Assembly (NCBI GenBank): GCA_017447815.1
Contig: JAFSMS010000064.1
Span: forward strand, 1 to 32,853
Direction of reading: 5' to 3'
Origin: Bacteroidales bacterium
GTDB taxonomy: Bacteria > Bacteroidota > Bacteroidia > Bacteroidales > UBA932
Length of the DNA: 32,853 nucleotides
This document shows, in pieces, positions 1-32,853 of the stretch. The first letter of the stretch is position 1. Every line of letters starts with the position of its first letter. The position numbers were made by a program, and so were the translations under genes. The notes beneath the pieces were generated by a model, which saw only the letters and a list, made by a program, of their open reading frames with translations, did not search any database and was not told where the DNA came from.

Positions 1-14
1 ATTAAATCAATTAT

Positions 15-100
15 TTATCGCTTTTTCGGAGACCCGCGCCGTGGTGGATATTCTTCCGCTCGGGCCGGTTCTATGGGCTTACCGATAGCCGCATAGATGA
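15..100 (-). other. Left-edge junction: possible 3' tail of an unrelated gene fused to dgt
   Basis: The first 100 bases are clearly richer in G and C than the adjoining dGTPase gene. Read on the minus strand in the frame next to the dGTPase frame, they give an open stretch ending with TAA at 15-17. Its product is rich in proline and arginine and includes WRLIYAAIGKPIEPARAEEY. This could be the C-terminus of another gene brought in by recombination. I do not recognise the family, and chance is possible over so short a stretch. Confidence 0.25.
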
Positions 101-798
101 GCCTCCAAAATGAAGCAGGTTATTTTTTTACGTTTACTAAACTCTTCAACTTCACTTTGAAAATATCCAAACTTTTTATAAGAAATACTCTTAGCACTCT
201 TCCCCTTATTACCAGTTAAAGAATCAACAGGATACTTCAGAACAGAACTTAAAGTTTGATAAGATAAGTTGTATGATAGATTATCTCCAAAATAATGTAG
301 CTTCGTTAAAATACGAAAAGTCTGAACATTACCATCAAAATTCTCTAAATCGGCCTTCTCAATTGAAGAAAGGCCACAACCAGGATTGTTCTCGAAAAAA
401 CTCTTAAAGAAATCACCTATGGCTTTTTCTCCAAAATGACCAAAAGGTGTATTGCCCAAATCATGAACAAGACCAGCAACCCTAAGGAGTGACGGAAGAT
501 ATCCAAAGCATTCCTGGCTTATTTCATCTTTACCCATAAGAATGGACTCAATGCTCCTTCCTATTGATCCTCCAAGAAACGAGACCTCCATAGAATGAGT
601 TAAACGAGTTCTCGGATAATCATCATCAGGCAACGGAAACACTTGAGTCTTGCCCTGTAGCCTCCTAACAGGTGCGCTAAAAACTAATTTTGAATAGTCC
701 CTATCAAAGGAATTACGCGCATCAGTTTCAATAGTCTCTGATTTCGGTCTAAATCTCTTTTCTCCTAAGAGCAAATCCCATTTCTCTTTATAATTCAT
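79..798 (-). CDS. dgt: dGTP triphosphohydrolase (HD domain), C-terminally truncated
   Basis: The 239 residues match the N-terminal half of deoxyguanosinetriphosphate triphosphohydrolases, which cut dGTP to deoxyguanosine and triphosphate. Visible landmarks are RRLQGKTQVFPL (45-56), the metal-binding His in RLTHS (His68), the HD pair in GLVHDLGNTPFGH (His112-Asp113) and the NFDGNVQTFRIL block (153-164). Family members usually run to about 400-500 residues. Here homology stops after FILEA (229-233), where the family normally continues ADDI, and the frame ends six codons later. The junction near position 100 coincides with a change in base composition. The HD core is present but the rest of the catalytic domain is missing, so the protein is probably inactive. 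dGTPases are housekeeping enzymes and, in some bacteria, anti-phage dNTP-depletion effectors. The AT-rich setting next to a DUF4062 gene favours an accessory origin. Confidence 0.8.
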   Translation of the reverse strand: MNYKEKWDLLLGEKRFRPKSETIETDARNSFDRDYSKLVFSAPVRRLQGKTQVFPLPDDDYPRTRLTHSMEVSFLGGSIGRSIESILMGKDEISQECFGYLPSLLRVAGLVHDLGNTPFGHFGEKAIGDFFKSFFENNPGCGLSSIEKADLENFDGNVQTFRILTKLHYFGDNLSYNLSYQTLSSVLKYPVDSLTGNKGKSAKSISYKKFGYFQSEVEEFSKRKKITCFILEAHLCGYR

Positions 799-1139
799 AA
801 TATTAGTGATGCGTTAGAAAATACGCTATTTATATAGCCTATTGATATTTAATGTCTTAATAACGTTTTGGCATGTCCCTGATTTGAGGTGAAAATACTA
901 AGGCCATTTTGTCCTTATCAGCATAAATTGGCGTCCTTGGCTCAAACGATCCTTGTAGGAATGTCAAGCGCAATTCATTCCTCGGCATAGCAACTCCATA
1001 CCGAGTTTATATTCACCCAAAAAATAATTTTATTTATATACCTAGGAAAAGTTACCATAAAACAATTAAGAATTATGATATTGTGCTATTGCAATAAAAC
1101 CTTTCTCATCCCTATACTCAACACACACTATCAATGATA
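799..1139. other. AT-rich intergenic region with one short candidate reading frame
   Basis: This 341-base gap separates the truncated dGTPase from the DUF4062 gene. I see no recognisable RNA gene and no good TAnnTTTG promoter on the minus strand. The only coding-like content is the 43-codon frame listed at 857-988. The part from about 1015 to 1100 is very AT-rich. Confidence 0.5.
857..988 (-). CDS. Possible 43-residue small protein or gene remnant
   Basis: A frame from ATG (986-988) to TAA (857-859) encodes 43 residues starting MPRNELRLTFLQGSFEPRTP and ending RDMPKRY. The frame is open for about six codons before this ATG. The product is mixed and charged, with no membrane segment, and reads more like protein than random AT-rich translation. 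I do not recognise it. It could be a genuine small gene, a remnant of a longer gene, or chance. No clear promoter or ribosome binding site supports it. Confidence 0.22.
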   Translation of the reverse strand: MPRNELRLTFLQGSFEPRTPIYADKDKMALVFSPQIRDMPKRY

Positions 1140-2096
1140 CTAAAACGGGAAATCACTGGGATTTGGTACATCTAACTCCCTTTTTTGTACCACTACCCTT
1201 AGAAAATCATCTGACCACTCTGATGCTTTAATATTCTTTAGCCTCCCATTCTCATCAAATAAAGTGTCGCCTATGTATAAAAATGTTATCTCGGAATCAG
1301 TTTCACGTCGCCATGCGCCTTGACTCTCCGAATAACGAAAACGTCTTGCATTTAAAAGATGAGATAAATCATCACGTCCCTCAATATAAAAGTTATACGG
1401 AATTTCTATTTCCTTTTTTAGTTTAGCAACCAAGGGATGATTCACTCTGATTATCTCTTGTATTGTTTTATCCTTATCCTGGTTAGCACTCTGAAGATAG
1501 TCCACCAATTCCCTGAGAGTTTTTGCCGTGTTTTCAATATCTTTTAGTACAAAAGCGCTCCTATTTCGTTCTTCATCCAGTAAGAATTGCTTTAGTAATC
1601 CAGCCCACTGCTCACGAAGGTAACGTATTATCTCATCTGCTGTTTCAAACTCCTTGATGACATTATTCCTACGTAACGCCTTAATTTCCTCAATGAATGA
1701 ATAAATCCGCTTGTCATCTACATAGTTAAATAATATCGAATCATTTCCCTTGTTACGAAGATACGTTTCATATTCAGACGCGACTCCTTTTTCAATAAAA
1801 ATGTAAACATGTTTATTCTGCTCAATAGCAGTCTTTAACTCTTTCTGAGAAACTGAGTATTTTGCCGTACTAGACTCACTTCCGTATCGCCCACCAATAA
1901 TTGAAACAAGAATATCTATGCTCGAAATCTCTTTATAACAGTACTCTTGCAAATCCTCGTCCTTCCCATATGAAATATCACCTTCCTCATTTCTAACAGC
2001 CTCAAAACCCATCGAATCAATAAATTTATCCAAATCCGTACGAATTTGGCGCAAATCATAAAATGTAGAACTAATAAAAATACGAGGTTTAGCCAT
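1140..2096 (-). CDS. DUF4062 domain protein (TIR-like fold)
   Basis: The 318-residue product opens with PRIFISSTFYDLRQIRTDLD (residues 4-23), the hallmark of DUF4062. This domain is related to TIR domains and is common at the N-terminus of NTPases and other proteins in defence and signalling loci. The domain runs to about residue 90 and includes IDILVSIIGGRYGSES (60-75). A charged, helical middle follows (about 130-230, possible coiled coil near 180-215). The C-terminal 90 residues are mixed alpha/beta and unrecognised. No NACHT or P-loop motif is present, so this is a compact form. The start ATG at 2094-2096 lies five bases past the decayed superoxide dismutase fragment. Gene and surroundings are AT-rich, pointing to horizontal acquisition. 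The biochemical activity is unknown. A role in defence is inferred from the family and from neighbouring toxin-antitoxin genes. Confidence 0.75.
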   Translation of the reverse strand: MAKPRIFISSTFYDLRQIRTDLDKFIDSMGFEAVRNEEGDISYGKDEDLQEYCYKEISSIDILVSIIGGRYGSESSTAKYSVSQKELKTAIEQNKHVYIFIEKGVASEYETYLRNKGNDSILFNYVDDKRIYSFIEEIKALRRNNVIKEFETADEIIRYLREQWAGLLKQFLLDEERNRSAFVLKDIENTAKTLRELVDYLQSANQDKDKTIQEIIRVNHPLVAKLKKEIEIPYNFYIEGRDDLSHLLNARRFRYSESQGAWRRETDSEITFLYIGDTLFDENGRLKNIKASEWSDDFLRVVVQKRELDVPNPSDFPF

Positions 2097-2100
2097 AAGA

Positions 2101-2278
2101 TTATCTATGATGATATCTATTACCTATTATATACCAGTTCACAATCCCTCACAATACGCTTGAATGTGCTGCTCTTCGATTCTGGTAGTCCAGATAGTAG
2201 GCGTGCTCCCAGACGTCGAAGGTCAAAATCGGTTTAGAACCGTGCGCCGCAGGATTATCGGCAATGATTTTAATATCA
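2101..2278 (-). pseudogene. Decayed 3' fragment of an Fe/Mn superoxide dismutase gene
   Basis: Minus-strand translation of 2262-2101 gives [20 protein letters not shown], then [15 protein letters not shown], an in-frame TGA, and a tail resembling the last 15 residues of the dismutase. The intact gene at 10965-11543 encodes [20 protein letters not shown] at the same place. Over the best 83 bases I count about 17 differences, so the fragment is a diverged relative and not a recent copy. It keeps the metal-ligand motif DVWEHAYY but has lost everything before it. The frame survives apart from one stop. The fragment begins at the stop codon of the SocA-like gene and ends five bases before the DUF4062 start, so the accessory genes seem to have been spliced around or into a former sod gene. 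Confidence 0.85.
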
Positions 2279-2860
2279 GGCATAGACACGGTTATATTGA
2301 CGATACAATTCCTGTGTCAGTTCAAGCATTTCCGGACTCTCGTTAAAGAATTTTCCTTCCGGGCCATTCTCGAAAAAATGGTCCAAGTCAATCCTATAAG
2401 AGTTCTTCAGTTCTTTGTCAGCCAGAAGATTGCTATAGAAGGTCCATTCGGGGAAGTTGTGAGACATTTCGCTCAGTTCCATTGCACTCATTTGGCCGTA
2501 GGTCTCATAAACTTTGTCAAGCGCTTCCAAATCTGACTCGGAGAAGACCTTGAGATCGGCATCGGCCAAGGCCATAAAACTATGGGGACCCTTATTATCA
2601 ATATAGCGTTCTTTGTAGCCCTTCGGATTTCTGAGTTTGGTTTTTTCTTTCTCTAATATACACTTGGCATCACTGGGAACGATACCGTGAGGCATAGCAT
2701 AATAAGCATCACCGGTAATAGTCATGCCTGTCTGACGAAGATGATATCTATCGGCCAGCCAAAGAAGTTTATATGCCTTCATATTATCCATCACTTTATC
2801 ATCCTCCTTGCATGCCAAGTAGGTAAGTGCCTGAATAATCTTTTTTGTGTCTTTAATCAT
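2276..2860 (-). CDS. SocA/Panacea (DUF4065) domain antitoxin-like protein
   Basis: The 194-residue soluble protein has the DUF4065 pattern. [20 protein letters not shown] is followed by [18 protein letters not shown] (residues 28-45) and [18 protein letters not shown] (48-65). This family includes SocA of Caulobacter, a proteolytic-adaptor antitoxin, and the Panacea antitoxin domain found beside many unrelated toxins. No obvious cognate toxin lies next to it. Downstream are the sod fragment and the DUF4062 gene; upstream is hicA. DUF4062 could be a partner, but the sod relic between them argues against a conserved pair. The start ATG at 2858-2860 follows a degenerate copy of the window's interspersed element by 18 bases. 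The stop lies at the edge of the sod relic. The family call is good; whether it works as an antitoxin here is unproven. Confidence 0.75.
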
Positions 2861-2878
2861 ATAAAATAATGTATTATA

Positions 2879-2932
2879 AGATTTCTCGACTTCGCTCGAA
2901 ATGACAGTATTGATTAGATTCTTCGCGTGATT
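2879..2932. repeat. Degenerate interspersed element: one half-unit plus a second partial
   Basis: The half-unit at 2879-2907 reads TTCTCGACTTCGCTCGAAAT in its core and ends ATGACAG, a variant of the element seen elsewhere in the window. A second fragment, AGATTCTTCGCGTGATT, lies at 2916-2932. The copy sits between hicA (stop at 2948) and the SocA-like gene (start at 2860). Confidence 0.7.
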
Positions 2933-2947
2933 AAAAAAGGATACTAA

Positions 2948-3184
2948 CTATTTGATCTCATCCAACTGCGCATCAAACTCTTCCTTTGATATCCCAATAG
3001 TCCGAATATTGTTTTTTATAATATCTTCAGGGATTGGTTCCACGTGGTTCTGAAATACTACGTTTCTTAACATTCCTTCCTTGAACCACATCTCATGTCC
3101 ACCCTTTGTCCTCACTTGTTCCAGTCCTAAAGCCTTCAAAATCTTCCGAAATCTGGCAACTGTAATGTTGCTATACTTCCCCAT
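2948..3184 (-). CDS. hicA: HicA-type mRNA interferase toxin, copy 1
   Basis: The 78-residue basic protein has the YcfA/HicA double-stranded-RNA-binding-like fold signature. It shows [20 protein letters not shown] with the conserved catalytic His (His30), then MWFKEG and NNIRTIGIS. HicA toxins cleave mRNA and tmRNA. It starts two bases after its antitoxin gene, so antitoxin precedes toxin, the reverse of the Escherichia coli order but common for YcfA pairs. A second hicA at 5024-5260 encodes a protein with only three substitutions (T26S, A73K and Q74K by my alignment), although about 41 of 237 bases differ. That pattern means most changes are synonymous and the toxin is under purifying selection. 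Confidence 0.85.
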   Translation of the reverse strand: MGKYSNITVARFRKILKALGLEQVRTKGGHEMWFKEGMLRNVVFQNHVEPIPEDIIKNNIRTIGISKEEFDAQLDEIK

Positions 3185-3186
3185 AA

Positions 3187-3552
3187 TCAGGCAATGGCAT
3201 AATTAACCGGAACGGTGCGTTTTTCAAAATCGCTGGAAAAAATGTCCTGAAGCTGCTGATTGTCTTCAATTCCCCATGCTAACGGAGATAAGAACTCAAC
3301 CTTTCTCGCCTCCTTAATCCAGCCACGACTCTCCAGATATGTCTTAAGAGTATTATGCTGAATTGCCGTATCGAAGAAATCTTCAGCAACAACCTCAAAT
3401 GAAGATTTGGCATCATCTACAGTCTTGCCGTAACCCATTAAATCCAATGCGGGAGCATAAGCAATCTTAAAGCCGTCGTTCTCGTAGATAAAGACATCCA
3501 GCATGGCCTCAATATGCCCTTTGGACACCTTAATATAATTTCTTTTATTCAT
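3187..3552 (-). CDS. hicB: HicB-type antitoxin, copy 1
   Basis: The 121-residue protein carries the HicB partial RNase H-like fold. The typical core is DVFIYENDGFKIAYAPALDL followed by MGYGKTVDDAKSSF (about residues 19-52). HicB binds and blocks HicA and usually represses its own operon. The C-terminal part (about 75-121) shows no helix-turn-helix or ribbon motif that I can name, so how it would bind DNA is unclear. It lies two bases upstream of hicA. A copy at 5263-5628 differs at 16 of 121 residues. The start ATG at 3550-3552 is 23 bases downstream of an interspersed half-unit. Confidence 0.8.
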   Translation of the reverse strand: MNKRNYIKVSKGHIEAMLDVFIYENDGFKIAYAPALDLMGYGKTVDDAKSSFEVVAEDFFDTAIQHNTLKTYLESRGWIKEARKVEFLSPLAWGIEDNQQLQDIFSSDFEKRTVPVNYAIA

Positions 3553-3575
3553 TGGTTTTATATTTTCTTAGTTTG

Positions 3576-3603
3576 AGATTCTTCGCTTTGCTCAGAATGA
3601 CAC
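3576..3603. repeat. Interspersed element, half-unit
   Basis: The 28-base copy begins AGATTCTTCGCTTTGCTCAG and ends AATGACAC. Within it ATTCT and AGAAT can pair as a small hairpin. It sits between the 157-residue unknown gene (stop at 3611) and hicB copy 1 (start at 3552). Confidence 0.85.
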
Positions 3604-3610
3604 AAGCACT

Positions 3611-4084
3611 CTAGCGACTCCCTGGCATATCACCACTCCAGCCGTGTCCCAAGTCCCAGTGCTCATCGTAAACAAATTCAAAGTACGGAAGTGAAAACTC
3701 TTTCTCTATGAGGTCTGTTAATTCATCCAGAACAGGTTCGGCCCAATGCCCCACCAGAACAATGAATTTGTCAACATTCCAGGCAACACGTCCACGTGGT
3801 ACCTGAGTATAGTCTCCCTTGAACTTTGTTTCAATATGCTTAGCCTGAGCCTTGAAATATTCTTTCGCCCAAATATTACGGTGCAGTTTGGGATAGTTTA
3901 TAAACGGCACACCTTTCTCTGCGGCCTCCTCAACATCACGCGGTGAAACCTCTTTCTTATGAACTCCAAAGAAGCAATGCTCCTGAAGGTCATACCAGAA
4001 GATTCCCACGCATGGCATTTGCTCGTCAAAGGTCTTCATATCGGCCATTTGAGCGTTATGCTCTTTATTTGAGAGTTGTGTCAT
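3611..4084 (-). CDS. Conserved-looking hypothetical protein, 157 residues
   Basis: I do not recognise this gene. The product is soluble and rich in aromatic residues and histidine. Blocks that look conserved are MPCVGIFWYDLQEHCFFGVH (from residue 23), FINYPKLHRNIWAKEYFKAQ, YTQVPRGRVAW and the C-terminal YDEHWDLGHGW. There is no signal peptide or membrane segment. The first ATG at 4082-4084 is followed by internal ATGs, so translation could start up to about 20 codons later. It lies 53 bases downstream of rfbA and 58 bases upstream of hicB copy 1, inside the toxin-antitoxin region. The base composition is intermediate to AT-rich. It could be an accessory factor or a toxin partner; nothing in the sequence decides this. 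Confidence 0.65.
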   Translation of the reverse strand: MTQLSNKEHNAQMADMKTFDEQMPCVGIFWYDLQEHCFFGVHKKEVSPRDVEEAAEKGVPFINYPKLHRNIWAKEYFKAQAKHIETKFKGDYTQVPRGRVAWNVDKFIVLVGHWAEPVLDELTDLIEKEFSLPYFEFVYDEHWDLGHGWSGDMPGSR

Positions 4085-4114
4085 ATCCGTTTACTCGTAT
4101 TTCAATAGCGACCT

Positions 4115-4131
4115 CATGCTTGCAAAGCATG
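4115..4131 (-). other. Perfect hairpin resembling a tRNA-Ala(UGC) anticodon arm
   Basis: On the minus strand CATGCTTTGCAAGCATG forms a seven-base stem. It is followed by AGGTC, as in the anticodon arm and variable loop of tRNA-Ala with anticodon TGC. No proper D-stem, T-stem or acceptor stem surrounds it, so this is not a working tRNA. It may be an rfbA transcript hairpin, a tRNA-derived remnant such as an old attachment site, or coincidence. It has no following U-tract, so it is not a classic terminator. Confidence 0.4.
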
Positions 4132-4137
4132 TGTTCT

Positions 4138-5016
4138 CTATTCTGTATCTGCTAACCTCAAAAGGTACTGCCCATACTGGTTCTTCGCCATCGGCTGGGC
4201 TACTTCGCGAAGCTTATCGGCACTTATCCAGCCTTGCTGGTAGGCGATTTCCTCCAGGCAAGCGACCTTAAGTCCTTGCCTTTTTTCTATGGTTTCAATG
4301 TAGATGGAGGCCTCGGCAAGGGAATCGTGGGTACCGGTGTCAAGCCAGGCGAAGCCTCGGCCAAAGACTTGCACTTTGAGTTCGCCGGCATTGAGGAATT
4401 CCTGGTTCACGGTGGTGATTTCCAGTTCTCCCCTCGCGCTAGGCTTGATATGCTTTGCCACCTCTACCACCTTGTTGGGATAGAAGTAGAGGCCCACCAC
4501 GGCGTAATTGCTCTTCGGCTCCTTTGGCTTTTCCTCAATGCTCAGGCAGTTGCCTTTCTTGTCAAATGCGGCCACGCCATAGCGCTGAGGGTCACTGACC
4601 CAGTAGCCAAATACGGTGGCTTTCTGGTTTTCCTCGGCATCCTTCACGGCCTCGCGAAGCAGTCCGGTGAAGCCGGTCCCGTGGAAGATATTGTCCCCCA
4701 GCACCAGGCACACGCTATCATTGCCGATAAACTTCTCACCAATGATGAACGCCTGCGCAAGGCCGTCCGGGCTCGGCTGCTCCGCGTATTCGAAGTGCAC
4801 GCCGTAGTCTGAGCCATCCCCCAGCAGCCGCCGGAACCCGGGGAGGTCATACGGCGTACTGATGATAAGGATATCGCGGATCCCCGCCAGCATCAGCGCG
4901 CTGATGGGATAATACACCATCGGCTTGTCATAGATGGGCAGGAGTTGCTTACTCACTCCCTTGGTTATCGGATATAGCCGGGTGCCGGATCCCCCGGCCA
5001 GGACGATTCCTTTCAT
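4138..5016 (-). CDS. rfbA: Glucose-1-phosphate thymidylyltransferase
   Basis: RmlA/RfbA joins dTTP and glucose-1-phosphate to make dTDP-glucose, the first step to dTDP-rhamnose. The 292 residues match family length. The nucleotide-binding signature [20 protein letters not shown] is at residues 8-27, followed by [24 protein letters not shown] and the [12 protein letters not shown] block also fit. The next enzyme, rfbB, is 6.9 kb away; rfbC and rfbD are not in the window, so the classical rfb operon is broken up. The gene starts seven bases after hicA copy 2 and is probably co-transcribed with that hicBA module. Its GC-richer composition contrasts with the AT-rich genes on both sides, which suggests toxin-antitoxin modules were inserted around a resident gene. 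Confidence 0.95.
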
Positions 5017-5023
5017 AAAAGAG

Positions 5024-5260
5024 TTATTTTATCTCATCAAGTTTTTTATCAAACTCTTCCTTCGATATTCCTATAGTCCGGATATTATTCTTTATAATAT
5101 CCTCCGGTATTGGCTCAACATGGTTTTGGAACACAACGTTCCTTAACATTCCCTCTTTAAACCACATTTCATGGCCGCCCTTCGATCTCACTTGCTCCAG
5201 TCCTAAAGCCTTTAATATCTTCCGGAATCTGGCAACTGTAATGTTGCTGTACTTTCCCAT
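5024..5260 (-). CDS. hicA: HicA-type mRNA interferase toxin, copy 2
   Basis: This 78-residue toxin is nearly identical in protein to the copy at 2948-3184 and keeps the catalytic His in KGGHEMW. It starts two bases after hicB copy 2 and ends seven bases before the rfbA start codon. Because the two toxins differ at only three residues, each antitoxin may neutralise both. The stop codon is TAA here and TAG in copy 1. The high share of silent differences argues for an old duplication, or two independent acquisitions of related modules, rather than a recent local copy. Confidence 0.85.
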
Positions 5261-5262
5261 AA

Positions 5263-5628
5263 TCAGGCAAAGGCGTAATTAACCGGAACAGTGCGTTTCT
5301 CAAAGTCGCTGGAAAAAATGTCCTGAAGTAACTGATTCCCTTCTATTCCCCAAACTAACGGAGACAAGAACTCAATCTTCCTCGACTCCTTAATCCAGCC
5401 ATGGAGCTCAAGGTACTCTTTAAGTGTTTTATGCTGAACCGCTGTTTCAAAGAAGTCTTCTGCAACAACCACGAATGAAGATTTGGCGTCATCTACAGTC
5501 CTGCCATAACCCATCAAATCCAATGAAGGAGCATAAGCAATCTTGAAGCCGTCGTTCTCGTAGATAAAAACGTCCAGCATCGCCTCAATATGGCCTTTAG
5601 ACACCTTGATATAATTTCTTTTTTTCAT
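5263..5628 (-). CDS. hicB: HicB-type antitoxin, copy 2
   Basis: This 121-residue antitoxin has the same layout as copy 1: an N-terminal HicB-like core with DVFIYENDGFKIAYAPSLDL and a C-terminal region ending FEKRTVPVNYAFA. By my alignment 16 residues differ from copy 1, mostly between positions 53 and 100. That is faster change than in the partner toxin. A truncated interspersed half-unit ends 42 bases upstream of the ATG. The bases just after it form TAGTTTTG on the minus strand, which fits the TAnnTTTG promoter box, although I see no clear -33 element. Confidence 0.8.
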   Translation of the reverse strand: MKKRNYIKVSKGHIEAMLDVFIYENDGFKIAYAPSLDLMGYGRTVDDAKSSFVVVAEDFFETAVQHKTLKEYLELHGWIKESRKIEFLSPLVWGIEGNQLLQDIFSSDFEKRTVPVNYAFA

Positions 5629-5649
5629 TGGTTATATGTTCTTCTTTTT

Positions 5650-5670
5650 AGTTTCGCTCAGAATGACAAA
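5650..5670. repeat. Interspersed element, truncated half-unit
   Basis: The copy reads AGTTTCGCTCAGAATGACAA plus one A and lacks the usual AGATTCTTCGC start. Its end and the flanking bases (5667-5674) spell TAGTTTTG on the minus strand, a possible -7 box for hicB copy 2. Confidence 0.75.
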
Positions 5671-5688
5671 ACTATTATCTCACCTGAT

Positions 5689-6171
5689 TCATTTAACTTC
5701 ATAACTCTCTACAAACCTCAACGCCTTTATTACCTTTGGAGTATGAAAGGATAGTTGATTGTAGGTTTTATACGCTTTCAGTTGAGCAATGGCGGCGGGG
5801 GCATCAAGGACACCGCTTTCGTAAAGGTTCACAACTGTAAAGACCTTGTCGTTGGCTACGGGGCCAAACACCAGATCATAGTCATGCATAACGCCTTTCC
5901 TACTGCTAACGACAAAGTTAAGCCATGCTTCATCCGGTCCGTTAAATTCCCTAATCTTGAGGGAAGGATCAGCCAAAATAGCATCGTCTATTTCATATAC
6001 CGACACTGTCCTTTTTCCCGTCTGTGCCCTGTCCAGTTTAATGGAAGTCCAATGTTCGGCCTGTTCTTTCTGAGTTGTAGTATAGAAACCTTTCCCGAAG
6101 TCGGTCTTCTGTCTTCCCCGTCTTAAATTAGGTTTCTTGACCTCTACATTTGATCCGTGATATAACCTCAT
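5689..6171 (-). CDS. DUF3990 protein, probable ADP-ribosyltransferase-fold toxin
   Basis: The 160-residue product begins MRLYHGSNVEVKKPNLRRGR and continues KTDFGKGFYTTTQKEQAEHW, the defining pattern of DUF3990. This family is distantly related to ADP-ribosyltransferases; the YHGS and GFYTTT segments correspond to NAD-binding strands of that fold. The central block AWLNFVVSSRKG is also typical, followed by DLVFGPVANDKVFTVVNLY. Its ATG overlaps the stop of the upstream DUF3791 gene by four bases, a tight coupling expected of a toxin-antitoxin pair. Target and exact chemistry are unknown. The C-terminus (QLSFHTPKVIKALRFVESYE) fits the family's terminal helix. The family call is strong; the toxin role is inferred. 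Confidence 0.8.
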   Translation of the reverse strand: MRLYHGSNVEVKKPNLRRGRQKTDFGKGFYTTTQKEQAEHWTSIKLDRAQTGKRTVSVYEIDDAILADPSLKIREFNGPDEAWLNFVVSSRKGVMHDYDLVFGPVANDKVFTVVNLYESGVLDAPAAIAQLKAYKTYNQLSFHTPKVIKALRFVESYEVK

Positions 6172-6596
6172 CTTCTCTTCCTCCTCTGAATAAAACGGTC
6201 AATCTCATCTATCACATATCCAGTTCCTTGCGTGTGCAGAAGATCATAATGCTCTACAAGGAACTCATCAGCCTTATAACGTTTGAAAAGGGCTAGTGCC
6301 TGAAGACCTGTAAGCCCCTTGGCTAGTGCGTATTTTTCAAGGCAATACGTATAAAACTCAAACTCTGCCGACGTAACAGGGATTTGATCCGATTTCCTTG
6401 CATCTTCAAACTCATCATACAGCGCTTCCGTGCTCAAATACCACCACTTTGCGCCCTCGTCATAAAGCTTGTCATACATGGGATTGGTATAAACATATAC
6501 AAGAGCCTCTTCCAGAAAAATATGCTTTCTCTGGGCGACATATTCCGCAAGACGTGAAATCTTGATCGGAACTATCTGTTCTTCATATACTCCCAT
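6168..6596 (-). CDS. DUF3791 protein, likely partner of the DUF3990 toxin
   Basis: The 142-residue protein has two parts. The N-terminal 65 residues (KISRLAEYVAQRKHIFLEEA, then WWYLSTEALYDEFE) look like a small helical domain often found in neighbouring genes of such loci. The C-terminal part (about 75-135) matches DUF3791: EFEFYTYCLEKYALAKGLTG, then QALALFKRYKADEFLVEHYD and LLHTQG. In many genomes DUF3791 is encoded beside DUF3990, and here the two genes overlap by four bases. Its position upstream fits an antitoxin or chaperone-like partner. The start ATG is 14 bases downstream of an interspersed half-unit. Function is inferred from context. Confidence 0.75.
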   Translation of the reverse strand: MGVYEEQIVPIKISRLAEYVAQRKHIFLEEALVYVYTNPMYDKLYDEGAKWWYLSTEALYDEFEDARKSDQIPVTSAEFEFYTYCLEKYALAKGLTGLQALALFKRYKADEFLVEHYDLLHTQGTGYVIDEIDRFIQRRKRR

Positions 6597-6610
6597 GATA
6601 CTATACTTGC

Positions 6611-6639
6611 AGATTCTTCGCTTCGCTCAGAATGACAAA
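6611..6639. repeat. Interspersed element, half-unit
   Basis: The copy begins AGATTCTTCGCTTCGCTCAG and ends AATGACAAA. It fills nearly the whole gap between the ugd stop codon (6640-6642) and the DUF3791 start codon (6594-6596). Confidence 0.88.
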
Positions 6640-7965
6640 CTAATCCCTTTTAAAAATATCCCTCGTATAGACTTTCTCCTGCACGTCGTCCAGGGCCGCG
6701 TCGTAGCGGTTGGCGATGATGGCGTCGGCCTGGGCCTTGAAGGTGGCGAGGTCGTTCACCACGCGGGAGCCGAAGAACGTGCTGCCGTCTTCCAGCGTGG
6801 GCTCGTACACAATCACCTTGGCGCCCTTGGCTTTGATGCGTTTCATGATGCCCTGGATGGCGCTCTGGCGGAAGTTGTCGGAGTTGGATTTCATGGTAAG
6901 CCGATAAACGCCGACCACCACTTCCCTCTCCTTCACAGCGTCGTATGCGCTTGAGGCTGTGTAGTATCCGGCCTTTTCCAGCACCCGGTCGGCGATGTAA
7001 TCCTTGCGCGTGCGGTTGCTGTCCACAATGGCCTTGATCAGGTTCTCCGGCACATCGTTGAAGTTGGCCAGGAGCTGCTTCGTATCCTTCGGCAGGCAGT
7101 AGCCGCCATACCCGAAGGAAGGGTTGTTATAATGTGTGCCGATACGGGGATCCAGTCCCACGCCCTCGATAATGGACTGCGTGTCAAGACCCTTCATCTC
7201 GGCATAAGTGTCCAGTTCATTGAAGAAACTGACCCGCAGAGCAAGGTAGGTATTGGCAAAAAGTTTCACAGCCTCCGCCTCCGTGGATCCCATGAACAGC
7301 ACCGGCACATCCTCCTTGATGGCGCCTTCCTTGATGATGGACGCGAAGGTGTGAGCGGCCTGCGCTAGAGATTCTTCGCTGCGCTCAGAATGACAATTGT
7401 CATCCTGAGGAGCGTTAGCGACGAAGGATCTGTTATCATCAAATCCCACAATAATACGGCTCGGATACAGGTTGTCGTACAGGGCCTTGGATTCACGAAG
7501 GAACTCCGGGGCGAAGATAATCTTGGGGACAACCACCTTGAAGGTTCCGTCGGCCTGACGCTCGCGATAGCTGAACTTCTCACGGACACTCTTGGTGTAG
7601 CCCACGGGAATGGTGGACTTAATCACCATCACCGCATCCGGATTCACTTCCAGCACCAGTTCTATCACCTCCTCCACGTGGGACGTGTCGAAGAAATTCT
7701 TCTTGGAATCGTAGTTGGTGGGGGCGGCGATGACCACGAAATCCGCATCGGCATAGGCCTTGCGTCCGTCCAGCGTCGCCACCAGATTCAGCGGCTTCTC
7801 CGCCAGATACTTCTCTATATATTCGTCCTGAATGGGCGAAACCTTCCTGTTAATCTTCTCTACCTTCTCCGGAATCACGTCCACGGCCGTCACCTGATGG
7901 TGTTGGGCCAGAAGGGTGGCAATGGAAAGGCCGACGTATCCGGTTCCTGCAACTGCTATTTTCAT
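6640..7965 (-). CDS. ugd: UDP-glucose 6-dehydrogenase with an in-frame repeat insertion
   Basis: Ugd oxidises UDP-glucose twice with NAD+ to give UDP-glucuronate. The Rossmann start [20 protein letters not shown], the [10 protein letters not shown] block (115-124), FAPEFLRES (151-159) and the catalytic Cys290 in [15 protein letters not shown] are all present. The protein has 441 residues, longer than the roughly 390-420 of close family members I know. The extra length is explained by residues 179-199 ([20 protein letters not shown] plus S), a translated 63-base copy of the interspersed element. The insert follows [10 protein letters not shown], a region between the NAD-binding domain and the central helix where a loop might be tolerated. 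All catalytic motifs lie outside it, so activity may survive. The downstream neighbour is the DUF3791/3990 pair; the upstream one is the epimerase. Confidence 0.95.
7369..7431. repeat. Full 63-bp palindromic element inserted in frame in ugd
   Basis: The left arm (7369-7396) starts AGATTCTTCGCTGCGCTCAG and the right arm (7397-7431) ends GCGACGAAGGATCT. The arms are imperfect inverted repeats meeting at CAATTG. Its length is exactly 21 codons, and no stop occurs in the ugd frame. The left arm matches the half-units found between genes; the right arm carries about seven extra bases. Confidence 0.92.
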
Positions 7966-7980
7966 ATTTAATTGCTTTTA

Positions 7981-8007
7981 TATTCTGCGCTTCGCTCAGA
8001 ATGACAA
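7981..8007. repeat. Interspersed element, half-unit
   Basis: The copy TATTCTGCGCTTCGCTCAGA ending ATGACAA occupies the gap between the epimerase stop codon (8009-8011) and the ugd start (7963-7965). Confidence 0.85.
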
Positions 8008-8008
8008 G

Positions 8009-9058
8009 TTATTGGTAATACTCCTTATACCACTGCGCAAACTTGCGCAGGCCTTCGCGGAGGGTGATCTTCGGGACAAAGCCGAAGTCGCGCTCAAGGG
8101 CCGATGCGTCGGCATAAGTGGTGGGAACGTCACCGGGCTGCATGGGGACGAGTTCTTTGTGAGCTTCGAAGTCGTAGTCCTGCGGCAGCACGCCGGCACG
8201 AACAAGTTCTTCCTGCAGAATGTTCACGAAGTCCAGCAGATTCTCGGGCTGGCCACCACCTATATTATATACGGCGTACGGAGGAACGGGCAGGCCGTCC
8301 TCGCCTTTGCGGCGCTCCGGGGCCTTCCCCATCACGCGCACGATGCCCTCCACGATATCGTCCACATAGGTAAAGTCCCGGCGGCAGTTGCCGTAGTTGT
8401 AAATCTGGATGGTCTTCCCGGCCAAGAGTTTATTCGTAAAGCCGAAGTACGCCATATCCGGCCGGCCGGCGGGGCCATACACCGTGAAAAAGCGGAGGCC
8501 CGTGCTGGGAATATCGTAAAGTTTGCTGTAGCAGTGGGCAAAGAGTTCGTTGCTCTTTTTGGTGGCGGCATAGAGCGAAACGGGATTGTCCACGCGGTCG
8601 TCAGTGCTAAACGGCACCTTCTTGTTGCCGCCGTAAACGCTTGAAGAACTGGCATAGACCAAATGTTCCACCTGATTGTGCCGGCAGGCCTCCAGGATAT
8701 TGTAAAAGCCGATCATGTTGCTCTGGATGTAGGCATCCGGATTCTCAATGGAATACCGCACGCCGGCCTGGGCGGCCAGGTTCACCACAATGTCAAACTT
8801 ATTATCGGCAAACAGTTGATCAATCAGCGTTTTGTCGGCCAGGTCTCCCTTGATGAAACGATACTCGCCTTTGGATTCTTCGCTCGCGCTCTGAATGACA
8901 GAGAGCCTGTAGTCCTTCAGGGAAGGGTCGTAGTAATTATTGAGGTTATCCAGGCCAACAATGTGCACAGGTTCACCCTGAAAACCCTCTTTCAGGAGCC
9001 TCAGCACCAAATTGCTGCCAATAAATCCGGCACTGCCGGTTACCAGAATCTTCTTCAT
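8009..9058 (-). CDS. UDP-glucuronate 4-epimerase (extended SDR family)
   Basis: The 349-residue NAD-dependent epimerase has GSAGFIGSNL (8-17), the NLNNYYDPSLKDYRL segment (38-52) typical of UDP-glucuronate 4-epimerases (CapI/GAE type), the SSSSVYG strand and the catalytic pair Tyr163/Lys167 in YAATKKS. These enzymes interconvert UDP-glucuronate and UDP-galacturonate. RFFTVYGPAGRPDMAYFGF is also characteristic of this subgroup. Its ATG overlaps the stop of the nucleotidyltransferase gene in an ATGA, and ugd follows 43 bases after its stop. Both neighbours supply nucleotide-sugar substrates. Residues 53-62 (SVIQSASEES) are encoded by a half-unit of the interspersed element and replace the usual variable loop before FIKGDL. 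Exact substrate choice within the family is inferred. Confidence 0.9.
   Translation of the reverse strand: MKKILVTGSAGFIGSNLVLRLLKEGFQGEPVHIVGLDNLNNYYDPSLKDYRLSVIQSASEESKGEYRFIKGDLADKTLIDQLFADNKFDIVVNLAAQAGVRYSIENPDAYIQSNMIGFYNILEACRHNQVEHLVYASSSSVYGGNKKVPFSTDDRVDNPVSLYAATKKSNELFAHCYSKLYDIPSTGLRFFTVYGPAGRPDMAYFGFTNKLLAGKTIQIYNYGNCRRDFTYVDDIVEGIVRVMGKAPERRKGEDGLPVPPYAVYNIGGGQPENLLDFVNILQEELVRAGVLPQDYDFEAHKELVPMQPGDVPTTYADASALERDFGFVPKITLREGLRKFAQWYKEYYQ
8873..8900. repeat. Interspersed half-unit inside the epimerase gene
   Basis: GGATTCTTCGCTCGCGCTCT followed by GAATGACA lies in the coding sequence, in the same orientation as the intergenic copies. It is translated in frame as SVIQSASEES, a variable surface region before the second Rossmann strand. 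Confidence 0.8.
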
Positions 9059-9786
9059 TTTCCGCTAAATTTACGCTTTGCGTCCTCATAACTTTCCAAA
9101 TTGCCGATATCCAGGCGCTCGCCGGGCATTTCCCAGGCGTGCACCGTGGTGCGGCCGCAGAGCCAGGCGATGAAACTGCCGGGCGCATCGGTGCCGCAGC
9201 CCTCGGCGATGCCTTCGTCCACCAGCGGCAAATCTTCCCGCTTGTAAATATAGAACGGCGGGCAGCACCAGTGGCTCTTGGGCTGGGCAGGCTTCTCTTC
9301 CATGGAGAGGATCCGTCCTTCGGAATCGACATCGGCTACGCCACTCTTGTGCAGCTTCTCCAAATCGGGCTGATAGAAGCGCATGATACAACTGGTGCCC
9401 TTCTCCCGGAAATAATCCAGGAAGCCCTGCAGACTGAAGGTGAGGAGGTTGTCCCCCGCCATCACCAGCAGGTCATCATCTATTCCCCGTTCATGGATGC
9501 CCAGCGCAATGTCCTTCACGGCACCCAGGCGGGTTTCGTTGCTCACGGAGCCGTCATCTACCAGGAACATCTTTTCCCGGCAGGGATGGCCGGCAATCCA
9601 CTTCTCGAAGACAGGTGCGAACTTGTGGTTCGACACCACGATATACTCGTCCACCGCATCTCCCAAATCCTCGATGAGCCAGTCCAGAATGGGTTTTCCG
9701 CCCACCTCCAGCAGGGGTTTGGGGAAGTTTTCGGTCAAGGGGTACAGGCGGGTAGCATAGCCCGCGGCCAAAATCAGACATTTCAT
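9055..9786 (-). CDS. Sugar-1-phosphate nucleotidyltransferase
   Basis: This 243-residue protein has the NTP_transferase signature MKCLILAAGYATRLYPLTEN, then FPKPLLEVGGKPILDWL, where AAG/TR and the later PK contact the nucleotide. MAGDNLL supplies the metal-binding Asp, and MEEKP is also present. I place the start at the ATG at 9784-9786, because its ATGA overlaps the stop of the upstream kinase gene; a frame extension with basic residues lies before it. It resembles uridylyl- or thymidylyltransferases acting on hexose-1-phosphates. Between a galacturonokinase-like gene and a UDP-glucuronate 4-epimerase, the natural inference is that it converts galacturonate-1-phosphate and UTP to UDP-galacturonate. 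Substrate and nucleotide cannot be read from the sequence alone. Confidence 0.85.
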   Translation of the reverse strand: MKCLILAAGYATRLYPLTENFPKPLLEVGGKPILDWLIEDLGDAVDEYIVVSNHKFAPVFEKWIAGHPCREKMFLVDDGSVSNETRLGAVKDIALGIHERGIDDDLLVMAGDNLLTFSLQGFLDYFREKGTSCIMRFYQPDLEKLHKSGVADVDSEGRILSMEEKPAQPKSHWCCPPFYIYKREDLPLVDEGIAEGCGTDAPGSFIAWLCGRTTVHAWEMPGERLDIGNLESYEDAKRKFSGK

Positions 9787-10955
9787 AATGACACGCCGTC
9801 TGCGCTTTCGCAAATGAACACTTCGTATTTGCCTTCCATCGCCGGGAAGGCCTTCAGGTATTCGCGGGTTACTTTCTCGCGAATGGACTCTTCATAGGAA
9901 GGGTCGATCAGGGCCATGCAGCAACCCTTGAAGCCAGCGCCGCTGAACCGGCCGCCATAGATGCCGTCGGTCTCCGTCATGATCTCGTAGAGTTTGATCT
10001 GCTCCGGAGCGCCGGATTCCCAATTGTGGATGCTGCTCCAGCCGCTCTCAAAGGAGAGTTTGCCATACGCCTCGATGTCTCCCCTTCTCCAGGCCTCGGC
10101 CCCCTTCTCCACCCGCTCGAACTCCGTGTACCAGTGTTCGCAGCGGCGGGCCCACTGCACGGGCAAACGGTCCTTGAACTGCTCGTACACGGAACGCGGT
10201 ACATTGCGCGCATGGGCCTCCTTGAACTTGCCGTACTCCATGCCGGCAAAGGCCTGCAGGGCATATACGCCCGAACGAAGTTCATCCACGCGCATATTGA
10301 ACTTGGAACCGGCCAGGCTGTGCTCCAGCCCGGAGAAGAAAATGGCAATCTTCCAAGGCTTCATGGCCGGATGCTGGGGAATCAGTTCGTAGGCGCCGTC
10401 CTTGGTGTCCAGATACAGCAAATGCCCTTTCTGGCTCAGCACCTCGCAACTCTGGTCCAGTTTCCCGACATTCACCCCCACATACAGCAGTTCCGCCTCG
10501 TAGGCGATATCGATGATTTCCTGGCTCTCCAGCACAATGCCGTTCACCTGGCACAGGGCGCGGAGGAAGGAAATGATCACCGCCGCGCTGGAGGAAAGCC
10601 CGCCGATGGGAAGCGAGCCTTCAATGACGCCGCAGATGCCCAGGCTAAGCCGATGGTGCTTGGCCAACATCAGCGTGGCGCCGCGAAGATAGTCGGCCCA
10701 GTCCCCCTGCTTTTGCGAAGGAACAGAGGCGATGTGCCACTGGGCCCGCTTGGGGAACTGCAGGGAGGCCATCTCCACCACGCCGTTCCGCTTGGGTGCA
10801 TAGGCAATGTGGATGCCCTTGTCAATAGCCAGGCCGGTAATCTTGCCCAGATTGTGGTCTGAATGGGCGCCGATGGGGCAAATCCGGTACGGGCAGAAGG
10901 AAAGCCCCTCCGGGTCCCTGCCGTAAATCTCGTTGAATCTGTTCTCGCAAAGCAT
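9783..10955 (-). CDS. GHMP kinase, galactokinase family, galacturonokinase-like
   Basis: The 390-residue enzyme has the three GHMP motifs: PYRICPIGAHSDHNLGK (22-38) for sugar binding, LPIGGLSSSAA (115-125) for ATP binding, and GGRFSGAGFKGCCMAL near the C-terminus. Galactokinases carry Glu-His-Thr-Asp in motif 1 (GEHTDY); here it reads GAHSDH with Ala30. From memory, plant galacturonokinase has SPYRICPLGAHIDHQGG at this place, and the Ala/Glu difference was linked to sugar choice. Other stretches also resemble the plant enzyme, for example RRCEHWYTEFERV, SSIHNWESG and ARFSGAGFRGCC-like sequence. The predicted reaction is galacturonate plus ATP to galacturonate-1-phosphate. The downstream nucleotidyltransferase (ATGA overlap) and UDP-glucuronate 4-epimerase complete a salvage path. 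It starts 9 bases after sod. Plain galactokinase activity is the main alternative. Confidence 0.85.
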   Translation of the reverse strand: MLCENRFNEIYGRDPEGLSFCPYRICPIGAHSDHNLGKITGLAIDKGIHIAYAPKRNGVVEMASLQFPKRAQWHIASVPSQKQGDWADYLRGATLMLAKHHRLSLGICGVIEGSLPIGGLSSSAAVIISFLRALCQVNGIVLESQEIIDIAYEAELLYVGVNVGKLDQSCEVLSQKGHLLYLDTKDGAYELIPQHPAMKPWKIAIFFSGLEHSLAGSKFNMRVDELRSGVYALQAFAGMEYGKFKEAHARNVPRSVYEQFKDRLPVQWARRCEHWYTEFERVEKGAEAWRRGDIEAYGKLSFESGWSSIHNWESGAPEQIKLYEIMTETDGIYGGRFSGAGFKGCCMALIDPSYEESIREKVTREYLKAFPAMEGKYEVFICESADGVSL

Positions 10956-10964
10956 ACGTTCTTC

Positions 10965-11543
10965 CTACTTGGTATATCTTTCTTCCACCACTTTCCAGTC
11001 GATGATTTGCCAGAGGGCCTTGAGGTGGGCGGCGCGGAGGTTCTGGTGGTCCAGGTAGTAGGCGTGTTCCCAGACGTCGAAGGTGAGGATGGGCCTGAGA
11101 CCGTGGGCCACGGGATTGTCGGCCCCGGGGCACTGGAGGATGCAGAGTTCGCCGTCGGCCTTGGCGGCCAGCCATACCCAGCCGCTGCCGAAAAGGCCTG
11201 TTCCCTTGGCTTCAAACTCGGCCTGGAAGGCTTCCAGGGTGCCCCACTGCTGTTGGATTCGGGCCAGCAGACGGCCGGTCGGGGCCTGCGAGGACGGGAC
11301 GGGAGCGAACTGCAGGAAGTACAGGTTGTGGTTCAGGATTTGTCCGGCGTTGTTGAAAACCGGGCCGGCAGGGGCGCCGCTTATGATTTCTTCCAGGGAT
11401 TTCCCCTCGAAAGGCGTTCCGGCCACCAGGCTGTTCAGGGTGTTTACATAGCCGTTAAGATGCTTTCCGTGATGGAAGGACAAGGTACGGTCGCTGATGA
11501 CAGGCTCCAGCGAAGCGTAAGGGAGGGTGATGAGGGTGAACAT
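10965..11543 (-). CDS. sodB: Superoxide dismutase, Fe/Mn family
   Basis: The 192-residue protein converts superoxide to oxygen and hydrogen peroxide in the cytoplasm. Metal ligands are visible at the expected places: His24 (SFHHGKH), His72 (LNHNLYF), Asp156 and His160 ([10 protein letters not shown]). FNNAGQILNHNLYF and GSGWVWLA are family blocks. Bacteroidota enzymes of this type often accept either iron or manganese, so the metal is not certain. The start MFTLITLPYA lacks a signal peptide. Its stop lies nine bases before the kinase gene, so dismutase and uronate genes are probably one transcript. Upstream is a structured region with a TATATTTG box. A diverged 3' fragment of a second sod gene lies at 2101-2278. 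Confidence 0.95.
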   Translation of the reverse strand: MFTLITLPYASLEPVISDRTLSFHHGKHLNGYVNTLNSLVAGTPFEGKSLEEIISGAPAGPVFNNAGQILNHNLYFLQFAPVPSSQAPTGRLLARIQQQWGTLEAFQAEFEAKGTGLFGSGWVWLAAKADGELCILQCPGADNPVAHGLRPILTFDVWEHAYYLDHQNLRAAHLKALWQIIDWKVVEERYTK

Positions 11544-11597
11544 AATCGTGTTGGATAAAGGGTACTACTCTAATTCCCCCACCCGCCGTATAGGAAG

Positions 11598-11703
11598 CAG
11601 GTTGGGAAACGATAGGCGGAGAAAACCTATGGGTTTTGCGCTTCCCGGCTATCCAGCAGTTCCACGCCCGCCTGCCACCCTTCCCTATGGGAAGGATAAC
11701 CTG
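11598..11703 (-). promoter_or_regulatory. Candidate structured RNA leader upstream of sod
   Basis: On the minus strand the segments can fold into a closed multibranch shape. CAGGTT (11698-11703) pairs with AACCTG (11598-11603). CCTTCCC/GGGAAGG forms a perfect seven-base hairpin (11679-11695). AGGCGG (11668-11673) pairs with CCGCCT (11614-11619). Inside the last stem are CTGG/CCGG closed by GCG/CGC, and AAAACC/GGTTTT (11622-11637). No known riboswitch core is recognisable. One problem is that the TATATTTG box ends two bases before the outer stem, so its 5' strand might not be transcribed in full. Confidence 0.4.
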
Positions 11704-11704
11704 A

Positions 11705-11712
11705 CAAATATA
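11705..11712 (-). promoter_or_regulatory. Bacteroidota -7 promoter box (TATATTTG) for sod
   Basis: TATATTTG on the minus strand fits TAnnTTTG. A TTTCG lies 19 bases upstream in place of the usual TTTG. Transcription would enter the sod leader and then the sod-kinase-nucleotidyltransferase-epimerase run. Confidence 0.55.
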
Positions 11713-11821
11713 GTTATTTTTTTTTGAACGGCGAAACGCCAAAGATTAATAATCCAAACAAATCGCCCATTTCCCCTTTAAAACGGCAATGCACAAACTT
11801 CCAAGGGCTTATTAAATAAAC

Positions 11822-11846
11822 AAAAAAAACCACCCCTGAGGGTGAT
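11822..11846 (-). terminator. Rho-independent terminator after rfbB
   Basis: On the minus strand ATCACCC, loop TCAG, then GGGTGGT, followed by a run of eight T. It begins about 33 bases after the rfbB stop codon. Confidence 0.85.
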
Positions 11847-11878
11847 TTTGTACAAAAGTGACAGTTTTCAGGACTGTA

Positions 11879-13003
11879 CTACCGGTCCTTGTACATGTTT
11901 TCGTAGTACTTCTGGTAGTCTCCGGAAGTGACGTTGTCCAGCCAGTCCTGGTGGTCCAGATACCAGCGCACCGTCTTTTCGATGCCCTCCTCGAACTGCA
12001 GGGACGGTTCCCAGCCCAGTTCGCGCTGCAACTTGGAAGAGTCGATGGCGTAGCGCAGGTCGTGCCCGGCACGGTCCGTCACATAGGTGATGAGGTCCAT
12101 GTCGGCCCCTTCCGGGCGGCCCAGCAGGCGGTCCACCGTGTTGATCAGCACCTTGATGATGTCGATGTTCTTCCACTCGTTGAACCCGCCGATGTTGTAG
12201 GTTTCCCCGATTTTCCCTTTGTGGAAGATGAGGTCGATGGCGCGGGCGTGGTCCTCCACATACAGCCAGTCCCGCACATTCTCACCCTTGCCGTACACCG
12301 GAAGGGGCTTGCGATGCCGGATGTTGTTGATGAACAGCGGAATCAGTTTCTCCGGGAACTGGTACGGACCATAGTTGTTGGAGCAGTTGGTCACGATGGT
12401 GGGAAGGCCGTAGGTGTCATGAAAAGCGCGCACAAAGTGGTCGGAAGAGGCCTTGGCGGCGCTGTACGGACTGTGCGGCTGGTATTTGAGGTCTTCGGTG
12501 AAGAACTTGCTGCCGTAGGCCAGGTGGTGCTTGCCGCTGGAAGCCTTGGTGGTGAACGGCGGCTGAATGCCCTCCGGGGCCGTCATCTCCAGCGCCCCGT
12601 ACACCTCGTCGGTGGAAATGTGATAGAAGCGGCAAGGGGTCTTAACTTCGGCCCAATATGTCTTCGCGGCCTGCAGGAGGCTCAGCGTGCCCATCACGTT
12701 GGTTTGCGCAAACGTGAACGGATCCTTGATGGAGCGGTCCACGTGGCTTTCGGCCGCCAGGTGGATGATGCCGTTCACCTGCTCCCGCCTCATCAGCGCC
12801 AGCACACCCTCGAAGTCGCAAATGTCCATTTTCACGAACTTGTAGTTGGGCTTGTCCTCAATGTCTTTCAGGTTGGCCAGGTTGCCCGCGTAGGTGAGTT
12901 TGTCCAGGTTGATGATTTTGTAGTCCGGGTATTTGTTCACAAACAGGCGAACTACATGCGAGCCGATGAAACCGGCCCCGCCGGTGATGATTATATTATT
13001 CAT
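11879..13003 (-). CDS. rfbB: dTDP-glucose 4,6-dehydratase
   Basis: RfbB/RmlB converts dTDP-glucose to dTDP-4-keto-6-deoxyglucose with bound NAD+. The start MNNIIITGGAGFIGSHVVRL at 13003 gives a 374-residue protein with the Rossmann GGAGFIGS motif at the correct distance from the N-terminus. The frame is open for 20 more codons upstream, but these would overlap the promoter and are not family-like. The active-site triad is seen in HISTDEVYG (Thr131-Asp132-Glu133) and YSAAK (Tyr180/Lys184). The stretch between them is longer than in Escherichia coli, as is common in Bacteroidota. It is a single-gene unit with its own promoter and terminator. The previous enzyme of the pathway, RfbA, is encoded at 4138-5016. 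Confidence 0.95.
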   Translation of the reverse strand: MNNIIITGGAGFIGSHVVRLFVNKYPDYKIINLDKLTYAGNLANLKDIEDKPNYKFVKMDICDFEGVLALMRREQVNGIIHLAAESHVDRSIKDPFTFAQTNVMGTLSLLQAAKTYWAEVKTPCRFYHISTDEVYGALEMTAPEGIQPPFTTKASSGKHHLAYGSKFFTEDLKYQPHSPYSAAKASSDHFVRAFHDTYGLPTIVTNCSNNYGPYQFPEKLIPLFINNIRHRKPLPVYGKGENVRDWLYVEDHARAIDLIFHKGKIGETYNIGGFNEWKNIDIIKVLINTVDRLLGRPEGADMDLITYVTDRAGHDLRYAIDSSKLQRELGWEPSLQFEEGIEKTVRWYLDHQDWLDNVTSGDYQKYYENMYKDR

Positions 13004-13026
13004 AGTTAGCGTATTTTCGTGGTTGA

Positions 13027-13057
13027 CAAAGGTAGCAATATTTTCCGCTATTTCAAA
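13027..13057 (-). promoter_or_regulatory. Promoter of rfbB
   Basis: On the minus strand TTTTG (13054-13058) and TACCTTTG (13027-13034) are separated by 19 bases, a good match to the Bacteroidota consensus. The -33 box lies within the last codons of the GH18 gene. The expected start is near 13020, giving a leader of about 17 bases. Confidence 0.7.
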
Positions 13058-14031
13058 AGGCATTCGGCCACGGTGCGGGAAAGGTCCAGCGCCTCATTGT
13101 CACAGGAATACTCCCAGTACATGCCGCCCAGGACGCCCCAGCTCAGGATGAACTCGCACTTGGCGCGGATGGAGCGCACGTTGTCGAAGCCCAGCACCAT
13201 GCGGCCGTCGGCGTCGGCATAGTAAGGAATCTTGGCCACGTCGTCCCACACCTCGTGAAGGCCCTCCTTGGGCGGTTTCTGGTCTTTGTAGTCCACGTAG
13301 TCGGGATAGTCCTTGCGGTTGCCGTGCCCGTAGAAAGGCATGCCCATCACAATCTTCTCCTTGGGAATGCCGGCGGCCAAATGCCGCTCCAGGGCGCCCT
13401 CCATGGTGAATCCGGCGTTGGGGCTCCGTCTGAGGGCGGCGTTGTGGCGCGGCGGCCGGCCCATGTCGTACGACATCACGTTCACCCAGTCGATGACCGG
13501 CAGAATGGCCTCGAAGTCAATGAATTTGGCACTGGCGGCCGATGCCAGCGTGAGCAGCATGTCCGGCCCGATCGCCGAGCGGATTTCCTTCATGAGCAGG
13601 GTAAAGTTCTCCGTGTCCTCGGGCGAGGAGGAGATGCCGGCCGCGGAACTGGTGGGATACTCCCAGTCCAGGTCGATGCCGTCCAGGTTGTATTGCCGGA
13701 TCACCCGCGCGCAGTCCAGGGCGAAGGCCTTCCGGCCCGCCTCGGTGGCGGCCATTTCGCTGAAGCGGCCGCTCCCCCACCCGCCGATGGACAGGCACAC
13801 TTTCACATCCCCCTTGGCGGCCACAATGGCCTCCAGGCGCTCCGGACGCGAGATCCGGATGCCGTCGAAGGTTTCGTTCACATGCCCGAAGGCATAGTCG
13901 ATATGGGTCATGAGCCGCATGTCCGGCATCACGTCCGATCCGGCGCCCACATAGGCGACCACCAGTCGCTGGGCGCAGACCGGCCCGAGCAGGCCCAGCA
14001 TCAGGGCCAGGCAAAGCAAAGTTCGTTTCAT
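13048..14031 (-). CDS. Glycoside hydrolase family 18 (chitinase/endo-N-acetylglucosaminidase type)
   Basis: The 327-residue protein starts with a signal peptide (MKRTLLCLALMLGLLGPVCA), with probable cleavage before Gln21. It continues directly into a GH18 TIM barrel: SIGGWGSGRF (81-90), the catalytic DxxDxDxE as DGIDLDWE (117-124, acid Glu124), and NVMSYDMG for the substrate-positioning Tyr/Asp. GH18 enzymes cut beta-1,4 bonds next to N-acetylglucosamine with help of the N-acetyl group. No carbohydrate-binding module is present. Targets could be chitin oligomers, peptidoglycan-like glycans or host N-glycans; the sequence does not say. It diverges from yicC across a 58-base gap with an inverted pair of promoter-like boxes. 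Its end overlaps the rfbB promoter. Confidence 0.9.
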   Translation of the reverse strand: MKRTLLCLALMLGLLGPVCAQRLVVAYVGAGSDVMPDMRLMTHIDYAFGHVNETFDGIRISRPERLEAIVAAKGDVKVCLSIGGWGSGRFSEMAATEAGRKAFALDCARVIRQYNLDGIDLDWEYPTSSAAGISSSPEDTENFTLLMKEIRSAIGPDMLLTLASAASAKFIDFEAILPVIDWVNVMSYDMGRPPRHNAALRRSPNAGFTMEGALERHLAAGIPKEKIVMGMPFYGHGNRKDYPDYVDYKDQKPPKEGLHEVWDDVAKIPYYADADGRMVLGFDNVRSIRAKCEFILSWGVLGGMYWEYSCDNEALDLSRTVAECLLK

Positions 14032-14034
14032 GGC

Positions 14035-14065
14035 TTGTCAATTTTCACAAAGATAAGTATCTTTG
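14035..14065 (+). promoter_or_regulatory. Promoter of yicC, with an inverted -7 box facing GH18
   Basis: TTG (14035-14037), 20 bases, then TATCTTTG (14058-14065) matches the consensus on the plus strand. The preceding CAAAGATA (14048-14055) is the exact reverse complement of that box, so a minus-strand -7 box for the GH18 gene may lie back to back with it. No good -33 element is visible for the minus direction. Confidence 0.7.
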
Positions 14066-14089
14066 CGCAACTTAAAAAGACCTTAGCAC

Positions 14090-14989
14090 ATGATTCAGTC
14101 CATGACCGGCTACGGAAAGGCCGAAGCCCTGCTTCAGAGTGGAAAACTCACCCTCGAAATCCGCACCCTCAACGCCAAAGGAGCGGACATCAATATCAAA
14201 TCGTCCCTCCTTCCCAAGGACAAAGAGTTGGAAGTGAGAAAGTTATTGGCCGAGCGGCTGGTCCGCGGCACCATCGACCTCTACCTCAATTTCGAGCCCT
14301 CCGGGACTGAAGACGCCCACAGCGTCAATGCCGATGTTTTCCACGCCTACTGGCGCAGCGCGGTGAAGGCCCTCGACGCCGAGACCGTCTTCACCAAGAC
14401 CTTCCTCAAGGACCCCGGCGTGGGCAGCATCCTGGCCGGCTCCATCCTCCGCCTCCCCGACGTCGTCGAGGCCAAGAAGGCCGACGTCATCACCGACGAG
14501 GAATGGCCCCTGGTCTCCGCCGCCCTGGAAGCCGCCCTGTCGCAACTGACGGACTACCGTGCCACCGAAGGCAAGGCCCTCTATGCCGATGTCACCTCCC
14601 GCGTGAAGGGCATCCTCGCCCTCTACGAGCAGGTGGAAGCCCTGGAGCCCGAGCGCGTAGCCACCGTACGGGAAAAACTGCAGCGAGCCCTCGAGGAACT
14701 CGCCGCAAAACCCAATCCCGAACGTTTCGAACAGGAGATGATCTTCTACCTGGAGAAGTACGACATCAACGAAGAGAAGGTGCGCCTGCGCCAACACTGC
14801 AAGTACTTCATGGAAGTCATTGACACAGAGCCTTATCCCGGCAAGAAACTCGGCTTCATCCTCCAGGAGATGGGCCGCGAAATCAACACCACCGGTTCCA
14901 AGGCCAATCACGCCGGCATCCAGCAGTTGGTGGTGCGCATGAAAGACGAACTGGAGAAAATCCGCGAACAGTCTCTCAATATCCTTTAG
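14090..14989 (+). CDS. yicC: YicC family endoribonuclease-like protein
   Basis: The 299-residue protein opens with MIQSMTGYGKAE, the family N-terminal signature. It ends with the DUF1732 block, including KYDINEEKVRLRQHCKYFME, GKKLGFILQEMGREINTTGS and KANHAGIQQLVVRMKDELEK. YicC proteins are RNA-cleaving enzymes related to RNA turnover; in Escherichia coli YicC affects degradation of the small RNA RyhB. A weak similarity of gene context, next to guanylate kinase, is common elsewhere but not here, unless it lies outside the window. Length is normal (about 290). The gene has its own TTG-N20-TATCTTTG promoter. It ends immediately against the stop codon of the convergent phosphoesterase gene, with no base between. 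Confidence 0.93.
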   Translation: MIQSMTGYGKAEALLQSGKLTLEIRTLNAKGADINIKSSLLPKDKELEVRKLLAERLVRGTIDLYLNFEPSGTEDAHSVNADVFHAYWRSAVKALDAETVFTKTFLKDPGVGSILAGSILRLPDVVEAKKADVITDEEWPLVSAALEAALSQLTDYRATEGKALYADVTSRVKGILALYEQVEALEPERVATVREKLQRALEELAAKPNPERFEQEMIFYLEKYDINEEKVRLRQHCKYFMEVIDTEPYPGKKLGFILQEMGREINTTGSKANHAGIQQLVVRMKDELEKIREQSLNIL

Positions 14990-15859
14990 TTACTTGCGCA
15001 CGGTGACGTGGGCTTCGCCCATGTAGGCGCCGGTCCAGCCGGTCTGGCAGATGGGCACCTCCACACCGTCCAGGTTTTTCGCGTAGGCGGCTTCCGTCAT
15101 GAACGTGTGGGAGTGGCCGCTGACCACAAAGTCGATCCCGCGGGTGGCCGCCACCAGCAGGGGGTCGGTGATGTCGCCGGGGTTGTGCTCCGTGTAGCCG
15201 ATGTGCGTCAGTGCAATCACGTAGTCGCACTGGGAGCGCAACTCATCCACGCACTTCTGTACGGAAGACACCATGTCCAGTTCGATGAGGCGGTTGGAGA
15301 TATCGGCCTGGACCATGCTCCGCAGGGAGCAGGTTACGCCCACGATGCCAATCTTCAGCCCGGCCTTTTCCACGATCACAAAAGGCTTTACGTATCGGCC
15401 CAACTCCAGCGGCGAAAAGTCGTAATTGCAAACCACCACCGGCGCTTCCAGGGAGGAAAGCCGTTCGGCCAGGGCCTCCGGGCCGTTGTCGAACTCGTGG
15501 TTTCCCAGCGTCACGGCATCGTAGCCGATGGCGTTGAGAAGGGCGATTTCCACCTGTCCGCCAAACTCCGAGAAGTAACTGCTCCCCTGGAAAAAGTCTC
15601 CGGCATGGAGCAGCAGCACGTTTTCGGGGCCGTCGGCCTTGCGGACGGAATCCACATAGGCGGCGCGCTCCATCGATCCGCCCAGGCCGGCAAGTTCGCC
15701 GCCGCGGTTGGGCTCGTTGTGGCTGTGTGTATCGTTCACGTGCAAGATGGTGAGCCTGTGTACCTCCTGCTTCCCTACCTCCATTCCCACATAGACGCAA
15801 TAGCCCAGCACGGCCAGGCCGGTCACCACCAGTAAAATCTTGATAATCTTATCCTTCAT
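14990..15859 (-). CDS. 5'-nucleotidase, metallophosphoesterase half (membrane-anchored)
   Basis: The 289-residue protein corresponds to the N-terminal catalytic domain of UshA-type 5'-nucleotidases. Metal-site motifs are ILHVNDTHSH (Asp43, His45), LLHAGDFFQGS (Asp88), TLGNHEFD (Asn120, His121), ALTHIGY and VVSGHSHT. A hydrophobic segment at residues 8-26 (ILLVVTGLAVLGYCVYVG) acts as signal or anchor and places the domain outside the inner membrane. The substrate-binding C-terminal domain is missing here and is encoded by the next gene upstream, three bases away. The two products probably assemble into one enzyme. Likely substrates are nucleotides or UDP-sugars in the periplasm. Both follow an ABC exporter in the same operon. 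Confidence 0.9.
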   Translation of the reverse strand: MKDKIIKILLVVTGLAVLGYCVYVGMEVGKQEVHRLTILHVNDTHSHNEPNRGGELAGLGGSMERAAYVDSVRKADGPENVLLLHAGDFFQGSSYFSEFGGQVEIALLNAIGYDAVTLGNHEFDNGPEALAERLSSLEAPVVVCNYDFSPLELGRYVKPFVIVEKAGLKIGIVGVTCSLRSMVQADISNRLIELDMVSSVQKCVDELRSQCDYVIALTHIGYTEHNPGDITDPLLVAATRGIDFVVSGHSHTFMTEAAYAKNLDGVEVPICQTGWTGAYMGEAHVTVRK

Positions 15860-15862
15860 AGC

Positions 15863-16747
15863 CTAATCCTCCATGATTACGCGGCCGTCGGACTTGCCTT
15901 CCAACAGTTTGCCGGCCGCCTCGGTGGACGTGACAAGGTCCACCATCACGTCTTTCAGCAGCACATGCGAAAGCACCACGTCGCTGGCCAGGGCGCCGAT
16001 GCTGATATTGTCTCCGCCGTCCAGCAGGAAATCGATGGTGGCCACGTTGTAGATGCGGGCAGGATCAATGGGCCGGCCGCCGATGAGGGCGCTCACCAGT
16101 TTGTGGTCCTTCACCCGGATGGTGGCCCCGGAAACCGCCTGGAAAGCCGGGGTGGCCGATAGTTGCTCAAAGAGTTTCAGCAGCCCTTCGCCGGACACCT
16201 TGGCATAGCAGAGATAGTTCTTGAAGGGGAACATGGCCGATATGTCCTCGGCCGTCACCGCCCCTTCCGGGAGCGGGACGCGGATGCCGCCGAAGTTGGT
16301 GATGGCAAAATCCATGGGCACCTTGAAATAGCGCGAGGCATAGTCCCGCAGGGCATCCACGAAGAGATTGCCCAGGGGAAGGTCGGGGTTGTCGCGGTCG
16401 TTCATGAGCATGGAGGCGCTGTGGCCGACCACTCTTTTGAGTTCGGCGAAATGCGGCTGCACATCCTGCAGGGCCAGCGCCACGACGGCCACCGGGGAAT
16501 CGTCGTCAAAATGCGTCCCGTTGGGAGCCACAAAGCCATCATCGTCCCACCAGCCCAGGGCCGTGGAAGCGTTCTCCAGCGTCACCGGAGTGCCCCCCAC
16601 GCGATGCCCGTCCATGGTTACCCGCTTCCACTCGAAAGTGGTCTTGGGGGCCTTGAACGCCTGCTGCGCAGACACCAGCGCCCCCACGATGATGAGGGCC
16701 CAGGCAAAGTACCAGGCTGTGCGGTTTTTTACTTCTGTTTCAGCCAT
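15863..16747 (-). CDS. 5'-nucleotidase C-terminal (substrate-binding) domain protein
   Basis: The product of about 294 residues starts at the ATG at 16745-16747. A TTG two codons earlier is an alternative start. It has a membrane segment near residues 10-28 (WYFAWALIIVGALVSAQQAF), then the UshA C-terminal domain. Typical features are LPLGNLFVDALRDYA, NFGGIRVPLPEGAVTAEDIS, FPFKNYLCYAKVSGEGLLKL and the late DFLLDGGDNI. This domain holds the base-stacking and specificity residues in one-chain enzymes. Here it is a separate, independently anchored protein, immediately upstream of the catalytic half. Its start overlaps the end of the ABC permease gene by about 19 bases, which implies translational coupling. 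Confidence 0.87.
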   Translation of the reverse strand: MAETEVKNRTAWYFAWALIIVGALVSAQQAFKAPKTTFEWKRVTMDGHRVGGTPVTLENASTALGWWDDDGFVAPNGTHFDDDSPVAVVALALQDVQPHFAELKRVVGHSASMLMNDRDNPDLPLGNLFVDALRDYASRYFKVPMDFAITNFGGIRVPLPEGAVTAEDISAMFPFKNYLCYAKVSGEGLLKLFEQLSATPAFQAVSGATIRVKDHKLVSALIGGRPIDPARIYNVATIDFLLDGGDNISIGALASDVVLSHVLLKDVMVDLVTSTEAAGKLLEGKSDGRVIMED

Positions 16748-18135
16748 TTCCAAAGGTCTTTAAAGGTAGATTTCTTGCCGAACATCAGGATGCCCACCTT
16801 ATAAATCTTGGCCGATGCCCAGGCGCACACCACGAAGGTGACCACCAGGAGCACCATCGACAGGATGAGTTCCCAGGCGGGGACGCCGAAGGGAATGCGG
16901 GCCAGCATCACGATGGGCGAAGTGAAAGGAATCATCGACCCCCAGAAAACCAGCGAACTGTCCGGTGCCTTGAACGCATACAGGGCGATGAAAAAGGCCA
17001 GCAGGAGCGGAATGGTGACCGGAATCTGCAGTTGCGAGGAATCGCCCTCGTTTTCCACGGCCGAGCCGATGGCTGCAAACAGCGACGCATACAGCAGGTA
17101 GCCGAACACGAAGTAGAACAGGAAGGCGAAGAGAATCTGGCCGACGTTGATGTTGCCGAGGGTGCTCATCACCACGTCCATGCCGGAAGGCTCTCCGGCG
17201 GCCACGCCCGTAGTGTCCGTGGCGGTGGCCAGGGCCTCGTTCAGGTCCATGCCGGCGGGCAGGTTCACGTTCTCATTCATCTGACCCACCATTTCCGTGG
17301 TGGGATCGCTGCCCATCATGCCCATCATCTTGTCCTTGCCGAGGATGCCCATCGCAACCGCCGTCAGCAGCAGCGTCAGGAGAATCCACAGCAGGAACTG
17401 CGTAAGGGCCACCAGCGCAACGCCGATGATCTTGCCGAACATCAGTTCCGTGGCTTTCACGGAGGACATGAGAACCTCCACCACACGGGAACTTTTCTCC
17501 TCGATCACCGAACTCATCACCATGCCGGAGAACAGCGCGATGAACATATACAGCGCCATGCCCAGAATCATCGACAGGGCCATGTAGATGCCGCTTTCCG
17601 AGATGCTCTCGTTGCCGGATTTGTCAATGGTATAACTGCGGAGCTTCACGTCGGACTTGACACCCGCCATGATTTCCTCCAGGTTCTCGATACCATAACT
17701 GTCGATGCGATAGGCCTCTACGGCATCGTTGATGCGGCTTTCGATCATCTCCCCGGTATCCATGCCGAGGGGTTTTTCGGAGTAGCAGTCGGCCTGGACG
17801 GTGCGCGCTTCGGTGTCCAGTTCGGAGATGGAAAGAAGCACGTCCACACCGGCCGATCCGAAATCGGCCTTGATGGCGTCGGGATCGGCATCGGCCCCCA
17901 GATCCTTGAAAATGGTGACATCGTTGTCCGTCAGGTACGGCAGCACGATGCCGGAGCGGTCGATGACACCCACCTGCTTGGCCTCTTCCTTGGCGCCCAT
18001 CATAATCACAGACGGCAGGATGGCGATGCCGGCAAAGAGCACCGGAGCCAGGAAGGTGATGAGAAGGAAGCTCTTTTTCTTAACCTTGTTAAGATACTCG
18101 CGCTGGATAATGATGCCTAATTTCTTGAAATTCAT
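16729..18135 (-). CDS. ABC-2 type exporter permease (NatB-like)
   Basis: The 468-residue membrane protein has the NatB/ABC-2 layout. One N-terminal membrane helix (about 24-48) follows the cytoplasmic MNFKKLGIIIQREYLNKVKK. A large extracytoplasmic domain of about 120 residues comes next, then five or so helices from residue 180 on. MSSVIEEKSSRVVEVLMSS, just after the second helix, is the family signature contacting the ATPase. An unusual Met-rich and acidic loop (about 270-330, with MMGMMGSDPTTEMVGQMNEN) precedes the last helices. It is encoded three bases after its ATPase. NatAB-type exporters extrude Na+ or other small solutes; the substrate here is unknown. Confidence 0.9.
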   Translation of the reverse strand: MNFKKLGIIIQREYLNKVKKKSFLLITFLAPVLFAGIAILPSVIMMGAKEEAKQVGVIDRSGIVLPYLTDNDVTIFKDLGADADPDAIKADFGSAGVDVLLSISELDTEARTVQADCYSEKPLGMDTGEMIESRINDAVEAYRIDSYGIENLEEIMAGVKSDVKLRSYTIDKSGNESISESGIYMALSMILGMALYMFIALFSGMVMSSVIEEKSSRVVEVLMSSVKATELMFGKIIGVALVALTQFLLWILLTLLLTAVAMGILGKDKMMGMMGSDPTTEMVGQMNENVNLPAGMDLNEALATATDTTGVAAGEPSGMDVVMSTLGNINVGQILFAFLFYFVFGYLLYASLFAAIGSAVENEGDSSQLQIPVTIPLLLAFFIALYAFKAPDSSLVFWGSMIPFTSPIVMLARIPFGVPAWELILSMVLLVVTFVVCAWASAKIYKVGILMFGKKSTFKDLWKWLKQK

Positions 18136-18138
18136 ATA

Positions 18139-18993
18139 CTATTCCTCCTCCGTTACCAGTTTGATGAAGATGTCGTTCATGCGCGGAATCACCTCCTTGA
18201 AGGAGTTGATGGTGCAGCCCTGGCCGATGAGTTCGGTGAGCCGCTCGTTCACCTGTGCGCGGGGTACCACCTCGGACTTGCGGTCCAGCAGGGTGTCGGT
18301 GTATTCGATTTCCGCATTATCCTCGCCGTGCCGGCGGCGGATGTCGTCGGTACCGCCGCAGACCACGAGTTTGCCCTTGTTGATGAGGGCGATGTTCTCG
18401 CAAAGGGCCTCCACGCTCTCCATGTTGTGGGTGGAGAGGATGATGGTGGCGCCTTCCTCCTTGAGGCGGAGAATCTCCTTGCGGATGAGCTCGGCATTCA
18501 CGGGGTCGAAGCCGGAAAAGGGCTCGTCCAGGATCATGAGGGAGGGCTTGTGCACCACCGTGGTGATGAACTGCACCTTCTGCGCCATGCCCTTGGAGAG
18601 TTCTTCCACTTTCTTGTTCCACCAGTCGGCAATGTCAAAGCGGACGAACCATTTCTTGAGTTCCACGGCAGCCTCGCGGGCGCTCATGCCGCGGAGTTGC
18701 GCCAGGTACATGGCCTGCTCCCCCACCTTCATCTTGCGGTAGAGGCCGCGCTCCTCCGGGAGGTAGCCGATGTGCGCCACGTCCTCCTCCGTGATGGGGT
18801 GTCCCTGGAAGAGCACCTGGCCTTCCGAGGCCAGCGTGATGCGGTTGATAATGCGGATCAGGGTACTCTTCCCCGCTCCGTTGGGCCCCAGCAGGCCGAA
18901 GATCTTCCCTTCGGGAATCTCCAGCGACACGTGGTCCAGTGCCACTTTGGGGCCGAATGTCTTTGTTACGTTCTGTACTTCTATGATGGCCAT
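18139..18993 (-). CDS. ABC exporter ATP-binding protein (NatA-like)
   Basis: The 284-residue ATPase has Walker A GPNGAGKST (36-44), Walker B LMILDEPFSGFDP, and the switch His in ILSTHNMESVE. The signature reads ELSKGMAQKVQF instead of LSGGQ. This LSKGM form is normal for the NatA/YhaQ-like subgroup and is not a defect. A C-terminal extension of about 70 residues, after VVCGGTDDIRRRHG, is also typical. It is the first gene of a four-gene unit: ATPase, permease, and both halves of a 5'-nucleotidase. A strong promoter lies just upstream. Confidence 0.92.
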   Translation of the reverse strand: MAIIEVQNVTKTFGPKVALDHVSLEIPEGKIFGLLGPNGAGKSTLIRIINRITLASEGQVLFQGHPITEEDVAHIGYLPEERGLYRKMKVGEQAMYLAQLRGMSAREAAVELKKWFVRFDIADWWNKKVEELSKGMAQKVQFITTVVHKPSLMILDEPFSGFDPVNAELIRKEILRLKEEGATIILSTHNMESVEALCENIALINKGKLVVCGGTDDIRRRHGEDNAEIEYTDTLLDRKSEVVPRAQVNERLTELIGQGCTINSFKEVIPRMNDIFIKLVTEEE

Positions 18994-19012
18994 AGTTCTT
19001 GTTGGATTTTGG

Positions 19013-19042
19013 CAAATATAATAATTTCTTACCGAAATTCAA
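19013..19042 (-). promoter_or_regulatory. Promoter of the ABC exporter/5'-nucleotidase operon
   Basis: On the minus strand TTG (19040-19042) and TATATTTG (19013-19020) are 19 bases apart, an excellent Bacteroidota match. The expected start near 19006 gives a leader of about 13 bases. Confidence 0.75.
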
Positions 19043-19051
19043 TAATAGATT

Positions 19052-20092
19052 CTAAAAATTCAATATTTTTGTAACCAGTTCGATGAGGAGTTCGGCCGGG
19101 GTGGCCTCTCCGGCGTCACCGCCCTTTCCCTTGTAGTCGTAGTCTGTCAGGAGGGAGATCACGCTTCTGCAGCGCTGCAGCGGGTAGTTGCGCAAGGCGG
19201 CGTCGTACTCTTTCATGAAATACGGATTCACCCCCAGCACGCGGGCGGCCTCCCCGGGCTGCAGACGCCCCTTCTCCAGGAGGGCGTGGTATTTGAGAAT
19301 CCGGTAAAAATGGTTGTACAGCGGAGCCACGGCGGCGGGAAGGGCAAAACGCGGCGCCTCCCCCATGTGGGCCGCAATCTTCAAGGCCTTGGCCCCTTCG
19401 CGGTAACTCAGGCACTTGGTGAGTTCGAAAACGCTGAACTGGCGGCTTACGCCCACGTTTTTCTCGATATCGGCCACGGAAATCTCCTGCGTGCCCTCGG
19501 GGAGGTTCTTCAGGAGTTTTTCCGTCTCGACGGCGATTTTGCCGAGGTCGGTTCCGGCGCTTTCCGCCAGGAGCAGGGCGGCCTCGGGATGGATGCGGAG
19601 CCCGCGGCCCTCGTAATAGGCCTGGATCCATTGCGGGAGTTCATAGTCCCGCAGGGGCAGGGACTCCACCACCACGCCCGTTTTGAGGACGCTCTTGTAC
19701 AGGGCCTTCCGCTTGTCGGCCGATGCGCCGTGCATCAGAATCACCAGCACGGTGCTGTCCAGGGGGTTCTGGCAGTAGAGGGCCAGTTCCTCCAGGGATT
19801 TCATCTGCTGGGCTTCCTTCACCACCACCAGTTGGCGGTCGGCCATCATGGGGAAACGGCGGGCGGCGGTGATGACGGTATCGGCATCTACGTCGGCCCC
19901 GAAGCAGATGGTTTCGTTGAAATCCTTTTCCCATTCCCGGAGGCAGTTTTCGATGATGGCGCCCGCCACCAGGTCGGGGTAATAGGGCTCTTCGCCCATG
20001 AGCAGATAAACAGACTTGAAGATGCCGCGACGGACATCTTCAAGTATCTGACTTACCTGTCGGGAGGTTTCTATGTAGCTTTTTGCAGCCAC
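19052..20092 (-). CDS. holA: DNA polymerase III subunit delta
   Basis: HolA opens the sliding clamp within the clamp loader. The 346-residue product has the family pattern: VYLLMGEEPYYPDLVAGAI near the N-terminus, a degenerate nucleotide-binding core with VVVKEAQQMKSLEELALYCQ, then IEKNVGVSRQFSVFELTKCL and the C-terminal helical collar (YNHFYRILKYHALLEKG, NPYFMKEYDAALRNYPLQRC). There is no functional Walker A, as expected of delta. The ATG shares a base with the stop of hpf, so xerC, hpf and holA form one overlapping transcript. The ABC operon promoter lies between this gene's stop and the next gene. Confidence 0.93.
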   Translation of the reverse strand: MAAKSYIETSRQVSQILEDVRRGIFKSVYLLMGEEPYYPDLVAGAIIENCLREWEKDFNETICFGADVDADTVITAARRFPMMADRQLVVVKEAQQMKSLEELALYCQNPLDSTVLVILMHGASADKRKALYKSVLKTGVVVESLPLRDYELPQWIQAYYEGRGLRIHPEAALLLAESAGTDLGKIAVETEKLLKNLPEGTQEISVADIEKNVGVSRQFSVFELTKCLSYREGAKALKIAAHMGEAPRFALPAAVAPLYNHFYRILKYHALLEKGRLQPGEAARVLGVNPYFMKEYDAALRNYPLQRCRSVISLLTDYDYKGKGGDAGEATPAELLIELVTKILNF

Positions 20093-20382
20093 TACTTGGC
20101 AAACTTCTTCTCCTTGGCGCGGACAATCTTTTCCTTGAGGGCGTCAGCGGCGTCCGTGACGGCCTCTTCGAAGGTGCGGGCCTGACGCTCGACAATCAGG
20201 TCTTCACCCGGGATGTGGGTCTGGACCTTCACGCACTTGTTTTCCGCGTCCGGAAGGAGGCTGAGGGTGACGTCGATATCACCCATGTTGTCGAAGAACT
20301 TCTCTACTTTTCCAACTTTCTTGTCAATGAAGTCCAGCAGCTTCTCGTCTGCATCGAACTTGAGGGACTTTACGTTAATCAT
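20092..20382 (-). CDS. hpf: Ribosome hibernation-promoting factor (short form)
   Basis: The 96-residue protein is a YfiA/HPF-type factor: beta-alpha-beta-beta-beta-alpha with SLKFDADEKLLDFIDKKVGK, VEKFFDNMGDIDVTLSLLPD and the ending FEEAVTDAADALKEKI. It binds the small ribosomal subunit in the tRNA and mRNA channel during stress. It lacks the C-terminal dimerisation domain of long HPF, so it would resemble the short forms. It overlaps xerC by eight bases and holA by one. Pairing of hpf with xerC is common in Bacteroidota. Confidence 0.92.
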   Translation of the reverse strand: MINVKSLKFDADEKLLDFIDKKVGKVEKFFDNMGDIDVTLSLLPDAENKCVKVQTHIPGEDLIVERQARTFEEAVTDAADALKEKIVRAKEKKFAK

Positions 20383-21349
20383 GACTTTCTTCGTTTTTTG
20401 CCCTGGGGTGGGCGTTCATGTATTGTTGCCTGAGCCGTTCCACGGAATTGTGGGTATATACCTGCGTGGCGGCTAAACTGCTGTGGCCCAGCATCTCTTT
20501 GATGGCATTCAGGTCTGCTCCCTCGTTGAGAAGGGCTGTCGCAAGCGAGTGCCTGAGCACGTGGGGGGATTTCCTCCCGGTGATGCCGCTTCGGCCTTGC
20601 AGTTCTGCTTTCACGGCCCTGTCCACGAAGACGGGATAGAGGGGGGTCCCTTTTTCCGTCACCAGGAGCGGGGCGCTGGCGGGCATTTCTCCGACCATGA
20701 AACGAACTGTTTGTAAATATAATGAAATTTCTTGAATCAGCGAAGGAATCAGCGGAATTTCGCGCATTTTGTCTCCTTTTCCTCTCACGCGGAGGGTTTG
20801 CCGGCCTTCATCGACGCTCTGCCGCTGCAGGGCGATGAGTTCGGCCCGGCGGATGCCCGTTCCGTATAACAGGCTCACGATGAGGCGTCTGAGGCGGCGG
20901 TTGTACAGTTCCCGGGCCAGTTTTCCCTGCGGGTCGCTGCTCAGGAGCACCGACAGTTCATCGGCCGATTCGGCGTGCTCGCTCTCCTCCAGATAGCCTT
21001 CCAGGGCGCCCTCGGTGATGTATTCGGGGAGGCGCTTTTCCATTTTGGGGCGCTTGACCGTCTTCACGGGATTGGAAGCGAGTTGCCCTTCTTTCACGAG
21101 GTAGCGGCAGAACCCGCTGAGCGCGCTCATGTGAAGGTGTACCGTCCGCGGCTTCAGGCCCGTGTCAATCAGGTGCCCTTCATATTCCCGGATGCGCGAT
21201 GGGATGAGTTGGCCGATGAGGCCGCCGTCGGCCTCGCCGGAGGCGCCGGCCCAGTCGGCAAAGCCCGAGAGGGCTTCCCGGTACAAGGAAACCGTCCGGG
21301 GCGAATACCGCCGGATGTCCTGCAGATAGGTGATGTACCTTTCAATCAT
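20375..21349 (-). CDS. xerC: Tyrosine recombinase XerC
   Basis: The 324-residue recombinase has the SAM-like N-terminal domain (MIERYITYLQDIRRYSPRTV) and a complete catalytic set: Arg in GTGIRRAEL, Lys in RGKGDKMREIPL, HxxR in SPHVLRHSLATALL, His in LGHSSLAATQ and the nucleophile Tyr in QVYTHNS. XerC/D enzymes resolve chromosome dimers at dif. It is the first gene of the xerC-hpf-holA unit, as usual for the housekeeping enzyme. No phage or integrative-element genes adjoin it, so an integrase role is unlikely. It starts five bases after a full interspersed palindrome that also covers the end of cca. Confidence 0.92.
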   Translation of the reverse strand: MIERYITYLQDIRRYSPRTVSLYREALSGFADWAGASGEADGGLIGQLIPSRIREYEGHLIDTGLKPRTVHLHMSALSGFCRYLVKEGQLASNPVKTVKRPKMEKRLPEYITEGALEGYLEESEHAESADELSVLLSSDPQGKLARELYNRRLRRLIVSLLYGTGIRRAELIALQRQSVDEGRQTLRVRGKGDKMREIPLIPSLIQEISLYLQTVRFMVGEMPASAPLLVTEKGTPLYPVFVDRAVKAELQGRSGITGRKSPHVLRHSLATALLNEGADLNAIKEMLGHSSLAATQVYTHNSVERLRQQYMNAHPRAKNEESHD

Positions 21350-21353
21350 CGTT

Positions 21354-21420
21354 TTTTCGCTTCGCTCAGAATGACATGGCCTGTGTCATTCTGAGGCAGG
21401 TTCACCTGCCGAAGAATCTG
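21354..21420. repeat. Full palindromic element overlapping the end of cca
   Basis: Left arm TTTTTCGCTTCGCTCAGAAT GACA and right arm TGTCATTCTGAGGCAGGTTC followed by ACCTGCCGAAGAATCTG form an imperfect inverted repeat. The right arm contains its own CAGGT/ACCTG stem. It differs in the right arm from the copy in ugd. The right arm encodes the last 11 residues and the stop of cca. Confidence 0.88.
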
Positions 21421-22951
21421 CTTTCCGGCCGCCCCCCTCTTTCGGCCGAAGGCCATACACCTCGGCGGCCTGCCGGCGCATGTAGGCATCGGCATCCGCG
21501 AAGGTGTAGGGGATTTCGCCGTCCAGGATGGCGTTTTTCACCATTTCCTTGAGCTGGCCGATGGTGTTGCAAGGCTCGATCCCGAACAGGTCCATGATGT
21601 AGTCTCCGCTGATGGGATTTTTCCAGTTGCGGATGCTGTCCTTGGCCTCCACCTCCGCCATCTTGGCCTTCACGAGTTCGAAGTTGCGCCTGAGGCGCGT
21701 CACCTTCGCGGGGTTCTTGGAGGTGATGTCGGCATTGCAGAGGAGCATGAGGTCGTCGATATCGTTGCCGGCGTCGAAAAGGAGGCGGCGCACGGCGCTG
21801 TCGGTGACCTCGTCGTCCACCAGGGCGATGGGCCGCAGGTGCAGGTTCACCAGTTTCTGGACGTATTTCATCTTCTCGTTCAGGGGCATCTTGAGCCGGC
21901 CGAAAATCTTGGGCACCAACCGGGCGCCGGTGACTTCGTGGCCGTGGAAGGTCCAGCCCTGTCCGGGGGCGAAGCGCTTGGAGACGGGTTTGCCCACATC
22001 GTGCAGGAGGGCGGCCCAGCGGAGCCAGAGGTTCGGCTCGGTGCGGGGCGTGGCGTTGCCGTCGGCATCGTAATCGTTCAGGCGGCCTTCGGCAATGGCT
22101 TCTTTCTCAAAGCCGATGACGTTTTCCACCACCTGGAGGGTATGGGTGAAGTTCTCCTTGTGGCCTTTGCCATCGACCGTTTCCACGCCTTTGAGACGGC
22201 TCACTTCGGGGAGGAACTGCGGCAGGAGGCCGGTTTCCTCCATGAGTTCGAAGGCCATGGCGGGATGGTCCGTGAGGAGCATCTTGTTGAGTTCTTCCAC
22301 GATGCGTTCCTGCGAGAGAATCTGCAGGCGCGGGGCCATGGCTTTCATGGCCCGGAGGCTTTCGGGGACGATTTGGAAGCGGAGATCGCCGGTGGTCAGG
22401 CGGGCGGCGAAGCGGATGGCCCGGAGCATGCGCAGAGGGTCGTCGGAGTAGGTCTGCTCCGGCTCCAGCGGGGTGCGGATGATGCCGGCCGCAAGGTCGC
22501 GGATGCCGCCGAAGGGGTCCACGAGGGCGCCGTAGTCATCGGCCTGGAGGGAGAAGGCCATGGCGTTGATGGTGAAGTCCCGCCGGAGTTGGTCTTCCTC
22601 CAGGGTGCCGTCTTCCACGATGGGCTTGCGGGAATCGCGGTGGTAACTCTCCTTGCGGGCGCCCACGAACTCCACCTCCATGCCGTGATACCGCAGCATG
22701 GCCGTGCCGAAGTTCTTGAACACGCTTACCTTGGAATGGCATTTGGCGGCCACGGCCTCGGCCAGCGCAATGCCGGCGTGCTCCGTTCCGGGCTTGCTCT
22801 CCACCACGATGTCGATATCCTTGTTCGGGACGCCCAGGAAGCAGTCCCGCACATATCCGCCTATCACAAAAGCCCTGACGCCCAGTTCCCCGACCGTCTC
22901 ACTCACCAGTCTGAAGACCGGATGGTCCAGATACGCTTCTACTCTTGTCAT
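21386..22951 (-). CDS. cca: CCA-adding tRNA nucleotidyltransferase with HD domain
   Basis: The enzyme adds CCA to tRNA 3' ends. FVIGGYVRDCFLGVPNKDID carries the GG and DxD metal motifs (Asp45, Asp47); RRDFTINAMAFSL and DDPLRMLRAIRFAAR are the class II nucleotide-binding blocks. An HD domain follows with WAALLHDVGKP. The ATG at 22949-22951 is chosen because its ATGA overlaps the stop of the upstream gene; this gives 521 residues. The last residues, ADSSAGEPASE, come from the right arm of an interspersed palindrome, which also supplies the TGA. Conserved family sequence ends before this tail, near RQAAEVYGLRPKEGG. Confidence 0.94.
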   Translation of the reverse strand: MTRVEAYLDHPVFRLVSETVGELGVRAFVIGGYVRDCFLGVPNKDIDIVVESKPGTEHAGIALAEAVAAKCHSKVSVFKNFGTAMLRYHGMEVEFVGARKESYHRDSRKPIVEDGTLEEDQLRRDFTINAMAFSLQADDYGALVDPFGGIRDLAAGIIRTPLEPEQTYSDDPLRMLRAIRFAARLTTGDLRFQIVPESLRAMKAMAPRLQILSQERIVEELNKMLLTDHPAMAFELMEETGLLPQFLPEVSRLKGVETVDGKGHKENFTHTLQVVENVIGFEKEAIAEGRLNDYDADGNATPRTEPNLWLRWAALLHDVGKPVSKRFAPGQGWTFHGHEVTGARLVPKIFGRLKMPLNEKMKYVQKLVNLHLRPIALVDDEVTDSAVRRLLFDAGNDIDDLMLLCNADITSKNPAKVTRLRRNFELVKAKMAEVEAKDSIRNWKNPISGDYIMDLFGIEPCNTIGQLKEMVKNAILDGEIPYTFADADAYMRRQAAEVYGLRPKEGGGRKADSSAGEPASE

Positions 22952-23349
22952 ATCATCTCTTCCCACAAAGGGGCCTTGTCCATGAACTGCCAGCCATCGG
23001 CCTGCCTCCGGAAGATAAAGGTCTTGGTCCCGTTGGTAATCACTATGTACTTCACTTCCAACTCATTGCAGTACCTTATAGCCTGGTCCACCACCTCCTG
23101 GTCCAGCGTCACTTCGGGACGCTTGCATTCCACCAGCATCAGGGGCCTGGCCATGCGGTCGTACACCACGATATCGGCCCGATACTCCTTGGCACCATGC
23201 TTGAAGGCCACTTCCGACCCCATCATGTGCTCGGGCACGTGCATTCCCTCATGCAGCACGGAAATAAACCATTGCCGTACTGCCTCCTCGGGCGTATTCC
23301 GCACACTCTTGCGCCGCAGCGGATCCCAGATATATTCGCTTGAAACCAT
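22948..23349 (-). CDS. HsdR_N-domain small protein (PD-(D/E)xK fold)
   Basis: Starting at the ATG at 23347-23349, the 133-residue protein matches the N-terminal nuclease-fold domain of type I restriction R subunits, present here alone. NTPEEAVRQWFISVLHEG is followed by the core YRADIVVYDRMARPLMLVEC and KRPE, which has the spaced Asp and Glu-x-Lys of PD-(D/E)xK nucleases. YCNELEVKYIVITNGTKTFI completes the fold. The frame is open for 52 codons further upstream, but that part overlaps the APH-like gene and is not family-like. No HsdM, HsdS or helicase domain is near. Such stand-alone proteins recur beside DNA-replication or tRNA genes in Bacteroidota. It is translationally coupled to cca. Function unknown. 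Confidence 0.82.
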   Translation of the reverse strand: MVSSEYIWDPLRRKSVRNTPEEAVRQWFISVLHEGMHVPEHMMGSEVAFKHGAKEYRADIVVYDRMARPLMLVECKRPEVTLDQEVVDQAIRYCNELEVKYIVITNGTKTFIFRRQADGWQFMDKAPLWEEMI

Positions 23350-23362
23350 TTCAACGCCAAAA

Positions 23363-24238
23363 CTAGAAAAATCCGGGGGCCTTCCCGTCCAGGAAAGCCT
23401 GGACCAGCCCTTCCGTCCTGGGGTTGGGATCCCCTTGTCCATTGTGGCGTTTGCAGACGCCAAAGGCATATTTGAGAGCGGTGAACTTAAGCAGTTTCTT
23501 CTCAAAGACGCGCTGCTCCTCCGGGGTCTGAATGCCGCAATAGGACTTTAGCAAGAGATTCCAGTGTTTCCGGAACGTCTCGCTGTCAAGATGGAACAGC
23601 TGGTCCATATACTCGGAGGGGATATAATAGGCCAGGTAAAAATTCATGGACAAGTCCCATTCCGGAGCGCCATAAGAGAAGTCTCCCAGGTCTATCCAGT
23701 AATCTTTCTCCCCGTTGGTGATGATATTGCCGATATGGAAGTCTCCATGCAGGCAGGTCTTGGGGGAAGGAATGCTCTTCAAGGCTTCCAGAAGCCGCGC
23801 GCGGAGCGGCTCAGAGATGCAGGTGGATTTCTCTATCCAGGGGCGGATGACTTCCTTCATGTCGGGGAAGACCTCCGTATTGGCCGGCGTTGCATGCAAC
23901 TGTTTGCCCAGCAGGGCAAATTTGCGGGTCAGGGGTTCCAGCTGCTCCGGCTCCTGTGAAATGATACGGGTGAAAGAACGCTTGTTGGCTATCACTTCAT
24001 ATTCGGCACCGAAGCGCTCACCGTCCGTCACCAAACGGATAGGCCTGGGGCAAGGGATGCCGGCGTCATAAACCGCCTTGGATATCCTGAACTCGCGTTC
24101 AACTGTCTCCGAGCCCAGACCATAAAGAAACATTTTGGCCAAGGCGCTGCCATCCTTCCGGGTATAAGTGAGGGCCTGACCGCCCTCCCCGCTCTGAACA
24201 TAATCTTCCAGGCTGATTCTCTTATAATCTGTTATCAT
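23363..24238 (-). CDS. Aminoglycoside phosphotransferase-like (APH) kinase
   Basis: The 291-residue protein has the APH/choline-kinase fold. A Gly-rich start (SGEGGQALTYTRKDG) precedes the catalytic loop CLHGDFHIGNIITN (Asp and Asn) and the metal-binding WIDLGDFSYG. It resembles the TIGR02172-type family of uncharacterised small-molecule kinases. No antibiotic-resistance role is implied; most members act on unknown metabolites. It ends 13 bases before the HsdR_N gene and could be the first gene of a short unit with that gene and cca. A TAAATTTG box lies upstream. Confidence 0.85.
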   Translation of the reverse strand: MITDYKRISLEDYVQSGEGGQALTYTRKDGSALAKMFLYGLGSETVEREFRISKAVYDAGIPCPRPIRLVTDGERFGAEYEVIANKRSFTRIISQEPEQLEPLTRKFALLGKQLHATPANTEVFPDMKEVIRPWIEKSTCISEPLRARLLEALKSIPSPKTCLHGDFHIGNIITNGEKDYWIDLGDFSYGAPEWDLSMNFYLAYYIPSEYMDQLFHLDSETFRKHWNLLLKSYCGIQTPEEQRVFEKKLLKFTALKYAFGVCKRHNGQGDPNPRTEGLVQAFLDGKAPGFF

Positions 24239-24272
24239 TGAAAAATTGTTTTACTAACACAGCTTTACGTGG

Positions 24273-24280
24273 CAAATTTA
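24273..24280 (-). promoter_or_regulatory. Possible -7 box (TAAATTTG) for the APH-like gene
   Basis: TAAATTTG on the minus strand fits TAnnTTTG and lies 34 bases before the start codon. No clear -33 box is visible. Confidence 0.45.
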
Positions 24281-24314
24281 CGAAAAAGAGCGGTTTTGGA
24301 AAAAAGTTTTTTCG

Positions 24315-24322
24315 TACCTTTG
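24315..24322 (+). promoter_or_regulatory. -7 box (TACCTTTG) for the S9 peptidase gene
   Basis: TACCTTTG ends only six bases before the ATG at 24329. A TTTTGG lies about 16 bases upstream, shorter than the usual 19-20. If used, transcription would begin at or next to the start codon, producing a leaderless or nearly leaderless mRNA. Confidence 0.5.
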
Positions 24323-24328
24323 ATGGTC

Positions 24329-26350
24329 ATGAAAGCAAAGCATCTTTTCCTAACGCTGGGGCTGCTGGTGACGGCCCTGGCGTCCGGCATGGCCCAAAGC
24401 CGGCTGCAGCCCATTCCGGTAAGCTATAAATGGCTCAGCAACAAGGAGGTGGCCTTCACCATGGACGGCACTTACACGGACGCCGACGGCTTTGTCCTCA
24501 AGGCCGGCCGCCAGGTGACCCGCACCGAAGGGGTGAACGCTCCCGAAAAATTCGCCGATTTCCCCATCAAGCCGGAGGGGGCCGTCAATCTCACCTACAG
24601 CCCCGACTCCACCCGCCTGGCATTCACGCGGGAGAACGACCTCTGGGTGGTGGATATCGAAAGCGGGAAGGAAACCCGCCTTACCTTCGACGGGGCCGAA
24701 ACCGTCATGAACGGCTATGCCAGCTGGGTCTATTACGAGGAAATTTTCGGCCGCCCGTCCCGATACCGCGCCTTCTGGTGGAGCCCCGACAGCCGGACCC
24801 TGGCCTTCTACCGCTTCGATGACACCCAGGTGCCCATGTTTCCCATCTACTCGCCCTTCGGCCAGGACGGAACGCTCCGACGCACCCGCTATCCCAAGGC
24901 CGGAGAGCGCAATCCGGAGGTGAAAATCGGCTTTGTACCGGCCCGGGGCGGCGATATTGTCTGGGCCGATTTCGACCCCGCCCAGGACCAGTACTTCGGC
25001 ATCCCGTTCTGGAGCGCCGACAGCCGCACGTTCTACGTGGCCCGGGAGCCCCGCATCCAGAATACGCTGGACCTGTATGCCGTGAATCCGGCCGACGGCA
25101 GCAAGAAGGCCATCTACCACGAAGAGGTGCCCACCTGGCTGGACTGGATCGACGGCATGCTCTTCAGCGACAAGGGTTTATACATGGTGCGCAGTTTCGA
25201 GAGCGGCTGGCAGCAGATTTATTTCCTGAGTTATGACGGAACCCGGCTCCACCGCCTCACCGACGGCCCCAACTGGCGCGTGTCCCTGGTAAGGGCCGAC
25301 AAAGACGGCAGCGTCTATTTCATCGCCGAGCGAGACTCCCACGTGCGGAAGGCCCTGTACAAGGTTTCGCCAAAGGGGCAGATCACCGCGCTCACCGACC
25401 CGTCACTGGACGTTTCCGGGGTGAAATTCTCCCCGGACGGCAAGCACTTCGTCTGCATGCTTTCCAACCTGAAAACCCCGCCGCAGATTCGTCTCTACGG
25501 AGGAAAAAAGCCTTACACCGTCGCTGCCATTGAGCCGGCGGAAGGGCCTCAGGGAGAATTGGTAAGCATCACCGTGGACGGATTGGAACTCCCCGGCGTC
25601 ATCTACTATCCCAAGAACTTCGACCCGGCCCGGAAATACCCTGTCCACGTGGACATCTACGGCGGTCCCGACACCCCTCTGGTGAACGACCGCTGGGTTT
25701 CGCCGGCCCGTTACGGCTGGTACTACGAAAAAGGCATCATCGAACTCATCGCCGACTGCCGTGCCGCCGGTCACAACGGCCGGGCCGGCACCGACGCCAT
25801 CTACAAGCGCCTGGGCACGGTGGAAGTGGCCGACTTTGTCGAATGGGCCAAGTGGCTCCGGAGCCAGCCCTATGTACAGGCCGACAAAATCGGCGTGGAA
25901 GGCTTCAGTTTCGGCGGCACCATGACCACGCTGCTGGTGGCAACGGCCTCCGAATACTACCCCTACGGCATTGCCGGCGGCGGCGTGTACGACTGGATGC
26001 TCTATGACAGCCATTACACGGAGCGCTTCATGTCCACCCCGCAGGACAATCCCGAAGGCTATGCCAACACGGCGGTGGTGCATCGCGTGGGCGCTTATCC
26101 CGCCAAGGCCGGCAAGGCCGACGGCTCCGTGATGCTCAAACTCACCCACGGAACGGGAGACGACAATGTCCATTTCCAGAACACCCTGCAACTGATCGAC
26201 GTGCTGCACCGCCAGGGCTCCGGCTTCGAGTTCATGATTTACCCCGACGGCATGCACGGCTACCGCGGTTACCAGGGCAGCCATTTCCAGCATGAGAACA
26301 ACGCATTCTGGGAGAAGTACTTGCTGACCCCGGGAACGGACAAGCGATAG
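24329..26350 (+). CDS. Dipeptidyl peptidase IV family serine peptidase (S9B)
   Basis: The start MKAKHLFLTLGLLVTALASG begins a signal peptide, with likely cleavage after GMA. Upstream codons in the same frame lie in the promoter and are excluded, leaving 673 residues. An N-terminal beta-propeller includes the substrate-gripping Glu pair in WVYYEEIFGR. The C-terminal alpha/beta hydrolase carries the nucleophile Ser in GVEGFSFGGTMTT, Asp in GTGDDNVH and His in PDGMHGYRG. DPP IV enzymes release X-Pro or X-Ala dipeptides from peptide N-termini in the periplasm, supporting peptide use. The triad order and spacing look intact. Its right neighbour begins 34 bases later. Confidence 0.93.
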   Translation: MKAKHLFLTLGLLVTALASGMAQSRLQPIPVSYKWLSNKEVAFTMDGTYTDADGFVLKAGRQVTRTEGVNAPEKFADFPIKPEGAVNLTYSPDSTRLAFTRENDLWVVDIESGKETRLTFDGAETVMNGYASWVYYEEIFGRPSRYRAFWWSPDSRTLAFYRFDDTQVPMFPIYSPFGQDGTLRRTRYPKAGERNPEVKIGFVPARGGDIVWADFDPAQDQYFGIPFWSADSRTFYVAREPRIQNTLDLYAVNPADGSKKAIYHEEVPTWLDWIDGMLFSDKGLYMVRSFESGWQQIYFLSYDGTRLHRLTDGPNWRVSLVRADKDGSVYFIAERDSHVRKALYKVSPKGQITALTDPSLDVSGVKFSPDGKHFVCMLSNLKTPPQIRLYGGKKPYTVAAIEPAEGPQGELVSITVDGLELPGVIYYPKNFDPARKYPVHVDIYGGPDTPLVNDRWVSPARYGWYYEKGIIELIADCRAAGHNGRAGTDAIYKRLGTVEVADFVEWAKWLRSQPYVQADKIGVEGFSFGGTMTTLLVATASEYYPYGIAGGGVYDWMLYDSHYTERFMSTPQDNPEGYANTAVVHRVGAYPAKAGKADGSVMLKLTHGTGDDNVHFQNTLQLIDVLHRQGSGFEFMIYPDGMHGYRGYQGSHFQHENNAFWEKYLLTPGTDKR

Positions 26351-26368
26351 GAATTTCGAAGAAATTAC

Positions 26369-26376
26369 TATCTTTG
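26369..26376 (+). promoter_or_regulatory. -7 box (TATCTTTG) for the HAMP-protein/trkH unit
   Basis: TATCTTTG ends eight bases before the ATG at 26385, again implying a very short or absent leader. No convincing -33 element is seen. Confidence 0.5.
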
Positions 26377-26384
26377 CACTTGCT

Positions 26385-27212
26385 ATGCTTGCGAAACTCA
26401 GAAACTGGTTGCAGGAATTCCGCCTGTCCATGAAGATGAAGCTGACGCTCTCTCTCAGCGCCATCGCGGTGGTCCTGCTCATGTCCAGCATCATCTCGAT
26501 CCTGGAATACCGGCGCATGTCCAATTACGTGTCGGATATGATTGCCGACGATATCCGCAACATCCATGTCACCCAGCAGCTTGTGAATGCGGTGGACACC
26601 TACAACCTGGAATTGCTGGCCGTCATCGGGGACGACAACCTGTCCACCCTGCCGGATTTCGACCGTTCGGCTTTCATGGACCACTGCGACTCCCTCCGGG
26701 CTTCGTTCGGCTCGGGTGAAACCCTCCCCCTGGCCGATTCGGTCATCTACGCCTATTCGGCCTACATGCTGGCCTCCATGGAACTGGAAGACGTCCTCCA
26801 GTCGGATTTCATCAATACGCGGGACTGGTATTTCGAGCGCCTGCAGCCCCTTTTCGGGCGCATGAGAGGCTATCTGGACCGGCTCAGCAGCACCATGTAC
26901 CAGGAACTGGAGCAGAACTCCAAGGACTTTGACAGCGGCTTCTCCCGCAGCATCATCCCCGGCATCGTGGCCGTGGCGGTGGGCATCCTCCTGGTGTTCC
27001 TGCTGCTGTTCTTCATTCTGGTGTACTACGTGAAGCCCATCTACGGCATCCTCCATCACCTGCAGGATTTCATCGCCTACCGCCGCCGATACACCTATAC
27101 CTTCGACGGCAACGACCAGCTCACGGAAGTGAACGGCGCCATCACGGACCTCACGGAAGAGAACCGCCAACTGCGCCGCCGCATACAGGATCTCAAGGAC
27201 AGACAAGAATGA
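26385..27212 (+). CDS. Membrane sensor-like protein with HAMP/coiled-coil tail
   Basis: The 275-residue protein has a topology like the input half of chemoreceptors. A short cytoplasmic start is followed by membrane helix 1 (about 19-40), an extracytoplasmic helical domain of about 145 residues (43-188), membrane helix 2 (about 190-215), then a HAMP-like linker (VKPIYGILHHLQDF) and a coiled-coil ending (LTEENRQLRRRIQDLKDRQE). There is no kinase, methyl-accepting or cyclase output domain. Its last four bases overlap the start of trkH. The simplest inference is that it senses a periplasmic or membrane signal and acts on, or is made in fixed ratio with, the potassium channel. Families of this kind are usually left as hypothetical. 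Confidence 0.75.
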   Translation: MLAKLRNWLQEFRLSMKMKLTLSLSAIAVVLLMSSIISILEYRRMSNYVSDMIADDIRNIHVTQQLVNAVDTYNLELLAVIGDDNLSTLPDFDRSAFMDHCDSLRASFGSGETLPLADSVIYAYSAYMLASMELEDVLQSDFINTRDWYFERLQPLFGRMRGYLDRLSSTMYQELEQNSKDFDSGFSRSIIPGIVAVAVGILLVFLLLFFILVYYVKPIYGILHHLQDFIAYRRRYTYTFDGNDQLTEVNGAITDLTEENRQLRRRIQDLKDRQE

Positions 27213-28660
27213 ACCTGAAGGTCATATCCAGGAACGTGGGTGTGGCACTCCTCGTGAGCGCCCTGTTCATGCTGCTGTCGGTGTTCGTCTCCCTGATGGA
27301 CGGCGGAGACACCGCCCTGGCCCCGCTCCTGATCAGTTTCACCATCACCTTCATCTTCGGCATCTTCCCCTTCTTCTTCGTGCGGAAAACCCGGCAGATT
27401 TCCCTGAAGGACGGATACATGATCATCTTCCTGTCCTGGCTGCTGTCCTTCATCTTCGGCATGCTGCCCTATGCCCTCTGGGGCGGGCCCTTCACCCTTG
27501 CAAACGCCTGGTTTGAAAGCGTTTCCGGCTTCACGACCACCGGGGCCACCATCCTGGAAGAGGTGGAAGTCCTGCCGCGCAGCCTCCTTTTCTGGCGCTC
27601 GTCCACCCACTTCATCGGCGGTTTGGGAGTCGTGGTGTTCCTCCTGCTGATCATTCCCAACTCGTCGCCGGTGCGCCTTCGGCTCACCAATATGGAACTC
27701 AGTTCCCTCTCCCGGGACGACTACCGCAGCCGCGCCAACAAGACGGTTTACATTTTCGCCTACGTGTATCTGGGCATCTGCGCCGCCGCCTTCCTCTGCT
27801 ATCTCCTGGCCGGAATGCCGGTCTTCGATGCGGTCTGCCACGCCTTCAGCGTCTGCGCCACGGGCGGCTTCTCCAGCCGGACGGCCAGCATCGGGGCCTT
27901 CGGCTCACCCGCCATCAGCATCATCACCATCGTGTTCATGTTCCTGGCCTCCATCCATTTCGGCCTCATTTTCATGGCCCTGGTGAACCGGAGCGCCCGT
28001 CCCCTGCACAACCCTGTGCTGCGCTTTTATTGCACCGGCCTGGCGGTGGTGGCCATCATCACGTCCATGAGCCTCAAACTGGAGGGCATCGACAGCAGTT
28101 GGGGCAGTGCCTTCCTGGACGGCACGTTCCATGTGGTCAGTTACGCTTCCACGTCGGGCTTCGCCATCAGCGACAACGCCTCCTGGCCCATGCTCCCCTG
28201 CTTCATGCTCATTCTCGTGAGCCTGATCTGCGGCTGCGCCGGGTCCACCACCGGCGGTATCAAGGTCGATCGCGTGATGGTGCTGTTCAAGGCCATCCAC
28301 ATGCAGATTCTCAAGACGCTGTACCCGTCCTCCATCTTCGAGGTGCGGGTGGGCCGACGCATCCTGCACGACGAGGAAGTCTATCCCCATGTGCTCTATA
28401 TCGCCATGTATTTCATGCTCCTGGGTCTGTCGGCCATCATCATCCTGCTGCTGGGAGACCCTTACGGACACGCGCTCACCGGCTCGGTGGCCACCCTGGG
28501 CAACGTGGGGCCCAGCATCGGCACCATCGGCAGCATGGGCAATTTCAACATGGAGCCGATTCCCATCAAATTCGTGTACACCCTGAACATGTTCATGGGC
28601 CGCGTGGAGATTTACCCGGTGTTCGCCGTCTTCTCCAGCATCCTTAACCGGAAGTATTGA
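27209..28660 (+). CDS. trkH: TrkH-type potassium uptake protein
   Basis: The 483-residue transporter has four selectivity-filter loops: SGFTTTGAT (106-114), CATGGFS (216-222), STSGF (314-318) and TLGNVGPS (429-436), each ending a pore half-helix between membrane segments. GSTTGGIK (345-352) is the intramembrane gate motif. TrkH works with the cytoplasmic NAD-binding subunit TrkA, which is not in this window. Instead the upstream partner is the HAMP-type membrane protein, whose gene overlaps by ATGA. Length and topology are normal. Confidence 0.94.
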   Translation: MNLKVISRNVGVALLVSALFMLLSVFVSLMDGGDTALAPLLISFTITFIFGIFPFFFVRKTRQISLKDGYMIIFLSWLLSFIFGMLPYALWGGPFTLANAWFESVSGFTTTGATILEEVEVLPRSLLFWRSSTHFIGGLGVVVFLLLIIPNSSPVRLRLTNMELSSLSRDDYRSRANKTVYIFAYVYLGICAAAFLCYLLAGMPVFDAVCHAFSVCATGGFSSRTASIGAFGSPAISIITIVFMFLASIHFGLIFMALVNRSARPLHNPVLRFYCTGLAVVAIITSMSLKLEGIDSSWGSAFLDGTFHVVSYASTSGFAISDNASWPMLPCFMLILVSLICGCAGSTTGGIKVDRVMVLFKAIHMQILKTLYPSSIFEVRVGRRILHDEEVYPHVLYIAMYFMLLGLSAIIILLLGDPYGHALTGSVATLGNVGPSIGTIGSMGNFNMEPIPIKFVYTLNMFMGRVEIYPVFAVFSSILNRKY

Positions 28661-28661
28661 A

Positions 28662-30059
28662 ATGACTTCCCGGGCCGATTTCCTATACGACTGTTTCCTG
28701 CGCCGCTTCCCCTACGAACCGACGTCCTGCCAGGACACGCTCCTGCGGGCCGTCGCCACCTTCCTCACCTCCGACGACGGTGACATCCTGGTGGTGAACG
28801 GCTATGCCGGAACGGGCAAGACCACGGCCGTCGCATCGGTGGTCGGCGCCCTCAAGGACCTGGAAATCAACTCCATCCTGCTGGCTCCTACAGGACGGTC
28901 GGCCAAGGTGCTTTCGCAATACGCCGGGCAGGCGGCATCCACCATCCACAAGCACATCTACCGGCAGAAATCCATCGGGGCCGACGGCTTCGGCCAGTTC
29001 TCCCTCTCCTACAACAAGGCGCGCAACACGCTCTTCATCGTGGACGAAGTATCCCTCATCGGAGTGGGCTCGGAGGGCAACTTCGGCTCGGGCAACCTCC
29101 TGGAAGACCTCGTCGATTTCGTGCGCTCGGGGGCCGACTGCCGCCTCATCCTCATCGGCGACGCCGCACAGCTCCCGCCGGTGGGCCTGGACGCTTCCCC
29201 CGCCCTCTCCCCGGCCTTCATGGACGGCTTCGGCGGGGTGCAGTACGTCACCATGACCACCGTGGTCCGCCAGGGGGCCGATTCCGGAATCCTCCTCAAT
29301 GCCACGCATTTGCGTTCCATGCTGCCCTACGGCGGAGAAGCCCTGGGCCTGACGCCGGCCCCGGATGTGGAGCGCATCACCGGCGGCGAACTCCTGGAAA
29401 CCCTTTCGGACGCCTACGGCCGTTATGGCGAAGACGAAGTGGTGGTCCTCTGCCGCTCCAACAAGCGGGCGGGCCGATACAACGCCGGCATCCGCGCCTC
29501 GGTCCTTTTCCACGAGGAGCGGCTGGTGCGCGGAGAACGGCTGATGATCGTGAAAAACCACTACCTGGAAGGGCTGGAAGGGACGGATTACATCGCCAAC
29601 GGCGACATGGCCAAACTGGTGTGGATCAGGCACTTCGAAGAGCGCTACGGCCTTCATTTCGCCGACGCCTGCCTCTCCCTCCCGGACTACAACGACCAGG
29701 AGGTGGAGATGAAGGTGCTCCTGGACACGCTGGAGTCGGATGCGCCCTCCCTTCCGTACGAACAGTCGCAGGCCCTGTACCAGGGCGTATCGGCCGACTA
29801 TGCCCATCTTACCACCAAGAGAAAGCGCTACGAGGCGGTCCGGGAGGATCCTTTCTTCAACGCGCTGCAAATCAAGTATGCACACGCCATCACCTGCCAC
29901 AAGGCGCAGGGCGGACAGTGGCGCTGCGTTTTTATCGACAATCCTTTTTGGCAGGAAGTTTTGCAAGATGAAGACATAAAATGGCTCTATACGGCACTGA
30001 CGCGAGCTATTGAGAAGGTCTATCTGGTAAATTTTAGAGAACTTGAATTCAATAAGTAA
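28662..30059 (+). CDS. RecD-like ATP-dependent DNA helicase (SF1)
   Basis: The 465-residue protein begins one base after the trkH stop codon. Motifs in order are Walker A NGYAGTGKTT (46-55), motif Ia LLAPTGRSAKVL, Walker B LFIVDEVSLIG, motif III LIGDAAQLPPVG, and the C-terminal UvrD-like block AITCHKAQGGQW and LYTALTRAIEKVYLV. It lacks RecD's N-terminal extension and is the short stand-alone form common in Bacteroidota, where AAA_30-type helicases are annotated. A role in DNA repair or replication is inferred. Proximity to trkH suggests co-transcription only. Confidence 0.9.
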   Translation: MTSRADFLYDCFLRRFPYEPTSCQDTLLRAVATFLTSDDGDILVVNGYAGTGKTTAVASVVGALKDLEINSILLAPTGRSAKVLSQYAGQAASTIHKHIYRQKSIGADGFGQFSLSYNKARNTLFIVDEVSLIGVGSEGNFGSGNLLEDLVDFVRSGADCRLILIGDAAQLPPVGLDASPALSPAFMDGFGGVQYVTMTTVVRQGADSGILLNATHLRSMLPYGGEALGLTPAPDVERITGGELLETLSDAYGRYGEDEVVVLCRSNKRAGRYNAGIRASVLFHEERLVRGERLMIVKNHYLEGLEGTDYIANGDMAKLVWIRHFEERYGLHFADACLSLPDYNDQEVEMKVLLDTLESDAPSLPYEQSQALYQGVSADYAHLTTKRKRYEAVREDPFFNALQIKYAHAITCHKAQGGQWRCVFIDNPFWQEVLQDEDIKWLYTALTRAIEKVYLVNFRELEFNK

Positions 30060-30077
30060 ATTCTTTTACAAAACCCC

Positions 30078-30108
30078 TTGTAAATAAGGAGTATTTTTAT
30101 TATATTTG
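30078..30108 (+). promoter_or_regulatory. Promoter of the ROK gene
   Basis: TTG (30078-30080), 20 bases, then TATATTTG (30101-30108), a near-ideal Bacteroidota promoter. The leader to the ATG at 30134 is about 20 bases. Confidence 0.75.
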
Positions 30109-30133
30109 CCGACAATCATCATTTTGCGAAACT

Positions 30134-31336
30134 ATGAGAGAGACCTTCTTAGACAAAAAAGACAACAAGAACTCCCTCCTGAAGAAAAATATTCTTTACC
30201 TGTGCATCGAACGCGGAGAGCACAGCATCGCTTCCATCAGCGAGGCCATCGGTTCGTCGGTACCTACGGCCACCAAACTCATCGGAGAATTGATGGACGA
30301 GGGATTTATGATCGACCTGGGCAAGTCGGGCACTTCCGGCGGACGCCGGCCGTCCATTTACGGCCTCAATCCCGACGCGGGCTATTTTATCGGCCTGCAT
30401 GTGCGGAACCGGCATGTCAGCGTGGCTGTTACGGATTTCAAAGGCGGTCTCATCTCCTTCCAGGACGACATACCCTTTGTCATGGAGCCCAAGGAGGAAT
30501 CCATCTCCCAGATTGCCGTCAGCGTGCGCGAACACATTGACAAGCAAGGCATCAACTGGAACAAAATCATGGGCCTGGGCCTCAGCCTGCCGGGCCGGGT
30601 GAATCCTGTCACCGGCTACAGCAACAGTTATTCCTTCGACAACAACCGGCCCATCAGCCGCATCCTGGAAGATCAGTTGAACGTACACGTGGTGCTGGAA
30701 AACGACTCCCGCGCCATGACCTACGGCGAGTATCTGGGCGGCGGTCTCAAAGAGAAAAACATGCTCTTCGTGAATATGAGTTGGGGGCTGGGAATGGGCA
30801 TGATCCTGAACGGACGACTGTACTACGGCACGTCGGGTTACAGCGGCGAATTCGGCCATTTCCCCCTGCTGGACAACGGCCAAATGTGCCGATGCGGCAA
30901 AATCGGCTGCTTGGAAACCGGCGCTTCGGGCAGCGCCCTCGTTCGGATGATCACGGAGAAACTGCACGCCGGACGCGCTTCCAACCTGGCCCGCAAGTTC
31001 AAGGCGGAAGGCACGGTGAACATCAATGACATCTTCTCCGCCATCAAGAAGGAGGATATCCTGGCCATCGAAACGGTGGAGAAGGTGGGCACCAACCTGG
31101 GCAAGGGCCTGGCCGGTCTCATCAATATCTTCAATCCGGAACTGGTGGTGATCGGCGGCAAGGTGGCGGTTGCGGCCGGGGATTATCTCATGCTGCCCAT
31201 CCGCACGGCCATCAAGCGCCATGTCCTGAACATCGCCAACCAGGACACCACCATCAAACTCAGTCAATTGAAACAAAAGGCGGCCCCCATCGGCGCAGCG
31301 CTGCTGGTCAGAAGCCGCATGCTCGGAATCCTGTAA
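30134..31336 (+). CDS. ROK family transcriptional regulator (NagC/XylR type)
   Basis: The 400-residue protein has a winged helix-turn-helix (about 15-75, with SIASISEAIGSSVPTATKLI) fused to a ROK sugar-kinase-like domain. The zinc motif CRCGKIGCLE is preceded by GTSGYSGEFGHFPL. The nucleotide loop MSWGLGMG and the later NIFNPELVVIGG are typical. Members of this type usually repress sugar-uptake or glycan-use genes and release DNA on sugar binding. No catabolic cluster lies next to it, and the next gene is an aminotransferase one base away. The regulated genes cannot be told. Confidence 0.9.
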   Translation: MRETFLDKKDNKNSLLKKNILYLCIERGEHSIASISEAIGSSVPTATKLIGELMDEGFMIDLGKSGTSGGRRPSIYGLNPDAGYFIGLHVRNRHVSVAVTDFKGGLISFQDDIPFVMEPKEESISQIAVSVREHIDKQGINWNKIMGLGLSLPGRVNPVTGYSNSYSFDNNRPISRILEDQLNVHVVLENDSRAMTYGEYLGGGLKEKNMLFVNMSWGLGMGMILNGRLYYGTSGYSGEFGHFPLLDNGQMCRCGKIGCLETGASGSALVRMITEKLHAGRASNLARKFKAEGTVNINDIFSAIKKEDILAIETVEKVGTNLGKGLAGLINIFNPELVVIGGKVAVAAGDYLMLPIRTAIKRHVLNIANQDTTIKLSQLKQKAAPIGAALLVRSRMLGIL

Positions 31337-31337
31337 T

Positions 31338-32540
31338 ATGCCCCAGATATCGCAACGCGGCCTGCAAATGCCGTCTTCCCCTATCCGGAAACTTGCTCCG
31401 CTGGCCAACGAGGCCAAAAGGCAAGGCGTCAAGGTTTATCACCTGAATATCGGCCAGCCAGACTTGCCCACCCCGCAGCAGGGCCTGGACGCGCTCAAGA
31501 CCATTACCCGCAAGACGCTGGAATACAGTCCCTCGGAAGGCTATCTTTCCTTCCGGGAGAAACTGGTGGGCTATTACCGCAAGTTCGGCATCAATGACAT
31601 CACGCAGGAGAACATCATCATCACCAGCGGCGGCTCCGAGGCCATTCTCTTCGCGCTGCTGGCCTGCCTGAATCCGGGCGACGAGATGATCATGGTGGAG
31701 CCCGGCTATGCCAATTACATTTCCTTCGCGGTGACGGCGGGCATCAAGGTGGTCACGGTCACTTCCAATATCGAGGACGGCTTCGTGCTGCCGCCCATGG
31801 AGGCCTTCGAAGAGGCCATCACCAAGCACACCAAAGCCATCCTGCTTTGCAATCCCAACAATCCCACGGGCTATGTTTACAGCCCGGAAGAACTGCAGCG
31901 CCTGAAGGAACTGGTGCTCAAATACGACCTCTATCTCATTGCCGATGAAGTGTATCGGGAGTTTGTCTATACGGACGAACCGTATGTCAGCGCTCTCACG
32001 CTGGGCATCCCGGAACATGTGATTCTGGTAGATTCGGTGAGCAAACGTTACTCGGAGTGCGGCATCCGGATCGGCATGCTGGTCACCCGCAACCGCATGG
32101 TGCATGACACGGTGATGAAGTACTGCCAGGCCCGCCTGAGTCCGCCCCTGCTGGGCCAGATTGTGGCCGATGCCTCCGTAGAAGGCGTAGAGGAATACAC
32201 CAAGGCCTGTTTCGAAGAATACAAGGCCCGACGGGACTTCTTCATCAAAGGTCTCAACAGCATCCCCGGGGTCTATTCCCCGATGCCGCACGGCGCGTTC
32301 TACACCGTCGCCAGCCTTCCCGTGGCCGATGCCGAGGATTTCTGCCGCTGGTGTCTCACGGACTTCCGCCTGGACAACGAGACGGTGATGATGGCCCCGG
32401 CCGCCGGCTTCTACCGCAATCCGGATCTGGGCCGAAACCAGGTACGTCTTGCCTATGTCCTCAAAAAAGAAGACCTGCAGCGTTCCCTGATGCTCATCCG
32501 CGCCGCCCTCAAGGCCTACAACAACCGCAACGTCTTCTAA
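31338..32540 (+). CDS. PLP-dependent aminotransferase, class I (aspartate aminotransferase-like)
   Basis: The 400-residue enzyme has the fold type I pattern. YHLNIGQPDLPTP is near the N-terminus, SGGSEAILFALLACLNPGDE and the PLP-ring Asn in NPNNPTGYVYS follow, then LIADEVYREF. The PLP-binding Lys is in VDSVSKRYSECGIRIG, and the substrate carboxylate-binding Arg is probably in NQVRLAYV. This fits the subgroup I-gamma aspartate/aromatic aminotransferases. The start codon follows the ROK stop by one base, implying co-transcription. Exact amino acid specificity is uncertain. Confidence 0.9.
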   Translation: MPQISQRGLQMPSSPIRKLAPLANEAKRQGVKVYHLNIGQPDLPTPQQGLDALKTITRKTLEYSPSEGYLSFREKLVGYYRKFGINDITQENIIITSGGSEAILFALLACLNPGDEMIMVEPGYANYISFAVTAGIKVVTVTSNIEDGFVLPPMEAFEEAITKHTKAILLCNPNNPTGYVYSPEELQRLKELVLKYDLYLIADEVYREFVYTDEPYVSALTLGIPEHVILVDSVSKRYSECGIRIGMLVTRNRMVHDTVMKYCQARLSPPLLGQIVADASVEGVEEYTKACFEEYKARRDFFIKGLNSIPGVYSPMPHGAFYTVASLPVADAEDFCRWCLTDFRLDNETVMMAPAAGFYRNPDLGRNQVRLAYVLKKEDLQRSLMLIRAALKAYNNRNVF

Positions 32541-32690
32541 CCCCCTCCTTTTCGGAACTTAAACATCACCCGATCCTATCGGTGTGTAAGCACCTCCCGT
32601 TCCTATTTCGGAACGAAAGTATCTCCCACTCCCTCTCGGAGCAAAGCGACCAACTCCCCTTCCCCGAGGGAAGGGGTTGGGGGATGGGGA
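32541..32690. repeat. Array of short hairpin modules after the aminotransferase
   Basis: The noncoding stretch consists of about five modules of 20-30 bases, each running through a CTCC/CCCG-type pyrimidine block to a CGG end. Several contain a small inverted repeat: ACCCGAT/ATCGGTGT, CGTTCC/GGAACG, CTCC/GGAG and CCCCTTCCC/GGGAAGGGG. The last is a strong stem (about 32655-32680) and could act as a terminator for the ROK-aminotransferase transcript. Confidence 0.5.
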
Positions 32691-32702
32691 CACGTGGGGC
32701 TT

Positions 32703-32782
32703 GGTTCTTTGGTTTATGGACCCAAGGGGGCCATAAACGAAGAATGCCAGGCGTCAATCGACGTCTGGCATTCCAAAGAACC
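32703..32782 (-). terminator. Nested hairpins after the 5S rRNA (terminator or processing site)
   Basis: On the minus strand GGTTCTTTGG (32773-32782) pairs with CCAAAGAACC (32703-32712). Between them are two more hairpins: AATGCCAG/CTGGCATT (32743-32772) and GTTTATGG/CCATAAAC (32712-32738). The arrangement follows directly on the 5S gene. No long U-tract is obvious, so it may be a processing stem as well as a terminator. Confidence 0.7.
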
Positions 32783-32853
32783 GCAGCTACCTACTCTCCC
32801 ACCTGGTGGGGCAGTACCATCGGCGATGGTGAGCTTAACTTCTCTGTTCGGAA
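32781..32853 (-). rRNA. rrf: 5S ribosomal RNA, 3' part (cut by the window edge)
   Basis: The minus strand reads CCGAACAGAGAAGTTAAGCT, then CGCCGATGGTACTGCC and GTGGGAGAGTAGGTAGCTGC, all characteristic of bacterial 5S rRNA with the loop C and loop E sequences. About 73 of the usual 110 bases are present; the 5' end lies beyond the window. The rRNA operon therefore extends to the right, transcribed toward the window. Confidence 0.93.

What the first reader, a model, noticed from the sequence alone, without database searches (positions are those of the whole stretch)
7369..7431. A 63-bp palindromic element lies in frame inside UDP-glucose dehydrogenase
The insert is exactly 21 codons, has no stop in the ugd frame, and is an imperfect inverted repeat meeting at CAATTG. 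Its left arm matches half-units seen between genes. It adds residues 179-199 to an otherwise intact enzyme. In Rickettsia, palindromic elements (RPE) insert in frame into genes in the same way; I do not know of a description in Bacteroidota.
Basis: partly seen in the sequence, partly recalled or inferred. Interest (0 to 1): 0.78.

Follow-up and report, generated by a model that had tools for sequence, protein, structure and literature searches.

The report
Mobile DNA repeats colonise enzyme loop
A short palindromic DNA repeat sits inside the gene for a sugar-processing enzyme and is read as an extra loop of protein; in related gut and rumen bacteria the same loop has been filled again and again by different repeats, showing how repetitive DNA can keep rebuilding a tolerant spot in a working enzyme.

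Summary
A 63-bp imperfect palindrome lies in frame in an otherwise intact ugd (UDP-glucose 6-dehydrogenase). It is a head-to-head dimer of a repeat whose core occurs 57 times in this genome (control 2). The closest relative read (97% aa identity) lacks it: 1263 nt against 1323, a net gain of 20 codons.

The larger finding: the same loop is a recurrent landing place. In the ugd clade that holds the window, 26 of 79 distinct sequences carry a palindromic or tagged-repeat insert there, of about ten sequence types by my grouping, scattered over the tree (19 gain/loss changes by parsimony). Insert-bearing genes stay under purifying selection: one filled/empty pair differs at 2 of 397 residues at dS 0.55.

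It is not peculiar to ugd. The genome has such repeats in frame in nine genes with family matches (MurB, MutL, Mfd, PolA, MetG and others), and MurB shows the same recurrence.

Several element types fit, and the window's is a variant of, the CGTC-tagged REP superfamily, which already includes Rickettsia RPE-4 and RPE-6 and is known inside genes. The kind is known; repeated colonisation of one enzyme loop by many repeat families in Bacteroidales appears to be a new variant.

The parts
6640..7965 (-). ugd, UDP-glucose 6-dehydrogenase, 441 aa, carrying the insert
   Evidence: Pfam domains PF03721, PF00984, PF03720; NCBIfam PRK15057 hit, 539.6 bits, below its cut-off of 757, and NDP-sugDHase 310 bits, above its cut-off of 189.8; solved homologues 3PHL, 1DLI
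7369..7431 (-). in-frame palindromic insert, residues 179-199 ([21 protein letters not shown]); head-to-head dimer of two unequal REP-like units
   Evidence: absent from near relatives L155 and L075
7369..7394 (-). 26-nt unit, tag TGTC, 9-position stem ATTCTGAGC/GCGAAGAAT with 2 mismatches, 3-nt loop
7399..7431 (+). 33-nt unit GTCATCCTGAGGAGCGTTAGCGACGAAGGATCT in the opposite orientation
   Evidence: stem seen in the part that ran before it failed, not passed by the filter
6614..6637 (-). same repeat, 2 bp downstream of the ugd stop codon
7983..8006 (-). same repeat, 17 bp upstream of the ugd start
3579..3602 (-). same repeat, between ORFs
5645..5668 (-). same repeat, degraded second arm, between ORFs
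2883..2906 (-). B-type repeat (GTCATTTCGAGCGAAGTCGAGAAAT); the only match in this genome to the B search pattern
21353..21419 (.). another pair of A-type units, tags facing each other (21365 on -, 21385 on +), after ORF 20375-21349; the second unit overlaps the 3' end of ORF 21386-22966; outer end approximate

Best explanation
The insert is a recent in-frame copy of a genomic palindromic repeat (a head-to-head dimer of TGTC-tagged REP-like units) in a loop of Ugd that tolerates length change, between the NAD-binding and central domains. It is translated as about 20 extra residues and is tolerated rather than needed. Repeats arrive in many places; copies in frame and in permissive loops survive purifying selection, so the loop fills, empties and refills with repeats of the lineage. 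Shown: in-frame insert, empty sites in close relatives, recurrence with different elements, open frames, purifying selection on insert-bearing genes, interspersed copies for several types. Inferred: translation of the insert, surface exposure, near-neutrality, and mobilisation as single-stranded hairpin DNA by a transposase acting in trans (three Y1/RAYT-like genes exist, not linked to the searched repeat cores).
For: Empty/filled neighbours: window against L155, 390 of 397 residues equal outside the loop, dS 0.27, dN/dS 0.042; L032 (84-nt insert) against L171 (empty), 395 of 397 equal, dS 0.55, dN/dS 0.008, with a clean gap and no visible target duplication. Recurrence: 26 of 79 distinct sequences in the window's ugd clade carry an insert, in 21 separate all-insert clades; 19 presence/absence changes by parsimony, 24 with types as states. 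Restriction to the loop: among 219 ugd ORFs all 10 A-core matches, 3 of 4 B-core matches, the one N match and 16 of 27 matches of the degenerate C/E core lie in it. Long loops of this clade are palindromic against other long loops (median z -2.32 vs 0.11; 15 of 26 vs 2 of 79 below -2; p = 3.5e-6). Type and genome: five A carriers hold 52-106 A matches, 22 other genomes 0-57 (p = 0.0004); four B carriers 1-44, 23 others 0-18 (p = 0.014). Generality: 16 of 55 own-genome core sites lie in frame in nine genes with family matches; in MurB 13 of 46 genomes read have repeats in one or more of three loop regions. Four of six readings of the A unit are open and all four are seen in ORFs (the full ILRFAQND only in an ORF without a family match), which fits incidental peptides.
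Against: The type-abundance link is not significant for the C/D/E group (p = 0.07; 0.10 after subtracting the control), and some non-carriers are rich in A (G270 57, G308 33). Of four B carriers, G304 has one match. One filled/empty pair, L188 against L248, has dN/dS 0.25 at dS 0.10, far above the others (0.008-0.081). The G-type palindrome of G084 is found only in ugd itself, so it is not shown to be an interspersed repeat; F has only 2-3 matches per carrier; H, P and A2 types were not counted genome-wide by their own patterns. In one search, 11 of 26 long loops are not below z -2 and seven are above 0, most of the single-unit ones among them. Many inner nodes of the tree have low support, so the number of changes is approximate. 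No expression, structure or kinetic data; exposure of the loop was not computed. The MurB sample is not random (20 of 50 loci were picked, mostly for split or partial matches).
Confidence: 0.82

Rival explanations
1. Landing pad: the DNA at this point of ugd is a preferred target for the repeats' mobilising machinery, so recurrence reflects targeting more than tolerance.
For: All 10 A-core matches in 219 ugd ORFs lie in this one loop; inserts of several types follow the same codons, TAyGAyGA; five of six A carriers have 3-10 further A copies within about 1.1 kb of ugd, suggesting local spread.
Against: Palindromes of unrelated sequence (F, G, H types) land at the same point; MurB, PolA, MutL and others have inserts too, and I saw no common target, though none was searched for systematically; the five C-type loci have no C-core match in the flanks read.
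Confidence: 0.1
2. Exaptation: the extra loop has been recruited to tune Ugd (oligomer contacts, allostery, membrane or partner binding), and selection favours long loops, which repeats happen to supply.
For: Many other Bacteroidales Ugd have a native longer loop at the same point (mostly 29-34 residues, PK..EENxAI type), so extra length can be useful or harmless there.
Against: Peptides differ in sequence, frame, orientation and length (loops of 19-53 residues) and close relatives do without; 51 of 79 clade members have no insert.
Confidence: 0.06
3. Not a mobile insert: the loop is a native fast-evolving segment or an assembly artefact that resembles a repeat by chance.
For: The window's genome and most relatives are draft assemblies, many of them metagenome-derived; the loop varies in length in all Ugd read.
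Against: 57 copies of the core against 2 in the control; inserts recur in many separate genomes and in paired relatives with clean gaps; palindromy against control loops p = 3.5e-6.
Confidence: 0.01
4. Translational bypass: the hairpin in the mRNA is skipped by the ribosome, so the peptide is never made.
For: The segment can fold into a strong hairpin.
Against: The insert-bearing ugd frames read are open and in frame, and the listed ugd matches show no internal stop, which bypass would not require.
Confidence: 0.01

Closest known systems
CGTC-tagged REPs (Di Nocera et al. 2013, PMC3733652; abstract, named sections and passages read)
   Same: CGTC or TGTC tag, stem starting with AT, head-to-head dimers and heterodimers, short tail, intragenic copies, no linked transposase; C, D and E inserts have the 8-bp stem and mostly a 4-5-nt loop; the paper lists Bacteroidetes among the hosts.
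   Different: The tail here is mostly CTC, not CCA; the A unit of the window has a 9-position stem with 2 mismatches and a 3-nt loop. The paper reports one case of different REPs at about the same site (recB of two Xanthomonas species); here one loop needs 19 gain/loss changes in one clade.
Rickettsia palindromic elements (RPE; known here through passages of PMC2229807, PMC10969869 and PMC3733652; the original papers were not read)
   Same: Palindromes in frame in conserved protein genes; one carrier enzyme (guanylate kinase) reported translated and active.
   Different: The RPEs of 105-150 bp are described as carrying a conserved peptide; here the window's units are 26 and 33 nt, several readings are used, and the host is a Bacteroidales lineage.
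RAYT / REPtron elements (REP-associated tyrosine transposases)
   Same: Three Y1/HUH-like proteins in the genome match the RAYT model (NF047646, E 5e-13 to 2e-5).
   Different: All three are below the curated cut-off of 80 bits and none has the searched A or C/E cores within its locus of about 3.1 kb.

Membership tests
CGTC-tagged REP superfamily | CGTC (or TGTC/CCTC) unpaired tag at one end | tested here: met
   Window unit TGTC; C, D, E inserts CGTC
CGTC-tagged REP superfamily | 8-9-bp stem beginning with AT | tested here: inconclusive
   Met without mismatch by L158, L211, L056, L033 and by one of the two units each in L160 and L035 (the other has one mismatch); the window's A unit has 9 positions with 2 mismatches; B-type units did not pass the stem filter of that script
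CGTC-tagged REP superfamily | 4-5-nt loop | tested here: inconclusive
   Met in most C, D, E units (6 nt in one unit each of L158 and L211); the window's A unit has 3 nt
CGTC-tagged REP superfamily | 3-bp tail, mostly CCA | tested here: inconclusive
   A tail is there but mostly reads CTC, otherwise CT and another base
CGTC-tagged REP superfamily | Head-to-head dimers predominant | tested here: inconclusive
   The window insert, L032, L160, L158, L211 and L035 have the two tags facing each other; many other copies in the genome are singletons or tandem
CGTC-tagged REP superfamily | Dispersed in many copies | tested here: met
   57 cores in the own genome; 52 matches to a 24-nt pattern with up to 2 mismatches
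Rickettsia palindromic element (RPE) | In-frame insertion in conserved genes | tested here: met
   Nine genes with family matches
Rickettsia palindromic element (RPE) | Sequence homology to a described RPE family | not tested
   No RPE sequences were fetched; no membership is claimed
RAYT-mobilised REP | Repeat flanks its own RAYT gene | tested here: not met
   No A or C/E core in the three Y1-gene loci of about 3.1 kb; other cores were not searched there

The most novel reading that the evidence does not exclude
In this Bacteroidales lineage, permissive loops of core enzymes (Ugd, MurB and probably others) are standing docking sites through which unrelated palindromic repeat families continually cycle, so loop length and sequence are re-drawn from the genome's repeat pool faster than by point mutation: a repeat-driven engine of protein loop evolution, possibly helped by preferred targeting of these points.
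Probability: 0.25. Interest if true: 0.82.

Novelty: new variant of a known kind. Interest (0 to 1): 0.64.

Why it matters
The papers seen here describe repeats inside genes mostly as single insertions per site, best known from Rickettsia. Here a natural experiment with many replicates shows the same loop of a named enzyme filled by different repeats while the rest of the protein hardly changes. That makes an open question, whether repeat insertions in proteins are merely tolerated or are raw material for new loops, testable with ordinary purified enzymes and natural filled/empty pairs. It also warns that peptides such as CHSERSEES in these genomes are repeat-derived and can mislead annotation and domain analysis.

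Tried and rejected
Bypass, artefact and native-loop readings were considered and set aside (see rivals). Repeat clustering beside ugd as the sole cause was tested and is seen mainly in A carriers. The stem script failed part-way and was rerun with changed scoring. Shuffled tree labels: the insert pattern is nearly as scattered as random (observed 19 changes, shuffle mean 22.0, fraction at or below observed 0.064), so clade inheritance is weak. A search for the repeat's letters in print found 0 papers; searches gave no listing that, by title or abstract start, describes recurrent occupation of one loop by several repeat families. The library holds only open-licence papers, and of those listed I opened three, each in part.

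Rows set aside: 11 degenerate C/E cores elsewhere in ugd (-145 to -89 relative to the loop) and one B 10-mer at -188 in L215 were taken as native coding matches because they are isolated; not examined further. In MurB the hits in L293, L315 and the N-terminal ones in L296/L329 were treated the same way. Two clade members (L082, L247) are unclassified and were counted as without insert. Three loci (L205, L249, L254) gave no readable ugd frame; 24 others lacked the first anchor and were read by eye or with a looser anchor. The loop finder cut L188 inside its insert, so L188 is not among the 26 long loops and part of its insert stayed in the tree alignment; L082 is among the 26. The 79 comparison loops are those with P as second residue, mostly native long loops, but L229 and L247 fall among them. 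Types were assigned by eye.

Full report
What is there. Window 6640-7965 (minus strand) encodes a 441-residue UDP-glucose 6-dehydrogenase. At 7369-7431 lies a 63-nt imperfect palindrome, two repeat units of 26 and 33 nt whose GTCAT tags meet at CAATTG. It folds as single-stranded DNA with z = -4.06. Its core occurs 57 times in the 2.51-Mb, 118-contig genome (86% complete), against 2 for the reversed control. Copies also sit 2 bp after the ugd stop and 17 bp before its start.

Is it an insertion? Yes. The closest relative read, L155 (G270), and L075 lack it. Window and L155 share 390 of 397 residues outside the loop, dS 0.27, dN/dS 0.042. Gene lengths are 1323 and 1263 nt, so the net gain is 20 codons although the element is 63 nt. 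A cleaner pair is G129 (L032, 84-nt insert) and G290 (L171, empty): 395 of 397 residues equal, dS 0.55, dN/dS 0.008, with a single clean gap and no visible target duplication. Further filled/empty pairs give 0.029-0.081, and one, L188 against L248, 0.25 at dS 0.10. The enzyme with the insert is thus, as a rule, still under selection as an enzyme.

The same loop in relatives. Of 222 loci, 219 gave a readable frame; some genomes appear in both collections. In the clade that holds the window most loops have 11-14 residues (for example YDEPALEEAAHT). Others carry, at the same point, elements of many sequences; the letters are my own grouping by eye: A ([13 protein letters not shown]: window, L032, L076, L166, L167, L175), A2 (L198), B (VISSEVEKS or CHFDRAKRVEKS: L174, L214, L034; mixed in L156), C (VGHD...TGNL: L160, L083, L158/L080, L211, L035), D (HSRLDRES: L056), E (VMPAKAGI: L033/L081), P (PELVEG: L173), F (AT-rich hairpin: L172, L234, and in opposite orientation L188), G (long GTAGAGGGTACT palindrome: L064, L077) and H (AGCGAAGGGA...TCCCTTCGCT: L159/L079, L186). 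Four carriers (G051, G102, G114, G034) belong to two other genera of the family.

How often. On a tree of 205 distinct Ugd built without the loop, the clade has 79 tips: 26 with a typed insert, 51 without and 2 unclassified. Inserts fall in 21 separate all-insert clades; parsimony needs 19 presence/absence changes, 24 with types as states. Many inner nodes are weakly supported, so these numbers are approximate. Shuffled labels need 22.0 on average (fraction at or below 19: 0.064), so the pattern has little phylogenetic memory. Long loops of this clade are palindromic compared with 79 other long loops (median z -2.32 against 0.11; 15 of 26 against 2 of 79 below -2; Mann-Whitney p = 3.5e-6); 11 of the 26 are not below -2, most single-unit inserts among them.

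Are the inserts genomic repeats? For A, five carriers hold 52-106 matches, 22 other genomes 0-57 (p = 0.0004). For B, four carriers hold 1-44, 23 others 0-18 (p = 0.014). For C/D/E the two richest carriers have 161 and 166 matches (controls 17 and 26), but over all six carriers the link is not significant (p = 0.07) (counts include the ugd copy). F occurs in 3 of 10 genomes searched, the three carriers, 2-3 matches each. G is found in G084 only in ugd itself: a palindrome, but not shown to be interspersed. H, P and A2 were not counted with patterns of their own.

Not only ugd. Of 55 distinct own-genome core sites read (57 matches, two lost in my de-duplication), 16 lie in frame in nine genes with family matches: Ugd, MurB, an NtrC-type regulator, MutL, Mfd, MetG, PolA, AtpB (near its N-terminus) and an iron-sulphur protein (Ugd). 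The other 39 were not individually assigned. The A unit is open in four of six readings ([35 protein letters not shown]) and all four can be seen in these ORFs, the full ILRFAQND only in an ORF without a family match. MurB of the genus (87 of 101 genomes matched) was read at 50 loci, 46 genomes: 30 best matches plus 20 picked mostly for split or partial matches. In 13 of the 46 a tagged repeat lies in one or more of three loop regions, of types A, B, C/E, a GTCATTCCGAG type and a GTCATTGCGA type. This is not a random sample.

Mechanism. The most likely account is arrival of repeat DNA at many points, survival where the frame is kept and the loop tolerates it, and turnover. What moves the repeats is unknown. 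[quoted passage not shown]

Comparison with what is known. Di Nocera et al. 2013 (PMC3733652; abstract, sections 6, 14, 15, first part of 17 and passages read) define CGTC REPs by tag, 8-9-bp stem starting AT, 4-5-nt loop, 3-bp tail, mainly head-to-head dimers and no associated transposase. They list Bacteroidetes among the hosts, report REPs inside genes in several species, identify R. conorii RPE-4 and RPE-6 with CGTC families, and note different REPs at about the same site in recB of two Xanthomonas species. My C, D and E inserts fit stem and mostly loop; A is a mismatch-bearing variant; tails are mostly CTC. Reviews PMC2229807 and PMC10969869 (passages only) describe RPEs in frame in Rickettsia genes and an active RPE-bearing guanylate kinase. 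So the kind is known. What I found no listing of is recurrent occupation of one enzyme loop by many repeat families in Bacteroidales.

Noticed in passing
L259 2577-3815 (own genome MurB) and L286-L335: MurB carries repeats in frame at two points in the own genome, and 13 of 46 genomes read (own included) have one in up to three loop regions: a second recurrent host like ugd.
   Followed up: partly
window 3579-8006; L032, L166, L167, L175 flanks: A-type repeats cluster around ugd in A carriers (3-10 further copies within about 1.1 kb in five of six; L076 none), far denser than the genome average; suggests short-range spread.
   Followed up: partly
L061, L062, L063: Three proteins of about 300 aa with weak Y1/REP-associated tyrosine transposase similarity, without the searched A or C/E repeat cores in their loci.
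   Followed up: partly
window 2949-3248 and 5025-5324: A 300-nt direct duplication (85%) overlapping two 121-aa ORFs (3187-3552, 5263-5628) without a Pfam match, each with an A-type repeat just upstream.
   Followed up: partly
window 2165-2262: 98 nt resembling part of the ORF at 10965-11543 (77%); the motif looks like superoxide dismutase (recalled), perhaps a gene remnant.
   Followed up: no
window 5689-6596 and 2276-2860: A DUF3990/DUF3791 pair and a SocA/Panacea-type antitoxin domain gene near the sugar-nucleotide genes.
   Followed up: no
L094: Loop SDPVPELVERART, sister to L173 (PSVPELVEGL), looks like a shrunken remnant of the same insert.
   Followed up: no
L036-L053 and others: Other Bacteroidales Ugd have a native longer loop (mostly 29-34 residues, PK...EENxAI) at the same point.
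   Followed up: partly
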